Shown: piece after piece, positions 1-64,000 of the stretch
How the letters are laid out: every line of letters starts with the position of its first letter
How positions within the stretch are numbered: position 1 is the stretch's first letter
Position numbers and translations under genes: made by a program
Assembly (NCBI RefSeq): GCF_027531545.1
Contig: NZ_JAPZSC010000007.1
Coordinates: 1-64,000, forward strand
DNA length: 64,000 nt
Reading direction: 5' to 3'
Source: Silanimonas sp.
GTDB taxonomy: Bacteria > Pseudomonadota > Gammaproteobacteria > Xanthomonadales > Xanthomonadaceae
The notes under the pieces: generated by a model
What the model saw: the letters and a program-made list of their open reading frames with translations, nothing else
Databases searched by the model: none
What the model was told of the DNA's origin: nothing

Positions 1-51
1 GCCCTGACGGGCCAATACCTTGATCTCCACCGACTCCTCCTGGCTCAGCAT
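1..51 (-). CDS. istA: IstA transposase, N-terminal fragment running off the window
   Basis: The minus strand from the ATG at 49-51 reads MLSQEESVEIKVLARQG before the window ends. This is the characteristic start of IS21-family IstA: a short MLS leader followed by the first helix of the N-terminal helix-turn-helix (the I/V-K-x-L-x-x-Q/R-G pattern). IstA is the DDE transposase that works with the ATPase helper IstB. Only 17 codons are visible, so whether the copy is intact cannot be judged. It is too short to appear in the ORF track. Confidence 0.7.
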   Translation of the reverse strand, partial: MLSQEESVEIKVLARQG

Positions 52-89
52 CCAGGCGACCTCCAAAAGGTCGCCATCCTCGCCGGGGT

Positions 90-121
90 GGGTCAGATTT
101 ACTTCGGCGACGGTGGGTCAG
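90..121. repeat. GGGTCAG terminal repeats of the IS21-like element
   Basis: The heptamer GGGTCAG occurs at 90-96 and again at 115-121, 25 bases apart, between the istA start and the element end. Repeated short motifs of this kind inside each end are the transposase-binding sites of IS21-family elements. Confidence 0.6.
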
Positions 122-140
122 TTTTCAGTCGGCGGTGACA

Positions 141-635
141 CTTCCGCACGATGTCACCAAGTCGCCCAACTGGCGACGAGCCTCCGGGAACGCGATTAAG
201 CTCGTGATTGACCTCGCATCACAATTCAACGGAACGAACAACGGGGATCTTTCCGCCCCGTTCTCGTCCATGAAGGCGCGCGGCTGGAAATCGTCAGGGA
301 CACTCAAGCGGGCCGAACAGGAGGCCTTGCACTACGGGCTGATCGAGAAAACGCGTCAGGGCGGCCTGAACTGCTGCAATCTCTATGCACTCACGTGGAA
401 ACCCATTGACGAGTGCAAAGGGAAGCTTGATGTCAGTCCAACGCGGGTTGCTAGCGGGGCCTGGCGAACGGACGCTCCGCGCTTCGAAAACAAAGCGCCA
501 GTTCGGAAATCGAACATGCCCAATGCTGTTTTCGGACCAGTGAGGCTAAAGGATGCCCGAGCGCAACATCGAATTTCGAACAAGTCAAACGCTTTCTCGG
601 TGACTGATCAGTTCGAAAATCGAACGCCTTTATAG
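141..635 (+). pseudogene. 5'-truncated winged-helix-like hypothetical gene, cut by the IS21 end
   Basis: The ORF track opens this frame at GTG 135, but that codon lies inside the IS terminus, so native coding starts at about 141. The residual frame (about 164 codons) contains an N-terminal segment (KSPNWRRASGNAIKLVIDLASQ, then FNGTNNGDL, then LKRAEQEALHYGLIEKTRQGG) that looks like a winged helix-turn-helix of the sort found in small island and plasmid proteins. The C-terminal third is basic and low in complexity. Base composition is visibly less GC-rich than the chromosome beyond 10.3 kb. Translation could restart at an internal GTG or ATG, so a shorter product is possible. Function is unknown; the fold guess is inference from sequence pattern only. 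Confidence 0.55.
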
Positions 636-771
636 ATTTACCAAGCGCAGCCAAGTCAGTGAGCGAAGAACATAGTTCAACGCACCAACGGACTGCCAGT
701 CTTTCTCGGCTCGGCACTGATCGAGCTTTAGATCAGCCAGCCCGCCCCACCAACTCAACACCGAGGCGCCA

Positions 772-1050
772 ATGCCTAGAGCCCCCTACGTCATGTTTCC
801 CTTCGATGAGATTAGGAGTCTAGTGGCAGAGCGCTGCCCAACCGGGGAGCTTTCTCTGCTCCATGAAGAGCTTGAGCCCGAGGCCGAACGGATAACGGGG
901 CTCCCTCTGGATCACCCTGAGCGCCAACTCCTAGCGCTGCTTCGCCTGCGAGCCACCTTTATCCGGAGCCCGCTGTACAGAACGCCTGACCGGCTCAACG
1001 ACCTTCGCAGTTGGATGATGCTGCAGAGCGGCCGCCCGCTCTCGGCCTAA
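772..1050 (+). CDS. Small hypothetical protein, 92 aa
   Basis: The open frame starts at an ATG preceded by GAGG about eight bases upstream and ends TAA. The product (MPRAPYVMFPFDEIRSLV..., acidic middle, basic C-terminus) has no signal peptide or membrane segment and I do not recognise a family. It lies in the AT-richer island between the truncated gene and the convergent 194-aa gene. It could be a genuine island cargo gene or a chance frame; the RBS-like sequence and a lack of competing frames are the only support. Confidence 0.4.
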   Translation: MPRAPYVMFPFDEIRSLVAERCPTGELSLLHEELEPEAERITGLPLDHPERQLLALLRLRATFIRSPLYRTPDRLNDLRSWMMLQSGRPLSA

Positions 1051-1105
1051 ACGCATCATCGGCGAATTGGGCGGAGTAAGGGACGGATCTACGCTTGCCA
1101 CGAAC

Positions 1106-1690
1106 CTAAATCGGCAAGAACATCGCGTGCTCTTCGTATTCGACCAGCCTATCCGGCCCAGGACCAACATCAATGCGAATGCCTTGCGCCCTTATCGAAT
1201 CGATGAGCTTTTCCGCGTCTTGCTGAGAGTATGCGGGCCGACAAATCAAGGCGCCGACTTTCGCTGAGATGTTTGCCAGACTTGCAGGCCGCTCCTCATC
1301 GTCAAGCAACTTACAGGCAACAAAGAATGCAGCTTGTTCGTGCGACAACTTGCTCGTGAGCGCTGCTGCGAAAGCAGAAAGAAACATTACGTAGCTTGAG
1401 GGATCGTTCGGCACACGCGTGAGGGCAATAACTGCAGTCGCGACAGCGAACCAGTTTACGTTCAAGAACGATGTGCGAGTTGCTTGAACGGACTCCTTGC
1501 CCACGATGAGAAATCCTAGGTTCTCACCGTGATAGCTCGGATCAACGTGGACGATCTTTGGGTTCGCCACAATTAGTAGTAATGCGAGGTCAATTTCGGA
1601 CTTTGGCTCCAGTTGAGATTGAGCGAGAGCACTGCGAGCCGCACCGCGCACATGATGCTTTAGCGTGGCTTCCGTAATTCCTAGTGGCAT
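1106..1690 (-). CDS. Hypothetical protein, 194 aa, downstream of the restriction gene
   Basis: This soluble-looking protein (MPLGITEATLKHHVRGAARSAL...) has two moderately hydrophobic central stretches around residues 75-95 and 100-115, and a C-terminal segment (SLANISAKVGALICRPAYSQ...) that could be a winged helix. I recognise no family. It follows the res-like gene in the same direction after a gap of 42 bases, so it may be the fourth gene of the restriction-modification operon. GC is low: 31 of 60 bases in the block 1321-1380, counted by hand. It is a candidate accessory factor of the defence locus, but that rests on context only. Confidence 0.6.
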   Translation of the reverse strand: MPLGITEATLKHHVRGAARSALAQSQLEPKSEIDLALLLIVANPKIVHVDPSYHGENLGFLIVGKESVQATRTSFLNVNWFAVATAVIALTRVPNDPSSYVMFLSAFAAALTSKLSHEQAAFFVACKLLDDEERPASLANISAKVGALICRPAYSQQDAEKLIDSIRAQGIRIDVGPGPDRLVEYEEHAMFLPI

Positions 1691-1732
1691 GAGGCCTCCA
1701 TTATTGACTTACGCACCTACTCCTCAACCTGC

Positions 1733-4570
1733 TCAGCTCTTGGTGCGAGTCCCCGAAGAGTGCGCAGTTATGACATCTTGAGTGAGCGCCGGATCGAACA
1801 GCACATCCACCGCCCACCGACCGAACCCACCCTTCTGATTGACGCCTTGCACCCACGCGGACAGCGCGGCACGCTTGGCGCGATTCTGGTCGTCGTCCAC
1901 ACCCTTGATCTCAAGCACCAGCGTGACGCTGTTCTTCAAGCGCACGAGAAAGTCCGGAATGAATCGACGGCGTGAGCCGCGCCACATGTAGTAGATCTGG
2001 AAGCCGAGGTGATCATTCTTGGCGTAAGCGCTGACCAGCGGCGAGGACTCGAGCACGTTACAGACGTGCCCCTCCCATGCGCTGTCGCCCACGACATGGC
2101 TGATCTGGGACTTCACCGTCTCGATCCTCGGGCGTGTCGTGAACCACGTCCGCATGTCGCGGGTGGATCCGATCGGAGCGCCCTCGTCGAAGATCAGCTC
2201 GATGCGCTCGGCGTTGTGCTCGTCCACGTAACGCAGCAGGTGGGCGACCACGCGATCCAGATTCAGGGAGATCAGAACGCGTCGACGCACTGGCTCCTGG
2301 TGGAACAAACCGGGGATCTCGAGGCGATCGGACGCGAGGAACTGCTCCACGAGCCGGACGAGCTGGGTCAGCAGGTAGTCCGTCGAGCCGCTGAAGCGCT
2401 GGCGGAGTTGGTCGGCCGCCTTGCGGGCAGCAAGGAAAATCAGCCGCTGCAATCGGAAAGCCTCGGGAATCGCCGCAAGGTCCACGGTATGGATCTTGCT
2501 CCAGTCGGTCGCCCCGCCCAGCGCGGGCGCGAACTCGGCCGTGATCGGCGTGTTCTGCGGTTCGAGCGCGAGGACGTCCACCTTCTCCCACGGCACGACC
2601 AGTTCGGGTCGGACGATGGGGTCGACGCGGAGGACATTGGGCCAGCGGATCTCGTACTCGCCCCGCTCCTTGAGCGATTCGATCTGGGTGCTGTTTTTCG
2701 GTGGCGGCGGCGCTTCGCCGCCCTCGCCCACGTCCTGGAAGATCGACAGCGGTACGCCGAACACGTTCACGTACTCAGGTAGGAAAAGCTGCCGCTCGAC
2801 GCCGTCCGGCCCGATCACCGGCTCTGTGTCGTAGCTCACGCGGCGCAGGCCTCGGCCGATCACCTGCTCGCAGAGCAACTGGCTGGTGAAGGCACGCAGG
2901 CCGAGGATGTGGGTGACGTTCTTGGCGTCCCAGCCCTCGGAGAGCATGGCGACCGAAATCACCTTCTGCAGGTTCTGGCCGGCCGTTCCCCGTTTGCCGA
3001 CGTTGTCGACGATGGCCCGGAGAATGTCCTCCTTCTTCTCGCTCAACAGCGCCTCGCGGCGATCGATGGGCAGGCCCGAGGCCTCCACGATCTGATGCAG
3101 CCTCGCCTCGTAGTCCTTGTCGGCCGCAGCGGCCTCGCCAATCTCAGCCTTCTCCAGCACCTTGGAGTCCACCCGGAGCGTCCGGGTGGGCGCCTGTAGT
3201 TCCGGCCAGTGGACGTCGCCTCGCTTGAAGTAGTGCTCGATACGCGCCGCTGTCTCCGTCCGGTTGCAGACCGTCAGCATCACGGGGGGGGCTGGATGCC
3301 CGGCCTCCTTCCACTGGCGGGCCGTCTCGCGCCAGTCCGCCCCTAACAGCGTGTAGGCGTCCTGGACAAGCTGAGGCAACGGATCGGTAGGAATCGCTCC
3401 CTTGCGGTTCAGGTCCTCCCCCACCTCCTTCTCGCGATAGAGGTGGTAGAGCTTGGGCTTGAGCGTGGCGGCGTTTGGCACCGCGCCATCACGGACCACC
3501 ACGCGCGGCGTCTTCACTAAGCCGGCCTCGATGGCGTCGTTCAGGCCGAAATCCGAGATGATCCAGTCGAACAGGCCCTCGTCGGTGTTGGTCCGCCCTG
3601 TCGGCGCAAAGGGCGTCGCGGAGAGATCGAAACAGCGAATCAGGCGGCGGGTCTTGTGGATCCGGTCGAGCCCTTCGATCCAGCGGGTCGCCTCCTCGAG
3701 GTCGATACCCCGCTCTTCGGCCTCTTTCTTGCTGATCTTGAGGTCGGCCGGCTTCCGGTAGGCGTGGTGTGCCTCGTCGTTGATGACGATCAGATCCTTG
3801 TACCCAGCGACCTTGCCCAGCACGCGGCGCGTATAGGCCTCGTCGGACTCCTTGCCCTTGCGGACGACGCTGCGCTCCTGCTCCTTCGCTGGCATCAGCG
3901 TGTGCCAGTTCTCGATCAGCACCTCGGCCTGATTCAGTCGCTGCCGGAGCGTGTCACTGGGGCACAGGTGGAACTCGTCGTAGGCGTTGGCCGTGTTGCC
4001 CGGCTGGAGCACCTGCAGGCGCTCGCGCACCGTCAGGCCGGGCGCAACGATGAAGATGGCTCGGCTGAAGTCCTTGGTTCGCTTTGGGTAGGTCAGCGCG
4101 TTCAAGACCTGCCACGTGATGATCATCGCCATCACGGTGGTCTTTCCGCTGCCGGTCGCCATCTTGTTGCAGAGGCGCTCCCACGCCCCGCCGTCGCCGG
4201 GCACGTGGATGCCCTGCTTGAACTCCGGCGCCGACTCCACCCACCAGATCAGGGTTTCGATGGCCTCGAGCTGGCAGAAGTAAAAGGGCAACGTGCGGGC
4301 CGAGGCGTCGTGCCAATGTGCCAACAGGTCGCGCGTTACCGAGGTGACGCCGGGGTGGCCGGCCTCCCGCCACGCGTCCACGCGTTCACGGATGCGGTTG
4401 ACCTGATCCAAGGTCTCCACGCGCTTGGTGTTGTTGCGCGTGTCGATGACCTCGTAGGACGCCGGCCGCCGCCCGTGGACGAGCGTCAGCGTGGTGCCTG
4501 CCCCTTGCTGCCAGTGGAAGGCCGGGCGTTCGTAGGGCGAATTGATGATCAGCGAGCGCGGCGTAGTCAC
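1733..4570 (-). CDS. res: Type III-like restriction enzyme Res subunit (helicase-nuclease)
   Basis: A 945-aa superfamily 2 DNA translocase with a C-terminal nuclease. The Walker A motif is ATGSGKT at about residue 140, DEAHH (Walker B/motif II) at about 262, SATPF (motif III) soon after, and the motif VI-like segment QVIGRGLRR near the middle. The C-terminal PD-(D/E)xK-type nuclease core (PDFLVRL...LVLEIKG) sits near residue 870. Res subunits hydrolyse ATP, move along DNA and cut unmethylated sites together with the Mod subunit. The nuclease arrangement resembles the BPTD_3080-type family more than EcoP15I (recalled, not searched). The start codon is GTG and overlaps the stop of the upstream ATP-binding gene as GTGA, indicating translational coupling. 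All key motifs appear intact. Confidence 0.9.
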   Translation of the reverse strand: MTTPRSLIINSPYERPAFHWQQGAGTTLTLVHGRRPASYEVIDTRNNTKRVETLDQVNRIRERVDAWREAGHPGVTSVTRDLLAHWHDASARTLPFYFCQLEAIETLIWWVESAPEFKQGIHVPGDGGAWERLCNKMATGSGKTTVMAMIITWQVLNALTYPKRTKDFSRAIFIVAPGLTVRERLQVLQPGNTANAYDEFHLCPSDTLRQRLNQAEVLIENWHTLMPAKEQERSVVRKGKESDEAYTRRVLGKVAGYKDLIVINDEAHHAYRKPADLKISKKEAEERGIDLEEATRWIEGLDRIHKTRRLIRCFDLSATPFAPTGRTNTDEGLFDWIISDFGLNDAIEAGLVKTPRVVVRDGAVPNAATLKPKLYHLYREKEVGEDLNRKGAIPTDPLPQLVQDAYTLLGADWRETARQWKEAGHPAPPVMLTVCNRTETAARIEHYFKRGDVHWPELQAPTRTLRVDSKVLEKAEIGEAAAADKDYEARLHQIVEASGLPIDRREALLSEKKEDILRAIVDNVGKRGTAGQNLQKVISVAMLSEGWDAKNVTHILGLRAFTSQLLCEQVIGRGLRRVSYDTEPVIGPDGVERQLFLPEYVNVFGVPLSIFQDVGEGGEAPPPPKNSTQIESLKERGEYEIRWPNVLRVDPIVRPELVVPWEKVDVLALEPQNTPITAEFAPALGGATDWSKIHTVDLAAIPEAFRLQRLIFLAARKAADQLRQRFSGSTDYLLTQLVRLVEQFLASDRLEIPGLFHQEPVRRRVLISLNLDRVVAHLLRYVDEHNAERIELIFDEGAPIGSTRDMRTWFTTRPRIETVKSQISHVVGDSAWEGHVCNVLESSPLVSAYAKNDHLGFQIYYMWRGSRRRFIPDFLVRLKNSVTLVLEIKGVDDDQNRAKRAALSAWVQGVNQKGGFGRWAVDVLFDPALTQDVITAHSSGTRTKS

Positions 4571-6450
4571 GCTGATCCCTCCGATAGGTTGACTCGTGTT
4601 CGGTAAGCCTGCTCCGGGTGGCTACGGTTATCTGGATACCGAAGCTCCAGCAGGCCCTCGTCAGCCAGCTTTGCGACGTAGCCATCGCGTAGCGTTTCAG
4701 GTGTTCGCCCTAGCAGCTCGGATAGTTCGCGGACACTTAAGAACCGCGCCGAGCAGAGCCGCAGGATAGTGGCGCGCACCAGTCCTGCCGGTGCCTTTCC
4801 CATCTCCCGCACGCGGGTAGCGAGATCCAGGAGCGCGCGATCCCCATCATCGCCCGTTTCCGGTGGGGCCAAATCCGGGGGGCTCGAGGCCAAATCCGGG
4901 GGGCTCGGGGCCAAATCCGGGGGGCTCGGGGCCAAATCCGGGGGGCTTCCACCGAGAAGGTAGCGGGTTCCGCGAGTACGGCCTTCTGGGCGCAGCAGCC
5001 CATCGCGCACCAGGCCCTGAAGCATACGGGTGATATCCACGCTGTGCATGACTAGCATGTCTTGCAGGCGCTGGTTGGTGACCACCCCCTCCTCCAGTGC
5101 TGTCACCAGCGCTTGGATCTCGTCACCGGTGCGCGCGAGTACGCCTTGACCGAATCGTCGGTCCAGCTCGGTCACTGCCTCCTCGGGAAGGGTACTCACC
5201 ATCGGAAGGGTGAGTTGCACCCGATCGGGCGAAGTGGTCTCGGCGATGCTTGGCGATTGCCAGCGCTGCTCCTGCCAACTCTTGCGGATCTTGTCGATGC
5301 CCGAACCGGCTTTATCGCCCGCACCAAGCATCTGGAACATCTTCTGCAGTGCAGGATTGCGGCATTCGCTGACGCCCCCCTGAAGCAACTGCGCACGCGA
5401 AAGCAGTAGCGTTCCCGGATTAGAAAACTCGAAGCGATCCAGGTAGCGGTCGATCACCACTCCACCCTGTCCGCTGTAATCAGCGTGGATCAGCGCATTG
5501 ACCAACGCCTCCTGTAACGCCTCGTGTACCGGTGTGGCGCTTCGCCGATAGCCTTCTTCATCCCGCTGAAAGGGCCGCCTTAGGCCCGGTCCCGCGCTGA
5601 GGCTAACCATTACTCGTTGGTAGAACTGGAACAGATTCCCTTCCCAAGTCCCGTCCAGCGTGATGCGGTCGCTCCACCGCACATCGGGGGAGTCGGCAAG
5701 GCGCTCGCGGTAATCCAAATGGAAACGCGGCCGCGCTCCTGGATCGCGAATCGCCAACTCCTGACCGAACATCAGAAGCCCGGCGACGGTGAGCCCCTCC
5801 TTGCCTGACTGACGGTCTCGTCGGAACCCACCAAGGCGCAGCAAAAGTCCAACATCGTCTTCGACCAGCCAGGCGTGATTGGGGAACGAGACGCTGAAGC
5901 GCGCGCGGAACTGCCGAAGCGATTCCGCATGCAAATCGTTGAACCCAAACCCCTCAAGGATGCGTCCGTCCGCGGGTTCATCCGATTGGTCGGCAAACAT
6001 ACGCCGCACTTCGTCATCGGTGCAGCGGTAGTCCCCGTCGTGGTTGCGTCGGTACGTGCCGGAGAACGGATTGGGGCCGACATGCACAGGCCGCTCCCTG
6101 CGGCTCGCTCGCGGCACGACGATGCAGACAAGGTGACGCCGTTCCGAAGGGTCCTCGATGACCCTGACCGACTCCTCAGAGAGAAGGTTGGCACTGATCT
6201 TCTGTCTATTGTTCGCAAGATTGAAGATTTCAGCCCGGATCTTTTGGGGCTCTGGTACGCCCTGAACGACCGGCACGCCGTTCTTCTCAGCGACACCGAG
6301 CCAGATCGTGCCACCCCCGGAGTTCGCAAAGGCGCTGTAGGTCTCCCAAAGGCTGGCGGGAAGCCCACCTGCGGCGGACTTGTATTCCACATCGACGCCT
6401 TCGTACAGCGAAAACTCATCGAAAAGTGAAAGCTGTTGGGTCGGGCTCAC
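4567..6450 (-). CDS. AlbA_2 (Schlafen-like) ATP-binding protein embedded in the R-M operon
   Basis: A 627-aa protein. Residues about 15-60 (EYKSA...LWETYSAFANSGGGT) match the AlbA_2/Schlafen DNA-binding domain. Residues about 300-400 (PVHEALQEALVNALIHADY...NPG...GSGIDKI) match the HATPase_c_4 GHKL-type nucleotide-binding domain usually found with it. The C-terminus is winged-helix-like. A four-copy heptapeptide repeat (SPPDLAP) forms a linker near residues 500-528. Proteins of this class are annotated as ATP-dependent helicase-like or transcriptional regulators, and many occur in defence islands. It overlaps mod upstream and res downstream by GTGA on each side, so it is made in step with both. 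It may regulate the R-M system or be a functional third subunit; the sequence does not decide. Confidence 0.85.
   Translation of the reverse strand: MSPTQQLSLFDEFSLYEGVDVEYKSAAGGLPASLWETYSAFANSGGGTIWLGVAEKNGVPVVQGVPEPQKIRAEIFNLANNRQKISANLLSEESVRVIEDPSERRHLVCIVVPRASRRERPVHVGPNPFSGTYRRNHDGDYRCTDDEVRRMFADQSDEPADGRILEGFGFNDLHAESLRQFRARFSVSFPNHAWLVEDDVGLLLRLGGFRRDRQSGKEGLTVAGLLMFGQELAIRDPGARPRFHLDYRERLADSPDVRWSDRITLDGTWEGNLFQFYQRVMVSLSAGPGLRRPFQRDEEGYRRSATPVHEALQEALVNALIHADYSGQGGVVIDRYLDRFEFSNPGTLLLSRAQLLQGGVSECRNPALQKMFQMLGAGDKAGSGIDKIRKSWQEQRWQSPSIAETTSPDRVQLTLPMVSTLPEEAVTELDRRFGQGVLARTGDEIQALVTALEEGVVTNQRLQDMLVMHSVDITRMLQGLVRDGLLRPEGRTRGTRYLLGGSPPDLAPSPPDLAPSPPDLASSPPDLAPPETGDDGDRALLDLATRVREMGKAPAGLVRATILRLCSARFLSVRELSELLGRTPETLRDGYVAKLADEGLLELRYPDNRSHPEQAYRTRVNLSEGSA
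4867..4950. repeat. 21-bp in-frame tandem repeat, four copies
   Basis: The unit GGCCAAATCCGGGGGGCTCG plus one base is repeated from 4867, 4888, 4909 and 4930, the first three nearly identical and the fourth diverging at its end. It encodes PPDLA(P/S)S heptads in the minus-strand AlbA_2 gene. The unit length is a multiple of three, so copy-number change would lengthen or shorten the linker without a frameshift. Confidence 0.9.
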
Positions 6451-9400
6451 TTCAGCTCCATGATCTTTAGCGACTCGATACCCCGGTCGTCCACGATCTT
6501 CACCGCCACCTTGCGGTTCTCACCGGCCTCGAAGGGAAGACTGACTGTGCCGTGCAGATGCTCGATCAGGCGCTCATCCAGCTCGGCCTTGATGTCCTTT
6601 TTGAGCTTGTGCCACCCATCCTTCGCCCCGGCCATCGGAAAGAAGACCTGGCGGGGGAACAGGCTGCGCTCGTTGTAGTCGGTGTCCAGCGACCACGCCG
6701 CGATCTTGCCCTTGCCGCCGGAAACCAGTTCGCCGGAGGTCGGATCGAAGTAGTCGAAGCCATGGACTTCGACCTCCCACTGGCCGTCCTTACGTTGCCG
6801 CAGTTCGACGTCCGGCTGGCCCATTAGCCAGAAGCTCTGATTGTTCGACCGCGCCTTCTTCAGGTCTTCGGTCAGCAGATCGGTGTTCATCTGCACCTTC
6901 AGCGCAGTGATGCCCTTGGTGGCGTCGATGTCCTTGGCCGCTTCCGGGTCGAAGGTGAAGGCGCAGAACAGGATCATCTTCGGGCGCGGGAAGAGGTCGC
7001 CGGCCTCACGCATGGCCAGCTCCACCTGCCGCTGCTCCAGCGCCGCGTGCTCCGGCCCGAAGCTCACCACAACGCGCTCGCCGCTCTCGGCGGCTGTGCC
7101 GGTGCAGTGCAGGTAGCGAGTGTCCGGCAGCGGCTCAAGGTCTGAGAGCTTCAGCATCTGGCCGCCCTTGCCGCGCACGCCGGTCTTCACCAGCTCGGCG
7201 CGCCACTGATGCTGGCGTGACGACTCGCCCTCGCGGGCCACGCTGGAATCGGCCTCGGCGGGCGGTGCGGCCTCGTCCAGCGCCTTCACCGTCGGGAACG
7301 GCACGGCCTCGACGGTGAACGGGCCGGTGATGCGCAGCTTGTTCTTGTCCACCTGCGGCTGGTCGTAAAGCGTCTCCTGCTCGGCATGGGCGGCGATCGA
7401 GTCGTCCATCGCTCTCTGCCGCACCTGACGGGCCGCGTGGAAGATATCGAGCAGGCGTCCGACGTCCTCCGACCACGCCGTCGGCGTGTCGAACGGCACC
7501 TCCCATTCAAGCAGCGCATCGGCTGGCACCGTTTCGCCGCTGGGCAGCGTGCGGGACTTGCCGCTTGTGCTGAAGTCGACCGCTTTGCCCTTCCAGCCAC
7601 CCTCGGTGATGGTGAACGCCGGCGCCTTAGTCGCCTTCAGCGCGGTGTTGAGCTTGGCCAGTGCCACGTCGACCGCGGGCTGGTGCTTGTCCCACAGCGT
7701 GTCGATGTCGGGGTTGTTGGCGATGCTTTTGAGCGTGACGTGCGGCACCGTCTTGTAGATGAAGCCGCCGCGCAGGCCGTCGTGCGGGTACTTCAGCGCG
7801 TAGTAGTCGAAGCTCGCCGTCATCAGCCGCTGCTTGGCCAACGTCACTGCAACGCGCGAGGTATCGCAGGTGATCCAGCGGCGACCCCATTTCTCAGCGA
7901 CAAAGGCCGTGGTGCCGGAGCCGCAGGTCGGATCGAGCACTAGATCGCCGGGGTCAGTTGTCATTAGCAGGCAGCGCTCAACGATCTTCTGCGAGGTCTG
8001 CACGACGTAAGTCTTTGTCTCTGAGAAGCCAGTGATCAAAACATCGCGCCATAGGTTGTTGATGGGCGAAACAGGAAAGTCCCGGAGAAACCTCTTGTAC
8101 ATCGGCGTATTGCCAAAGGCCTTTATCCGCTTTGCCTTGACGATGCGGCTTACTCCAAGCTTGTTGGTCTTCCAACCACCCTTCGACGGCGAGAAAGGCA
8201 TTCCTTGATCGACGAAAGTGAAGGTTGTCGTCTCACCAGCCGACTGGCTCGTCATGTTGTCAGGTGCAAAAACTGACGCTAGAGCAACATCGCCGCCAGC
8301 GATCTCCGTTTGCGAGAGACGACGATCTTCACCTATCTCGTCGACCACGAATTTGTACTGCGTGGTTCCTTCTTCACCCAGCAATTTCTCATCGAACTGA
8401 GGCAGGTACTTCACGCGACTTCGGTCCTTCGCGTACCAAAGAACGTAGTCAACAACAGACGCAGTCACTTCTGTTCCGATCGCAGGACTTCCAGCTCCAG
8501 TCGTCTTCTGAGCAACGATCATCGAGCAGAACGAGCTTGTCCCGAGAACCTCGTCAAGAACATTTCTGACCAGATGGACGTTCTCATCTGAGATCTGCAC
8601 AAACACGCTGCCCGACTCACTCAGAAGCTCTCTCGCCAGCAGCAAACGATCGCGCAGATACGTCAGATACGAGTGGATACCCAGCTCCCACGTGTCGCGG
8701 AACGCCTTGATCATCTCCGGCTCTTGCGTGAGGTCCTCGTCCTTGCGGTCCTTGACGTCGCGTTTGTTGACGAAGGGCTGGAAGTTGCTGCCGTACTTGA
8801 TGCCGTAGGGCGGATCGAAATAGATCATCTGCACCTGCCCGGCCATACCCTCCTTCTGCAGCAGGCTGTTCATCACCAGCAGCGAGTCGCCGGCCACCAG
8901 ACGGTTGGCCCAGCCGCGGTCGTGCTTGTAGAACTCGATAGCCTCACGCCACGCCAAAGGCTCCTCGAACCACGCACGGAAGAAGTCGCCCTGGCCGGTG
9001 CCGCTCGGCGCGTCCTTCATGCGCTTGCGGATCACCCCAAGGATGGTCGCGGGGTCGATGCGCTCATGGACGTGCAGGCTCACCGTGTCCACCGCGAAGC
9101 TGGTGCGCTCGGCCTTGCCCGTCCAATGCAGGTAAGGCATGGCCATGCGCTTAAGCGACTCCAGCGCCTGCCGCATGGTGTCGGCATCGCCGGAGGCCAG
9201 CGCGTCGTCCACCAGCGACTCGATCTGCGCCCGGCCGACGTCGAAGTTCAGCACGGGGTCGAGGTGCGGGTCGTAGGCCCAGCGGGTAGTGCCGGCATCG
9301 GCGTCGGTGTCCGGCGTGACCATGCCGACTTCGGGGTTGTTCTTGCGGGTCTCGCGGTGCCGGTAGGACAGCACCGTGGCGTCGTCCTCGGTCTTCTTGC

Positions 9401-9731
9401 CGGCGGCGGGCTGTGCCTTGGCGCGCTTGGCATCGGCCAGCGTCATCGCCGCCTGCTTCGGTTTCGGCGCCTTGGCCGCCTCCGGAACGGCCTGGGGCGT
9501 CAGCGACAGGGCCTCATCCCCGGCCGCGGTGCGGGCGACGGAGCCCCCGCGCCCCTTGCCCTTCACCAGCCGTCCGGCGTCCACCAGTGCCTGCTGGGCC
9601 TCGAAGTACTCGGCTTCGGAAACCTCGCGGCCAAGGTGGTCGGAGAGCGCCTTGCGGAGCGATCCATTGCCGATGGTGGTGCCATCGGCCGGGACGAGGG
9701 CGTAGAGGGTGTCGGTCAGGTCCTTGGACAT
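6447..9731 (-). CDS. mod: Beta-class adenine DNA methyltransferase (type III-like Mod)
   Basis: A 1094-aa site-specific methyltransferase. Motif IV is DPPYG at about residue 303 and the SAM-binding motif DPTCGSGT lies near 600. IV before I is the beta-class order used by type III Mod proteins, which make N6-methyladenine. About 300 residues between them hold the target recognition region. The first 70 residues look like a winged helix, followed by a lysine/alanine-rich linker; about 400 C-terminal residues follow the catalytic half. It is the first gene of the operon and overlaps the ATP-binding gene by GTGA. The stretch of roughly 7960-8660 is visibly less GC-rich than the rest of the gene. 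A 10-bp repeat array lies 80 bases before the ATG. Confidence 0.9.
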   Translation of the reverse strand: MSKDLTDTLYALVPADGTTIGNGSLRKALSDHLGREVSEAEYFEAQQALVDAGRLVKGKGRGGSVARTAAGDEALSLTPQAVPEAAKAPKPKQAAMTLADAKRAKAQPAAGKKTEDDATVLSYRHRETRKNNPEVGMVTPDTDADAGTTRWAYDPHLDPVLNFDVGRAQIESLVDDALASGDADTMRQALESLKRMAMPYLHWTGKAERTSFAVDTVSLHVHERIDPATILGVIRKRMKDAPSGTGQGDFFRAWFEEPLAWREAIEFYKHDRGWANRLVAGDSLLVMNSLLQKEGMAGQVQMIYFDPPYGIKYGSNFQPFVNKRDVKDRKDEDLTQEPEMIKAFRDTWELGIHSYLTYLRDRLLLARELLSESGSVFVQISDENVHLVRNVLDEVLGTSSFCSMIVAQKTTGAGSPAIGTEVTASVVDYVLWYAKDRSRVKYLPQFDEKLLGEEGTTQYKFVVDEIGEDRRLSQTEIAGGDVALASVFAPDNMTSQSAGETTTFTFVDQGMPFSPSKGGWKTNKLGVSRIVKAKRIKAFGNTPMYKRFLRDFPVSPINNLWRDVLITGFSETKTYVVQTSQKIVERCLLMTTDPGDLVLDPTCGSGTTAFVAEKWGRRWITCDTSRVAVTLAKQRLMTASFDYYALKYPHDGLRGGFIYKTVPHVTLKSIANNPDIDTLWDKHQPAVDVALAKLNTALKATKAPAFTITEGGWKGKAVDFSTSGKSRTLPSGETVPADALLEWEVPFDTPTAWSEDVGRLLDIFHAARQVRQRAMDDSIAAHAEQETLYDQPQVDKNKLRITGPFTVEAVPFPTVKALDEAAPPAEADSSVAREGESSRQHQWRAELVKTGVRGKGGQMLKLSDLEPLPDTRYLHCTGTAAESGERVVVSFGPEHAALEQRQVELAMREAGDLFPRPKMILFCAFTFDPEAAKDIDATKGITALKVQMNTDLLTEDLKKARSNNQSFWLMGQPDVELRQRKDGQWEVEVHGFDYFDPTSGELVSGGKGKIAAWSLDTDYNERSLFPRQVFFPMAGAKDGWHKLKKDIKAELDERLIEHLHGTVSLPFEAGENRKVAVKIVDDRGIESLKIMELK

Positions 9732-9810
9732 AACGGCCTAATGCAGAGTGCTCTAGGGAGCCCCGGAAGACCGTCGAGCCATCCGTGGCCAAGGCCTCGA
9801 GCATACCCGT

Positions 9811-9900
9811 TGAGGACTCGCGAGGACTCGCGAGAGGTCGCGAGAGGTCGCGAGAGGTCGCGAGGGGTCGCGAGGGGTCGCGAGGGGTCGCGGAAGGCTC
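9811..9900. repeat. 10-bp tandem repeat array upstream of mod
   Basis: Eight consecutive 10-bp units occupy 9811-9890 in three sub-families: (T/C)GAGGACTCG twice, CGAGAGGTCG three times and CGAGGGGTCG three times, then a degenerate ninth unit. Each junction creates the palindrome TCGCGA or a close variant. The array begins 80 bases upstream of the mod start codon, in DNA with no convincing gene. The period is close to one helical turn, so a bound protein would sit on one face. Slippage here could alter promoter spacing for mod. Confidence 0.9.
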
Positions 9901-10158
9901 TGCATTCGACGGCGTCTCCACACGGAGCATTTTCTCGGCTCACGCAGTTGGCATTTTTTCCACACCTCAGCCGACAACTTCACAGATGAATTACCGCGAG
10001 CCTGTGCGCGCGGACCGCAGCGCGACCTGAGGCGCCTGCCCCATCCTGGTATCGACCAAACGTCAGCACCGACTCGATTCACCCAAGCTGATCGATGGTC
10101 TCGGAGTCGCCCCCATGTATCCTCGACGTACCCTAGACCTGACCCAGCAGGCCTTACG

Positions 10159-10179
10159 TGGGGGCATTTTTGGGGGCAT
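10159..10179. repeat. TGGGGGCAT direct repeats at the island edge
   Basis: TGGGGGCAT occurs at 10159-10167 and 10171-10179, 12 bases apart; the reverse complement of its core (GCCCCCAT) occurs near 10109-10116. Such repeats resemble arm-type binding sites of tyrosine recombinases near attachment sites. They fall where the low-GC island gives way to chromosomal genes. Role inferred, not shown. Confidence 0.4.
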
Positions 10180-10265
10180 CTCGCACCATCAACTCAGCAG
10201 GAGTTGCGCAGTTACTGCCTCTCCGGCTCAAGTTCGAGTGACGCCACCACCATCTCCACCACGCG

Positions 10266-10295
10266 ACCCGCCGAAAGGCGGGTTTCGTGTTTTCA
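10266..10295 (+). terminator. Intrinsic terminator, plus-strand orientation, with no plus-strand gene in front
   Basis: ACCCGCC-GAAA-GGCGGGT (10266-10283) is followed by TTCGTGTTTT. The T-rich side faces the plus direction, yet no plus-strand gene ends before it. A short CCACCA-ending stretch at about 10244-10261 precedes the hairpin. It may be the leftover 3' end and terminator of an RNA gene used as an integration target, or simply a bidirectional terminator for the convergent EAL gene. Confidence 0.6.
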
Positions 10296-12713
10296 GCCGG
10301 CCTTGCGCTGGCCCGGATCACCGCCGAAGCGCTTCGAGAACACCTCGGCCGTCAGTGCGGGCGCCATCAGCCAACCCTGCATCTCGTGGCAGCCGGCCGC
10401 GTGCAGGAGCTCGCGCTGGGCTTCGGTCTCAACGCCTTCCGCGGTGACGGACAACCGCAGTGCGCGACCCATCTGGATGATCGCCACCACGATGGCCTCG
10501 CTTTCCGCGCTTCCCGGCAGGTCGGCGATGAAGCTGCGGTCGATCTTGATGCGCTCGATCGGGAACCGCTTCAGGTAGGACAGCGACGAGTACCCCGTGC
10601 CGAAGTCGTCGATGGCGAGGCGCACGCCCAGGGCGCTCAGCGCCGTGAGGCGGCGCATGGCGTCCTCGACGTCGGAGATGAGGATGGATTCGGTGAGCTC
10701 CAGCTCCAGTGCTTCGCCCGGCAGGCCGTGGCGGCGCAAGCCCTCGGCGACGGACTCGACGAAATCACTCTGGTGGAACTGCAGGGCGGAGACGTTGACG
10801 GCCACGGCGACGCACAGACCGGCGCGCCACCACTCGCTCAACTGGGCCAGCGTCGTATCGAGCACGAAGCGGCCGAGCGGGATGATCGCACCGCTTTCCT
10901 CGGCGACCGGGATGAAGCGCCCCGGCGAGACCGCCCCGAGCTCGGGGTCGTTCCAGCGCACCAGCGCCTCGGCACCGATCAGGCTGCGGTCTTCGATGCG
11001 GAATTTCGGCTGGTAGTGGACCTCGAGGGCCCCTTCGACCAGCGCATGCCGCAAGGCATGGTCGAGCTTCATCCGCGAGAGGAGGCCGATGTTCATCTGC
11101 CGCTGGTAGAAGCGGAGGTCGGCCCGGCCGCGCTCCTTCACCGCGTACATCGCGCTGTCGGCGTTCTTGGTGAGCTCGTCGGCGTCGGCGCCGTCTTCCG
11201 GGTACATGGCGATGCCGATCGAGACGGTGAGGGTGAAGCTCATCCCGTCGACCACCACCGGCTGGGAGATGGCATGCAGGATGCGCCGCGCCGCGACCTC
11301 GGCCCCGGCGGCATCGACGCCGGCGAGGATCAGGATGAATTCGTCGCCGCCGACGCGCGCGGCCGTGTCCACCTGGCGCACGCATTCCTGCAGGCGCTCG
11401 GAGACACTCACCAGCACGCGGTCGCCGAAGCCGTGCCCCAGCGAGTCGTTGATCTGCTTGAAGCGGTCGAGGTCGAGGAACAGCACCGCGAAACTGCCAC
11501 GCTCCCGCTTCGCGTAGTTGATGGCCATCTCGAAGCGTTCGCGGAGCAGCACGCGGTTCGGCAGGCCGGTGAGCGGGTCGGTGAACGCCAGCTCCTCGAT
11601 GCGCTGGCGCGCCGCCATCGCCTCGCTGAGGTCCTTGGCGAAGCCGATCATGTGCAGGGTGCCCCCCGCGTCATCCGCGACGCGCACCAGGGACAGCAGG
11701 CAGGGGTACGGAGAGCCGTCGTTCCGGCGTGTCCACAGCTCGCCCTGCCAGTAGCCCTCATGCATCAGGGCCTTCCGGATGGCGCGCGCCTGGGCGCGCG
11801 ATGCCACGTTCGAGAGCAGCGAGGCGGCCGGCTTGCCCTCGATCTCGGCGGACTGCCAGCCGGTCTGGCGCTCGAAGGTCGGGTTTGCCGCCACCATCCG
11901 GAAGCGCGCGTCGGTGACGAAGATCGCGTCGAGGCTGGATTCGAAGACGCGTGCGGCGAGTTTGAGACGGGCTTCGTCGGCAAGCCGCTGCGTGATGTCT
12001 CGGAACGAGAACACGCGGCCGATCGGGCGTCCGCGCGCGAACTGTGGGAGCGTCACGCGCTCGAGCACCCTTCCGCTGCGCAGCACGAGCACGTCGTCGG
12101 CTTCGAGCAGGGGCGCGCGGGAGATCTGCCCCATGCGGTCGCGGTAGCCCTCCGCGTCGCGCACGTGCTCGGTGAGCCAACCGAAGATGGCGGCGTCGTT
12201 ACGCTCGCTTAGCATCGACTCCGGCAGGTCCCAGAGCTCGGCGAAGCGCTGGTTGAAGCCGCGGATGCCACCGTCCATGTCGACCACGAGGATGCCGTCG
12301 GCGGTGGATTCGAGCGTGGCGCGCAGCTCGGCGATGATGTTCTCGAGCTGCTGTTCGGCGCTGCGCTGCTCGCTGCGGTCGACCATCGCCACCATGTAGA
12401 CGGCGGCGCCCTGCTCGATCTGCACGAGGCTGACGCGACGCTCGATCTGGCGGATATCGCCGTTGCCGCGTTTGAGCAGGGTCTCCGAGCGGATGGCACG
12501 GGAGCGGCCGGCGGCCACGTCTTCCCAAAAGAACAGATCCTGCGATGTGGAGGCGAAATCGACCACAGGGCGGCCAACCAGCTCCGCGCGCGGCAGGCCG
12601 ATCATGTCCTCGGCGGCACGGTTGACCGCGAGGATGCGCAGGTCGACGGCGTCAACGAGCCAGACGGCCTCGATGACGCTCTCGATCAGCATCTGCGGCA
12701 ACTTCGCCGTCAT
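10293..12713 (-). CDS. PAS-PAS-PAS-GGDEF-EAL cyclic-di-GMP signalling protein
   Basis: An 806-aa soluble sensor. Three PAS-like segments fill about residues 1-390, then a diguanylate cyclase domain with intact GGDEF (near 456), then a phosphodiesterase domain with EALVRW (near 584) and DDFGTGYSS (near 702). Both active-site signatures look intact, so it could make or degrade c-di-GMP, with PAS ligands setting the balance. No membrane segments are seen. The ORF track starts 17 codons earlier; I choose ATG 12713 because it overlaps the HD-GYP stop as ATGA and gives a normal N-terminus. Cotranscription with an HD-GYP enzyme suggests shared control of one c-di-GMP pool. Confidence 0.92.
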   Translation of the reverse strand: MTAKLPQMLIESVIEAVWLVDAVDLRILAVNRAAEDMIGLPRAELVGRPVVDFASTSQDLFFWEDVAAGRSRAIRSETLLKRGNGDIRQIERRVSLVQIEQGAAVYMVAMVDRSEQRSAEQQLENIIAELRATLESTADGILVVDMDGGIRGFNQRFAELWDLPESMLSERNDAAIFGWLTEHVRDAEGYRDRMGQISRAPLLEADDVLVLRSGRVLERVTLPQFARGRPIGRVFSFRDITQRLADEARLKLAARVFESSLDAIFVTDARFRMVAANPTFERQTGWQSAEIEGKPAASLLSNVASRAQARAIRKALMHEGYWQGELWTRRNDGSPYPCLLSLVRVADDAGGTLHMIGFAKDLSEAMAARQRIEELAFTDPLTGLPNRVLLRERFEMAINYAKRERGSFAVLFLDLDRFKQINDSLGHGFGDRVLVSVSERLQECVRQVDTAARVGGDEFILILAGVDAAGAEVAARRILHAISQPVVVDGMSFTLTVSIGIAMYPEDGADADELTKNADSAMYAVKERGRADLRFYQRQMNIGLLSRMKLDHALRHALVEGALEVHYQPKFRIEDRSLIGAEALVRWNDPELGAVSPGRFIPVAEESGAIIPLGRFVLDTTLAQLSEWWRAGLCVAVAVNVSALQFHQSDFVESVAEGLRRHGLPGEALELELTESILISDVEDAMRRLTALSALGVRLAIDDFGTGYSSLSYLKRFPIERIKIDRSFIADLPGSAESEAIVVAIIQMGRALRLSVTAEGVETEAQRELLHAAGCHEMQGWLMAPALTAEVFSKRFGGDPGQRKAG

Positions 12714-14107
12714 GGCGAGGCGTCCCTCCCGCCCCCCGAGAGCGAGCGCTCGAAGAAGTAGCACATGCGCTTGCGCGGCGAGAGGTAGTCGAAGACCGCG
12801 CGCGGCAGCTGCAGGGGCTTGATGGCGCGCTGGATGCCGAGCTCCGGGTGTTGCTCGAGGTCGAAGACGAGGGCTTCGTCGGACGGCACTTCGGGCTCGT
12901 GGATCAGGATGCGCGGCTTGAGCGGACGCTCGGAATTCACCGAGACAACGATGGCGTAGCGCTCGTCGTTGAGCTGCAGCACCGAGCCCGGCGGATAGAC
13001 GCCCATCATGCGGATGAAGGCGGCGAGCACGGTGGCGTCGAAGGCGTCGCGTTGGCGCGCGAAGATCAGGGCCAAGGCGTCATGCGGCGTGAGTGACTGC
13101 GCCGGATTGCCGGGATTGCACAGGTTGTCGTACTGGTTGACGAGCCCGACGACCCGGGCGAGCGGCTTGATCTGTTCGCCCTTCAAGCCGGAAGGGTAGC
13201 CGCTGCCATCGGCATGCTCGTGGTGCTGGGCGATGACATCAAGGACCTCAGCCGGAAGCCCCATCTTCTTGCCCAGGGTCATGCCCTGCGCCGCATGGCC
13301 CTGGAACAGCCTGCGCTCGACGGCGGGCGCGTGGTCGTCGCGCCAGCGCAAGCGGTCAGGCAGTTCGAGCTTGCCGATGTCGTGCAGCAGCGCCCCCATG
13401 CCGAGGCTGGCGAGGCGCGCATCGTCGAATCGCAGCGCACGCCCGAGCAGGATCGAGAGCACGCTGACGTTCATCGCGTGGAAGGTGGTCTCCTGCCCGG
13501 CCTTTTCCGACAGCAGGCGGATCGCCACCTCCCCCATCCCGGCGACTTGGCCGACCATGGCATCGACCTGCGCCTGTGCGACTTCGCGGGCTTGGCCGGG
13601 ATTGGACTTGGCGTTCTGCAGCACGCCGCGCAGTTGGCGCGTGGCTTCACTGAACTGGTGTTCGCAGCGGTCGAGGCTGGCCTGCTGGTCGGCCAGCAGG
13701 GCGCGGCGCTGCGCCGCGGGCGAACGGACAGGCTCGGGCGCAGGGGTGTCCGGGCTGGCCGAGGCGTCGTCCACCGGCGTGGCAACGCCATCGCCGGCGT
13801 CGCCCTCCGCGGCAGCCGGCGCGTCCAGCGCGACGGGATCCGGCGGCGGATCATCGAAGCGCGGCACGCCGAGCGCCGACCAGGTGGGGACCACGCCTTG
13901 CTCAGGCAAAGGTGGGACTTGGCTCTGCTTCGGGGAATAGCGCACGCGCTTCAATCCCGAGGCGCGAAGCTGGGCCAATTGGGCGTCGCTGGTGATCAGT
14001 AAGCCGCCGGTCGGGAGGGAACACGACGCATCGTGCAGGTCGACCTGCACATACATCCCTACGCGAAGTCGACTCACGTCGATCAGTTCAAGCGTGGTTT
14101 CCGCCAT
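12710..14107 (-). CDS. HD-GYP cyclic-di-GMP phosphodiesterase with DUF3391 N-terminus
   Basis: A 465-aa protein. The N-terminal 60 residues (LIDVSRLRVGMYVQVDL...) match DUF3391. An acidic proline/alanine-rich linker follows, then an HD-GYP domain with LLHDIGK near residue 243 and HHEHADGSGYP near 300, the conserved metal and GYP signatures. HD-GYP enzymes hydrolyse c-di-GMP to GMP or pGpG. The track start at 14194 reaches towards tRNA-Leu; ATG 14107 (MAETTLELIDV) fits the family N-terminus and is preferred. Its stop overlaps the next gene's start as ATGA. Confidence 0.9.
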   Translation of the reverse strand: MAETTLELIDVSRLRVGMYVQVDLHDASCSLPTGGLLITSDAQLAQLRASGLKRVRYSPKQSQVPPLPEQGVVPTWSALGVPRFDDPPPDPVALDAPAAAEGDAGDGVATPVDDASASPDTPAPEPVRSPAAQRRALLADQQASLDRCEHQFSEATRQLRGVLQNAKSNPGQAREVAQAQVDAMVGQVAGMGEVAIRLLSEKAGQETTFHAMNVSVLSILLGRALRFDDARLASLGMGALLHDIGKLELPDRLRWRDDHAPAVERRLFQGHAAQGMTLGKKMGLPAEVLDVIAQHHEHADGSGYPSGLKGEQIKPLARVVGLVNQYDNLCNPGNPAQSLTPHDALALIFARQRDAFDATVLAAFIRMMGVYPPGSVLQLNDERYAIVVSVNSERPLKPRILIHEPEVPSDEALVFDLEQHPELGIQRAIKPLQLPRAVFDYLSPRKRMCYFFERSLSGGGRDASP

Positions 14108-14213
14108 GGCCGTCCTCGTGCTGGCCTCACAAGCCTGAACGTCTCTTCTGGATGTTGCAAGTGCAGCATCGCCGCGGATGCACGCGCCGCTCACCGATTG
14201 AAGACCTCCTCCT

Positions 14214-14300
14214 TGGTGCCCGGGGCGGGACTCGAACCCGCATGGCCTTGCGGCCGAGGGATTTTAAGTCCCCTGTGTCTACCGGTTTCACCACCCGGGC
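14214..14300 (-). tRNA. tRNA-Leu (anticodon TAA)
   Basis: The minus strand folds as a class II tRNA: acceptor GCCCGGG pairs with CCCGGGC before ACCA, the T arm is GCGGGTTCGAGTCCCGC, and there is a long variable arm. The anticodon in GACTTAAAATC is TAA, reading UUA/UUG. CCA is encoded. Third gene of the tRNA cluster. Confidence 0.95.
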
Positions 14301-14330
14301 ATGCGGCGATCATACGTGCCGCCATCGGGC

Positions 14331-14354
14331 AAAAAAAAACCGCGCGATGCGCGG
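14331..14354 (-). terminator. Intrinsic terminator between tRNA-Cys and tRNA-Leu
   Basis: On the minus strand CCGCGC-ATC-GCGCGG is followed by nine T residues (14331-14339 are A on the plus strand). It lies just after tRNA-Cys and 30 bases before tRNA-Leu. Confidence 0.85.
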
Positions 14355-14364
14355 CTCGATTCGA

Positions 14365-14438
14365 TGGAGGCCTGGGTCGGAATTGAACCGGCGTACGCGG
14401 ATTTGCAGTCCGCTGCATAACCACTCTGCCACCAGGCC
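14365..14438 (-). tRNA. tRNA-Cys (anticodon GCA)
   Basis: Acceptor GGCCTGG pairs with CCAGGCC, discriminator T and an encoded CCA follow, and the T loop is GGTTCAATTCC. The anticodon loop ACTGCAAAT gives GCA for cysteine codons. 74 nt. Confidence 0.95.
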
Positions 14439-14444
14439 CCGCTG

Positions 14445-14475
14445 AAAAAACAAGACCTCGGCGAACCGAGGTCTT
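14445..14475 (-). terminator. Strong intrinsic terminator between tRNA-Gly and tRNA-Cys
   Basis: On the minus strand a perfect 10-bp stem, AAGACCTCGG / CCGAGGTCTT with loop TTCG, is followed by G and six T residues. It fills almost the whole 46-base gap between the two tRNAs. Confidence 0.9.
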
Positions 14476-14484
14476 GGGAAAACG

Positions 14485-14560
<76 letters not shown>

Positions 14561-14573
14561 ACCGGAGACGCAC

Positions 14574-14601
14574 ATTATGGCGATTCCGACGACGATGTCA
14601 A
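14574..14601 (-). promoter_or_regulatory. Sigma-70-type promoter of the tRNA cluster
   Basis: On the minus strand TTGACA (14601-14596), a 16-base spacer, and CATAAT (14579-14574) precede tRNA-Gly. The -35 box is a perfect consensus and the -10 matches five of six. It lies between pgsA and tRNA-Gly, so the tRNAs do not depend on the upstream operon. Confidence 0.85.
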
Positions 14602-14640
14602 CACCGTGACGGGTATCGAAGTGGTTCGGATCGCGGCGGT

Positions 14641-15222
14641 TCAGCGCCCGTCACGGGCGAAGGACGGCCAGGCCGCACGCAGGTAATCGGCGCCGGACCA
14701 CAGCGTCAGGGCGGCCGCCAGCGCCAGCAGCCATTCGCCGAGGGCCTGTGCCGGCAGCGCCGGCAGGTGCGGCCCCAACCAGAGGCTCGGGCCGATCAGC
14801 AGCGCCACGATCGCCACCATCTGCACGATGGTCTTGAGCTTGCCGACCCAGGCCACCGCAACGGCACCGCGCGCCCCGATCTCCGCCATCCACTCGCGCA
14901 AGGCCGAGATGGTGATCTCGCGGCCGACGATCACTGCGGACAGCAGGGTGAGCCAGATGGTCGGGTGCGCCTGCACGACGATGAACAAGGCCGCGGCGAC
15001 GGCGAGCTTGTCGGCCACCGGATCGAGGAAAGCACCGAACGCGGAGTACATGTTGAAGCGACGGGCGATCCAGCCGTCGAGCCAGTCGGTCAAAGCGCCG
15101 ACGGTGAAGATCACCGCCGCCCAGAAGCGGGCGTTCTCCATCGACGAATAGAACACGATCACCATCACCGGGATCAGGACGATGCGGAACAGCGTGAGCG
15201 CGGTGGGGATCGTCAGCGTCAA
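14641..15222 (-). CDS. pgsA: CDP-diacylglycerol--glycerol-3-phosphate 3-phosphatidyltransferase
   Basis: A 193-aa polytopic membrane enzyme making phosphatidylglycerophosphate, the committed step to phosphatidylglycerol and cardiolipin. The CDP-alcohol phosphatidyltransferase signature DGx2ARx8Gx3Dx3D is complete (DGWIARRFNMYSAFGAFLDPVADK, counted at about residues 48-71). Hydrophobic segments flank it. The start is TTG, overlapping the uvrC stop as TTGA. uvrC-pgsA adjacency is common in proteobacteria. Confidence 0.95.
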   Translation of the reverse strand: MTLTIPTALTLFRIVLIPVMVIVFYSSMENARFWAAVIFTVGALTDWLDGWIARRFNMYSAFGAFLDPVADKLAVAAALFIVVQAHPTIWLTLLSAVIVGREITISALREWMAEIGARGAVAVAWVGKLKTIVQMVAIVALLIGPSLWLGPHLPALPAQALGEWLLALAAALTLWSGADYLRAAWPSFARDGR

Positions 15223-17093
15223 GTCGGGGCTCCTGAGCCGCCCTCGTCGGGAAGGCCATGCAGGAAAGCATAGATGCGTGAGGCCAAAGCCGCACTCACG
15301 CCGTCGGCCCGGGCGATTTCCTCGATGCCGGCATCCTTCAGGCCCTTGAGGCCGCCGAAGTGCTTCAGCAGGGCTTGGCGGCGCCGCGGGCCAACCCCCG
15401 GGATGTCCTCGAGACGGCTGGTATCGCGGGCCTTCGCGCGGCGCTTCCGATGCCCGGTGATGGCGAAGCGGTGGGCTTCATCGCGCGCCTGTTGCACCAG
15501 TTGCAGGCCCGGTGACGCCGCTCCGGGACGCAATTCACGGCCGTCGGGGAACACCAGGCGTTCCTCGCCGGCCTTGCGCGCCTCGCCCTTGGCCACGCCG
15601 ATGACGGCCACGCCCTGCACGGCCAGTTCCTCCAGCACCTCCAGGGCCTGCCGCAACTGGCCCATCCCGCCGTCGATCAGCAGCAGGTCGGGCAGCACCC
15701 CCTCTTCCACCCCGCGCTTGAAGCGCCGGTTCAGCGCCTGGCGCATGGCGGCATAGTCGTCGCCCGGCTCGATACCGGCGATGTTGAAGCGCCGATACTG
15801 GGAGGTCTGCGCCCCATCCGGGCCGAAGACCACGTTGCTGGCGACGGTCGCCTCGCCCATCGTGTGGCTGATGTCGAAGCACTCGATGCGCTGCGGCGGT
15901 GCCTCAAGGCCCAGCAACTGCTGCAGGTCGTCGAGGCGCGCCTGCTGGCTGGCCCGCGTGGCCTGCTCGGTGGCGAGCGCGAGGTGCGCGTTGCGCACGG
16001 CCATCTCGAGGTAGCGCGCGCGGTCGCCACGCACGCTGGCCTTGATCTCCACCGCGTGCCCGGCCTGCTCGGCCAGCGCCGCTTCCAGGGTTTCCGGATC
16101 GTCGAGCGCATGGCTCAGCACCATCTCGCGGGGCGGCTTGCGCGCCGCATAGTGCTGGGTGATGAAGGCTTCGAGGATCTCGCCTTCCGCCACGTCACGG
16201 TCGATGCGCAGCGGGTGCGAGGCCGTGCCGAGGTTCACGCCGTCGCGGAAGCTCAGGACCAGCACCACCGCCACGCCGGCCTGCTGCACGCAGGCGAGCA
16301 CGTCGAGGTCGGGGCGATCGCCATCGACGTACTGGCGCGCCTGCACCTTGCGGATCGCGGCGATCTGGTCGCGCAGGCCTGCAGCCCGTTCGAACTCCAG
16401 CGCGGCGCTGGCGCTCTCCATCGACTGCCCGAGTTCGCGCACCACGTCGTCGCTGCGACCGTCGAGGAAGAGCCCGACACGGCGCACGGCATCCGCGTAG
16501 TCCGGCGCGGCCACCAGGCCCACGCAGGGCGCGCTGCAGCGGCCGATCTGGTGCTGGAGGCAGGGGCGCGTGCGGTTGCGGAAGACGCTGTCCTCGCAGC
16601 TGCGCAGGCGGAACAGCTTGAACATCAGGTCCATCGTCTCGCGCACCGCGAGCGAACCCGTGTACGGGCCGAAATAGCGGCCCGGCTGCCCGCGGGCGCC
16701 ACGGTGGTAGGCGAGCCGCGGCCAGGCCTCCTGGGTGAGCAGCACGTACGGGTAACTCTTGTCGTCGCGCATCAGGATGTTGAAGCGCGGCTTCAATGCC
16801 TTGATGAGCTGGTTCTCGAGGATGAGCGCCTCGCTCGCGGTGCGCGTCACCGTCGTCTCGATGCGGGCGATGCGCGCGACCATCATCGCGATGCGTGGTG
16901 CGTGCTGCTTGCTGAAGTAGCTGCCGACGCGCTTCTTCAGCGATGCCGCCTTGCCGACGTAGAGGATTCCGCCGTCGGCGTCGAACATCCGGTACACGCC
17001 GGGCGCCGTCGTCAGGCCGCGGACGAAGGCACGGGGATCGAAGGGTTCAGGCGTCGCGGGGGGAAGCGCGGCGCCCATGGCCGCGTCGTTCAT
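15219..17093 (-). CDS. uvrC: UvrABC nucleotide excision repair endonuclease subunit C
   Basis: A 624-aa protein with an N-terminal GIY-YIG nuclease domain (GVYRMF...ILYVGKA, about residues 30-110), a UVR motif near 200, the RNase H-like C-terminal nuclease region (FDISHTMGEATVAS..., LLLIDGGMGQL), and a tandem helix-hairpin-helix (IPGVGPRRRQALLKHFGG) at the end. It makes the 3' and 5' incisions around UvrAB-marked lesions. The ORF track begins 57 codons upstream; I prefer ATG 17093 because it overlaps the NHL gene stop as ATGA and places the GIY-YIG domain normally. Confidence 0.96.
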   Translation of the reverse strand: MNDAAMGAALPPATPEPFDPRAFVRGLTTAPGVYRMFDADGGILYVGKAASLKKRVGSYFSKQHAPRIAMMVARIARIETTVTRTASEALILENQLIKALKPRFNILMRDDKSYPYVLLTQEAWPRLAYHRGARGQPGRYFGPYTGSLAVRETMDLMFKLFRLRSCEDSVFRNRTRPCLQHQIGRCSAPCVGLVAAPDYADAVRRVGLFLDGRSDDVVRELGQSMESASAALEFERAAGLRDQIAAIRKVQARQYVDGDRPDLDVLACVQQAGVAVVLVLSFRDGVNLGTASHPLRIDRDVAEGEILEAFITQHYAARKPPREMVLSHALDDPETLEAALAEQAGHAVEIKASVRGDRARYLEMAVRNAHLALATEQATRASQQARLDDLQQLLGLEAPPQRIECFDISHTMGEATVASNVVFGPDGAQTSQYRRFNIAGIEPGDDYAAMRQALNRRFKRGVEEGVLPDLLLIDGGMGQLRQALEVLEELAVQGVAVIGVAKGEARKAGEERLVFPDGRELRPGAASPGLQLVQQARDEAHRFAITGHRKRRAKARDTSRLEDIPGVGPRRRQALLKHFGGLKGLKDAGIEEIARADGVSAALASRIYAFLHGLPDEGGSGAPT

Positions 17094-18535
17094 TCGCCGA
17101 CCGGCAGTCGGTGCATCTCGCCGGCATCGCTGTCGAAGCGCCACACCAGGTGGTTGCCGGCGTCGGCGATCCACAACTGCCCCTGCCAGGCCGCGAGGGC
17201 CGTGGGCCGATGCAGCGCGGTCGGCAGCGGCACGGTGGATAGCGCCTGGTTGCGCGAGACCCAACGCCGCAGCACGCCGTTGCCCGTATCCGCGATCCAG
17301 AGCCCCTGCCCGTTCGGCAGCGCGGCGAGCGCCGTGGGGTACTGCATCAGGGCCTGACGGCCGCCGCCATCCTTGAGACCGAACTCGAAGAGCCCGCGGC
17401 CGAACAGGTTGCGCACGCTGCCATCGGCGAGCTTGACCTCGCGCAGGCCCGACGCCGCGGCATCGAGCACGTAGGCCCGGTCGCCCACCACGACGAGGCC
17501 GGTGGGCCGGGCGAAGCTGGCGTCGCCGGCCGCGCCTTCGTCTTCGCCGAAATGGCCGCTGCCGCTGACGAGGCGCAGGGTGACGGTGCCCAGCTCGATG
17601 GCCCAGAGCTGGTGCGATGCCGCGAGGGTGACGAGGAGCGTGTTCTCGGCGACGGCGAGTGCGTAAGGACGATCGAGCACGCCGTCCTTGGGCAGGCGGA
17701 AGACCCCCGCCACCGGATCGCCACTGCGCCCGCTGCCCACCAGCGTGTCGACTTCGCCGGTCCGCGTATTGATGCGGCGGATCGCGTGGTTGCCGGTATC
17801 GGCGACGTACAAGCGGTCCTGCAGCAAGGCCAGGCCGCGCGGCGAATTGAAGCCGGCCACATCAGCGAGTCCGTCGACGAAATCGCGATTGCCGGTGCCG
17901 ATGCGACGGAGAATGCGGCCGTCGTGCGTGCATTCGAGGATGCGATGGTTGCCGGTGTCGGCGATGTACAGCCGGGAGGCATTCGCGACCAGACCGCCCG
18001 GCGCGACCAGCGCGCTGCGGGCCCCCGCCGTGTCGAGGCGCGGCGTGTCCACGTGGCCGGGCGAATTGAGGAAGTTCGCGTCGATCTCGGCTTCCAAGGC
18101 CGGCTGCAGGGCCTCGATGGCGCGATCGCCGACGAGGCGTTCACGGATGAACCCTTGCGCATCGACGAGGACGACGGTCGGCCACGCACTCAGGGCGTAC
18201 TGCTGCCAGGCCGCCCAGTCGCCATCGTTGACCAGCGGGAGCGCCGCGCCCTCGCCTTGCAGCACATCCCAAGCGGCGGAACCGTCGCGCTCGTGGTCGA
18301 ACTTCGGCACGTGCACGGCGATGAAGGCGGCGCTTTCACGGAATCGCGCCGCCAGCGCGCCGACCGTCTGCAGGGCGTTGTGGCAATGCGCCGACCCGGC
18401 ATTCCAGAACAGCAACACCACCGGATGGCCGCGCAGTCCCGCGAGCGTGATGGGCGCGGTGTTGATCCATCCCATCGAGGGATCGAACTCGGGCGCGATG
18501 CTCAGGGCGAGGCCGGAGGGTGCGGTCGAAGCCAT
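17090..18535 (-). CDS. Thioredoxin-like, NHL-repeat protein (NHLRC2-like)
   Basis: A 481-aa protein. The N-terminal 150 residues have a thioredoxin-like fold pattern (GHPVVLLFWNAGSAHCHNAL..., WPTVVLVDAQG). The remainder holds repeated NHL beta-propeller blades (YIADTGNHRILE, YVADTGNHAIRR, WIADTGNGVLRR, WIADAGNHLVWR). No signal peptide is seen. The CxxC redox pair of a true thioredoxin is reduced to one cysteine (SAHC). The order of domains resembles NHLRC2-type proteins. Role in this bacterium is unknown; it sits between kdsB and uvrC and overlaps uvrC by ATGA. Confidence 0.8.
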   Translation of the reverse strand: MASTAPSGLALSIAPEFDPSMGWINTAPITLAGLRGHPVVLLFWNAGSAHCHNALQTVGALAARFRESAAFIAVHVPKFDHERDGSAAWDVLQGEGAALPLVNDGDWAAWQQYALSAWPTVVLVDAQGFIRERLVGDRAIEALQPALEAEIDANFLNSPGHVDTPRLDTAGARSALVAPGGLVANASRLYIADTGNHRILECTHDGRILRRIGTGNRDFVDGLADVAGFNSPRGLALLQDRLYVADTGNHAIRRINTRTGEVDTLVGSGRSGDPVAGVFRLPKDGVLDRPYALAVAENTLLVTLAASHQLWAIELGTVTLRLVSGSGHFGEDEGAAGDASFARPTGLVVVGDRAYVLDAAASGLREVKLADGSVRNLFGRGLFEFGLKDGGGRQALMQYPTALAALPNGQGLWIADTGNGVLRRWVSRNQALSTVPLPTALHRPTALAAWQGQLWIADAGNHLVWRFDSDAGEMHRLPVGE

Positions 18536-18562
18536 GCGGGACCACCTGGAGGGATGGGCCGA

Positions 18563-19327
18563 TTATGCGTCCCGCAGCGCGGCTTCGGCACGCAAAAGAT
18601 CATCCTCGGTGTCGATGCCCGGCGGGAAGGCCGCGGGACTCAAGGCCACGGCGATGCGGTGCCCCGCCTCGAGCACGCGCAACTGTTCGAGGGCCTCGAG
18701 CTGCTCCAGGCGGCCCGGCGGCAGCGACTGGAACACCCGGAGGAAGCCGGCGCGATAGGCGTACAAGCCGATGTGGCGTAGGCAGGGGGCGGCGGGCGCG
18801 GTCACGCGGTCGGTCGCGTACCGGTCGCGGTGCCAGGGGATGGGGGCGCGACTGAAGTACAGCGCATGGCCCGAGGCGTCGGTGACCACCTTCACCGCAT
18901 TCGGATCGAACAGCGTCGCCGTGTCGGTGATCGGGCTGGCCAAAGTGGCCATCGGCGCGGCGCTGGCCGCCAGCGTCGCCGCCACGCACTGCAGCGCCGC
19001 GACCGGCGCGAAGGGCTCGTCACCCTGCAGGTTCACCACCAGCGCGTCATCGGGCCAGCCGCACTGCTCGGCGCACTCGGCGAGCCGATCGGTGCCCGAG
19101 GGGTGGTCGCTGCGGGTCATGCACACGCGGACGGCGAGGCCGGCGACCGCCTCGGCGATGCGGGCATCGTCTGTGGCCAGCACCACCTCGGCAGCACCCG
19201 ACGCCAGCGCGCGGCGCACGACGTGGCGGACGATGGGCTCGCCCCCCAGGAGGCGCAGCGGCTTGCCGGGCAGGCGCGAAGCGGAAAAACGCGCCGGGAC
19301 GGCGACGATGAATTCAGGGTTCGACAT
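18563..19327 (-). CDS. kdsB: 3-deoxy-manno-octulosonate cytidylyltransferase
   Basis: A 254-aa cytosolic enzyme that activates Kdo with CTP for lipid A inner-core assembly. The N-terminal signature [16 protein letters not shown] is the nucleotide-binding loop, followed by ATDD and NLQGDEPF, both hallmarks of KdsB. Length fits the family. It overlaps lpxK by 14 bases, so Kdo activation and lipid A 4'-phosphorylation are co-expressed. Confidence 0.96.
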
Positions 19328-20339
19328 GGCGGGGCGATTCGCGAAGACGGTGGTCGAGGGCGTCGATGAACGAGGTGGGAAGCACGGCCATGACCGGCAC
19401 CTCCCAGGCGTCGGGCAGATCGAGTTGGCGGCACTTCACCGCGTCCTTGCCGGTCATCAGCACGGGCGCGTCGCGCATCGCCGCGAAGTCGGCGTCGGTG
19501 AACGCGTGATGGTCCGGGAAGGCGTGCTCGAGCACGGCGAGCCCCGCGTCGCGCAATGCGCGAAAGAACCGCGCTGGATGGCCGATGCCGGCGACCGCAT
19601 GCACAGGACGGCCGACGAAGCCGGACAGCGGGCGGCTCGACGGCGCCGCGCCTCCACCGACGCGACGGGCGTCGCCGAGCTCGAGGCGCATCGGCACGTC
19701 CGTGCCGCAGGCCTCCCGCCCGTGAACGACGCGGAAATCCGCCGGACGGGCCGGCAGCGGCTCGCGCAGCGGCCCCGCCGGCATCACCCGCGCATTGCCG
19801 AGGCCGCGCACGTCCTGCACCTCGATCTCAAGAACGCGACCGAGGCGCAGGTGCTGCAGGCCGTCATCGGCGATGAGCACATCGCAGCCTGCCGCGATGA
19901 GCGCGTTGGCAGCGGTGATCCGGTCGGCATCGACGGCCACCGGCGCGCCGGTGGCGAGATGGACCAGCAGCGGCTCATCGCCCACCGTGTCGGCATCACT
20001 GCCGCCATCGACCCACTGCAGGCCCGTGCTGCGCCGGCCGTAGCCGCGACTGAGCACGCCGGGGCGCCAGCCGCGCTCGCGCAAGGCGCCGACCAGGGCG
20101 ATGACCAGCGGCGTCTTGCCCGCGCCGCCGACCGTGCGATTACCGACCACGACCACCGGCGTCTCGAGGCGATGCTGGCGGCGCAGTCCGACGCGGTAGG
20201 CCCAGCGACGCCAGCGCATCAGCGTGCCGTACAGCGCACCGACCATGCGCAGCGCGATGCCGGGCGGCGCATCGCCGTACCAGCGCGCCAGCAGGCCCTC
20301 TTCGAGCACCGCCCGCAGCGTGGGCCGGGCTTCAGGCAT
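19314..20339 (-). CDS. lpxK: Tetraacyldisaccharide 4'-kinase
   Basis: A 341-aa membrane-associated lipid A kinase that adds the 4'-phosphate to disaccharide-1-phosphate. The P-loop GGAGKTP follows VVGNRTV, as in LpxK, and DDGLQHLRL is present downstream. The N-terminal hydrophobic segment around residues 30-50 would anchor it to the inner membrane. Start ATG 20339 (MPEARPTL) is chosen over the track's upstream start because the extra residues are shadow of msbA; it overlaps msbA by 8 bases. Confidence 0.96.
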
Positions 20340-22089
20340 CGCGGAACTGGGCGCGGTGCAGCTGCGCGTAGAGGCCGCCGCGCGCGAGCAGCTCGGCGTG
20401 GGTGCCGGCCTCGACGATGCGGCCCGACTCCATGACCAGCACCTGGTCGGCACGCTCGATCGTGGAAAGCCGGTGCGCGATCACGAACGTGGTGTGGTTC
20501 GGGATCAAGCGCTCCAGCGCCGTCTGCACGAGGCGCTCGGACTCGTTGTCGAGCGCCGCGGTGGCCTCGTCCAGCACCAGGATCGGCGCGTCCTTGAGCA
20601 CGGCCCGGGCGATGGCGATGCGTTGGCGCTGGCCGCCGGACAGCCGGTTGCCGTTCTCGCCGATGCGGGTGGCCATGCCCTCGGGCAGTCGATCGATGAA
20701 TTCGCTGGCATTCGCGGCATCGGCCGCCGCTCGGACCGCCTCGGGGGACACTTCGCCCGCGGCGCCATAGGCGATGTTCGCGGCCACGCTGTCGTCGAAC
20801 AGCATGACCTTCTGCCCCACCAGCGCGATCTGCCGGCGCAGGGCCGGCAGCGACCAGTCGCCCAAGGGAACGCCATCGAGGGTGATGCGCCCCTCACTGG
20901 GTTCGTAGAAGCGCGGCAGCAGTCGGGCCAGCGTGGTCTTGCCACTGCCCGAGCGGCCGACGATGGCCGTCACGGTGCCCGGCTCGGCGCGCAGCGACAC
21001 GCCCTCCAGCGCGGCCAGTTCCGCCCCGGGATAGCGCAGGCCAACACCCTCGAACAGGACGACGCCGCGGGCGCGTTCGGGCGCATGGGTGCCGTGGTCG
21101 CCTTCCTCCAGCTCGTCGAGCAGGCCGAACAGGCGCACCGCCGCGGCGATGCCGCGCTGCACGAGCGCCTGCACGTTCGCGAGGCGCTTCAGCGAGGGGA
21201 TCAGCACCATCATCGAGGTCATGATCGCCACGAAGGCACCGGCCGAGAGGCGGCCCTTCGAAGCCTCCATGCTCGCCACGCCGAGCAGCACGGCCAGCGC
21301 GATGGCGCCCAGCAGCTGGATCACCGACGAGGCGCCGGCGCGGGTCGACTCGACCTTCATGTTCAGCAGCAGGTTGGCGTTGGCCAGCACGCGGTAGCGC
21401 GCCACCTCGGCCGGCTGCCGGCCGTAGACCTTGGTATCCTGTTGGCCGGCGAGGATTTCCTCCGCGCCCGTGGCAAGTTCACCGACGCCTTCCTGGATCC
21501 GCCGGTTGAGCCGCCGGTAGCGCCCGCTCACGTAAGCGGCGATCACGGCGATCAGCGGCACGATGACAGCGATGGCCGCGGTCACGGTCGGGCTGTGCCA
21601 GAGCATCACGCCCACCAGGGCGATCACGGTGAGCGTGTCGGTGATCAGCACCTTCAGCGCCTCGGTGCTGGCCTGCGCGACCTGTTCGGTGTCGAAGTTC
21701 AGGCGCGACACCAGCGAAGCCACGGGCTCGCGGTCGAAGCGCGCGCTCGGCAGCCGCAGCATCTTGTCGAGCACCGCCACGCGCAGGTCGCGGACGACGC
21801 TGCGGCCCGCGCGGGCCATGCCGTAGTCGGTGATGAAGGTGGCGATGCCGCGGAGAACGAAGATGCCAACGATGACCAGCGGCAACTCCCAGCGCGCGGC
21901 GTCGTTCTGCGAGACCAGCGTCTCGTCGATCATCGGCTGCATCAGCGAGGTGAAGGCGCCGGCCGCCGCAGCCTCGATGATCATGCCCACGAAGGCGAGG
22001 CCGAGCAGAAGGCGATAAGGCAGGGTCCAGCGCAGCAGCCGCTTGTAGGTGATCCAGCCGGAGGCCTCCGGCGCTTCCGGCTCCCTCAC
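20332..22089 (-). CDS. msbA: Lipid A export ATP-binding/permease protein
   Basis: A 585-aa ABC half-transporter. Six transmembrane helices occupy roughly residues 20-310, then a nucleotide-binding domain with Walker A GRSGSGKTT, signature LSGGQRQR and Walker B ILVLDEAT. MsbA flips lipid A-core across the inner membrane. The track start at 22638 is impossible because it runs through exbD in another frame; GTG 22089, overlapping the exbD stop as GTGA, gives the normal length. The msbA-lpxK-kdsB order is a lipid A operon. Confidence 0.96.
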   Translation of the reverse strand: MREPEAPEASGWITYKRLLRWTLPYRLLLGLAFVGMIIEAAAAGAFTSLMQPMIDETLVSQNDAARWELPLVIVGIFVLRGIATFITDYGMARAGRSVVRDLRVAVLDKMLRLPSARFDREPVASLVSRLNFDTEQVAQASTEALKVLITDTLTVIALVGVMLWHSPTVTAAIAVIVPLIAVIAAYVSGRYRRLNRRIQEGVGELATGAEEILAGQQDTKVYGRQPAEVARYRVLANANLLLNMKVESTRAGASSVIQLLGAIALAVLLGVASMEASKGRLSAGAFVAIMTSMMVLIPSLKRLANVQALVQRGIAAAVRLFGLLDELEEGDHGTHAPERARGVVLFEGVGLRYPGAELAALEGVSLRAEPGTVTAIVGRSGSGKTTLARLLPRFYEPSEGRITLDGVPLGDWSLPALRRQIALVGQKVMLFDDSVAANIAYGAAGEVSPEAVRAAADAANASEFIDRLPEGMATRIGENGNRLSGGQRQRIAIARAVLKDAPILVLDEATAALDNESERLVQTALERLIPNHTTFVIAHRLSTIERADQVLVMESGRIVEAGTHAELLARGGLYAQLHRAQFRDA

Positions 22090-22508
22090 TCGCCATCCTC
22101 CGGCATCGTGGCGATGGAGAGGCGGGCGAAACCGGCCTGGCCGAGCGCATCCATCGCCGTCACGACGGCCTGGTGCGGAGCCCGGGCGTCGGCGCGGAGC
22201 ACCACGCGGGTCGACGCGTGATCTCCCTCGACGCGCGACAGTGCCGCGATCAGCGCCGCGCGATCCTCCTTCGGCAGCTCCACCGTGCCGAGGTAGAGCC
22301 GCCCTTCGGCATCGACGACCACCGTCAACGGGTCGTCCGAGGCTTCCATCGTGGGGCCGGCGGCCGTCGGCAGTTCGAGGCGCAGCGACGTGCGGACGTC
22401 GAAGGTGGTGGTGACGACGAGGAAAATGATGATGCAGAAGATGACGTCGATCAGCGAGATCAGGTTGATCTCGGGTTCGTCGCCTTCGTTGGCACGCTGC
22501 AGCCTCAC
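22086..22508 (-). CDS. exbD: ExbD/TolR-family biopolymer transport protein
   Basis: A 140-aa protein with one N-terminal membrane helix (INLISLIDVIFCIIIFLVVTTTF) carrying the essential aspartate in LIDV, and a periplasmic C-terminal domain. ExbD/TolR couple proton flow to work across the periplasm together with an ExbB/TolQ partner, encoded immediately upstream with an ATGA overlap. It could serve TonB or Tol functions; position before msbA is the arrangement seen in related bacteria. Confidence 0.9.
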   Translation of the reverse strand: MRLQRANEGDEPEINLISLIDVIFCIIIFLVVTTTFDVRTSLRLELPTAAGPTMEASDDPLTVVVDAEGRLYLGTVELPKEDRAALIAALSRVEGDHASTRVVLRADARAPHQAVVTAMDALGQAGFARLSIATMPEDGE

Positions 22509-23146
22509 GCCGCGGCTCCCTTCCCCTTCGCCTTGCCGCTGACCGCGTGGTCGTCGATGGCATCGAGGAGGGCAATGGCTTCCTTCTCCATCTCGATGAC
22601 GAAACCCGCGACGCGGGCCCGGAACCAGCGGTGCGCAACGAGCGCCGGGATGGCGACCAGCAGGCCGGCCGCCGTCGAGATCAGGGCCTGTCCGATGCCA
22701 CCGGCCAAACGGTTGGCATCGCCGACGCCGGCCTCAAGGATGCCCATGAACATCGAAATCATGCCGAACACGGTGCCGAGGAGGCCGAGCAGCGGCGCCA
22801 CCGCGGCGATCGTGCCCAGCGTCGGCAGGAATCGCTCGAGGTCGTGCAGCACATGGCGGCCGGTGTCTTCGACGCGCTCCTTGATCAGGTCGCGGGAGCG
22901 GTGGCGGACATCGAGCGCCGCGGCGAGCAGCGTCCCCAGCGGCGAATTGGTCCGCAGTACGTCGATGTGCTTCGGGTCGAGCTGGCGGCCGCGCGCCCAC
23001 TGGCGCACTTCATCTCCGAGCCCGGGCGGCAGGACCTCGCGACGGCGGAGCGTCCAAGCGCGTTCGATCGAGATACCGATGGCACCCACCGCGAGCAGCA
23101 GGATCGGCACCATGACCCATCCGCCGGCGATGACCAGTTCAAGCAT
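22505..23146 (-). CDS. exbB: ExbB/TolQ/MotA-family proton channel protein
   Basis: A 213-aa inner-membrane protein with three membrane segments: an N-terminal helix (ELVIAGGWVMVPILLLAVGAIG), and two C-terminal helices in the MotA_TolQ_ExbB domain (TIAAVAPLLGLLGTVFGMI, GIGQALISTAAGLLVAIPALV). The conserved GLLGTVxGMI and ALxSTAxGL patterns are intact. Pairs with ExbD downstream. An 85-base gap separates it from comEC, room for its own promoter. Confidence 0.92.
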   Translation of the reverse strand: MLELVIAGGWVMVPILLLAVGAIGISIERAWTLRRREVLPPGLGDEVRQWARGRQLDPKHIDVLRTNSPLGTLLAAALDVRHRSRDLIKERVEDTGRHVLHDLERFLPTLGTIAAVAPLLGLLGTVFGMISMFMGILEAGVGDANRLAGGIGQALISTAAGLLVAIPALVAHRWFRARVAGFVIEMEKEAIALLDAIDDHAVSGKAKGKGAAA

Positions 23147-23172
23147 GGCGAAACCTCATGAGGGGAGCGGAC

Positions 23173-23178
23173 AGCATA
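23173..23178 (-). promoter_or_regulatory. Possible -10 element for exbB-exbD-msbA-lpxK-kdsB
   Basis: On the minus strand TATGCT lies about 27 bases before the exbB ATG, in the only sizeable gap (85 bases) between comEC and kdsB. No good -35 hexamer is seen. Weak prediction. Confidence 0.3.
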
Positions 23179-23231
23179 GCCGCTCGCGATGCCGCCCTGC
23201 CCCGCCCGGCGCGGCGGCGGGTCGCCACGCG

Positions 23232-25520
23232 TCAGGGTGAACCGGGGTGCCACCAGCGGGTCGGGCCGTTTCGCGCGCGTGTCGGCGCATCGGGCGCGGA
23301 CGAGTGCCACGACAGCGCGCCCTCGCGGTCGACGCGATGGAGGTCGTCCGGCCATCGACGGGCGAGCGACGGACCCGGCGCGCGGGTCGCGATGCCCCCG
23401 GACGCGCCAAGCGCAGCGCGCCAGTGCCCGAGGGTCGCCGGCGCGCCCATCACCCACGCCCCGGCCGAGGGCGACGCCAGCCGGTGGGCCACCCATCGGC
23501 CGGCATCACTGGTGAGCCACGCAACACGGCCGGACGCACTGGACACGCGGAGCACGCAGGCCTCGTCCGCCGACGTGCCCGCCGCTTCCGGCGTCGGTGA
23601 CAGCGCCTCGATCACGACGCCGTCCGCCGACCAGCGCCGGCCGGCCTCGCAGCGGGTGCCCGGGGTCGAAGCTGTCGTGCTTGGCGCGCGCCAGCGATGC
23701 CGGGGCAGGAAGGCCCGGTCGACTGCCGCGGCGCCGCCCAGACGACCGGCATTCCGACGGGTTTCGATGCGCAGGTCGATGGACTCGACGCCGGCGGCCC
23801 GCAGTCGGCGCGCCAGGTCCACGGGCTCGGGCCCGGCATCGACGAGCACGGTGCGCGTGGCCGTGCGCAAGAGGAGCGCATCGCCTCGCGGAAGCGCAAA
23901 CGCGGTCACCGAGAACTCGTCGCGCGGGGGCAAGGTCAGCGGCGGGAACAGCATCGGTAGGACCAGCAACGCACCGGCGTAGCGCCAGCGGAGCCCACGC
24001 GGCAGCAGGACGATCGCCACGCCAAGGACGGCGAGGGCCAGCGACCACCCGGAGACCTCCGGCAGCCAGCGGCTGGACGACCACGCCTCAGGCACCTGTC
24101 CCATCACCCACCAGAACGCGTCCATCGCCCACGCGCCCACCTGCCACGCTACCTTCGAGAGCGTGTCCGACACCGGCATCAGCAGCGTGCCGAGCAGGCT
24201 CAAGGGCACCACGACCAGGCTAATCCACGGGATCGCGACCAGGTTCGCGAGCGGCCCGGCCACCGGCACCTGCAGGAAGAACGCCGCACCGAGCGGCAGC
24301 AAGCCCAGCGTCGCGACCCACTGCGCCTTCAGGAAGGTGCGCGGGCTCCATGGATCGGCCGAGCCCGGCAGGCACCACAGCAGCCAGGCCACGCCACCGC
24401 AGGACAGCCAGAAGCCCGGCGTCAGCAGCGAGAAGGGATCGCTCATGACGAGGAGCGCCATCGCAAGCAGCAAGGGCTGGGCGGTCGGGCTTCGGCGACG
24501 GCGGCCGATGACGAAGGCGACCACGGCGATCATCAGCACGGTGCGCACCGTCGGCAGGCTGAAGCCTGCGAGGGCTGCATACCCGGTCGCCACCACCAAG
24601 GCCGCGGCGGCGGCGGCCGGTCGACGCCGCATCCGGTGCGCGAGGGTCGGCCACCACCACCAGAACAGGCGCACCAGCACGACACCCAGCCCCGCGACCA
24701 TGCCGACATGGAAACCGGAGATCGCGATCAGATGGGTGAGACCGAACTGTCGAAGCTGCTCCCAGTCGTCGTCCGACAAGCCGCGCGTGTCGCCCACGGC
24801 CAACGCGGCAACGAACCGTGCACGTTCGCCACCCAGCGCCTCGATGATGCGATCGGAAATGCTGCCGCGCAGGGCGTGCAGTCCACCGGGAGCCCCCAGT
24901 CGCAGCGGTCGATCGCTGGCCAGCACCACGCCCTGCGCATCGATGCCGGCCACCAGCGCGCGACGCGCTTCATCGGGATCGCCGGGATTCATCGGACGCG
25001 ACCACGGGCGCAGTCGCACCGCGAACCGCCACACCTCGCCGGGTCGCAAGCTGCGCCCGCCGCCATACCAGTCGAGCGCGATCCGCCGCCTGGCCAGCGC
25101 ATCGGCCACCGCTTCGGACGCACCGACGACGCGTTCGATGTCGGCCCTGAAGCGCGCGCCGTTCTGGCGGAACTCGCTCAAGCCGACGACGCGGACGTCG
25201 ATGCGGACCGTCGTGCCGTCGAGGACGGCTGGCGGACGACGATCCAAGGCGGCCTCGCCGTGCATCGCACAGAGCCCGGCGCCGAGGGCGAAGGCGGCAA
25301 GCCACGCCATCGCCACGCTGACGGCCTCGCCGCCTGATGCCGACGCGCGCACGGCGAGGTGGCGCGCCAGTGCCCAGGCCGCGATGGCGAACGCGACGAC
25401 ACCGACGGCCAGGCCGTGCGGCAACAGCGCCGGCGCCTGAAGCTGCGCAAGCACGCCCGCGCAGAGCGCGGCGATCCATCCGGCATCGAGGGTCGAAGGG
25501 CGTCCTTGCCCGGGCGTCAT
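23232..25520 (-). CDS. comEC: ComEC/Rec2-family DNA uptake channel
   Basis: A 762-aa polytopic membrane protein with an N-terminal soluble DUF4131-like portion, a competence domain with many membrane helices (AISGFHVGMVAGLGVVLVRLF near residue 245 onward), and a C-terminal metallo-beta-lactamase-like region starting near residue 540. ComEC passes single-stranded DNA across the inner membrane. The zinc-binding HxHxDH motif normally found after VDAG is absent here (the aligned stretch reads ETRRNAGRLGG), so the nuclease-like domain is probably not catalytic. It lies one base from the lolD stop. Confidence 0.9.
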   Translation of the reverse strand: MTPGQGRPSTLDAGWIAALCAGVLAQLQAPALLPHGLAVGVVAFAIAAWALARHLAVRASASGGEAVSVAMAWLAAFALGAGLCAMHGEAALDRRPPAVLDGTTVRIDVRVVGLSEFRQNGARFRADIERVVGASEAVADALARRRIALDWYGGGRSLRPGEVWRFAVRLRPWSRPMNPGDPDEARRALVAGIDAQGVVLASDRPLRLGAPGGLHALRGSISDRIIEALGGERARFVAALAVGDTRGLSDDDWEQLRQFGLTHLIAISGFHVGMVAGLGVVLVRLFWWWWPTLAHRMRRRPAAAAAALVVATGYAALAGFSLPTVRTVLMIAVVAFVIGRRRRSPTAQPLLLAMALLVMSDPFSLLTPGFWLSCGGVAWLLWCLPGSADPWSPRTFLKAQWVATLGLLPLGAAFFLQVPVAGPLANLVAIPWISLVVVPLSLLGTLLMPVSDTLSKVAWQVGAWAMDAFWWVMGQVPEAWSSSRWLPEVSGWSLALAVLGVAIVLLPRGLRWRYAGALLVLPMLFPPLTLPPRDEFSVTAFALPRGDALLLRTATRTVLVDAGPEPVDLARRLRAAGVESIDLRIETRRNAGRLGGAAAVDRAFLPRHRWRAPSTTASTPGTRCEAGRRWSADGVVIEALSPTPEAAGTSADEACVLRVSSASGRVAWLTSDAGRWVAHRLASPSAGAWVMGAPATLGHWRAALGASGGIATRAPGPSLARRWPDDLHRVDREGALSWHSSAPDAPTRARNGPTRWWHPGSP

Positions 25521-25521
25521 G

Positions 25522-26220
25522 TCAGTCCGGCACCCAGGGCTGCAGACGCCCGCCCTTCAGTTCGAGCACGCGGTCCAAACGCTGTGCGAGGCGGCGGTCG
25601 TGGGTGACCATCACCAGCGCCGTGCCCTGTGCGCGGTTCAGCGAGAGCAGCAGATCGAACACCACGCGCGCCGAGTGTTCATCGAGGTTGCCCGTGGGCT
25701 CGTCGCCGAGCACGCAGGCCGGCTTCGTCACCAGCGCGCGCGCCACCGCGCAGCGCTGCCGCTCGCCACCGGAAAGCTCGCCGGGCTTGTGCGTAAGGCG
25801 ATGCCCGATGCCAACCGCCTCGAGCAGCGCACGGGCCGGGGCTTCCGCCTCGTGCGGCGCGGCGCCGCGCACCAGCAGGGGCAGCATCACGTTCTCGAGT
25901 GCGGTGAATTCCGGCAGCAGGTGGTGGAACTGGTAGATGAAACCCAGCGCGCGATTGCGCAGCTTTCCGCGTGCCGCGTCGTCCAGCGCCGCCATCGACT
26001 GCCCGTCGACGCTCACCTCACCCGAGGTCGGCGTGTCGAGGCCGCCGAGCAGGTGCAGCAGGGTGCTCTTGCCCGCGCCGGAAGCACCGATGATCGCAAC
26101 GGTCTCGCCGCGCTTCACGTCGAGGTCGAGGTCGTGGAAGACTGGCGTTTCGAGCGAGCCTTCGCGGTAGGTCTTGGTGAGGCGCCGGGCCTCCAGCACG
26201 GTCGTCATCGCGTCACTCAT
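25522..26220 (-). CDS. lolD: Lipoprotein-releasing ABC transporter ATPase
   Basis: A 232-aa ATPase with Walker [10 protein letters not shown] (Lys51), signature LSGGERQR, and Walker [13 protein letters not shown], which is typical of the MacB/LolD subfamily. LolD powers release of outer-membrane lipoproteins from the inner membrane to LolA. It overlaps the upstream LolC/E permease gene by 8 bases. A shorter start at 26208 ([10 protein letters not shown]) is also possible. Confidence 0.95.
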
Positions 26221-27457
26221 AGCGGAGGGCCGTCGCCGGATCGGTGCGCGAGGCGCGCCAGGCCGGGTACAGCGTGGCGAGGAAGCTGAGCAGCAGGGTC
26301 ATGCCGGCCACGGCGGCGACATCACCGGGGTAGACGGCGGTTGGCACGCCGGTGATGTAGTAGACGTCCGGGGGCATCAGGGTCACGCCGAGCAGGCCCT
26401 CGACCCAGCGCACCACCGCACCGAGGTTGACGCCCAGCAGCACGCCGCCGATCACGCCCAGCGTGGTGCCGACGAAGCCAATGACGCTGCCCTGCACGAT
26501 GAACACGCCCATCACCTGGCGCGGCGTGAGGCCCAGCGTGCGCAGGATGGCGATGTCGGCCTGTTTCTCCTGCACCAGCATCACCAGCGAGGAGACGAGA
26601 TTGAACGAGGCGATGGTCACCACCAGCGACAGCAGCAGGAACATCACCGTGCGTTCGAGCGCCAGCGCGCTGAAGAAGTTGCGGTTGTCGCGCATCCAGT
26701 CGCTGGCGATCACCGGCACCGGAATGCGCGTTGCAAGATCGTCGGCCACGGTGCCGGCGCTCCACAGGTCGGCCACCTTGATGCGGACGCCGCTGACGCC
26801 CTCGCCCATTCGCAGCATGCGCTGCGCATCCCCAAGCGCGATGAAGGCGAAGCTGCTGTCGGCGGTGTGCTCGCCCATCGAGAAGGTGCCGACGACGGTG
26901 AAACGCTTCGAACGCGGGATCGCGCCGATCGGCGTGCTGGTGAATTCGTTGAGGGTGACGTTGATGCGGTCGCCGACGCGAACGCCCAGCGCGATGGCGA
27001 GCTGGTCGCCGAGCAGGATGCCGAAACCGCCATCGACCAGATCATCGATGGAACCGCTGCGCATGCGCGTGGCCAGTTCCGAGACGCCACGCTCTTCGCC
27101 CGGGCGGATCCCCATAACGAGTCCCGCGCTCGTACGTGCGCCGCTGAGCAGGCCCTCGCGCTGCACATACGGCGCGGCGCCGACCACGCGAGCATCCTCG
27201 CGCGCCACCTCGACCACCGTGGACCAGTCTTCGAGCGGGCCGCCGTAGCCCGCCACGGTCACATGCGCCACCGAGCCAAGCAGGCGGTCGCGGATCTCGC
27301 GCTGGAAGCCGCTCATCACGGCGATGACCGTGATCAGGGCGACCACGCCGACGACGATGCCGAGGATCGACGCGGCGGACGTGAAACTGATGCGGCGGTC
27401 GCGACGGCGAGCGCGCAGGTAGCGCAGGCCGATGGCCAGCGGAAGCGGTTGGAACAT
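26213..27457 (-). CDS. LolC/LolE-family lipoprotein-releasing permease
   Basis: A 414-aa inner-membrane protein. The N-terminus ([36 protein letters not shown]) is the conserved LolC/E start. A large periplasmic domain and three C-terminal helices (FtsX domain) follow. Only one such permease gene accompanies lolD, so it may act as a homodimer (LolF-like) or pair with a gene elsewhere. ATG 27457 gives the usual length; the track start is 51 codons too long. Confidence 0.93.
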
Positions 27458-27459
27458 TC

Positions 27460-27918
27460 CTAGCCCATCCAGAACTGCGGGAGCGGCGACACCGGCGTCG
27501 CCGAGCGGGCCCAACGTCGCAGCAGGCGGCGTCCGGGCGCGCACAGGGTATCCGGCCAGAAGACCACCGTGGTGCCACAGGTGGGGAATCGGACCGTGGT
27601 CACCGGCCACTGTTCATGCGCGGCGGCCGGACCTTCCACCGGCGCGCCCACCGCCAGCGACCAACGCGCCCGCCGTTCCGGCAGCAGTTCGAGCACGCCG
27701 CAGGGCTCGCTTCGGACAGCCTTGGCGCGCCACAGCCCGAGGCCCATCGCAACGACGACGAGCAGCCACGCCAGCGACGTCGGCACGTCCACGGCCCAGC
27801 GCGTCGCCAGCAGGGACGCGGCGACGAAGGGCCAAAGCACCACGATCATCGCCGCGTGGCAACGCGACGGTCGCCACTCAAGGCGGGAGGGTGAGCAGTC
27901 GGTCGACGAATCCAGCAA
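27460..27918 (-). CDS. ygfX: YgfX-like (CptA) membrane protein
   Basis: A protein of up to 152 aa with the family opening LEWRPSR, two adjacent membrane helices (MIVVLWPFVAASLLATRW, LAWLLVVVAMGLGLW) and a C-terminal soluble half. YgfX is encoded next to SdhE in many proteobacteria and has been described as a toxin-like inner-membrane partner of it. The start is uncertain: a TTG at 27918 is used, overlapping sdhE by 41 bases, because the conserved LEWRPSR lies before the first ATG. Confidence 0.75.
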   Translation of the reverse strand: MLDSSTDCSPSRLEWRPSRCHAAMIVVLWPFVAASLLATRWAVDVPTSLAWLLVVVAMGLGLWRAKAVRSEPCGVLELLPERRARWSLAVGAPVEGPAAAHEQWPVTTVRFPTCGTTVVFWPDTLCAPGRRLLRRWARSATPVSPLPQFWMG

Positions 27919-28132
27919 GGGCGGGGTCCTCCGGGCGCTCGCGGCCCATGCACCATCGCCACAGGATGTCGTCTTCGGTATCCAGAAGCTTGAGGAAAAG
28001 CGCTCGGTCGGCTTCGGAAGACGTCGCGAACGAACGATCGAGGAATCGTTCCATCAGCTGGTCGAGTTCACGCATGCCGCGGCGGCAGCGCCACTTCAGC
28101 CGCTTGAGTTCGACGGGATCGACGTCGGTCAC
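27878..28132 (-). CDS. sdhE: FAD assembly factor SdhE
   Basis: An 84-aa cytosolic protein with the RGxxE motif (RGMRE, residues 18-22), flanked by LKRLKWRCRRG and ILWRWCMGRE, all typical of SdhE/SDHAF2. It promotes covalent flavinylation of SdhA. It is placed in the same transcription unit as sdhA and sdhB, 28 bases after the MAPEG gene. Confidence 0.95.
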   Translation of the reverse strand: MTDVDPVELKRLKWRCRRGMRELDQLMERFLDRSFATSSEADRALFLKLLDTEDDILWRWCMGRERPEDPALAGFVDRLLTLPP

Positions 28133-28160
28133 GATGCGAGCCCCTGCTCCGATCCGGCGG

Positions 28161-28589
28161 TCAGAGCACGCCGGCCCAGTGCAGGGCGAGCTGGAGCCAG
28201 AGGAACAGCAGGGCCGTGCAGCCGGCGATGAAGGCCTGGAAGCGGCGCATCACCTTGTTCCGGCCGCAGGCCTCGAAGGCCATCAGCAGGCGCGCGCCGA
28301 CGAAAGCCCAGGCCATCAGCAGCACGCCGGTGGTCGCCACGCCCGTCTGCATCGCCGCGAGGCAGCCGGCGTAGAACAGCACCGGGGTCTCGAAGAGATT
28401 CCGGAAGTGATCCGCCGCCCGGGTGTCCTCCATCGCCTCGGCCATCTGCTTCGCCGAAGCCACGGCCTGCGGATGGATGCTCCGGCGCTTCATCTCCGGG
28501 ATCCGGGTGAGGAACAAGCGCACGGCCACGGCGAACACCAGCGCGACCATCGCCAGCATCGGCCACGCGAGCGACGAGGCGGCGAGCAT
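28161..28589 (-). CDS. MAPEG-family membrane protein
   Basis: A 142-aa integral membrane protein with four predicted helices and the family signature NLFETPVLFYAGCLA. MAPEG members include glutathione S-transferase-like and peroxidase enzymes; bacterial members are poorly defined. Its ATG overlaps the last base of the sdhB stop, so it is a rider in the sdh operon. Substrate unknown. Confidence 0.88.
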   Translation of the reverse strand: MLAASSLAWPMLAMVALVFAVAVRLFLTRIPEMKRRSIHPQAVASAKQMAEAMEDTRAADHFRNLFETPVLFYAGCLAAMQTGVATTGVLLMAWAFVGARLLMAFEACGRNKVMRRFQAFIAGCTALLFLWLQLALHWAGVL

Positions 28590-29377
28590 CAGGCGCCCCG
28601 GCGCACGAGCATCAGCTTCTTGATCTCGGCGATCGCCTTCGCGGGGTTCAGGCCCTTCGGGCAGGTCCGCGCGCAGTTCATGATCGTGTGGCAGCGGTAG
28701 AGCTTGAACGGGTCCTCGAGGTCGTCGAGTCGCGCACCGGTGTCTTCGTCACGCGAATCGATGATCCAGCGGTAGGCCTGGAGCAGGATGGCCGGGCCGA
28801 GGTAGCGGTCGCCGTTCCACCAGTAGCTCGGGCAGCTCGTGCTGCAGCAGGCGCACAGGATGCACTCGTAGAGGCCGTCGAGCTTCTTGCGGTCTTCCGG
28901 CGACTGCAGGCGCTCGCCGCTGGCCGGGGCGGCGCTCTGCGTGCGCATCCACGGGCGGATCGAGGCGTACTGCGCGTAGAAGTGCGTCAGGTCCGGCACC
29001 AGGTCCTTGATCACCGGCATGTGCGGCAACGGGTAGATCGGCACGTCCTTCTTGCCGCACTCGTCGATGGCCTTGGTGCAGGCCAGCGTGTTCGTGCCGT
29101 CGATGTTCATCGCGCACGAGCCGCAGATGCCCTCGCGGCAGGAACGGCGGAAGGTCAGCGTCGGATCGATCTCGTTCTTGATCTTGATCAGCGCGTCCAG
29201 AACCATCGGGCCGCAGCTGTCGAGGTCGACGTCGTAGGTGTCGACGCTGGGGTTCTTTCCGTCATCCGGATTCCAGCGGTACACCTTGAAACTGCGGACG
29301 TTCTTCGCCCCGGCCGGCGCGGGGAAATGCTTGCCCTTGCCGATCTTGGAGTTCTGGGGAAGGGTGAACTCAGCCAT
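28589..29377 (-). CDS. sdhB: Succinate dehydrogenase iron-sulfur subunit
   Basis: A 262-aa subunit of respiratory complex II with ligands for three clusters: [12 protein letters not shown] (2Fe-2S), [12 protein letters not shown] and [17 protein letters not shown] (4Fe-4S and 3Fe-4S). It relays electrons from SdhA flavin to quinone. All cysteine positions appear conserved. It follows the Mpo1-like gene after 14 bases. Confidence 0.97.
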
Positions 29378-29391
29378 CGTGTGACCTCGGG

Positions 29392-29760
29392 TCAGTGGTG
29401 CCCGGCGGGGCGCGTGACGTTGCGCATCCAGCCGCCGGAAAGGACGAAACGGGGAAAGGTGACGAACTGCTCGGCGAAGACGCGCTTCAGGAAATCACCG
29501 GGGCCATCGAAAGGAACCGGCGCCGACGCCTCGCGCTTGTGGCCGATGCCCTGGATGAGGAAGGCGAGCACCACGAAAGAAAGCGACGCGACGACGCCAA
29601 CGAGGCTGAGCGCGAGCAGGTTGAGCCCCGCCGCGAGCGTGCCGGCGATGAAAGCCGGCACCGCGTAGAGGTGCAACCAGAGGTTGAGCTTGTCCTGGTG
29701 GCGTTCCGCGTAATCGCGGAACTGCCAGGCCAGCAAGCCGCCTTCGCGCTCGGCGCCCAT
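29392..29760 (-). CDS. Mpo1-like (DUF962) membrane protein between sdhA and sdhB
   Basis: A 122-aa protein with two central membrane helices and the histidine pattern [19 protein letters not shown] plus IQGIGHKRE, matching Mpo1/DUF962 proteins. Yeast Mpo1 is an iron-dependent 2-hydroxy fatty acid dioxygenase; the bacterial role is not known to me. It is inserted between sdhA (1 base away) and sdhB (14 bases), so it is co-translated with complex II. Confidence 0.75.
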
Positions 29761-29761
29761 G

Positions 29762-31555
29762 TCAGTACTTGCGCGCCTTGGGCGGGATGGTCTGCACGGC
29801 GTCGGTCTGGGTGTACAGGTGCACCGGACGGTAGTCGATGCGCGTGTCGCCCTTCTCGTCGATCCAGCACAGCGTGTGCTTCATCCAGTCGGCGTCGTTG
29901 CGGTCCGGGAAGTCCTCGCGGGCATGGGCGCCGCGCGATTCCTTGCGGTTCTCCGCCGAGACCATGGTGACCACCGCCTGCGAGAGCAGGTTCTGCAGCT
30001 CCAGCGTCTCGATGAGGTCGGAGTTCCACACCAGCGAACGGTCGGTGACTTTGACGTCCTCGAAGCTCTTGAACGCGGCGTTGATCTTGCTGACGCCCTG
30101 CTGCAGCGTTTCGCCGGTGCGGAACACCGCGGCGTCGTTCTGCATGATGCGCTGCATGTTCAGGCGGATGTCGGCCGTCGGCGTGCCGCCCTTGGCGAAG
30201 CGCAGCTTGTCGAGGTTGGCGAGCGACTTGTCGAGCGCATCGGAAGCGAGGCGCTTGTGCGGCTGGCCCGGCTTGATCGTCTCGGCGCAGCGGTTGGCCA
30301 CGGCGCGACCGAACACCACGAGGTCGAGCAGCGAGTTCGAGCCGAGGCGGTTGGCGCCGTGCACCGACACGCAGGCCGCTTCGCCGATCGAGTACAGGCC
30401 CGGCACGACCGAATCCGGGTTGCCGTCCGTCTTGGTGACGACTTCGCCGTGGTAGTTGGTCTGCAGGCCGCCCATGTTGTAGTGGACGGTCGGCAGCACC
30501 GGGATCGGCTGCTTCTCGACGTCGACGCCGGCGAAGATCTTCGCCGTCTCCGCGATGCCCGGCAGGCGCTCGTGGATGACCTTCGGATCGAGGTGGGTCA
30601 GGTCGAGGTGGATGTGGTCGCCGTTGGCGCCTACGCCGCGGCCTTCGCGGATCTCGATGGTCATCGAACGGCTGACCATGTCGCGCGGCGCGAGGTCCTT
30701 CACGCTCGGCGCGTAGCGCTCCATGAAGCGCTCGCCCTGCGCGTTGCGCAGGATGCCGCCTTCGCCGCGCACGCCTTCGGTGATCAGGCAGCCGGCCCCG
30801 TAGATACCGGTCGGGTGGAACTGCACGAACTCCATGTCCTGCAGCGGCAGGCCGGCGCGCAGCGCCATGCCGCCGCCGTCGCCGGTGCAGGTGTGCGCCG
30901 ACGTCGCCGAGAAGTAGGCGCGGCCGTAGCCACCGGTGGCCAGCACCACGCCGTGGGCGCGGAACACGTGGATCGTGCCTTCGGCCATGTCGAGGGCGAT
31001 CACGCCTCGGCACACGCCCTCTTCGTCCATGATCAGGTCGAGGGCGAAGTACTCGATGAAGAAACGCGCGTCATGCGCCAGCGACTGCTGGTAAAGCGTG
31101 TGCAGGATGGCGTGGCCGGTGCGGTCGGCGGCGGCGCAGGTGCGCTGGGCCGGAGGGCCCTCGCCGTAGCGGGTGGTCATGCCGCCGAAGGGGCGCTGGT
31201 AGATCTTGCCTTCCTCGGTGCGCGAGAACGGCACGCCGTAGTGCTCGAGCTCGATGATGGCCGGGATGGCCTCGCGGCACATGTACTCGATGGCGTCCTG
31301 GTCGCCCAGCCAATCCGAGCCCTTCACGGTGTCGAAGAAGTGGTAGCGCCAGTCGTCCTCGCCCATGTTGGCGAGCGCGGCGGAGATGCCGCCCTGAGCC
31401 GCCACGGTGTGCGAGCGGGTCGGGAAGACCTTGGAGATGCAGGCCGTCTGCAGGCCCTTGGCGGCGAGGCCGAAGGTGGCGCGGAGACCGGCGCCGCCCG
31501 CACCGACGACGATCATGTCGTACTGGTGTTCGGTGATCTTGTAGGCAGTCGTCAT
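29762..31555 (-). CDS. sdhA: Succinate dehydrogenase flavoprotein subunit
   Basis: A 597-aa FAD protein oxidising succinate to fumarate. It has the dinucleotide-binding [11 protein letters not shown] at residues 16-26 and [10 protein letters not shown], whose His49 is the covalent FAD attachment site. The active-site region PTRS and later conserved segments ([20 protein letters not shown]) are present. Part of the sdhC-D-A-(Mpo1)-B operon. Confidence 0.97.
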
Positions 31556-31562
31556 GGGGGAC

Positions 31563-31946
31563 TCAGGCGGTGAAGGCGATGCGGCCGATGGCCACGACGG
31601 AAGCGAGGGCGGCGAGCGCGTAGGCGAACTTCACGACGAGCTGCAGCGCGACTTCCAGCCACGGGGTGTGGATGTAGTCCTCGATCACGACCTGCAGGCC
31701 GAGGCGAGCGTGCCAGGTGACGGCGAGCACGAAGGCCAGCATCAGGGTGGCGTTCATCGGCTCGGCGAGGAATGCGCGGGCATTCGCGTGGTCGAGGCCG
31801 ATGAGCGACACCGCGGTGATCACGAACCACGGCACGAGGAAGAGCAGCGCCGCGGCGCTGACGCGCTGCGCCCACCAGTGGGCCACGCCTTCCTTCGCGC
31901 TGCCGAGGCCACGGGCCACGGCCCAGGGATGGCGAAGACGGCTCAT
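31563..31946 (-). CDS. sdhD: Succinate dehydrogenase membrane anchor subunit
   Basis: A 127-aa protein with three membrane helices ([58 protein letters not shown]). The H-x3-G-x2-V-I-x-D-Y pattern in helix two is the SdhD heme/quinone signature. ATG 31946 overlaps the sdhC stop as ATGA; the longer track ORFs are extensions into sdhC. Confidence 0.94.
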
Positions 31947-32338
31947 GCGGCACCTCCGACGCTCAGGCCGGCGTACCAGAGCAGGCCGGTGAAGACGACC
32001 GCGAGCGCGATCACGGTGTAGCCGGAGCGGTAGACCTGCGGAATCTCGAAGCCGAGGCCCATGTCCCACACGAGGTGGCGGACGCCGTTGAGCAGGTGGT
32101 AGACGAGGGTGGCGGCGAAACCGAACAGGGCGACCTGGCCCGGGAGCGAGCCGGCGACGGCGATGAACTGCGCGTAGGCCTCACCGCCCGAGGCGAGGGC
32201 CACCAGCCACCACGCCAGCACGAGCACGCCGAGGGCATTCACGATGCCGGTCATGCGATGCAGGATCGACATCGTGGAAGTGATCTGCTTCGCGTAGATC
32301 TGCAGATGCGGTGACAGGGGTCGTTGCTGCGTGGCCAT
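31943..32338 (-). CDS. sdhC: Succinate dehydrogenase cytochrome b556 subunit
   Basis: A 131-aa membrane subunit. The N-terminal RPLSPHLQIY...ITSTMSILHRMTG is the SdhC signature, and HLLNGVRHLVWD carries the heme histidine. Three membrane helices are visible. Preceded by the SDHAF4-like gene after a 45-base gap. Confidence 0.96.
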   Translation of the reverse strand: MATQQRPLSPHLQIYAKQITSTMSILHRMTGIVNALGVLVLAWWLVALASGGEAYAQFIAVAGSLPGQVALFGFAATLVYHLLNGVRHLVWDMGLGFEIPQVYRSGYTVIALAVVFTGLLWYAGLSVGGAA

Positions 32339-32383
32339 GGGCTCCGCTCGTTCGGGTGTCGGATGGGGGACCGCGTCCTGCGG

Positions 32384-32587
32384 TCAGAAGTCGATGCAGC
32401 GGCCGTTCTTTTCCCAGTCGCCGAAGCGGGTGGGTTCCGGGCCGTCGCGACCGCCGACCTCGGCCGGCGTGCCGGCTCCAGTGGCAGCCGAGGGCATGGG
32501 GCTGGATGCGTCCGCCTCGGCGTGCGTCGATTCAGGCCGACGCTCGGCTGGATCGAGGTCGCCTAGAATGTGCGTCTGCGGAAGCAT
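32384..32587 (-). CDS. SDHAF4-like (DUF1674) succinate dehydrogenase assembly protein
   Basis: A small protein ending GGRDGPEPTRFGDWEKNGRCIDF; GPEPTRYGDWExxGxxxDF is the DUF1674/SDHAF4 hallmark. Mitochondrial SDHAF4 binds flavinylated SdhA and aids its assembly with SdhB. Here it is the first gene before sdhC, consistent with that job. The start is uncertain: ATG 32587 gives 67 aa; an internal ATG gives about 37 aa. The upstream start would overlap the likely ygfZ promoter. Confidence 0.8.
   Translation of the reverse strand: MLPQTHILGDLDPAERRPESTHAEADASSPMPSAATGAGTPAEVGGRDGPEPTRFGDWEKNGRCIDF
32564..32569 (+). promoter_or_regulatory. Probable -10 box of ygfZ
   Basis: TAGAAT lies 24 bases before the ygfZ ATG at 32594 and matches the sigma-70 consensus at five of six positions. 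No clear -35 was found. It falls inside the longer version of the divergent SDHAF4-like gene. Confidence 0.45.
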
Positions 32588-32593
32588 CCGTGG

Positions 32594-33490
32594 ATGTTAA
32601 GCACCCGTTCCCCGACGTTCAAGCACGGCACCGTGAAATCCACTGAAAACGCCCTGATCGGCGATCTCACCCTGTTGTCGATGCAGGGCCCGGACGCCGA
32701 GGCCTTCGCGCAGTCGCAAACCATGAACGACGTGCAGGCGCTGGCCGTCGGCCATTGGCATTGGAACGGCTGGCTCAATGCAAAGGGCCGCGTGCTCGCC
32801 CTGTTCGCCTTGGCGAGGCCGGCCCCGGGCGAACTGCTGCTCGTGGTGCTCGACGAATCGGCCCCTGCCCTGCGCGATGGACTGCAGCGCTTCGTGTTCC
32901 GGAGCAAGGTTCGCCTCATCGTCCGCGACGACCTCGGCGCCTTCGCCGAAACCACGGAGGCGCCCAGCCCGCTGGAGGCGCGCGATCGCTGCATCCAGGC
33001 GGCCGATGGTGGCCTGATCCTCGACCTCAGCACCGAACACGGGGCGCGGCGCCTGCGGATCGCCGCACGGGGCGACCACGCGATCGACGCCGAAGCCACC
33101 CGCCGCTGGCGGGAAGCCGATCTCCGTCACGGCCTGCCGCGCTGGCCGGCGGGACGCGAGCATGGCTGGACCCCGCACATGCTTTCCCTCGACCGGCTCA
33201 AGGCCTTCAGCACCCGCAAGGGGTGCTACCCGGGCCAGGAGATCGTCGCCCGAACGCATTTCCTCGGCCAATCCAAGCGCCAAGCCTGGTGGCTGGACGG
33301 GGTGGGCCTCGCCACCGGGCAGGCCGTGTCCGACGCGGAGGGGCGCTCGATCGGCGAGGTGGTCGAGGCCACGGCAGATGGGCGCGGCGCCCTCGCCGTT
33401 GCCGCCCTGCCCGCCGCGGGCCCGGTGGGGGGCGTCCATGGCCCGGCGCTGGCTTCACCGCTGTTGACGGGCCTCGCGCGCCCTGCCTGA
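32594..33490 (+). CDS. ygfZ: YgfZ/GcvT-domain folate-binding protein
   Basis: A 298-aa protein with the signature KGCYPGQEIVARTHFLG at about residue 212, carrying the conserved cysteine of the KGC(Y/F)xGQE motif. YgfZ is a folate-dependent factor in iron-sulfur cluster enzyme maintenance. It is divergent from the sdh operon, which encodes an Fe-S enzyme. ATG 32594 has GGAAG about ten bases upstream; a GTG at 32633 is the alternative. Confidence 0.93.
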   Translation: MLSTRSPTFKHGTVKSTENALIGDLTLLSMQGPDAEAFAQSQTMNDVQALAVGHWHWNGWLNAKGRVLALFALARPAPGELLLVVLDESAPALRDGLQRFVFRSKVRLIVRDDLGAFAETTEAPSPLEARDRCIQAADGGLILDLSTEHGARRLRIAARGDHAIDAEATRRWREADLRHGLPRWPAGREHGWTPHMLSLDRLKAFSTRKGCYPGQEIVARTHFLGQSKRQAWWLDGVGLATGQAVSDAEGRSIGEVVEATADGRGALAVAALPAAGPVGGVHGPALASPLLTGLARPA

Positions 33491-33500
33491 GGAAAAGCTC

Positions 33501-33506
33501 TAAACT
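33501..33506 (+). promoter_or_regulatory. Possible -10 box for the PhnD-like gene
   Basis: TAAACT sits in the 80-base gap after ygfZ, about 65 bases before the ATG at 33571, which has a GGAGG ribosome site. No convincing -35 is seen. Confidence 0.3.
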
Positions 33507-33570
33507 GGCCGCGAGCGGTCTGCGCTGCCGGGGGGCGGCGCGGGGCACCGTATTCCGGAGGCAGTGAGCG

Positions 33571-34467
33571 ATGTCGAATGTGTTCCGCGGCGCCTGGGGC
33601 GCCGTTCTCGTGGCCGGCCTGATGGCCGGTATGTCGGCGGCCGCCCAAGGGGCGAACTACACCCTGACGGTCGAACCCAACTACCCCGCGGACCAGATCC
33701 GCGAGGTGTACGGGCCGCTGGTGGGCTATCTCAACCGGACCACTGGCCATCGCTTCACGGTGCGATCGGCGGCCAACTTCAACGAGCACTGGCGCGACCT
33801 CCGCTCGGGTGCCAAGCACCAGTTCGTCTTCGAAGAAGGGCACTTCTTCGACTACCGCCGCAAGCGCAGTGGCGCCATCGGCGTGGCGCGCACGCAGGAG
33901 AACTCGGCGTTCGTGATCGCCGTGGCCGACCCCGAGATCGCCGCCGAAGGCCTCGAGGGCATCGTCGGCCGCACCGTCGCCAGCCTCGGCGCGCCGAACC
34001 TGGCCTACGTGCTCGTGTTCGACGCCTTCCGCAACCCGCTGGCGCAGCCCGAAGTTCGCTCGGTCAGCAGCAAGTGGTCGGACGGCCCCGACCTCGTCTT
34101 CTCCGGGGACGTGGAGGGCACCCTGCTGCCGGCCTACATGGCGAGCGAGAACCCGGCACTCACCGAGATCTGGCGCAGCCGCGAAGTGCCCGGCCGCGTC
34201 TTCAGCGCCTCGCCGGAACTGCCGCAGGACGTCCGCCAGAAAGTAGCCGACGCGCTGCTCAAGCTGCACGAGGATCCGGAGGCCTACGCGGTGATGACCG
34301 AACTGCGCACCGAGCGCCTCGTGGCGGTCGACCAGATCGCCTACGACGGACTCGAGCGCTTGCTGGTGAATTCGTTCGGCTACGTGGCGCCTGCCGAACC
34401 GGCGGCACCCGCAGCCGCCCCGGCCGCGGCGGAAGCGCCTGTGGAAGCCTCCGCGCCCGCCAACTGA
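33571..34467 (+). CDS. PhnD-like periplasmic substrate-binding protein
   Basis: A 298-aa protein with a signal peptide (about residues 1-28, cleaved after AAAQG-A) and a type 2 periplasmic-binding fold of the phosphate/phosphonate PhnD type (EPNYPADQIREVYGPLVGYLNRTTGHRF..., FVFEEGHFFDYR). An alanine/proline-rich tail of about 25 residues ends it. No ABC permease or ATPase is adjacent, so it may be an orphan binding protein or a sensor partner. GGAGG precedes the ATG. The ligand is unknown. Confidence 0.8.
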   Translation: MSNVFRGAWGAVLVAGLMAGMSAAAQGANYTLTVEPNYPADQIREVYGPLVGYLNRTTGHRFTVRSAANFNEHWRDLRSGAKHQFVFEEGHFFDYRRKRSGAIGVARTQENSAFVIAVADPEIAAEGLEGIVGRTVASLGAPNLAYVLVFDAFRNPLAQPEVRSVSSKWSDGPDLVFSGDVEGTLLPAYMASENPALTEIWRSREVPGRVFSASPELPQDVRQKVADALLKLHEDPEAYAVMTELRTERLVAVDQIAYDGLERLLVNSFGYVAPAEPAAPAAAPAAAEAPVEASAPAN

Positions 34468-34491
34468 GGCGGGCTCCGTCACGCTGCCCAG

Positions 34492-35379
34492 TCAGGGGCA
34501 GCGGAAGTAGATCAGGGCATCGGCATTCTGCGCCGAGCCCTTGCCGAGACTGATCACGCCCGAGCGACGGAGCTTGGCCTCGTCGCGGTGCACGCGCTGC
34601 TCGTCGTCGCCCTCGATGCGGAAGAAGCTGCCGTTGGTGGAGCGGTCGGTCAGGATGTACTGGCCACGCTGGAACTCGATCACGGCATGGCTACGGCTGA
34701 CGCAATCGGACTCGACGACGATGCTGCTGCCCGGATCGCGGCCGAGGGTGAGCGGCGGCGAGGTTGGCGTCAGTTCGATCGTCCGTCCCTTGAACTCGAG
34801 GATCAGGCGGCTGTCGAGGCCGGGTGTCCCGATGCCGAGCGCGCTCTGCACCATCGTCATGCCGGCGGGATTCTCCTGCCAGATGATGTCGACGATATCG
34901 ATGGCCTGCAGCTTGCCCGACACCTGGGCCGTGCCCAGCGAGCGGAAAGGCGTGTGCCTGAGGCCCGCCACGGTGGAGGCCGTGGTGACGATCTGTTCAC
35001 GACCCGCCAGCTTGGCCATCCGCGCGGCGGTGTTGACGGCATCGCCGTAGACATCGCCATCGTCCTCCACAAGGCATTCGCCGAAGTGGAGGCCGATGCG
35101 GATCGCGAGGTGGTTGGCAATGCAGGTCGGGTCTGTCGCCACATGGCGCTGCATGGCCACGGCGGCGTCGACGCCGTCCATCGCCGTCGGAAGGGCGCAC
35201 ATGATCTCGTCGCCGATGGTCTTGATGACGCGCCCGTCGTACTTGCGGCACACCACCGACAGGCCCTCGAGGATCTGCGCGATGAGCTGGCGGGCGACCA
35301 CGTCACCGCGCTGCTCGAACAGCTTGGTGCTGCCACTGACGTCGGCAAACAGCAATGTCAGGGGCCTGGACTGGGGCAT
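34492..35379 (-). CDS. Class III adenylate/guanylate cyclase with C-terminal FHA domain
   Basis: A 295-aa soluble protein. Residues 1-170 form a class III cyclase: ADVSGST (first metal Asp), IKTIGDEIM (substrate Lys and second metal Asp), and NTAARM (Asn and Arg of transition-state binding). Residues about 200-290 form an FHA domain (LTLGRDPGSSIVV...SRSHAVIEF...STNGSFF), which binds phosphothreonine. Catalytic residues look complete. The combination suggests cAMP production tuned by a Ser/Thr kinase, which is not in this window. Confidence 0.9.
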   Translation of the reverse strand: MPQSRPLTLLFADVSGSTKLFEQRGDVVARQLIAQILEGLSVVCRKYDGRVIKTIGDEIMCALPTAMDGVDAAVAMQRHVATDPTCIANHLAIRIGLHFGECLVEDDGDVYGDAVNTAARMAKLAGREQIVTTASTVAGLRHTPFRSLGTAQVSGKLQAIDIVDIIWQENPAGMTMVQSALGIGTPGLDSRLILEFKGRTIELTPTSPPLTLGRDPGSSIVVESDCVSRSHAVIEFQRGQYILTDRSTNGSFFRIEGDDEQRVHRDEAKLRRSGVISLGKGSAQNADALIYFRCP

Positions 35380-35410
35380 CGGGCGAACTCCTTCCGGCGG
35401 GAAGCTTACC

Positions 35411-37690
35411 TCAGGCCAACCCGGCGGCGGCGGCCACGATGTCGGCTTCGGACGGCAGCACGAGGAAAGCCGCGCCGGCCAGCGGCGTGTAGGTGTCGGC
35501 GCCGCAGACGCGGGCCAGCGGCGTCGCGCCGAGGCCGCCCTCGACCAGCGCGGTGATGATGCCCTCGCCCACCCCGGCGCTGCGGCGGCCCTCGTCGACG
35601 ACTAGGATGCGCTTCGCGGTTTTCGCCTGCTCGAGGATGAACGCCTCGTTGAGCGGCAGCAGCCAGCGCAGATCGACCACGCGGACCTTCCAGCCTTGGG
35701 CAGCTTCGATCTGCCGCGCGGCCTTCAGGCTCATCGGCACGCCGTTGCCGAAGGTGTAGATCACCAGATCATCGCCCTCGCCATAGACCTTGCCCTCGCC
35801 CACCGGGATGGCGCGGTCGGGTGCCGGGTACTCGGTGAGCCACCCGCCGTCGCCGGCTTCGTGCAGGTCCTTCGTCATGTAGGTGGCGATCGGCTCGAGG
35901 AAGGCGCAGACGCGCCCGTCGACGCGGGCCAGGGCCATCATCGTGCGGAGCATCATCGCCGCATCGTCGCCACGGCTGGGGCAACCAATGACCAGGCCCG
36001 GGATGTCACGCAGCGCGGTGATCGAGTTGTCGTTGTGGAAGTGCCCGCCGAAGCCTCTCTGGTAGCCGAGGCCGGCGATGCGCACCACCATCGGGTTGCG
36101 GTACTGGCCGTTCGAGAAGAACTGCAGCGAGCAGGCCTCGCCGCGGATCTGGTCGCAGGCGTTGTGGAAGTAGGCGAGGTACTGGATCTCCGGCACCGGG
36201 ATCATGCCGAGGTTGGCGTAGCCCTGCGCGAGACCGAGGATGATGGTCTCGTCGAGCAGCGTGTTGAACACGCGCGCCGGGCCGAAGGCCTTGTGCAAGC
36301 CCTTCGTCACCGTGTAGACGCCGCCCTTCTGCGCGACGTCCTCGCCGAACAGCAGGGTCTCCGGGTACTTGGCGAACAGGTCGTGCAGCGCCTGGTTGAT
36401 CTGGATGGCGAGGTGTTTGGCCGGCTGCTTTTCGGGCAGCTTGGCCTCGCCGCCGAAGGCCTTCAGGCGGGCGTCCGCATAGTCGTTGCGCGTGGCCTCG
36501 CGGTGCACGAGCTCCGGATGGTGCGGGGCCAGCGGCGCGATGATCTCCTCGAGGGTCTCGATCTTCGGGCGGCGGTCGGCCTCCTCGGCGGCGGCGAAGC
36601 ACTTGCCGCGGAAGGACTCGTAGTACGCCAGCAGCTGGTCCTTCGACATCAGGCCCGACATCAGCGCGATCTCGGCGGAGCGCAGCAGCGGGTCGCTGGC
36701 CTCGACCTGCACGAGTTCATCGATCGAACGCCATTCGATCTCGAAGTCGGTGCCGGCGTGGCCCATGATCCGCGTGGTCTTCAGGTGCAGGAAGGTCGGG
36801 CGGCGCGTGCGGCGGCAGTGCTCGACGGCAGCGGCCACCTGCCCGTAGCCGGCGGCGAGGTCGAGGCCGTCGGCGAAGAAGTAGTCGAGGCCATGCATGT
36901 TGCGGTAGCGCTCCGCCACCCAGCCGGTCGGCGTCTTCACCGAGATGCCGATGCCGTTGTCCTCGCAGACGTAGAGCACCGGCGCCGGCAGCTTCTGGTG
37001 TGCCGTCCACGCCGCGGCGTTGAAGGCCGTCTGGGCGGTCGCGTGGTTGCTGCTGGCATCGCCGAACGAACAGATCGCGATCGAGTCCTCGGGGATCGGC
37101 AGCGCGTGGCCGATGCGGCGCGCCTGTTCAATGGCGACCGCCGTGCCGAGCGCCTTCGGCAGATGCGAGGCGATGGTCGAGGTCTGAGGCAGCACCCACA
37201 AGGGCTTGCTGCCCCAGACCTTGTGGCGGCCGCCCGAGGCCGGGTCGTCCTTGCTGGCCGCGAAGCTCAGCGCCGAATCCATGATCGGGTCCATGCCCGG
37301 CAGCTTGCGGAAGCGCTCGGCCATGAAGCCGCCCGAGCGGTAGTGCAGGAAGGCCGGATCGGTGTGGCGCGTGGCGCGCGCGACCATCGCGTTGCCTTCG
37401 TGGCCACTGGAGCCGATGGTGTAGAAGACCTTGTTCTGCACGCGCAGCACGCGCGCCATCAGGTCGAGGTGGCGGCTGATCAACTGCGACTCGAACAAGT
37501 GCAGGAAATCGGTGGCCGTGAGCGTGGCACCGGGCAGCACCGCGGCATCGGCGGGCGGCGCGGCCTGGACCGGGCCGTCCCAGGCCTTCACGAAATCGCT
37601 GAAATTCTGGTCGCAGATCTCGGCGCGATTGAGGCCACGCATGCGGGCGGGGACCGGACGGGGAATCGCGGGGGCGTAGACGGCGGACAT
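35411..37690 (-). CDS. Fused alpha/beta 2-oxoacid dehydrogenase E1 component
   Basis: A 759-aa thiamine-diphosphate enzyme joining E1 alpha (residues about 1-400; FGDASSNHATAQTAFNAAAW is the TPP motif) to E1 beta (about 430-759; LLFGEDVAQKGGVYTVTKGL). Such fusions belong to branched-chain (2-oxoisovalerate) dehydrogenases or related complexes that decarboxylate 2-oxoacids and pass acyl groups to E2. E2 and E3 are not in the window. ATG 37690 starts the recognisable protein, and a TACAAT box lies just upstream. Confidence 0.9.
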   Translation of the reverse strand: MSAVYAPAIPRPVPARMRGLNRAEICDQNFSDFVKAWDGPVQAAPPADAAVLPGATLTATDFLHLFESQLISRHLDLMARVLRVQNKVFYTIGSSGHEGNAMVARATRHTDPAFLHYRSGGFMAERFRKLPGMDPIMDSALSFAASKDDPASGGRHKVWGSKPLWVLPQTSTIASHLPKALGTAVAIEQARRIGHALPIPEDSIAICSFGDASSNHATAQTAFNAAAWTAHQKLPAPVLYVCEDNGIGISVKTPTGWVAERYRNMHGLDYFFADGLDLAAGYGQVAAAVEHCRRTRRPTFLHLKTTRIMGHAGTDFEIEWRSIDELVQVEASDPLLRSAEIALMSGLMSKDQLLAYYESFRGKCFAAAEEADRRPKIETLEEIIAPLAPHHPELVHREATRNDYADARLKAFGGEAKLPEKQPAKHLAIQINQALHDLFAKYPETLLFGEDVAQKGGVYTVTKGLHKAFGPARVFNTLLDETIILGLAQGYANLGMIPVPEIQYLAYFHNACDQIRGEACSLQFFSNGQYRNPMVVRIAGLGYQRGFGGHFHNDNSITALRDIPGLVIGCPSRGDDAAMMLRTMMALARVDGRVCAFLEPIATYMTKDLHEAGDGGWLTEYPAPDRAIPVGEGKVYGEGDDLVIYTFGNGVPMSLKAARQIEAAQGWKVRVVDLRWLLPLNEAFILEQAKTAKRILVVDEGRRSAGVGEGIITALVEGGLGATPLARVCGADTYTPLAGAAFLVLPSEADIVAAAAGLA

Positions 37691-37717
37691 GGCGGGGGCG
37701 GAATCGGGAAAACGGCC

Positions 37718-37723
37718 ATTGTA
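37718..37723 (-). promoter_or_regulatory. Probable -10 box of the E1 dehydrogenase gene
   Basis: On the minus strand TACAAT lies 27 bases before the ATG at 37690 in the divergent gap with the MFS gene. It matches five of six -10 positions; the -35 region is poor. Confidence 0.45.
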
Positions 37724-37808
37724 GGCGCTGCGTGATCGTGCGGCGCGGCAGCCGTTCCCGGCGGACGGGGCTTCCGCTACGGTGCCGCGAGCCTTGGAGA
37801 CGCCCCGG

Positions 37809-39125
37809 ATGAGCCCGACCGCCCTACCCCCGCCTTCGCCCCTGCAGCGCTGGACCGCGCTGGTTTTGGTCAGCCTGGCGATGTTCGGCAACTACTACCT
37901 CTACGACGCGCTCGGCCCGGTGGTCGACCTGATGCGCTCGCAGCTCGGCTTCAGCCACAGCCAGGTGGGCTGGCTGTACACCGCCTACAGCATCGCCGCC
38001 CTGCTGGTGCTGCTCGCCGGCGGCTGGTTCATCGACCGGTTCGGCACTCGGTTGGCCCTCGTGGTGTTCGCGGTGGTCTGCGTGATCGCCGCGGCGATGA
38101 CGGCGCTGGGGCCCGATTTCGAAACGATCGTGGCCGGTCGATTCCTGCTGGGCCTGGGCGCCGAACCGATGATCGTCGCTGCGGTGACCGTGCTCGCCCG
38201 CTGGTTCAAGGGCAGCGAGCTCAGCTTCGCCTTCGGCCTGAACCTGTCGATCTCGCGGCTGGGTTCGGCCTCGGCCGACTGGTCGACCGGATTCGCGGCA
38301 CCGCTGTACTCGAACTGGCAGGACCCGCTCTGGCTGGCCACGGCCATCGGCGGCGTCGCGGTGGCGGCGGCGATGCTGTACTGGATGCACGAACGCCGAG
38401 TCGAAGGCCGGGCCCACCTCGGCGAGCGCGCGCCACCGGACGAACTCAAACTCTCGCAGATCTTCCGCTTCCCGCGCACGTACTGGACCATCGTCGCGCT
38501 CTGCGTGGTGTTCTACGCGACGGTGTTCCCGTTCCGCGGCTTCGCCATCAACTATTTCCAGCAAGCGCACGGCCTCGACCGCGAGAGCGCGGGCGCGCTC
38601 TCCAGCCTGCTCCCGCTGGCCGCCATCGTCGCCACGCCGATCTTCGGCCTCATCGTCGACCGCGTCGGGAAGCGCTCGCTGTTCATGGCGGGCGGCTCGC
38701 TGCTCATGCTGCCCTTGTTCCTCGCGGTCACCTACCTGCCGCCGGGGCCGCTGGTTGGCCTGCCGGGCGGTGCCGAGGTGCCCCTGACCCTGCTGGTCTG
38801 CATCGGCCTGTTCGGGCTCGTGTTCTCGCTGATCCCTGCGGTGCTGTGGCCCTCCGTGCCACAACTGGTGGACGAGGAGCGGCTGGGCTCGGCCTACGCG
38901 ATGATGACCTTCTGCCAGCAGGTGGGCATGGCCGCGGTGCCGGTGGTGATCGGCAAGCTCAACGACTGGGCCGGCGCCTCGCCGGAGAACCCCGCCGGCT
39001 ACACGCCGGGCATGTGGTTCTACACCGCGCTCGGCGCCTGCGGGCTGGTGTTCTCGTGGCACCTCTGGTGGTCGGGGCGTGGACCGTCTCCGGCCCACGC
39101 GCTCGACCTTGCGCCGGCTCGATAG
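37809..39125 (+). CDS. MFS transporter
   Basis: A 438-aa permease with about twelve membrane helices and MFS motifs (GGWFIDRFGTRLAL between helices 2 and 3; GLIVDRVGKRSLF at the middle loop). The substrate is not evident; the sequence resembles the anion:cation symporter/NarK-like group. ATG 37809 is preferred to the track's earlier GTG. Divergent from the E1 gene, convergent with the GST gene (two bases between stops). Confidence 0.88.
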   Translation: MSPTALPPPSPLQRWTALVLVSLAMFGNYYLYDALGPVVDLMRSQLGFSHSQVGWLYTAYSIAALLVLLAGGWFIDRFGTRLALVVFAVVCVIAAAMTALGPDFETIVAGRFLLGLGAEPMIVAAVTVLARWFKGSELSFAFGLNLSISRLGSASADWSTGFAAPLYSNWQDPLWLATAIGGVAVAAAMLYWMHERRVEGRAHLGERAPPDELKLSQIFRFPRTYWTIVALCVVFYATVFPFRGFAINYFQQAHGLDRESAGALSSLLPLAAIVATPIFGLIVDRVGKRSLFMAGGSLLMLPLFLAVTYLPPGPLVGLPGGAEVPLTLLVCIGLFGLVFSLIPAVLWPSVPQLVDEERLGSAYAMMTFCQQVGMAAVPVVIGKLNDWAGASPENPAGYTPGMWFYTALGACGLVFSWHLWWSGRGPSPAHALDLAPAR

Positions 39126-39127
39126 CC

Positions 39128-39721
39128 CTATTGCGTCAGGAAACCGGGCTGCGCGCGCACGCGCTCAAGCCATTGCGTGACGTGGGGAAACTCATCGAGC
39201 GCGATACCGGCCGCTGGCGCGTCGTGGGTGTAGGCGAACAGCGCGATGTCGGCGATGCCGAAACCGGTGCTGGCGAGGTAGGGCCGCTTCGACAGCGCCG
39301 TCTCCATCACGCCGAGGGCATCGCGCGACTTCTCGCGCAGGCGCGGCAGGTCGGCGCGACGCGGGTGGTCGGCGGGCAGGAACTTCGCGATGAAGCGCGC
39401 GACGGCGACATAGGGCTCGTGGCTGTACTGCTCGAAGAACAGCCATTGCAGCACCTCGGCGCGCTCGAAGCGGCCCTGCGGCAGCAGCGGCGAGCCTTCG
39501 GCGAGGTAGCAGAGGATGGCGTTCGACTCGGGCAGCACGCGCCCGTCGTCGAGTTCGAGCATCGGCACCTTGCCGTTGGGGTTCTTGGCGAGGAAATCCG
39601 GCGAGCGCGTCTCACCCTTGAACAGGTCGGTCTCGACCCACTCGAGCTCGAGGCCCAGCAGCGAAGCCGCCAGCAGCGCCTTGTAGCAGTTGCCGCTGGC
39701 GCGCATGCCGTAAAGCTTCAT
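39128..39721 (-). CDS. Glutathione S-transferase family protein
   Basis: A 197-aa protein with an N-terminal thioredoxin-like domain (MKLYGMRASGNCYKALLAASL...), the cis-proline/substrate motif NPNGKVPMLELDDGRVLPESNAILCYLAEGS, and an alpha-helical C-terminal domain. It could conjugate or reduce with glutathione; the Ser/Cys near residue 10 is the likely catalytic residue. It overlaps the upstream GNAT gene by 4 bases (ATGA). Confidence 0.92.
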   Translation of the reverse strand: MKLYGMRASGNCYKALLAASLLGLELEWVETDLFKGETRSPDFLAKNPNGKVPMLELDDGRVLPESNAILCYLAEGSPLLPQGRFERAEVLQWLFFEQYSHEPYVAVARFIAKFLPADHPRRADLPRLREKSRDALGVMETALSKRPYLASTGFGIADIALFAYTHDAPAAGIALDEFPHVTQWLERVRAQPGFLTQ

Positions 39722-40287
39722 GCGCCTGCCCCCGCAGTGCCGCGCTTCGCGGCGAGCCATTCGGCGCGGGTTTGCCCCCACACGTCGATGGGCACGTCCT
39801 CGAACGGCGGCGGCAGTTTCCCCGGGCCGCGCTTCCGCGAGCCCAGCCGCTGGGCGACCTTCTGCGAAGGCACGTTGCCGGGATCGATGCAGTGGATGGC
39901 GTCGTCCCAACCGAGCGTCTCGAAGGCCCAATCGCGGGCGGCGAGGCCGGCTTCCACGGCGAAACCCTGCCCCCAGGCGTCGGGATGGAAGGAGTAGCCG
40001 ATCTCGTTGCCGGGCCAGCCATCGGGGCGCCACGGCCCCATCTGGCCCAGCCAGCGGCCGCTGGACTTCTCGACCACGCTGAACATGGCGAAGCCCTGCA
40101 GCAGCCACGCCCCGGGCATCTGCAGGAACTTCCGCCAGGCGGGCGCACGCAGCAACGCGCCGCCGATGTATCGCGCCGCGTCTTCGCTCGCCAGCATCTC
40201 GGCGTAACGGTCGAAATCCGCCAGCACCGGCACGCGCAGCAGCAGCCGCTCGGTTTCCAGCGTCGGGCCCAGGACGGCCATCGTCAT
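39718..40287 (-). CDS. GNAT N-acetyltransferase (RimJ/RimL type)
   Basis: A 189-aa acetyltransferase with the Acetyltransf_3 start (LETERLLLRVPVLADFDRYAEML) and a motif A region around IGYSFHPDAWGQGFAVEAG. The family acetylates protein N-termini or small amines. ATG 40287 or 40281 are both possible starts. Cotranscribed with the GST. Confidence 0.88.
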   Translation of the reverse strand: MTMAVLGPTLETERLLLRVPVLADFDRYAEMLASEDAARYIGGALLRAPAWRKFLQMPGAWLLQGFAMFSVVEKSSGRWLGQMGPWRPDGWPGNEIGYSFHPDAWGQGFAVEAGLAARDWAFETLGWDDAIHCIDPGNVPSQKVAQRLGSRKRGPGKLPPPFEDVPIDVWGQTRAEWLAAKRGTAGAGA

Positions 40288-40300
40288 TCCCCGGATAGCG

Positions 40301-40324
40301 ATCGGGCCCGTTGCCGGGCCCGAT
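40301..40324 (-). terminator. Hairpin after the glutaryl-CoA dehydrogenase-like gene
   Basis: A perfect 10-bp stem, ATCGGGCCCG / CGGGCCCGAT with a four-base loop, begins four bases past the stop codon of the acyl-CoA dehydrogenase. No T-tract follows, so termination may be partial. Confidence 0.45.
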
Positions 40325-40327
40325 GGA

Positions 40328-41491
40328 TCAGAACGCGTTGATGCCGGTCAGCTCGCGTCCGACCACCAGCTGGTGCACCGTCTCGGTGCCCTCGTAGGTG
40401 ATGACCGACTCGAGGTTCAGCGCGTGGCGGATCGGGCAGTACTCGGTGGTGATGCCCGAGCCGCCCAGCAGGTCGCGGGCCTCGCGGGCGATGTCGATCG
40501 CCATGCGCACGTTGTTCCACTTCGCGAGCGACACCTGCGTGGGCTGCATGGTGCCGGCATCCTTCAGACGACCGAGCTGCAGCGAGAGCAGCTGCGCCAG
40601 CGTGATGCGGCGGGCCATGTCGGCCATCTTGACCTGCGCGCTCTGGTTGGCCGACACGGGGCGGCCGAACAGGATGCGCTCCTTGGTGTAGTTCACGACT
40701 TCCGTGAGGCAGGCCTGCGCGGCGCCGATCGGCCCCCAGGTGATGCCGTAGCGGGCCTGCGTGAGGCAGCCGAGCGGGCCCTTCAGGCCCTTGACGTTCG
40801 GCAGGCGCTGGCTGTCCGGGATGCGCACGTTGTCGAAGAACAGCGCGCTGGTGACCGAAGCGCGCAGGCTCATTTTCTTGTGGATTTCCTGGGCCGCGAA
40901 GCCCTTGGTGTCCGTCGGCACGATGAAGCCCTGGATGCCGTCGTCGGTCTGCGCCCAGACGATGGCGATGTGGGCCAGGTTGCCATTGGTGATCCACATC
41001 TTGGCGCCGTTGATGACCCAATCACCGCCGTCCTTCTTCGCGGTCGTCTTCATGTTGGCCGGGTCGGAACCACCGTGCGGCTCGGTCAGGCCGAAGCAGC
41101 CGATGATCTCGGCCTTCGCCATGCCCGGCAGGTAGCGCTGGCGCTGCTCCTCGCTGCCGTAGGCGTAGATCGGGTACATGCACAGCGAACTCTGCACCGA
41201 GACGAAGCTGCGGATGCCGGAATCGCCGCGCTCGAGCTCCTGGCAGATCAGGCCGTAGCTGACGGCATTGAGGCCGGCGCAGCCGTACTGCTCCGGCAGC
41301 GACGAGCCGAGCAGGCCCATCGACGCGATCTCGGGCACCAGTTCCTTCGGGAAGCGGCCCTGGTCGAAGGCGTCGCCGATGATCGGGATGACCTTCTCGT
41401 CGGTGAAGCGGGCGACGGCATCCTGCACGGCGCGCTCTTCCTCGGTGAGCAGCGAACGGATGTCGAACAGATCGGTCGGGTTCAAGGGCAT
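40328..41491 (-). CDS. gcdH: Acyl-CoA dehydrogenase, glutaryl-CoA dehydrogenase-like
   Basis: A 387-aa FAD flavoenzyme. FGLTEPHGGSDPANM and MWITNG are the acyl-CoA dehydrogenase signatures. The catalytic glutamate is in TYEGTETVHQL near residue 367, and the ending GRELTGINAF is typical of glutaryl-CoA dehydrogenase, which makes crotonyl-CoA in lysine and tryptophan breakdown. A TACAAT box and a hairpin leader lie upstream. Confidence 0.9.
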   Translation of the reverse strand: MPLNPTDLFDIRSLLTEEERAVQDAVARFTDEKVIPIIGDAFDQGRFPKELVPEIASMGLLGSSLPEQYGCAGLNAVSYGLICQELERGDSGIRSFVSVQSSLCMYPIYAYGSEEQRQRYLPGMAKAEIIGCFGLTEPHGGSDPANMKTTAKKDGGDWVINGAKMWITNGNLAHIAIVWAQTDDGIQGFIVPTDTKGFAAQEIHKKMSLRASVTSALFFDNVRIPDSQRLPNVKGLKGPLGCLTQARYGITWGPIGAAQACLTEVVNYTKERILFGRPVSANQSAQVKMADMARRITLAQLLSLQLGRLKDAGTMQPTQVSLAKWNNVRMAIDIAREARDLLGGSGITTEYCPIRHALNLESVITYEGTETVHQLVVGRELTGINAF

Positions 41492-41514
41492 GGCGGGGGC
41501 TCGCTCGGAATGGG

Positions 41515-41538
41515 AAGAGGCCGGAAAACCGGCCTCTT
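41515..41538 (-). promoter_or_regulatory. Hairpin in the leader of the acyl-CoA dehydrogenase gene
   Basis: A 10-bp perfect stem, AAGAGGCCGG / CCGGCCTCTT with an AAAA loop on the plus strand, lies between a likely -10 box (41551-41556) and the start codon at 41491. It may be a 5' UTR element or a weak terminator of the upstream glycine-zipper gene. Confidence 0.5.
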
Positions 41539-41550
41539 CGGGACCCGCGG

Positions 41551-41556
41551 ATTGTA
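41551..41556 (-). promoter_or_regulatory. Probable -10 box of the acyl-CoA dehydrogenase gene
   Basis: On the minus strand TACAAT lies about 60 bases before the ATG, in the 114-base gap after the glycine-zipper gene. The -35 is unclear. Confidence 0.4.
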
Positions 41557-41605
41557 GCCCAGCCAGCCGGGGACCTGCCGCCCCCGGGGTGACGGCGGCG
41601 TGCGC

Positions 41606-42295
41606 TCAGCCCTGGGAATCGGCCAGCGGGGCCGGGTTGGCGACGATGATCACGCCGTCCTTGATCGGCAGGCGCTCGCCCGGCTTGTCGAGGGTCCGGA
41701 CGGTGCCGCCCTGGCCCTCGTAAGTCCACTGCACGTCGTAGCCGATCACCTTGTCGCGCTCGCCGAGCTGGATCGTGTCGCCGGGCTTCTCGCCGAGGCG
41801 GAGGCTCTTCACCTCGCCCTCCAGCGCGTACTGCACTTCGTAGCCCACGACCTCCTCACGCGGCTCGCTCACCGTCCGGCAGTCCTGCACGGTTTCGTTG
41901 TAGCGGCGGCCGCCGGTGTGATTGCGGTCGATCTCACGCCCGGCGTAGCCGCCGGCGACGGCGCCCGCGACAGTGGCGACGTCGCGGCCTCGGCCACCGC
42001 CCACCTGGTTGCCGAGCAGGCCCCCCACCAGGGCGCCCACGACCATGCCGTCCTTGTCCCCGAAGCGCTCCTGCGCCCGGCGCTCGACCACGCGGTCCTC
42101 GCAAACCCGGCGCGTGCCGGCGACCATTTCCTTGATCGGGGTCGCGGCCAGCACGTTGGCGAGGATCGGCTCCTTCACGGTGATGGGCTCGGCCGAGACA
42201 ACGTCGGCGTAGGTCGGGCCGAAGACGTTGTAGGCGCCGACAGCCGCACCGGCCGCGAAAACAACGCCAATGGCGATGAGAGTCTTGGTGTTCAT
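41606..42295 (-). CDS. Glycine-zipper 2TM domain envelope protein
   Basis: A 229-aa protein with an N-terminal membrane anchor or signal (TLIAIGVVFAAGAAVGAYNVFG) and a glycine-zipper core (GMVVGALVGGLLGNQVGGGRGRDVATVAGAVAGGYAG), followed by two similar C-terminal repeats (VVGYEVQYALEGE and VIGYDVQWTYEGQ). Glycine-zipper proteins are usually outer-membrane-associated and of uncertain role. A similar protein is encoded at 44441. Confidence 0.8.
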   Translation of the reverse strand: MNTKTLIAIGVVFAAGAAVGAYNVFGPTYADVVSAEPITVKEPILANVLAATPIKEMVAGTRRVCEDRVVERRAQERFGDKDGMVVGALVGGLLGNQVGGGRGRDVATVAGAVAGGYAGREIDRNHTGGRRYNETVQDCRTVSEPREEVVGYEVQYALEGEVKSLRLGEKPGDTIQLGERDKVIGYDVQWTYEGQGGTVRTLDKPGERLPIKDGVIIVANPAPLADSQG

Positions 42296-42344
42296 GGCAT
42301 TCCCCGTCGTGGACAGCGCAATCGCGCGCTGGCCAGAAACATGC

Positions 42345-42374
42345 CGCGCCGAAACTGAACACGCGCCGAAACTG
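42345..42374. repeat. 13-bp direct repeat in a divergent promoter region
   Basis: CGCGCCGAAACTG occurs at 42345-42357 and 42362-42374, 17 bases apart. An inverted pair TGAACA / TGTTCA brackets the second copy (starting at 42356 and ending at 42390). This is the gap between the glycine-zipper gene and the DUF6116 gene. Candidate operator. Confidence 0.5.
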
Positions 42375-42431
42375 TCAATCCATGTGTTCAGCCCCAGTGT
42401 ATCGTCCGGTCATCGCCCAAGGAGGTCCCCC

Positions 42432-42704
42432 ATGCGCGCCTTGCTCGTCCCCGCCATCACGAAGTTCCTCGGCGACCTGCGCTTCCGCAATCTGTTCCTG
42501 ATCACGGCCACGCTGTTCGCGATCAACCTCGTCGTTCCGGACTTCATTCCCTTCGCCGACGAACTGCTGCTCGGCCTCGCGACACTGGTGCTCGCCCGCT
42601 GGAAGGATCGCGAGGCACCTCAGGCCGAAGCGGCCCCGGCCGCGCAGGCGGCGCCGCGCGACGTCATCGACCTGCCGCGCGACCAGGTGCGCCGCGAGGG
42701 CTGA
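42432..42704 (+). CDS. DUF6116-like small membrane protein
   Basis: A 90-aa protein with FLGDLRFRNLFLITATLFAINLVVPDFIPFADELLLGLATLVLARWKDR, the pattern of DUF6116 proteins, and an alanine-rich cytosolic tail. One or two membrane helices. AGGAGG is 6 bases before the ATG. It directly abuts tatD (TGA then GTG), so the two are coupled. Confidence 0.75.
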   Translation: MRALLVPAITKFLGDLRFRNLFLITATLFAINLVVPDFIPFADELLLGLATLVLARWKDREAPQAEAAPAAQAAPRDVIDLPRDQVRREG

Positions 42705-43466
42705 GTGCGGCTCTACGACAGCCACAGCCACCTCGACGCCCCCGAGTTCGACGCCGACCGCGAGGCCGTGATCGGCCGCGCCGAGGCCGCCGGCGTCATG
42801 CAGCAACTGGTGCCCGCCGTCGCCTTCCAGGCCTGGCCGGCGCTGAAAGCGACCTGCGCCCTGCGGCCCGGCTTGAAGGCCGCCTACGGCCTACATCCGA
42901 TGTACCTCGCGGAGCACCGGCCCGAGCATCTCGACGCCCTGCCCGACTGGATCGAACGCGAACGCCCCGCCGCCGTCGGCGAATGCGGGCTGGATTTCTT
43001 CGTCGAGGGGCTGGATCCGGAGTCCCAACGGCGCTACTTCGTCCGCCAACTGGAGATCGCCCGCGATTTCGGCCTGCCCGTGGTGCTGCATGCCCGGCGC
43101 GCGGTGGACGAGGTCATCGCCACAATCCGCCGCATCGGCGGCCTGCGCGGCGTGGTGCACAGCTGGTCGGGCAGCGAGGAGCAGGCGGCGCAGCTCTACC
43201 GGCTCGGCTTTTCGCTCGGCATCGGCGGCCCGGTGACTATCGAGCGCGCGCAGCGTTTGCGGCGCACCGTGGCGACGATGCCCATCGAACGCCTGCTGCT
43301 CGAAACCGACAGCCCAGACCAGCCGGACGCGACGCGGCGCGGCCAGCGCAATGAGCCCGCCTTCCTCGTCGACGTGCTTCGCGAGGTGGCCCGGCTTCGC
43401 GGCGAGGCCGAATCAGTGGTCGCCGAGGCGACGCGACGCAACGCGGAAGCGCTGTTCGGCACCTGA
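42705..43466 (+). CDS. tatD: TatD-family metal-dependent hydrolase
   Basis: A 253-aa TIM-barrel hydrolase beginning DSHSHLD (His7, His9), with ECGLDF (Glu), VLHARRA (His), VVHSWSG (His) and LLLETDSP (Asp), the full metal-binding set. TatD proteins act as DNases/exonucleases in repair. The start is GTG, immediately after the DUF6116 stop. Confidence 0.93.
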   Translation: MRLYDSHSHLDAPEFDADREAVIGRAEAAGVMQQLVPAVAFQAWPALKATCALRPGLKAAYGLHPMYLAEHRPEHLDALPDWIERERPAAVGECGLDFFVEGLDPESQRRYFVRQLEIARDFGLPVVLHARRAVDEVIATIRRIGGLRGVVHSWSGSEEQAAQLYRLGFSLGIGGPVTIERAQRLRRTVATMPIERLLLETDSPDQPDATRRGQRNEPAFLVDVLREVARLRGEAESVVAEATRRNAEALFGT

Positions 43467-43504
43467 ACAGGACGGCGCTTCGCGAGCGCCAAACCCGTGG
43501 CGTT

Positions 43505-44338
43505 TCAGTCCGCCTTCTTCAACAGCATCTCGATGGCCTTGCCGGCCGCGACAAAGGCGAAGGTGCCGGTGAGGTGCGTCGCCGCCCCGAGGCCGGTGCC
43601 GCAGTCCAGCTTCAGGGCCGCATCGGGATCGAGCGAGGGCCGCAGGCCGCACACCGAGCCGTCCGCCTGCGGGTAGCGGACGTTCTCGAGGGAGTAGACC
43701 GCCGGCACGCCAAAGTAGCGGTCCTTGTTCTTCGGGAAATTGAATTCGCCGCGCAGCTTCTTGCGCACCAGCGCGAGCAGTGCGTCGTGCTCGGTGCGCG
43801 AGAGATCGCGCACGCGCACCAGGGTCGGGTCGATGCGGCCGCCGGCCGAGCCGACCACGACGATCGGCTGCTTGCGGCGCCGGCAGAAGGCGATGGTCTC
43901 GACCTTGGCCCGGAAGCTGTCGAAGGCATCGAGCACGAGGTCGAAACCGCCATCCAGCCGCTCCGCGAGGTTGGCCGGGGTGACGAAATCCGCAACCGCG
44001 CGAACCTCCAGCGCGGGATTGATGCGACGGAAGCGCTCGGCCAGCACCTCGACCTTCGACCGGCCGTACTCGCCCTCCAGCGCATGCAACTGCCGGTTGG
44101 TGTTCGAGACACAGAGGTCGTCGGCGTCGATCAAGGTGAGCCGGCCGACGCCGCTGCGCACCAGCGCTTCGGCGGCCCAGGAGCCGACGCCTCCGAGGCC
44201 GACGACGGCCACATGCTTGCCGGCGAGGCGGGCGACGGTGCCGGCACCGTAGAGGCGGTCGATGCCGGCGAAACGGGGATCGGGCGGCGCGGTGCGCTCG
44301 GGCGCGACGGCCGGAAGGTCTGCGGGGCGGGACATCAT
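43505..44338 (-). CDS. tcdA: tRNA threonylcarbamoyladenosine dehydratase
   Basis: A 277-aa E1-like adenylating enzyme. The ATP-binding signature VVGLGGVGSWAAEALVRSGVG and DADDLCVSNTNRQ identify TcdA/CsdL rather than MoeB or ThiF. It cyclises t6A37 to ct6A in tRNAs reading ANN codons. Starts at 44338 or 44335; the longer track start runs through an opposite-strand lipoprotein gene. Confidence 0.94.
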   Translation of the reverse strand: MMSRPADLPAVAPERTAPPDPRFAGIDRLYGAGTVARLAGKHVAVVGLGGVGSWAAEALVRSGVGRLTLIDADDLCVSNTNRQLHALEGEYGRSKVEVLAERFRRINPALEVRAVADFVTPANLAERLDGGFDLVLDAFDSFRAKVETIAFCRRRKQPIVVVGSAGGRIDPTLVRVRDLSRTEHDALLALVRKKLRGEFNFPKNKDRYFGVPAVYSLENVRYPQADGSVCGLRPSLDPDAALKLDCGTGLGAATHLTGTFAFVAAGKAIEMLLKKAD

Positions 44339-44440
44339 CGGCACAGTGTAAGCCGCGTCATCATTCGCCCCGAAGCGACGGCTTGCGTTCAGTTCGCACG
44401 GACTAGCGTTCAGGCACCACCGCCCCCCGGGAGAACCGCC

Positions 44441-44926
44441 ATGACGACGCCCCGCTCCATCCCGCGCCCCGCGCTCGCCCTCGGGCTCATCGCCACGGCC
44501 GTCCTTTCGGCCTGCAGCACCCAGCCGACCACGCGGCGCTATGCGCAATACGAGCCGGCGCCCTACCAGGAGCCGCAGCGCTGCTACGACTGCGGCACCG
44601 TCGAAACCATCGTCCGCGTCTACGGCGCGCGGGATAACACCCGCACGGGTGCCGTGATCGGCGGCGTGCTTGGGGCCATCGTCGGCCGCGAACTGGCCGA
44701 TGACAGCAGCCGCGGGCGCCGCAACACCGCCACCGTCGCGGGCGCCGCGGCTGGCGCGTTGGCCGGCAACGCCATCGAGAACCGCGCCAACGAAGAAAGC
44801 TTCGACGTCACCGTCCGCATGGACGATGGCCGCCGCCTCACCGTCAACGTGACTGCGCTGCCGAACGGCGTGCGCAACGGCGCCTACGTGCGTTACGACG
44901 GCCGCCGCCTGCAGGCGCTGCGCTGA
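44441..44926 (+). CDS. Glycine-zipper 2TM outer-membrane lipoprotein
   Basis: A 161-aa lipoprotein: signal peptide ending in the lipobox LSAC (Cys about residue 25), then a glycine-zipper stretch (GAVIGGVLGAIVGREL...TVAGAAAGALAGNAIE) and a basic C-terminal domain. Resembles SlyB/PcP-type proteins. GGGAGAA precedes the ATG. Confidence 0.85.
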   Translation: MTTPRSIPRPALALGLIATAVLSACSTQPTTRRYAQYEPAPYQEPQRCYDCGTVETIVRVYGARDNTRTGAVIGGVLGAIVGRELADDSSRGRRNTATVAGAAAGALAGNAIENRANEESFDVTVRMDDGRRLTVNVTALPNGVRNGAYVRYDGRRLQALR

Positions 44927-44984
44927 CGGCCTGCTATCGTTCCGACGCCGGCAGGCCGCCGGTGTCGGAATGGAGCGGAAAGCA

Positions 44985-45383
44985 ATGCGTAGCGTGGTGA
45001 CCCTGATCATCGGACTGTTCGTGGGCGCCCTGCTCACCGTCATCGCCCTCAACAGCCTGAAGAAGGGCACGGCCTACCCGAACGGCGTCATGGCCGTGAT
45101 GGCGGCCCAGATGGGACAGCTCGACGGCCGAATCAAGGCGAAGGCCTGCGCCGGCCCCGATCTCGAAGCCAACCTCGGCACGCTGGTGGCGCTGGGCAAC
45201 GACCTCGAACCGGCCTTCCTGCCGACGCCCGACGACGAAGCCTTCAGCAAGTACGCCTCGGATTACCGCGCGGCGGTCGATGCCGCCTTGGCCACGGCGC
45301 CCGCCGACTGCGACGCCGCAGCGAAGTCCCTCAACGACATCAGCGCGACCTGCAAGGCCTGCCACCAGCAGTTCAAGAGCTGA
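44985..45383 (+). CDS. Membrane-anchored cytochrome c'-like protein
   Basis: A 132-aa protein with an uncleaved N-terminal anchor (VVTLIIGLFVGALLTVIALN) and a four-helix-bundle-like domain ending CKACHQQFKS. A single CxxCH close to the C-terminus is typical of class II cytochrome c/c'. It would sit in the periplasm. ATG 44985 has GAGCGGA upstream; ATG 44970 is the alternative. Confidence 0.85.
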   Translation: MRSVVTLIIGLFVGALLTVIALNSLKKGTAYPNGVMAVMAAQMGQLDGRIKAKACAGPDLEANLGTLVALGNDLEPAFLPTPDDEAFSKYASDYRAAVDAALATAPADCDAAAKSLNDISATCKACHQQFKS

Positions 45384-46182
45384 GGCCGCCCCGCCCGTCG
45401 GGCCACCACCCGGCGATCGCATCGGCCACCGCCCGCGGTTCGCGCATCCACGCGAAGTGATCGGCCGCGACACCGAGGTGCCCCTTATCGAGCAAGTGCT
45501 CGCTGGCTGAGCGGCTGCCGGTGGCGCTGATCAAGGCCTGCAACGACGCGGCGGGCACCAATCGGTCTTCGGCCAAGCGCACACCAAGGAAAGGCACCTG
45601 GAGCGCGGCGATCCGCTCGCCGAGCTGGTCGGGCAGCCCGGGCAGGCCGTCGTAGTGGCCGCGGCGGACCGTCTGGGCCCAATCCCGCATCAGTTGTCCG
45701 GCCTCGCGACCGGCGAAGCCGAGGCGATGGCCGGGATAGCTGCCGACCGCACGCGTCAGCGGCGGCAGCGCGTGGCCGAACACCCCCACCAGCCAACGCA
45801 GCGGCCCCGGGAACAGGCGCCAATGCGGCACGCCGCTGCCCACGGCGACGAGACCCTCAGCGCCGCCATGCAAGGCCGCCGCCAACACCGCGAACTGCGC
45901 GCCGATGCTGTGGCCGCCGTAGAGCAGCGGCAGTCCCGGATGCGCCGCCGACAAGGCCGAACGGGTCGCGGGAATGTCCTCCACCAGCAACTCGCGGTAG
46001 CCCCAGTCGTGGCGTCGCGAGGGCCGCGCCGGATGCGCGCCGGTGCCGCGCCACTCATGCACGCCGAGGGCGATGCCCCGGGCCGCGAGCGCCGCTCCGA
46101 GACGGTCGTACTTGCGCGCGGGAACGCCCAGCGCGGGGAGCCACACCAGGGCCGCGCAGGCCGGGATCGGAGCATCGGACAT
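45373..46182 (-). CDS. Alpha/beta hydrolase
   Basis: A 269-aa alpha/beta-hydrolase with nucleophile elbow GGHSIGAQF (Ser near residue 108), an early LVWLPALGVPARKY strand-turn, and a late HLLDKGHLG segment with the catalytic histidine. It resembles serine aminopeptidase-like/YheT-like hydrolases; substrate unknown. It converges with the cytochrome c' gene, overlapping by 11 bases. Confidence 0.85.
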   Translation of the reverse strand: MSDAPIPACAALVWLPALGVPARKYDRLGAALAARGIALGVHEWRGTGAHPARPSRRHDWGYRELLVEDIPATRSALSAAHPGLPLLYGGHSIGAQFAVLAAALHGGAEGLVAVGSGVPHWRLFPGPLRWLVGVFGHALPPLTRAVGSYPGHRLGFAGREAGQLMRDWAQTVRRGHYDGLPGLPDQLGERIAALQVPFLGVRLAEDRLVPAASLQALISATGSRSASEHLLDKGHLGVAADHFAWMREPRAVADAIAGWWPDGRGGLSS

Positions 46183-46242
46183 GGGCCGAGCATGGCCGAA
46201 GGCACATGCCGGCGTCACGTGACGGACGACATCCTTGCGTCC

Positions 46243-48525
46243 ATGACCGCTGCCAACTGCATGACGGGCGCCGCCCCGCGCCGCCTGCCCCTTCCGTTCG
46301 CCCTCGCCGTGGCCTTGGCCACGACGTCCGCCACAGCCCGTGCCGCAGACGCACAGGCGCTTGCCATCGACGGCCGACTCGACGAGGCGGCCTGGGCCGA
46401 CGCCCGCGTCTTCGACCAGTTCGTCATCGTCGAGCCTTGGACGCAGGCCGCGCCCGACCCGGCCCTGGCCACCGAGGCCCGCCTGCTGTCGACGCCGGCG
46501 GGCATCGCCCTCGGTTTCCGCATGAAGCAGCCGGCCGACGTGCCCCTGCTGGCGCCGAAGGTGGCGCGCGACGAGATGACCACCGCGGACCGCGTCAACG
46601 TCTACCTGGATTTCGATGGCGACGGCCGCGCCGCCTACAACTTCACGGTGCTGGCCTCGGGCTCGATCCAGGACAACACGATCACCAACGAGACCCAGTT
46701 CAGCCCGGACTTCGACGGCGATTGGAAACACGCCGTGCACCTCGAGGACGGCGGCTGGAGCGTCGAGATCCTCATCCCGTGGACGACGGCGGCCATGCGC
46801 GGCGCCGATGCGCCGGAGCGCACCATCGGCCTGCACCTCGACCGCGTGGTGGCCAGCCGCAACGAACGCCAGGGTTGGCCGGCGACCTCCTTCTACCGCG
46901 GCCGCTTCGTCTCGGAGTTCGCGAAGGTCGAGATCCCGCAGTACCCGGCCTCGCTGCTGCACGTGTGGCCCTATGCAACGGTGATCCACGACCAACTCGA
47001 CGGCGACACGCGCTGGAAGACCGGTGCCGACCTGTTCTGGAAGCCCTCGGCGAGCTTCCAGCTTTCGGCCGCGCTGAACCCCGATTTCGGCCAAGTCGAA
47101 GCCGACGACCTCGTGGTGAATTTCGAGGCCGTCGAGGTGTTCTTCAGCGACAAGCGGCCGTTCTTCACCGAGAACCAGACCTTCTTCGACCTGCGCACGC
47201 CGGACAGCGGCCAGCTCGTCTACACGCGGCGCATCGGCGGCCCGGCCGACGACGGCCGGGGCGTCTCGGACATCGACCTCGCGCTGAAGGCCAACGGCAG
47301 CTGGGGGCGCTTGGGCTATGGCGTGTTCGGCGCCACCGAGGACGGCGACGCCGGCCGCGACTTCCGCGTGGGGCGCCTGCTCTGGGACGCCAACGAACGC
47401 CTTGGCCTCGGTTGGCTGGGCACGCAGGTGGAGCGTCCCTTCCTCGACCGCACGGCCGACGTGCAGGCCGCCGACCTGCGCTGGCAGGCCGGCGAGTCAC
47501 TGCTGGTGAATGCGCAGGTGATCGGCTCGCGGGTCGAGCAGGCCGGGCGCGAACGCAGCGGCCAAGGCGGCTGGGTTCGCGCGAACTGGAACCCGAACTC
47601 CGCCTGGCGCTACGAGCTGGAGGCCACCCACTTCGGGCAGGGCCTCGACTTCAACGACCTCGGCTTCATGCGCCGCGGCAGCCTCAACGAAGTCGAACTG
47701 ACCGGCGAGTACAACCACACCATCGACGACGCCGGCAGCGCGCTCGCGTCCACCCGCTGGTACGCCGAATTGCAGGCGCGTCGCAGCGACAGCGGCGTGC
47801 GCCTGCCCACGTGGTTGATCCTCGAGCACGGCACCACGTTCCGAAACGGCGACCAGTTCGAGGTCGGCCTGATTCCGCGCAGCGACGGCTTCGACGACCT
47901 GCTCTCGCGTGGCAACGGGTTGGTGTGGCGCTCCGCGCGCGCCGAGGCCTACGCCGGCTGGTACCCCAGTCGCGAAGGCAAGCTGGGCTGGGACTTCAAC
48001 ATCGGCGCGAGGCCGGAAGGCGTGTCCCGCGCGCTGGCCGTCGAGACCGACCTGCAGCTGTACTGGTTCCCGAATGAGCGCGTGAACCTGATGCTCGAGA
48101 TCGAGCCGATGTGGAGCCCCGACTGGCTGATCTGGAAGGGCGGCACGCGCTTCGCCCGCCACAGCCGTCGGCTCGATGCCGCCAACCTCGGCCTGAACTG
48201 GTTCCCGGCGCCGAAGCACGAGATCCGCGTGAAGGCCGAATGGCTGGCCATCCGCGCCCGCGAGGGCCGCCGCTACCAGCTCGGGCCGGACACCCGCCTG
48301 CGGCCGGTCGCGGGCGCCGAGCCGGATTTCGATATCAACAACTTCGGCGTGCAGGTGCGCTACCGCTGGGAGTTCGCGCCGCAGTCGGACGTTTACCTTG
48401 TCTGGTCGCGCGGCGGCTTCCTTCGCGAGGAGCGCAGCGGTGAGTCGACCCTCGACCTTCTGGACGAAGCCCTGGCCCTGCGGGACGCCGACCAGTTCCT
48501 CGCAAAAGTGCGTTACCGCTTCTGA
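46243..48525 (+). CDS. DUF5916 protein with CBM9-like N-terminal domain
   Basis: A 760-aa exported protein: signal peptide (about residues 1-34), a carbohydrate-binding family 9-like domain (LAIDGRLDEAAWADAR...VNVYLDFDGDGRAAYNFTV), then the DUF5916 region (LNPDFGQVEADDLVVNFEAVEVFFSDKRPFFTENQTFF) and many amphipathic strands ending in F, which suggests an outer-membrane beta-barrel. Function unknown. ATG 46243 or 46261 are possible starts. Confidence 0.85.
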   Translation: MTAANCMTGAAPRRLPLPFALAVALATTSATARAADAQALAIDGRLDEAAWADARVFDQFVIVEPWTQAAPDPALATEARLLSTPAGIALGFRMKQPADVPLLAPKVARDEMTTADRVNVYLDFDGDGRAAYNFTVLASGSIQDNTITNETQFSPDFDGDWKHAVHLEDGGWSVEILIPWTTAAMRGADAPERTIGLHLDRVVASRNERQGWPATSFYRGRFVSEFAKVEIPQYPASLLHVWPYATVIHDQLDGDTRWKTGADLFWKPSASFQLSAALNPDFGQVEADDLVVNFEAVEVFFSDKRPFFTENQTFFDLRTPDSGQLVYTRRIGGPADDGRGVSDIDLALKANGSWGRLGYGVFGATEDGDAGRDFRVGRLLWDANERLGLGWLGTQVERPFLDRTADVQAADLRWQAGESLLVNAQVIGSRVEQAGRERSGQGGWVRANWNPNSAWRYELEATHFGQGLDFNDLGFMRRGSLNEVELTGEYNHTIDDAGSALASTRWYAELQARRSDSGVRLPTWLILEHGTTFRNGDQFEVGLIPRSDGFDDLLSRGNGLVWRSARAEAYAGWYPSREGKLGWDFNIGARPEGVSRALAVETDLQLYWFPNERVNLMLEIEPMWSPDWLIWKGGTRFARHSRRLDAANLGLNWFPAPKHEIRVKAEWLAIRAREGRRYQLGPDTRLRPVAGAEPDFDINNFGVQVRYRWEFAPQSDVYLVWSRGGFLREERSGESTLDLLDEALALRDADQFLAKVRYRF

Positions 48526-48619
48526 TCGACGCCCGGCCTTGCGCTAATCTGGCGCGTGAAGTCCCACCCACAAGCCTTTGCCCAGTCTGGATTTTCGGAT
48601 CGCCGACGGAGGTCACCCG

Positions 48620-49774
48620 ATGCGTTACCGGCCCATGCCCGACATCCAGATCAGTGTCGGCGAGGCATTGCCCTTCACGGTCTTCGACCGCACGGGACAG
48701 CCGCTGCTCGTCAAGGGGCATCCGGTGGAAAGCGACCTCATGCTGGCGCGGCTTTACGAGCGCGGCTTGGTGGAGGACGGCGGACCGGGGGCACGCACCG
48801 ATACCCGCGAATCGGAAATCGCGCAGCGCACGCGCTACGCCGCACGTCCTTCGGCGCGTCTGCGCGACGCCGAAGACGAGCTCACCCTGCTGCACCGCGA
48901 CCTGCAGGCCGGCGTTTACCGCGACACACGCAACCGCATCGTCGAGCTGGCCCGCGACCTGCAGGACGCCTGGGAGAACGATCCCGACCAGGCGATGGGC
49001 CTGCTGCAGCTCGAGGCCATCGACCACCGTCTGTCTCGGCGACTGATGCATGCCGCCTTGCTGACCCAGGTCCTGTCGGTGCCCCGCGGCCTCGACGAGT
49101 CCCGGCGACTGGCGCTGATGTGCGCGGCTCTCACCTATGACGTGGCTCTTGCACAGATCAGCGAAACGCTGGCGAACCAGGCGGTCCCCCTCAGCGAAGC
49201 ACAGTGGCGGTCGATCCAGACGCACACGTCGGATGGGATGGAGATGTTGCGGCGTGCCGGCGTCGACGACGAGGTCTGGCTCACTGCGGTGCTCGACCAC
49301 CACGAACGCGTCGACGGCACCGGCTACCCTCGCGGGCTGCGTGGCGAGGATGTTTCGATCGAGGCGCGCATCCTCGGCATCGTCGACATCTACACCGCGA
49401 TGATCCGCCCGCGGGCCTACCGGGACGCACAGCCTTCCCGCGTCGCCCTGCGCGACATCTTCCTCGAGCGCGGTCAGCGCATCGACGAAGGACTGGCGAC
49501 GCTGTTCATCAAGGAACTGGGCGTCTACCCACCCGGGACCATGGTCAAGCTCACCAGTGGAGAAATCGCCGTGGCCGTTCGACGCACCGCCGAGGGCGCC
49601 CACCCGCAGCTTCGCTCCGTGATCGGCAAGGACGGCGCGCCCTTGGCTTACCCGCAGGTTCGGGACAGCCGCATGCCGGAGACCGCGATCGTGGAAATCG
49701 TGCCGGTCTCGCAGTACCGATCGGCCTTGGGTAGCCTCAACGTCCTCTGGGCGCGCGGTGCGACCGCGGGATAA
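48620..49774 (+). CDS. HD-GYP-like protein with a degenerate HD site
   Basis: A 384-aa protein with an HD-GYP domain in its second half. HHERVDGTGYPRGL (about residues 229-242) is intact, but the HD signature reads LTYDVALAQ instead of LLHDIGK, so the metal-binding histidine of HD is replaced by tyrosine. It may bind rather than cleave c-di-GMP. GGAGG lies 7 bases before ATG 48620, which supports that start over the track's. Confidence 0.85.
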   Translation: MRYRPMPDIQISVGEALPFTVFDRTGQPLLVKGHPVESDLMLARLYERGLVEDGGPGARTDTRESEIAQRTRYAARPSARLRDAEDELTLLHRDLQAGVYRDTRNRIVELARDLQDAWENDPDQAMGLLQLEAIDHRLSRRLMHAALLTQVLSVPRGLDESRRLALMCAALTYDVALAQISETLANQAVPLSEAQWRSIQTHTSDGMEMLRRAGVDDEVWLTAVLDHHERVDGTGYPRGLRGEDVSIEARILGIVDIYTAMIRPRAYRDAQPSRVALRDIFLERGQRIDEGLATLFIKELGVYPPGTMVKLTSGEIAVAVRRTAEGAHPQLRSVIGKDGAPLAYPQVRDSRMPETAIVEIVPVSQYRSALGSLNVLWARGATAG

Positions 49775-49782
49775 GGACGACG

Positions 49783-50283
49783 ATGGACATGACGGTGTGG
49801 CTGTACGTGCTTGCGGGCGCGTTGATCGTGATCGGGCTGCTGGGCACCTTCCTGCCCGCCCTGCCCGGCATGCCGCTGATTTTCGGCGGCATGCTGCTGG
49901 CGGCGTGGGTCGGTGATTTCCAGATCATCGGCGGCTGGGTGCTGCTGGTGCTTGGCCTGATGTCGCTGTTCGCGCTGGGCATCGACTTCCTCGCCTCGAC
50001 GCTCGGCGTCAAGAAGGTGGGCGCCTCGAACAAGGCGGCCATCGGCGCGGCGCTCGGCACGATCGCCGGGCTGCCCTTCGCGATCCCCGGCCTGCTGATC
50101 GGCCCCTTCGTCGGCGCCGTGGCCGGCGAGCTGATCCACCGGCAGGCTTACGACCGCGCCAACGTAGGCGAAGCCGCGAAGATCGGCCTCGCCACCTGGC
50201 TGGCGATGGCCATCGGCGCTGCGCTGAAACTGGCGGTGGCGTTCACCATGCTCGGCATTTTCGCGCTGGCGATCTGGCTGTAA
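49783..50283 (+). CDS. DUF456 membrane protein
   Basis: A 166-aa integral membrane protein with helices separated by glycine-rich turns (IVIGLLGTFLPALPGMPLIFGGMLLAAW; AIGAALGTIAGLPFAIPGLLIGPFVGAVAGEL), the DUF456 pattern. It follows the HD-GYP-like gene by 8 bases. Function unknown. Confidence 0.9.
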   Translation: MDMTVWLYVLAGALIVIGLLGTFLPALPGMPLIFGGMLLAAWVGDFQIIGGWVLLVLGLMSLFALGIDFLASTLGVKKVGASNKAAIGAALGTIAGLPFAIPGLLIGPFVGAVAGELIHRQAYDRANVGEAAKIGLATWLAMAIGAALKLAVAFTMLGIFALAIWL

Positions 50284-50296
50284 TCGCCGGCCGTCG

Positions 50297-50318
50297 GGGC
50301 GCGGCAAATGCCGCGCCC
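50297..50318. terminator. Hairpin between convergent DUF456 and YbbP-like genes
   Basis: GGGCGCGGCA / TGCCGCGCCC forms a 10-bp stem with a two-base gap in the 54-base convergent spacer. No T-tract on either side; possibly a bidirectional, factor-aided terminator. Confidence 0.4.
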
Positions 50319-50337
50319 TCCCAGCGCTCGCGCCGAC

Positions 50338-52853
50338 TCACAGTTCGCGCAGAGTCACCGAGGGCGGGGCATCGAGGATGCGCCGCGTGGCCCAAAGGCC
50401 AGCCAGCAGTGCCACGACCACGCCGACCAGCGCACCGGTGGCGGCAAGGCGCGGGTCGGGCGTCCACGGCAGATCCAGCACCTGCAGCGCGATGACCCCA
50501 GCCAGCACCGTCGAGGCGATGGCGGCGACGAGCCCGGAGATCAGCCCCAACGCGGCGAACTCACCCGCCTGCGCAAGGCGCAACTGGCGGCGACTGCCGC
50601 CCAGCACGCGCATCACCGCGCCCTCGCGCAGGCGTTCGTCCTGGCTGGCGCCGACGGCGGCCAGCAGGACCAAGGCACCCGCGAGGAGCGCGACGAGGAA
50701 GACGGCCTCGACCACGGTCGACACCTGATCGACGGTGCTGCGCACCTGCTTGAGGATGGCGTCGACGTCGATCACCGAGAGGTTCGCGAAGCGGTCCAGC
50801 AGCGCCCGGGTGAAGCCATCGCGGCCCGGCGGCAGATGGATCGCGGTGATCGCGCTGCCCTGCAGGCCTTCCAGCGCGCCCGGTGAGACCAGCACGAAGA
50901 AATTCGGGCGCACGCTCTCCCACTTCACCTCGCGGATCGACGTGACCTCGCCCTCGAGGCGCGTGCCAGCGATGTCGAAGACGACGCGATCACCCAGCGT
51001 CCAGCCCAGCGAGGCCGCGAGGCCCTGCTCCACGGAGAACTCGGCGGGCGCATCGGCGGCCATCGACGCGTCCCAGAACCGGCCTTCGAGGATCGTGTTG
51101 CTGTCGTCGAGGGTGTCGGCGGTGCTCAGGTTGAACTCGCGCTCGGCGAGGCGGCGGGCTCGCCCGTTGCCCTCCGGCAGGGCCTGGGCGTTCATCGGCG
51201 CGCCGTTCTTCTCGATCCAACGGCCGCGGATCATCGGGAAGATTTCCGGGTTCGTGATGCCCTCGCTTTCGAGGAAGGCGCGCAAGGGTTCGATCTGCGC
51301 CGGCTGCACGTTGACGATGAAGCGGTTTGGCGCATCGGCCGGAAGCGCCTCGCGCCAGCGTTCCAGCAGGTCGGTGCGCACGAAAACGAGCAGCAGAAGC
51401 GCCATCAGGCCCAGGCCCAGGGCACTGACCTGGGCCACGGTCGTGGACGCACGGCGGCTGATGTTGGCGAGGCCATAGCGCCAAGGCCCGCGCAAACGCG
51501 GCCGCAGCAGGTCAACGCCGCGAACCAGCGCGTAGCCGAGTGCGGCGAGGATGGCGAAGGTGATGACGAGGCCACCCAGCATCGCACCCGCGAGCTCCGG
51601 CGACTTCGCCTGCCACCACAGCAGCGCACCGAATCCGCCCAGGGCCAGCGCCGTCAGCGCCAGCGCGCTCGGCGAGCGCACGTCGAGGTCACGGCGCAGC
51701 ACGCGCAGGGCCGGAACACCGCGCAGCGCCAACACCGGCGGAACGGCGAAAGCCAGCAGCACGACGAGGCCCACGGCGTAGCCGCTGAGCACCGGAACGA
51801 GGCTGGCCGAGGGCACGGCGATGCCGAGCGCGCTGCCCAGCCACTCGCCGATCGCGAACGACAGTGCCCAAGCCAAGGCCACGCCGAGCGTGCTGCCGAG
51901 CAGGCCCAGCAGCATCAGCGCGCCCACCTGCACGATCACGATGGTGCGCTGGCTGGCCCCGAGGCAGCGCATCACCGCGCAGGCATCGAGATGCCGCGCA
52001 CTGTGTCGTCGTGCGGCCATGGCCACGGCGATCGCGGCGAGGATCACCGACACCAGCGTCGCCAACCCGAGGAAACGTCCGGCGCGATCAAGCGCGCGGC
52101 GCACTTCCGGCCGCCCCTCGGAGGCGGTCTCCAGCCGCTGCCCGCGGCCGAGCGCATCGCGCGCCTCGGCGCTGAAGGTCTCGACGGCATCCGGCGTTCC
52201 GGCCACGACGAGCCGGTAGGCGATGCGGCTGCCCGGCTGCACCAGGCCTGTCTCGGGAAGATCGTCGAGGTTCATGACGACCTTGGGCGCGACGTTGAAG
52301 TAGTCGAGCGCGCCGTCGGGCTCCTGCTCGATGAGCGCGGCAAGGCGCAGCGTCGATTCGCCGAGGGTGATGGGGTCACCGAGCTTCGCGCCGAGGGTGT
52401 TCGCCCCGGCGCGGGTCATCCAGACCACGCCGGCCGGCGGGCCTTCGGCGAGTTCGCGGCGGCCCGCGTCGTCGCTGATGACGAAGCTGCCGCGCAGCGG
52501 GAACTCGCGACCCACGGCGCGCAGTTCGCCGAGGCGGAAGCGGTCGGCCACGCGCAGCATGCTGGGGAACTCGACGGTGTCGACGGCCTTCAGGCCCGGT
52601 CGATCCGCCAACGCACGCAGCTCGGGCGCGAGCGGGGCATCCGCACGCAGGACGGCATCCCCGCCCAGCAGTCGGTTGGCCTCGAGGGCCAACGCACGCT
52701 CGGCACGGTCGGTGAGGAAGCTGATGGTGGTGACGGAAGCGACCGCCAGTGCGAGGGCCGCGATCAACAGGCGCACCTCGCCGGCCGCGAGATCGCGCAG
52801 GGCTTGGCGCCACGCCAAGCGCCACGGGCTCCCCGCGCGTGCCGTCGCGGTGC

Positions 52854-52857
<4 letters not shown>
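50338..52857 (-). CDS. YbbP-like ABC transporter permease
   Basis: An 839-aa FtsX-type permease with an N-terminal helix (LLIAALALAVASVTTISFL), a periplasmic MacB-like domain, a first FtsX core (about residues 260-390), a middle helical pair, a second periplasmic domain, and a second FtsX core at the C-terminus. Together with the ATPase it overlaps by 4 bases, and tesA beyond it, this is the tesA-ybbA-ybbP locus. Substrate unknown; a role in lipid or lysophospholipid handling is suggested by context. Confidence 0.9.
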
Positions 52858-53558
<701 letters not shown>

Positions 53559-53622
53559 CGGAATGCGTTCATCCAGCAAAGTTCAACGCGCACTGTGCGC
53601 GCAACAGGCTCTACAGGGCGTC

Positions 53623-54345
53623 ATGGTGCTGCGCGCGTTGCTGCTCGGCATGGGCCTTTCGGCAGGGCTCACCGCCTGCGGGCAAATCGACGACGGCGCA
53701 ACGCCCGAGGCGCCCCTGCGGGCCGCGGCCACTTTGGCGCCAGCCCCCGCGCCCCCGGCCGGCACGACGGAAAGCGTCGACGCCACGACCGAGGCACGCA
53801 CGGTGCTGGTGATGGGCGATTCGCTCTCCGCCGCCTACAACCTTGCGGCGGAACAGGGCTGGGTGGCACTGCTCGACACGCGGCTGCGCACCGAGGCCCC
53901 GGGCTTCCGGATGGTCAACGCCTCGATCAGCGGCGAGACGACTGCCGGTGGTGCGTCGCGGATCGATGCCGCGCTGGCGGAGCATCGCCCCGCCCTCGTG
54001 GTGATCGAACTCGGCGCCAATGACGGGTTGCGCGGCCTGCCGCTCGAGGAATCGCGCGCGAACCTGGAACGCATGGTCAAGGCCTCGAAGGCGTCGGGCG
54101 CTGAGGTTCTCGTGGTGGGCATGCGGCTGCCACCGAATTACGGCGCGGACTACACCGAGGGCTTCTTCGCCATGTTCGGCGAGATCGCGCAGGCCGAGGG
54201 CGCGGCCCACCTGCCCTTCCTGCTCGAGCCGATCGCCTTCGACGAAGCGGCGTTCCAGGGCGATCGCCTGCATCCGACCGCCGAGGCGCAGCCGGTGCTG
54301 GCCGACCACGTCTGGGCCGCACTGCGGCCGATGCTCGCCGACTGA
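53623..54345 (+). CDS. tesA: Arylesterase / lysophospholipase TesA, lipoprotein
   Basis: A 240-aa SGNH hydrolase. GDSLSAAYN (Ser), GAND (Asn) and DRLHP (Asp/His) are the catalytic blocks. The N-terminus MVLRALLLGMGLSAGLTACG is a signal peptide with lipobox LTAC, so it is probably membrane-anchored, unlike soluble periplasmic TesA. A 40-residue proline/alanine-rich linker follows. ATG 53623 is used; ATG 53563 would add 20 residues before the signal. Confidence 0.9.
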   Translation: MVLRALLLGMGLSAGLTACGQIDDGATPEAPLRAAATLAPAPAPPAGTTESVDATTEARTVLVMGDSLSAAYNLAAEQGWVALLDTRLRTEAPGFRMVNASISGETTAGGASRIDAALAEHRPALVVIELGANDGLRGLPLEESRANLERMVKASKASGAEVLVVGMRLPPNYGADYTEGFFAMFGEIAQAEGAAHLPFLLEPIAFDEAAFQGDRLHPTAEAQPVLADHVWAALRPMLAD

Positions 54346-54447
54346 CGCGACTCGCCCCGCGCCCAGCGAGGCGTGAATACGTATGCAGTGCTGGGTTTTC
54401 CCGGCGTGACGGGCTAGCGTTCCCGGACTTCGGTTCGGGGGAAACGA

Positions 54448-55899
54448 ATGGGCGCCGGCGCCATCCAGTGGGGAATCTTCATCGGCCTGACGGCCGCGAT
54501 CGCACTGCTCACCTGGTGGCGCTGCCGTCAGGAAGTGCCCTCGACCGACGCTTCAAAGGAGGTCTTCCTCGCCGGCGGCACGCTCACCTGGCCCTTCATC
54601 GCCGGCTCGCTGCTGCTCACCAACATCAGCGCCGAGCAGATCGTCGGCATGAACGGCACGCAGGTGATGTTGACGGCCTGGTGGGAGATCGGCGCGGCGG
54701 TGGGCCTCGTCATCCTCGCCCACGTGCTGGTGCCGATGTACTACCGGTACGGCTGCACCACGACCACCGAGCTGCTCGAAAAGCGTCTCGGCGACGCCAG
54801 CATCCGCACGGCGGTGTCGATCCTCTTCCTGCTGGGCTATCTCTTCATCCTGCTGCCCGTCGTGCTGTACACCGGCGCGGTGTTCCTGAAGTCGATGTTC
54901 GCGCTCGAGGCGTCGATCCTCGCCATCGCCATCGTCTACGCGCTGGCGGGCCTGGCCTACGCGGCCTTCGGCGGCCTGCGCGCCATCGCCATTTCCGACA
55001 CCTACAACGGCGTGATGCTGGGCGCCATGGGACTGTTGGTGACCTTCTTCGCGTTCAAGGCCATCGACTTCGACCTCTCGGGCATCCCGGCGGAGCGCCT
55101 CACGCTCATCGGCGGGCCGGAATCCGACATCCCGTGGCCGACCCTGCTCACCGGCATGGTGTTCATCCACCTGTTCTACTGGGGCACGAACATGGTGATC
55201 GCGCAGCGCGCGCTGGCCGCGCCCACCATGCGCGAGGCTCAGAAAGGCATCTACGCCGCCGCCGCGATCAAGCTGCTGATGCCGCTGATCGTCGTCGTGC
55301 CGGGCGTCCTCGCGTACAAGCTCTACGGCGATGTCGGCGACGTGACCTATGGCCGCCTCGTGGCCGACGTGCTGCCGCCGTGGCTGGCCGGCGCCTTCGC
55401 CGCGATGATCTTCGGGGCCGTGCTGTCGAGCTTCAATTCCTGCCTGAACTCAGCCGCGGCGCTCTATGCCATGGACCTGCACGTGAAGTACGTGAACCCG
55501 CAGGCCGACGTGCGGCGGATCGGGCAGCGCGTGGCAATCGCCTTCACGATCGGCGGCGTCGCGCTGGTGCCGCTCTACCAGAACGCCGAAAGCATCGTCG
55601 CGACGATGCAGAAGATGAACGGGCTGTACTCGATGCCCGTGCTGGCCGCCTTCCTCGTGGCCGTGGTGGGGCGCCGGGTGCTGTCGATCGCGCTGCGCGC
55701 GGGCCTGCTGTTCGGCGTGGGGCTGTATGCGGTGTTCACCTTCGCCTGGCAGCCCTTCGGCCTGCACTACATCCACCTGATGGCGATCACCCTCGCCAGC
55801 ACGATCGCGATGATCTACGCGCTCGACCGCGTGCTGCCGGGCTCGGCGCCGTCGGCGTCCAGCGAGGGCCAGGCGGAGGCGTCCAGCGCCTCGCGGTAA
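54448..55899 (+). CDS. Sodium:solute symporter (SSS family)
   Basis: A 483-aa permease with about 13-14 helices. FLAGGTLTWPFIAGSLLLTNISAEQIVGMNG and YAAFGGLRAIAISDTYNG are SSS signatures close to the SGLT/sugar branch. Substrate unknown. Its 3' end overlaps the convergent DUF2189 gene by 85 bases. Confidence 0.92.
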   Translation: MGAGAIQWGIFIGLTAAIALLTWWRCRQEVPSTDASKEVFLAGGTLTWPFIAGSLLLTNISAEQIVGMNGTQVMLTAWWEIGAAVGLVILAHVLVPMYYRYGCTTTTELLEKRLGDASIRTAVSILFLLGYLFILLPVVLYTGAVFLKSMFALEASILAIAIVYALAGLAYAAFGGLRAIAISDTYNGVMLGAMGLLVTFFAFKAIDFDLSGIPAERLTLIGGPESDIPWPTLLTGMVFIHLFYWGTNMVIAQRALAAPTMREAQKGIYAAAAIKLLMPLIVVVPGVLAYKLYGDVGDVTYGRLVADVLPPWLAGAFAAMIFGAVLSSFNSCLNSAAALYAMDLHVKYVNPQADVRRIGQRVAIAFTIGGVALVPLYQNAESIVATMQKMNGLYSMPVLAAFLVAVVGRRVLSIALRAGLLFGVGLYAVFTFAWQPFGLHYIHLMAITLASTIAMIYALDRVLPGSAPSASSEGQAEASSASR

Positions 55900-56606
55900 C
55901 CGTGCCAGGCCGCGTAGGCCAGCCACGGCATCACGATCCCCAGCCCGACGAAGGCCGTGGCGATGCCCACGGCGGTGAGCAGGGCAATCAGCGCGGCCCA
56001 CACCAGCGCAGTGCCCTTGTTGCGCAGCACCGCATTCAAGCTGGAGATGCCGGCCGTGACCATGTCCACGTCGCGGTCGGCGATCATCGGCAGCGAGAAT
56101 GCCGCGATGGCGAACGTGGCCACCGCGAACACCGAGCCGAACAGCGAACCCAGCGCGAGGAACTCCAGCAGCGAGGCAAGGCTGCCGTCCTCGATCGGCA
56201 CGAAGGCGTTCACCAGCATGCCGGCGCGCGACCACAGCAGCAGGATGACCATCTGCACGAGGGCAAACACGCCGGCCTGCCCGACCACGCGGCGCATCAG
56301 CGCGAGGCAGTCCTTGAGTCGTGGCACCTCGCCGCGCTCGAGGGCTCGGCTGACCGCGTAGAGCCCGACGCCGATCAGCGGCGCCACGAACACGAAGCCC
56401 GACAGAAGGGCCGCCAACAGCGCGAAGCGGCCGAGCTGCCAGGCCATCGCCGCCACGGCCAGACTGACCACGACGACGATGGCGCCAAAGACCGACGTGA
56501 GCACGGGGGCGCGCACGAGATCGCGCCAGCCTGCGGCCAGCCAACGCAGCGGCGCGGACAGCGGCAGGTCGCGGCAAGGCACGACGAAAGGCGCGGCCTC
56601 GTTCAT
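55815..56606 (-). CDS. DUF2189 membrane protein
   Basis: A 263-aa protein with six hydrophobic segments and the family start (PLRWLAAGWRDLVRAPVLTSVFGAIVVVVS). ATG 56606 overlaps the upstream GNAT stop as ATGA. Function unknown. Confidence 0.88.
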   Translation of the reverse strand: MNEAAPFVVPCRDLPLSAPLRWLAAGWRDLVRAPVLTSVFGAIVVVVSLAVAAMAWQLGRFALLAALLSGFVFVAPLIGVGLYAVSRALERGEVPRLKDCLALMRRVVGQAGVFALVQMVILLLWSRAGMLVNAFVPIEDGSLASLLEFLALGSLFGSVFAVATFAIAAFSLPMIADRDVDMVTAGISSLNAVLRNKGTALVWAALIALLTAVGIATAFVGLGIVMPWLAYAAWHGYREALDASAWPSLDADGAEPGSTRSSA

Positions 56607-56896
56607 GCGCGCAGTCCGTTGAACTCGGGATGGCGGCGCATCCACGCGTCGACGTAGGGGCAGACCGGCTCGACGCGCAGTCCTTGCGCCCCGGCCCACT
56701 CGAGGGCCGCCCGCGTGAGCGCGCTGGCCACGCCGCGGCCCTCGATCGCGCGTTCGACGACCACCGAAGGAATCACCATCACCGACCGGCCCTCGACTTC
56801 GCGACGCATGTAGCGCAGTTCGCCGCGATGCCCCTCGAGCCGGGCTTCGAAGCGACCTTCGGCATCCCGGTGGAGGATTTCCGGCGGCGCAGCCAT
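56603..56896 (-). CDS. Small GNAT acetyltransferase (Acetyltransf_CG type)
   Basis: A 97-aa single-domain GNAT with EGRGVASALTRAALEWA and VEPVCPYVDAWMRRHPEF, the YidJ/Gtn10-like pattern including the conserved cysteine and tyrosine. Substrate unknown. It starts 7 bases after the next gene upstream stops. Confidence 0.9.
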   Translation of the reverse strand: MAAPPEILHRDAEGRFEARLEGHRGELRYMRREVEGRSVMVIPSVVVERAIEGRGVASALTRAALEWAGAQGLRVEPVCPYVDAWMRRHPEFNGLRA

Positions 56897-56903
56897 GGGC
56901 GCC

Positions 56904-57482
56904 TCAGTACTCGACCGAGACGGACATCAGCCGCAGCCGGCCGGGAAAGCCGCCCTGCTCGCCCCCGAGACGCTGTGCTTCGATGTACCACCACGCTCCG
57001 TCGCTCCAGCCGTTGCCCGGAGGGATCGTCACCGACGAAGCCAGCACGGTGCTGGTGTTCTCCGGCGCCGCTCGCGTGGCCGTGCCGCGGGCGCCGTAGG
57101 TCTCGAAGCTGTTGCCGCTGTTGAAGGTCATCGGCGTCACGCTGAAGCCCAAGGTGCCACTCTCGTCCGAGACGACCTGGTAGGCGTAGGTCACGCGAAC
57201 CCGCCCACCGGCGTAGTCCTTCGGCTTGCGCAGGGTGAACGTGACCGTGCCGTTGGCCCCCAGCCAGTCGAGCCCGCGCGCATGCATGGCGAATGCCGAT
57301 TCCGGGCTGCGCGACAGCGCATTCGCCGGGATGCTGATCTGGTGGGCGTAGCGCGCGAGGCCCGGTGCGATCGCCGCGGCCGAGGGGCGGGCACCGGACA
57401 CGGTTGCCATCGATGGAACGGAAACGATGGCCAAGACCACCGCAACGACAACGCGCACGAACGACGGGGATGTCCTGACCAT
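56904..57482 (-). CDS. Hypothetical exported protein, 192 aa
   Basis: A signal peptide (FVRVVVAVVLAIVSVPSMA-T) precedes a beta-rich domain (VTFTLRKPKDYAGGRVRVTYAYQVVSD...) that looks like a jelly-roll or tail-fibre-like fold. I recognise no family. It is probably periplasmic. Confidence 0.65.
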   Translation of the reverse strand: MVRTSPSFVRVVVAVVLAIVSVPSMATVSGARPSAAAIAPGLARYAHQISIPANALSRSPESAFAMHARGLDWLGANGTVTFTLRKPKDYAGGRVRVTYAYQVVSDESGTLGFSVTPMTFNSGNSFETYGARGTATRAAPENTSTVLASSVTIPPGNGWSDGAWWYIEAQRLGGEQGGFPGRLRLMSVSVEY

Positions 57483-57578
57483 GTCGGCACTCCGGGGGAA
57501 GGCTGCGACACCGCAGCCCGGCTATTGAACACCCATCCTCGCGCTTATGCTGCCGGCCTGCCCTGAACCCTACCGTCC

Positions 57579-57974
57579 ATGCCGCCACGCCGTCGCGCCG
57601 CCCCGCTCGTCCTCGCCCTCGCCGCGCTCGGCATGGCGCTGTGCAGCCTGCCCCATGCCCTCGGGGCGTGGCCGCATTTCCGCGAGGGTTTGGTGGCGCT
57701 TGGGGCGGAGCCGCACCTCATCGGCGCCATCGGCAGCGCCTGGGCCTTCGGCACGGTGATGATGCTGGCCAGTGGCGCCATCGTCGGCGCGCAGGCTTGG
57801 CGGGCGTGGCGCGACCAGCCGCTGCACGCGGCGACACTGCTACCCCTCAGCCTCGCTTGGGCGAGCTACGGCCTCGTGGCCTTCGCGCTCCGCGACTTCA
57901 ACACCCACTACCTCGCCTTCGTGGCCTGCGGTGCGGCCTTACTCGTCGCGCTCGCCCTGCCGCGGGTCCGCTGA
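57579..57974 (+). CDS. Hypothetical four-helix membrane protein
   Basis: A 131-aa protein with about four membrane helices (VLALAALGMALCSLPHAL, GSAWAFGTVMMLASGAIVG, LLPLSLAWASYGLVAFAL, FVACGAALLVALAL). No family recognised. Its 3' end overlaps the convergent gene by 36 bases. Confidence 0.65.
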   Translation: MPPRRRAAPLVLALAALGMALCSLPHALGAWPHFREGLVALGAEPHLIGAIGSAWAFGTVMMLASGAIVGAQAWRAWRDQPLHAATLLPLSLAWASYGLVAFALRDFNTHYLAFVACGAALLVALALPRVR

Positions 57975-58574
57975 GGGGCTCTGCGCCATCAAATCGATCT
58001 GCAGCAGGCGCGCCGAGACCTCGTGGTCGTCGAGCGAGCCCTGCCGCTGCAGCCACAGCACGCGATGGCGCTGCTGCTCGGGGCTTTCGTCCGGGCTGAG
58101 GTAGTCGAAGCGATCGCGCAGCTGGGCCGCACGCCGCCGGTCGATCTCGGCCAGGATGCCGCCCGCCGAGGCGTCGTCGATCACCAGCACGTTCGCGCGC
58201 GGCGACGGCACGACAATGTAGCGGCGGATGCGCAGCGCATACCAGGCGAGGCAGGCCGCACCCAGCGGCAGCCAGATCGACAATCCGAACACCTGGGTCT
58301 TCGCCCAGTCCATCGACGTGAGCACCGCGCCAAGCACGACCCAGATCGCGCCGACGTTGCGCCACCAGGTGTTGCGCTCGACGAAGCGCTCGCGATCCAC
58401 GGCGAGTTCGGCGTACTCGATCGTCCAGGTCCGCGAGGCGTTGCCGTCATCCAAGCCGTAGCGCAGCGACTCCTCGCCGAAATCGAAGAACGTCTTCGCA
58501 CCCGCGCGCTTCTGTTCCAGCCGCAGGGCTTCGGGCTTCGGGGGTTCGGGCTGGGGCACCAGGGGCGTGTTCAC
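57939..58574 (-). CDS. Hypothetical protein with two membrane helices
   Basis: A 211-aa protein starting at GTG 58574 (MNTPLVPQPEPP). Residues about 75-115 hold two helices (WWRNVGAIWVVLGAVLTSM; GLSIWLPLGAACLAWYAL), flanked by a PH-like N-terminal part and a charged C-terminal cytosolic tail. No family recognised. Confidence 0.65.
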   Translation of the reverse strand: MNTPLVPQPEPPKPEALRLEQKRAGAKTFFDFGEESLRYGLDDGNASRTWTIEYAELAVDRERFVERNTWWRNVGAIWVVLGAVLTSMDWAKTQVFGLSIWLPLGAACLAWYALRIRRYIVVPSPRANVLVIDDASAGGILAEIDRRRAAQLRDRFDYLSPDESPEQQRHRVLWLQRQGSLDDHEVSARLLQIDLMAQSPSADPRQGERDE

Positions 58575-58627
58575 GGCGGTTCCTCGATTCGACCCTCCGC
58601 CGGGGAACCCGGCGGCGGGCGCGCAGT

Positions 58628-59341
58628 TTAGCGCCCTTGAACCCGGACCCGCACCGCGGCGAGCGCCTCGCGAAGCTCGCGCTGCCCGGCCGACGACAGC
58701 GCGGACACCACGCCGGTGGCCGCGAGGGGCCCCATCCACGCGAAGGCCACGCGGTTGCTCTGCCGGGCCTCCTCGACCACCGCCACGTTGGCGGCGCCGA
58801 ACGCCACCTGCAGCCGGTGCCGATGCTCGGCGTGCGCGGTGTCGTACAGGTTGAACGCGGCCACGCCGCCAGGTCGGAGGGCGGCGCGGCAGTCGTTGTA
58901 GAAGCGCTGGGTCGACAGCGCGGCCGGGATGCCACTGGTGTCGTAGCCGTCGACGAGCAGCAGGTCGATCGACGCCGGCTGCGTCTTCAGCCACTCGGCG
59001 GCGTCCGCTTCGACCACGCGGAACCGGGCGTCGTCGTCAGGGATGCGGAACTGGCGCCGCAGGGCGATGACCGCCGGATTGATCTCGATGGCCTCGAGCG
59101 CCGCGGCCGGCAGGTGGCGGTGCAGGAACTTCGCCTGCGAGCCGCCGCCCAAGCCGACCATCGCGATGCGCGCGGGTGCCGGCACCAGGGCCAGCGCGCC
59201 GAGCATCGTCCGCGTGTAGTCGACGACGAGGCGGTCCGGCGCCCAGCGCGACATGCGGCTCTGGGCGGTGCCCTTGGCGAAACGCAGTTCCCGAGTGCGC
59301 CAGCCTTGCAGGATGAACGGGGTGCCTGCCTTCTCAGCCAC
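58628..59341 (-). CDS. Spermidine synthase-like methyltransferase-fold protein
   Basis: A 237-aa Rossmann-fold protein: VGLGGGSQAKFLHRHLP (nucleotide site), EINPAV, and LLVDGYD (aligned with the polyamine-synthase DxxD/E). It lacks the N-terminal beta domain of true SpeE, so it may be a relaxed homologue. Overlaps the next upstream gene by 8 bases. Confidence 0.8.
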   Translation of the reverse strand: MAEKAGTPFILQGWRTRELRFAKGTAQSRMSRWAPDRLVVDYTRTMLGALALVPAPARIAMVGLGGGSQAKFLHRHLPAAALEAIEINPAVIALRRQFRIPDDDARFRVVEADAAEWLKTQPASIDLLLVDGYDTSGIPAALSTQRFYNDCRAALRPGGVAAFNLYDTAHAEHRHRLQVAFGAANVAVVEEARQSNRVAFAWMGPLAATGVVSALSSAGQRELREALAAVRVRVQGR

Positions 59342-59837
59342 GCTGCAGGAAGACCACGCCCTTGCCGTCGACCTGGTTGAACAGCAGGCGGAACGTGAGG
59401 CTGGTGGCCTGCGGCTGCTCGCGACCGCCCTGACAGCTCATGCCAGCGGCTTCCTTCGCGGTCTTGCTGCGGAAAGTGCAGACGATGGCCGGCTCGAAGC
59501 GCCAGGTCGACAGCGCCGCCACCGAAACGTCGACGAACTGCTTGCTCAGTTCCGTCACCGCCGGGCACTCGGGCTCGCGGACCAGCGGGCCGGTGTAGCT
59601 GACCGCGCCTTCCTCATCGATGTCGACGCGCATGCAGATGGCGCGCGACGGCACCTGCTGCTGCGCCAGGACCTCGGCCGGGTACTCCGGCAGGCGGTTG
59701 CCCGGTTCGTCGATCGGCAGCAGGAAGGTCTGCTTGTCGGTGAGCTGCAGCGTTCCCTCGGCAGCCTCTTCGGCGAAAGCGGCGGCCGGCAGCACGGCGA
59801 GCAGGGCGGCGGCAAGGGCAAGACGGGTGATGCGCAT
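59334..59837 (-). CDS. Exported protein with TonB C-terminal-like domain
   Basis: A 167-aa protein with a clear signal peptide (LALAAALLAVLPAAAFA-E). The body (PEYPAEVLAQQQVPSRAICMRVDIDEEGAVSYTGPLV..., AALSTWRFEPA) follows the pattern of TonB-like C-terminal domains. Role unknown. Confidence 0.6.
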   Translation of the reverse strand: MRITRLALAAALLAVLPAAAFAEEAAEGTLQLTDKQTFLLPIDEPGNRLPEYPAEVLAQQQVPSRAICMRVDIDEEGAVSYTGPLVREPECPAVTELSKQFVDVSVAALSTWRFEPAIVCTFRSKTAKEAAGMSCQGGREQPQATSLTFRLLFNQVDGKGVVFLQRG

Positions 59838-59917
59838 CGAAGGCTCCTCCAGGGGACTCAGGGTGCGGAGCGTACCGCCTGCGGGCGACTTTCGTCGTGC
59901 GCGGTGTCGCTGTGGCG

Positions 59918-60193
59918 TCAAGTCGCTGAAAGGGCCGGCTTGCGGTAGGCCCACATCTGCCAGAGGTTCAGGCCGTTCACCCCGAGGGTGAAGACGTTCG
60001 CGAGGATGATCGGCAGGCTGTCGATCATCAGGCCGTACACCAGCCAGAGCAGCACGCCGAGCGTGAAGGTGCCGAAGGTCGAGAACGACAGGTCGTCGAC
60101 GTGCTTGCGGCGGAAGTTCCGGATCACCTGAGGCACGAAGGCGACGCTGGTGAGGAAGGCGGCGCCGAGGCCGAAGGCGGTGGGAGTGTCCAT
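59918..60193 (-). CDS. SemiSWEET-family sugar transporter
   Basis: A 91-aa three-helix protein with FVPQVIRNFRRKHVDDLSF and GLMIDSLPIILANVFTLGVN, the PQ-loop/SemiSWEET pattern. It works as a homodimer moving sugars. ATG 60193 gives the family length. Confidence 0.92.
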   Translation of the reverse strand: MDTPTAFGLGAAFLTSVAFVPQVIRNFRRKHVDDLSFSTFGTFTLGVLLWLVYGLMIDSLPIILANVFTLGVNGLNLWQMWAYRKPALSAT

Positions 60194-60303
60194 GGGCGAA
60201 CGATGCCCGAAGCCCCCGCCCCGGCTCAATCACCCGCCACGCCTGCACGGCATTTGAACGCGCGCAAGCGCAGGCTCGAACCTCCGCCCCAAGGCCGCGC
60301 CCG

Positions 60304-60897
60304 ATGCTCCGACGCCCTGTTCTCCCGGCCGCGATCCTCGCGCTGGGCCTGACTTTTGCCGCGCATGCCGAGGCCGCGGCGGAGGCCCTGCCCGCCGCCC
60401 TGCCCGACGGCACCCCGAACACGCCGGTGCCGGCGCTGGACCTCGACCGCTACACCGGCCACTGGCACGAGGTGGCGCGGTTGCCGATGTTCTTCCAGCG
60501 GAACTGCATTGGCGACACCACCGCCACGTACACGTCGCTCGATGACGGCAGCATCGAAGTCCGCAACGCCTGCCGCACCGACGACGGAATGATCGAATCG
60601 ACCGGCGCCGCGCGTCGGGCCGGCGATGGAGGGGCGCTGGAAGTGCGCTTTGCCCCCGGTTGGCTGGGCTGGGTGCCGATGGTCTGGGCCGACTACTGGG
60701 TGGTGGACCTCGACCCGGGCTACGGCTGGGCGGTCGTGGGCGGGCCGAAGCAGGGCGCGATGTGGATCCTCGCGCGCGAAACCACGCTCGATCCCGCCCT
60801 GTTCGAACGCATCCGCCAACGGGCCGAAGCCCGCGGCTACCGGCTGGCCGAACTCGTGGTCGATCCCGCCCAGCGCGACCGGATCGCCGCGGAGTAG
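60304..60897 (+). CDS. Bacterial lipocalin (Blc-like)
   Basis: A 197-aa exported lipocalin. A signal peptide is cleaved around residue 22. GHWHEVARLPMFFQRNC corresponds to the GxW lipocalin signature, and YWVVDLDPGYGWAVVGGP and WILARE are later conserved strands. No lipobox is obvious, so it may be soluble rather than lipid-anchored. The 3' end overlaps the convergent DUF4105 gene by 61 bases. Confidence 0.92.
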   Translation: MLRRPVLPAAILALGLTFAAHAEAAAEALPAALPDGTPNTPVPALDLDRYTGHWHEVARLPMFFQRNCIGDTTATYTSLDDGSIEVRNACRTDDGMIESTGAARRAGDGGALEVRFAPGWLGWVPMVWADYWVVDLDPGYGWAVVGGPKQGAMWILARETTLDPALFERIRQRAEARGYRLAELVVDPAQRDRIAAE

Positions 60898-61730
60898 GCC
60901 TTGCCCTCGAGGCCCGCGGCCTCGGCGTCGCGGGCGAGGCCGTCGATGCGGTGCACCTCGCGGTAGCCGTCGCGCGGCAGGTCGGTGTCGATGAGGCCGA
61001 GGTCGAAAGCGAGGTCGTCGCTGTAGCCGGGCAGACGCGTCCGCCAGCTCATCGGGATCGTGCCGGGCGCCAGCGCATCGACGGCATCGACGATGGTCGT
61101 GGTGCAGTTCGCCGACAGCGTGTTGTAGAACGCCGGTCGCTCGGCGAGCGCATTGGCTTTCTCCAGCAGCGCCAGCAGCAACGCCCGCGCCTGCGCCGGC
61201 GTGGCCCGCAGGCGGTACAGGTGGACCGGGTCGCGTCGATGCGCCGCCCGCAAGCCGATCAGGTCGCGCTCGTCGCCCAGCACGAGCATCAGTTCGTACT
61301 GCCGGAACAGCCCGGCCAGCGGGGAATAGGTTTCGCCCACTTCCTTGCGTACTTCGGCGGAGATCGCGAGATGGCGGCCGTCGCGGAAGCCGAAGCTCAC
61401 GAAGGTGTGCGCCGGGCCGCGCCAATCCGCGAAGGGCTCGACGATGAACCAGGCGCTGTCCACCTCGTCGAGGCGGTACTCGCGGCTCTCCCAGCGAAGG
61501 TCGAAATCGGACGTGCTGCGGTAGCGGGCGTTGCGGACGTTCACCAGCCGCAGGCCATCGCCCGCCATCGTGGCGACCGGCATGCGGGCCTGCTCGGGCA
61601 CCCAGTCGCGGTCACCCGAGGGCCGCACGAGGAGCACCAAGGCGCCCCATCCCATCGCGACGACGGCCATGATCAGGAGACCGACGCGCAGCGCGGGGAA
61701 GCTCGTTGGAATGGGCATGGCGCGCGTCAT
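60837..61730 (-). CDS. DUF4105 membrane-associated protein
   Basis: A 297-aa protein with an N-terminal helix (ALRVGLLIMAVVAMGWGALVLLV) and a large domain with HTFVSFGFRDGRHLAIS and NTLSANCTTTI, the cysteine-peptidase-like DUF4105/Lnb signature (His and Cys). The catalytic Cys is in SANCTT. Starts at 61730 or 61718. Confidence 0.85.
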   Translation of the reverse strand: MTRAMPIPTSFPALRVGLLIMAVVAMGWGALVLLVRPSGDRDWVPEQARMPVATMAGDGLRLVNVRNARYRSTSDFDLRWESREYRLDEVDSAWFIVEPFADWRGPAHTFVSFGFRDGRHLAISAEVRKEVGETYSPLAGLFRQYELMLVLGDERDLIGLRAAHRRDPVHLYRLRATPAQARALLLALLEKANALAERPAFYNTLSANCTTTIVDAVDALAPGTIPMSWRTRLPGYSDDLAFDLGLIDTDLPRDGYREVHRIDGLARDAEAAGLEGKAYSAAIRSRWAGSTTSSASR

Positions 61731-61742
61731 CGGCGGCAAGGG

Positions 61743-61748
61743 TACAGT
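61743..61748 (+). promoter_or_regulatory. Probable -10 box of the amidohydrolase gene
   Basis: TACAGT lies 27 bases before the ATG at 61776, with GGAGG ahead of the start codon. No clear -35. Confidence 0.4.
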
Positions 61749-61775
61749 GCGGCCTCCACGGGAGGACACCACGCC

Positions 61776-63833
61776 ATGCGATCGACCCTGCTGTTCGCCG
61801 CGCTCGCCGCAGCACTCGGCACCGCCGAAGCCGCCGAGACCCAGCGCTACGTCGTGCTGACGCCGGAGGCCACCATCGGCCACCTGCACGCCACGGTGGA
61901 CGGCGACACGGTCAGCGTCGACTACGACGTCAAGGACAACGGCCGCGGCCCGACGATGAAGGAAACGCTGCGCCTCTCCGAGGCCGGGCTTCCGGTCGAA
62001 TGGTCGATCACCGGCGCGACGACGTTTGGCAGCAAGGTCGATGAGCGCTTCGCCGTCGCCGACGGCAAGGCCACGTGGAAGGACGCCGTGGGCACCGGCG
62101 AGGCGGCCAACGCCACCGGCGCGCTGTACATCGGGCAGAGCGGCACGCCCTGGGCCCTGGGCGTCTATGCCCGCGCGCTGATGGCCGATGCCGACGGCCG
62201 CATCGCCACCCTCCCCGGCGGCGAACTGCGCTTGGAGAAGGGCGACACGCTGGAAGTGGGCAGCGGCGATGACAAGCAGACCGTCCAGCGCGTCACGCTC
62301 TCGGGCCTCGACCTCGATCCGACGAACCTGCTGGTCGAAGCCGACGGCGACCTGTTCGCCGTGCTGTCCGGCGGCCGCAACCTCGTGCTCCGCGAAGGCT
62401 ACGAGGCCGATGCCGAACGCCTGCGCCAGCTGGCCATCGAACTCGGTGAACAGCGCTTCATCGCGATGCAGGCCGAGGTGGCCCATCGCTACGAGCACCC
62501 CGTGCGCATCCGCAACGTGCGCGTGTTCGATCCGAAGACCGGCACGCGCTCCGAGCCGGTCAGCGTGGTCGTCTACCGCAACCGCATCAGCGGCATCCAG
62601 CCGCTCGACGCCACCGGCACCGGCCCGGAAGTCGTCGTCGAGGGCGAAGGCGGCACGCTGGTGCCCGGCATGTACGAGATGCACGGCCACATCGGCCAGA
62701 ACCGCACCGTGCTCAACCTCGCCGCCGGCATCACCTCGGTGCGCGACATGGGCAACGATAACGACGTCCTCGATCGCCTGATCCAGAGCATCGAGTCCGG
62801 CAAGCTCGCCGGCCCGCGCATCACCCGCGCCGGGTTCATCGAGGGCCGCAGCCCGTTCAATTCCAACAACGGCTACCTCGTCAGCAGCCAGGCGCAGGCG
62901 CTCGAGGCGGTGCGCTGGTACGCGGCGCGCGGCTTCCCGCAGATCAAGCTCTACAACAGCATGAACCCGGCTTGGTCGGCCGCCGCCGCGGCCGAAGCGC
63001 ATCGCCTCGGCCTGCGCGTTTCCGGCCACATCCCGGCCTTCACCAATGCCGACGCGATGATCGAGGCCGGATACGATGAGCTCACCCACATCAACCAGGT
63101 GATGCTGGGCTGGGTGCTGACGCCGGAAGAAGACACCCGCACCCTCCTCCGCCTGACCGCGCTGAAGCGCCTCGACCAGCTGGACCTCGCTTCGCCGCGC
63201 GTTCGCAAGACCATGGACGCGATCGTCGAGAATAAGGTTGCCGTCGAGCCCACGCTCGCCATCCACGAGAACCTGCTGCTCAACCAGGACGGCCAGGTGC
63301 CCAGCGGCCAGGCCGAATGGATCGCGAACCTGCCGATCGGCGCCCAGCGCAACGCCAAGCGCGCGTGGAGCGACATGAGCGCGCCCGGCGACCGCGAGGC
63401 CTACGCCGGCGCCTACCGCAAGATCATCGAAGGTGTGCGCGAGATGCACGAGCGCGGCGTGTTCCTGATCCCCGGCACCGACCTCGGCGGCGGCCTCGCC
63501 TTCCATCGCGAGCTGCAGCTGTTCCAGGCCGTCGGCTTCACGCCGGCGCAAGCCCTGCGCCGCGCGACGATCGACATGGCCGAATACCTCGGCGAGGACC
63601 AGCAGCTCGGAAGCATCGAGCGCGGCAAGCTGGCCGACTTCTTCCTCGTTCCCGGTGACCCGACGGAATCCTTGAGCGAGCTGAAGAACGCCCGCATGGT
63701 GATGAAGGACGGCGTCGTCTACTTCCCGAGCGAACTCTACCCGCGCTTCGGCATCCAGCCGTTCTCGACGGCGCCCGCGGTGCAGGTGCCGCAGGCGGTG
63801 GAGACGCCGATCGGCGCCACGCCCTCAAGGTGA
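61776..63833 (+). CDS. Secreted metal-dependent amidohydrolase
   Basis: A 685-aa protein with a signal peptide (LLFAALAAALGTAEA-A), an N-terminal beta domain of about 200 residues, and an amidohydrolase barrel. Metal ligands are present: MHGHI (HxH, near 301), IKLYN (carboxylated Lys, near 389), SGHIP, LTHINQV and the late PGTDLGGG aspartate. The last part has the composite-domain ending GKLADFFLVPGDP. It probably hydrolyses an amide or peptide-like substrate in the periplasm; the substrate is unknown. Confidence 0.92.
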   Translation: MRSTLLFAALAAALGTAEAAETQRYVVLTPEATIGHLHATVDGDTVSVDYDVKDNGRGPTMKETLRLSEAGLPVEWSITGATTFGSKVDERFAVADGKATWKDAVGTGEAANATGALYIGQSGTPWALGVYARALMADADGRIATLPGGELRLEKGDTLEVGSGDDKQTVQRVTLSGLDLDPTNLLVEADGDLFAVLSGGRNLVLREGYEADAERLRQLAIELGEQRFIAMQAEVAHRYEHPVRIRNVRVFDPKTGTRSEPVSVVVYRNRISGIQPLDATGTGPEVVVEGEGGTLVPGMYEMHGHIGQNRTVLNLAAGITSVRDMGNDNDVLDRLIQSIESGKLAGPRITRAGFIEGRSPFNSNNGYLVSSQAQALEAVRWYAARGFPQIKLYNSMNPAWSAAAAAEAHRLGLRVSGHIPAFTNADAMIEAGYDELTHINQVMLGWVLTPEEDTRTLLRLTALKRLDQLDLASPRVRKTMDAIVENKVAVEPTLAIHENLLLNQDGQVPSGQAEWIANLPIGAQRNAKRAWSDMSAPGDREAYAGAYRKIIEGVREMHERGVFLIPGTDLGGGLAFHRELQLFQAVGFTPAQALRRATIDMAEYLGEDQQLGSIERGKLADFFLVPGDPTESLSELKNARMVMKDGVVYFPSELYPRFGIQPFSTAPAVQVPQAVETPIGATPSR

Positions 63834-63903
63834 AGTTGCCGCCATCGCGCATCCCGGGTGGACTCCGACGACCTTCAGACGAAGCGGTACGCACGATGAA
63901 GCC

Positions 63904-64000
63904 CTAGCGTGAGGGTGTGTACGACTTGTAGGCGATCTTCCATAGGCCGTCGATGCGCAACAGCAGGAGCTGCTCATCAAGCGCTTGTGCGGGGCTGAAC
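63904..64000 (-). CDS. 3' end of an NTF2-like protein gene (partial)
   Basis: The minus strand entering from the right edge reads FSPAQALDEQLLLLRIDG and then LWKIAYKSYTPSR before a TAG at 63906-63904. The ending xxRIDGLWKIA is typical of nuclear transport factor 2/SnoaL-like domains. It is not in the ORF track because it has no start in the window. 70 bases separate it from the amidohydrolase stop. Confidence 0.5.
   Translation of the reverse strand, partial: FSPAQALDEQLLLLRIDGLWKIAYKSYTPSR

Follow-up and report, generated by a model that had tools for sequence, protein, structure and literature searches.

A 10-bp tandem array upstream of the mod gene of a restriction-modification operon is best read as a recent, private minisatellite in the leader region of mod, for which we infer an origin by slippage and the absence of a conserved function; we place the probability of this reading at slightly above one half (roughly 0.55). 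On the same reading, the array belongs to a known kind of element, the intergenic minisatellites of G+C-rich bacteria, and any effect that it has on expression would be at most incidental. Positions given below are those of the window, by which we mean the whole stretch of 64,000 nucleotides that was analysed, and the features under discussion are collected in Table 1.

The array consists of GAGGACTCGC twice, then GAGAGGTCGC three times and GAGGGGTCGC three times; these eight units in three ordered sub-families agree exactly, and in the same register, with a preliminary description made from the sequence alone. That description placed the array at 9811-9900, an interval that does contain it but in which 9811 and 9892-9900 already belong to the flanks. 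Tandem Repeats Finder delimits the repeat at 9818-9892, with period 10, 7.5 copies, 93% matches, no indels and a score of 115. The TCGCGA junctions that had been noted are present, although there are seven of these palindromes and not eight: they span 9818-9883, with starts at 9818, 9828 and so on to 9878, and the position following the last of them reads TCGCGG. Substitutions among the units, of which there are only about four, all lie in the 4-bp linker and leave the TCGCGA core intact, and the strict 10-bp period sets all of the palindromes on the same face of the helix. Such an array is far beyond chance expectation: 800 kb of sampled DNA (400 kb of this genome, and 400 kb spread over four genomes of the family) contains no array that has a period of 6-11, five or more copies and matches of 90% or higher.

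Table 1. Features of the window that bear on the interpretation of the array.
Feature	Position	Strand	Remarks
10-bp tandem array	9812..9891		8 units, blocks 2+3+3
9-bp inverted repeat AATGCAGAG/CTCTGCATT	9740-9748, 9898-9906		Brackets the array; compatible with chance
TTTTCCACA, candidate DnaA box (TTWTNCACA consensus)	9956..9964	+	Lies in an AT-rich patch; no other match in the window
Two TGGGGGCAT repeats 12 bp apart	10159..10179		Candidate integrase arm-type sites
Right attachment junction of the island	10244..10289		From here on homologous to G002, where the ssrA 3' end is empty
mod, N6/N4 adenine methyltransferase, type III-like, 1094 aa	6447..9731	-	Pfam N6_N4_Mtase 1.3e-29; PADLOC MTase_III 3.2e-180
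SLFN_AlbA_2 + HATPase_c_4 protein, 627 aa (AlbA/Schlafen-type ATPase)	4567..6450	-	Gene intermediate between mod and res
BPTD_3080-family restriction endonuclease, 945 aa	1733..4570	-	NCBIfam NF046055, 1131.8 bits (cut-off 800)
Candidate O-like initiator of the island, 166 aa, possibly truncated at its start by an IS end	135..635	+	TTCGRAAATCGAA-type repeats in 3' half, 483-624

The array occupies the interval 81-160 bp before the ATG of mod, which fits the earlier estimate of about 80 bases; the start at 9731 is backed by homologues that align from residue 1-13. A TAG stop lies in frame directly upstream of this ATG. Thus, the array is not mod coding sequence, and the idea that it might form part of the mod reading frame is ruled out. 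The gene downstream of it is indeed a type III-like mod, as had been proposed, and is followed in the operon by the gene for the AlbA/Schlafen-type ATPase and then by the restriction gene. The pairing of mod with an NF046055 restriction gene, which recurs in relatives, makes this a BPTD_3080-family restriction-modification system; mod is 57-67% and res 69-77% identical to those of the relatives, and the genes form one operon. The system differs from its relatives in that the AlbA/HATPase gene, which is missing from the mod-res slot in these relatives, separates mod from res, and in that an array precedes mod. A search on BPTD_3080 in one literature library found no papers.

The cargo of the mod-res slot is variable (loci window 4567-6450, L089 3044-4068, L090 6840-8093 and L482 3177-4617): in genome G027 it is an AAA_21 ATPase, in G117 there are MqsR/MqsA-type toxin-antitoxin genes and in G026 an MqsA-like antitoxin, and the slot is empty in G045 and G375. 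The AlbA/HATPase gene of the window itself contains four copies of a 21-bp unit (4865-4947), in frame and encoding a heptad repeat of the PPDLAPS type, in which a change of copy number would preserve the frame. There is also a second mod in the genome (G000:C17:6333-9047, L092), which is more distant (48% identical over the best segment) and has its own restriction gene nearby.

Close homologues of mod, with 57-67% identity across the protein, were located in G026, G027 and G045 as well as on Sphingobium, Agrobacterium and Rhizobium plasmids. The array is absent upstream of five close homologues and upstream of some 40 distant homologues with a callable start that were drawn from a scan of public genomes. 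Nor do the homologues with a callable start, G026, G027 and G045 included, have any comparable tandem repeat in the 320 bp that precede mod: over this distance the window has an 82-bp run of period 10, and one homologue has a 10-bp run of period 5. G117 and G375 have no repeat near the mod start. This absence from homologues rules out the array as a conserved feature of mod promoters. The array DNA is single-copy in its own genome, and four TCGCGA at 10-bp spacing are found nowhere else in 397 genomes of the family; a survey of 274 genomes of the class gave two other, unrelated sites with three TCGCGA spaced by 9-11 bp, the period being 9 in each. Direct DNA matches to the array in phage and plasmid records were not found. 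The array thus seems private to this genome.

It is possible to envisage how such an array might have formed. A single 10-bp unit would have been duplicated by replication slippage or unequal recombination, the duplicated units would have gained a few substitutions, and single variants would then have been re-amplified in turn to give contiguous blocks of identical neighbours (A2-B3-C3). The observed pattern, AABBBCCC, is that expected from serial segmental duplication, and the suggestion that the ordered sub-families reflect such duplications is well matched by the contiguous 2+3+3 blocks. If transcription starts upstream of the array, the repeat would only lengthen and structure the leader. 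A precedent of sorts is found in G106, where two adjoining 9-bp minisatellites, CGCGACCCT in 4.9 copies and then CCCGACGGA in 6.7 copies, lie just upstream of groES (L394 1502-1603; groES/groEL identified from the translated sequence), demonstrating that unrelated intergenic places in genomes of the family do acquire such G+C-rich repeats. The CGCGACCCT minisatellite resembles the mod array in its short unit (9-10 bp, rich in G+C), its homogeneous blocks and its private position, but it differs in its gene, unit length and sequence, and the two sites lack homology. It should be noted that several observations sit less easily with a minisatellite: such arrays are rare in the genome (none in 400 kb), yet the narrow space before mod holds one; the substitutions spare the core; the period is strict, with the palindromes on a single helix face; and a DnaA-box consensus, the sole one in the window, lies at a distance of 65 bp.

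Two functions had been put forward in the preliminary description, namely that the array presents aligned sites to a regulator and that its length polymorphism makes mod expression phase-variable. Neither has been borne out: promoters of homologous mod genes lack such a repeat, the array appears to be private, and a simple scan of 9600-10350, covering one promoter type, gave no sigma-70-type promoter that a change in copy number could re-space. It is nevertheless possible, if doubtful, that the array is a cis-regulatory element of mod, acting either as face-aligned TCGCGA operators for a regulator or through structure in the mRNA leader, and that it keeps mod in check once the island has been transferred. 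Its location before the ATG and the combination of a one-turn period with a palindromic core speak for such a role. The 261-nt leader RNA (minus strand) has a more stable fold than shuffled sequences (z = -3.7), although such stability is trivial for a palindromic array, and a 9-bp inverted repeat pairs beside the start region, although this is within chance expectation for 600 bp. However, no regulator presents itself, none of the relatives has the array, and TCGCGA occurs at chance level across the whole window (57 observed against 54.7).

Known phasevarions have short repeats inside mod. Those of modA, modD and modH in Haemophilus and Neisseria are like the present case in that a tandem repeat accompanies a type III-like mod, but their repeats are of 4-5 bp and in frame, whereas here 10-bp units lie upstream of the ATG and do not constitute a frame switch. 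A phase-variable switch would in this instance have to act through slippage in copy number that raised or lowered mod expression. The block structure does imply earlier changes in copy number, and tandem repeats in promoters and in mod genes are known as switches in other bacteria (e.g. PMC2667262). On the other hand, the array lies neither in the reading frame nor between recognised promoter elements whose spacing it could change (no sigma-70-like pair, for the single promoter type scanned), and the homologues do without repeats; we therefore consider a switch of this kind improbable.

The mod operon occupies the right-hand end of an island that has inserted at ssrA. In another genome of the genus, G002, the same place has an intact tmRNA gene followed directly by sequence that matches the window from 10244. 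In the genome under study, contig C51 has an intact ssrA followed by an integrase gene, which we take from its sequence to be of the P4 type, and a gene for an AlpA-like regulator. The two ends of the island, with an integrase beside an intact ssrA on one side and a second copy of the ssrA 3' end on the other, are those of an integrative island. Contig C51 and the contig of the window, C18, both terminate in similar GGTGGGTCAG-type sequence, probably the ends of one insertion sequence, and on the strength of these shared ends we infer that the two contigs were contiguous and joined through the IS. The TGGGGGCAT pair near the attachment junction is probably a set of integrase arm-type sites; similar repeats adjoin the integrase gene on C51. 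Among the genomes of the family, a search for right ends of related islands gave short matches only, and the array is in none of them save for the 9-bp look-alike of G106.

The island also encodes a candidate O-like initiator, related to the 'replication protein O' annotated in a 16-kb Pseudomonas element and matched in 21 of 170 genomes of the family, its own genome counted. Several homologues of this gene have other repeated 8-mers nearby. Such sequences suggest that each initiator gene may carry its own iterons. As the island gene carries TTCGRAAATCGAA-type repeats and its homologues also carry repeats other than TCGCGA arrays, the array is unlikely to be a binding site of the O-like protein.

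Arrays of TCGCGA are widespread in phages. Three TCGCGA at a 10-bp period are present in at least 120 phage stretches and, likewise, at an 11-bp period in at least 120; as controls, the palindrome ACGCGT gave 15 stretches and TCGCGA at a 14-bp period none. Examples among IMG/VR contigs are L129-L208 (10-bp) and L249-L328 (11-bp). A PHROG replication-initiation family is matched by 48 of 76 array-bearing phage proteins. The phage cores lie within genes, beside short purine-rich repeats (GGATCAA, GGAACAGG and GAAGGG). The simplest reading is that these arrays are origin iterons within lambda-O-like genes, and they seem to represent a common origin architecture. A search on TCGCGA iterons in the same literature library found no papers. 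Linkers in the 10-bp class are mostly R-N-N-Y, giving YTCGCGAR octamers, and GAGG and GGGG are not represented among the 242 phage linkers.

The mod array shares with these phage iterons a TCGCGA core at one-helical-turn spacing, with seven cores at 10 bp. It differs in having seven copies as against mostly three; in its linkers, six of the seven being GAGG or GGGG and only one fitting R-N-N-Y; and in its location, which is intergenic, between mod and the attachment site, and not within an initiator gene. A search of its own genome, run without a positive control, found no relative of the TCGCGA-type phage initiator. Core and period thus fit a phage O-type iteron, but the linker rule, the location and the missing cognate initiator do not. 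A more general suggestion is that the array, together with an AT-rich patch and a DnaA box, is a replication-origin element of the island or of a former replicon. We consider this unlikely, and it survives in weak form because the only DnaA-box consensus of the window lies so close to the array. That TTWTNCACA match is the sole one in 64 kb, where 0.37 would be expected per window, and it falls in the patch of lowest nearby G+C (0.48), but it was spotted after the fact. Arrays of TCGCGA at 10- or 11-bp period typify phage initiator genes and the element does encode an O-like protein; against this, the linkers violate the phage rule, the O-like gene has repeats of a different sequence, and the genome yielded no initiator of the TCGCGA type.

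Ectopic lambda origins block infection (PMC4488673). By analogy, it could be imagined that the array mimics a phage origin within a defence island, its TCGCGA sites titrating or sensing the O-like initiators of infecting phages and so blocking infection or changing mod transcription on phage entry; we regard this as highly improbable.

As found, the array is probably a neutral minisatellite. It carries a caution, in that a repeat before mod does not by itself make a phasevarion, and a comparison of relatives is a cheap first test. The phage TCGCGA arrays look more interesting than the array of the window itself. If the latter were functional, it would serve either as a promoter-borne switch or as a decoy for phage initiators, for a restriction-modification system on a mobile island.
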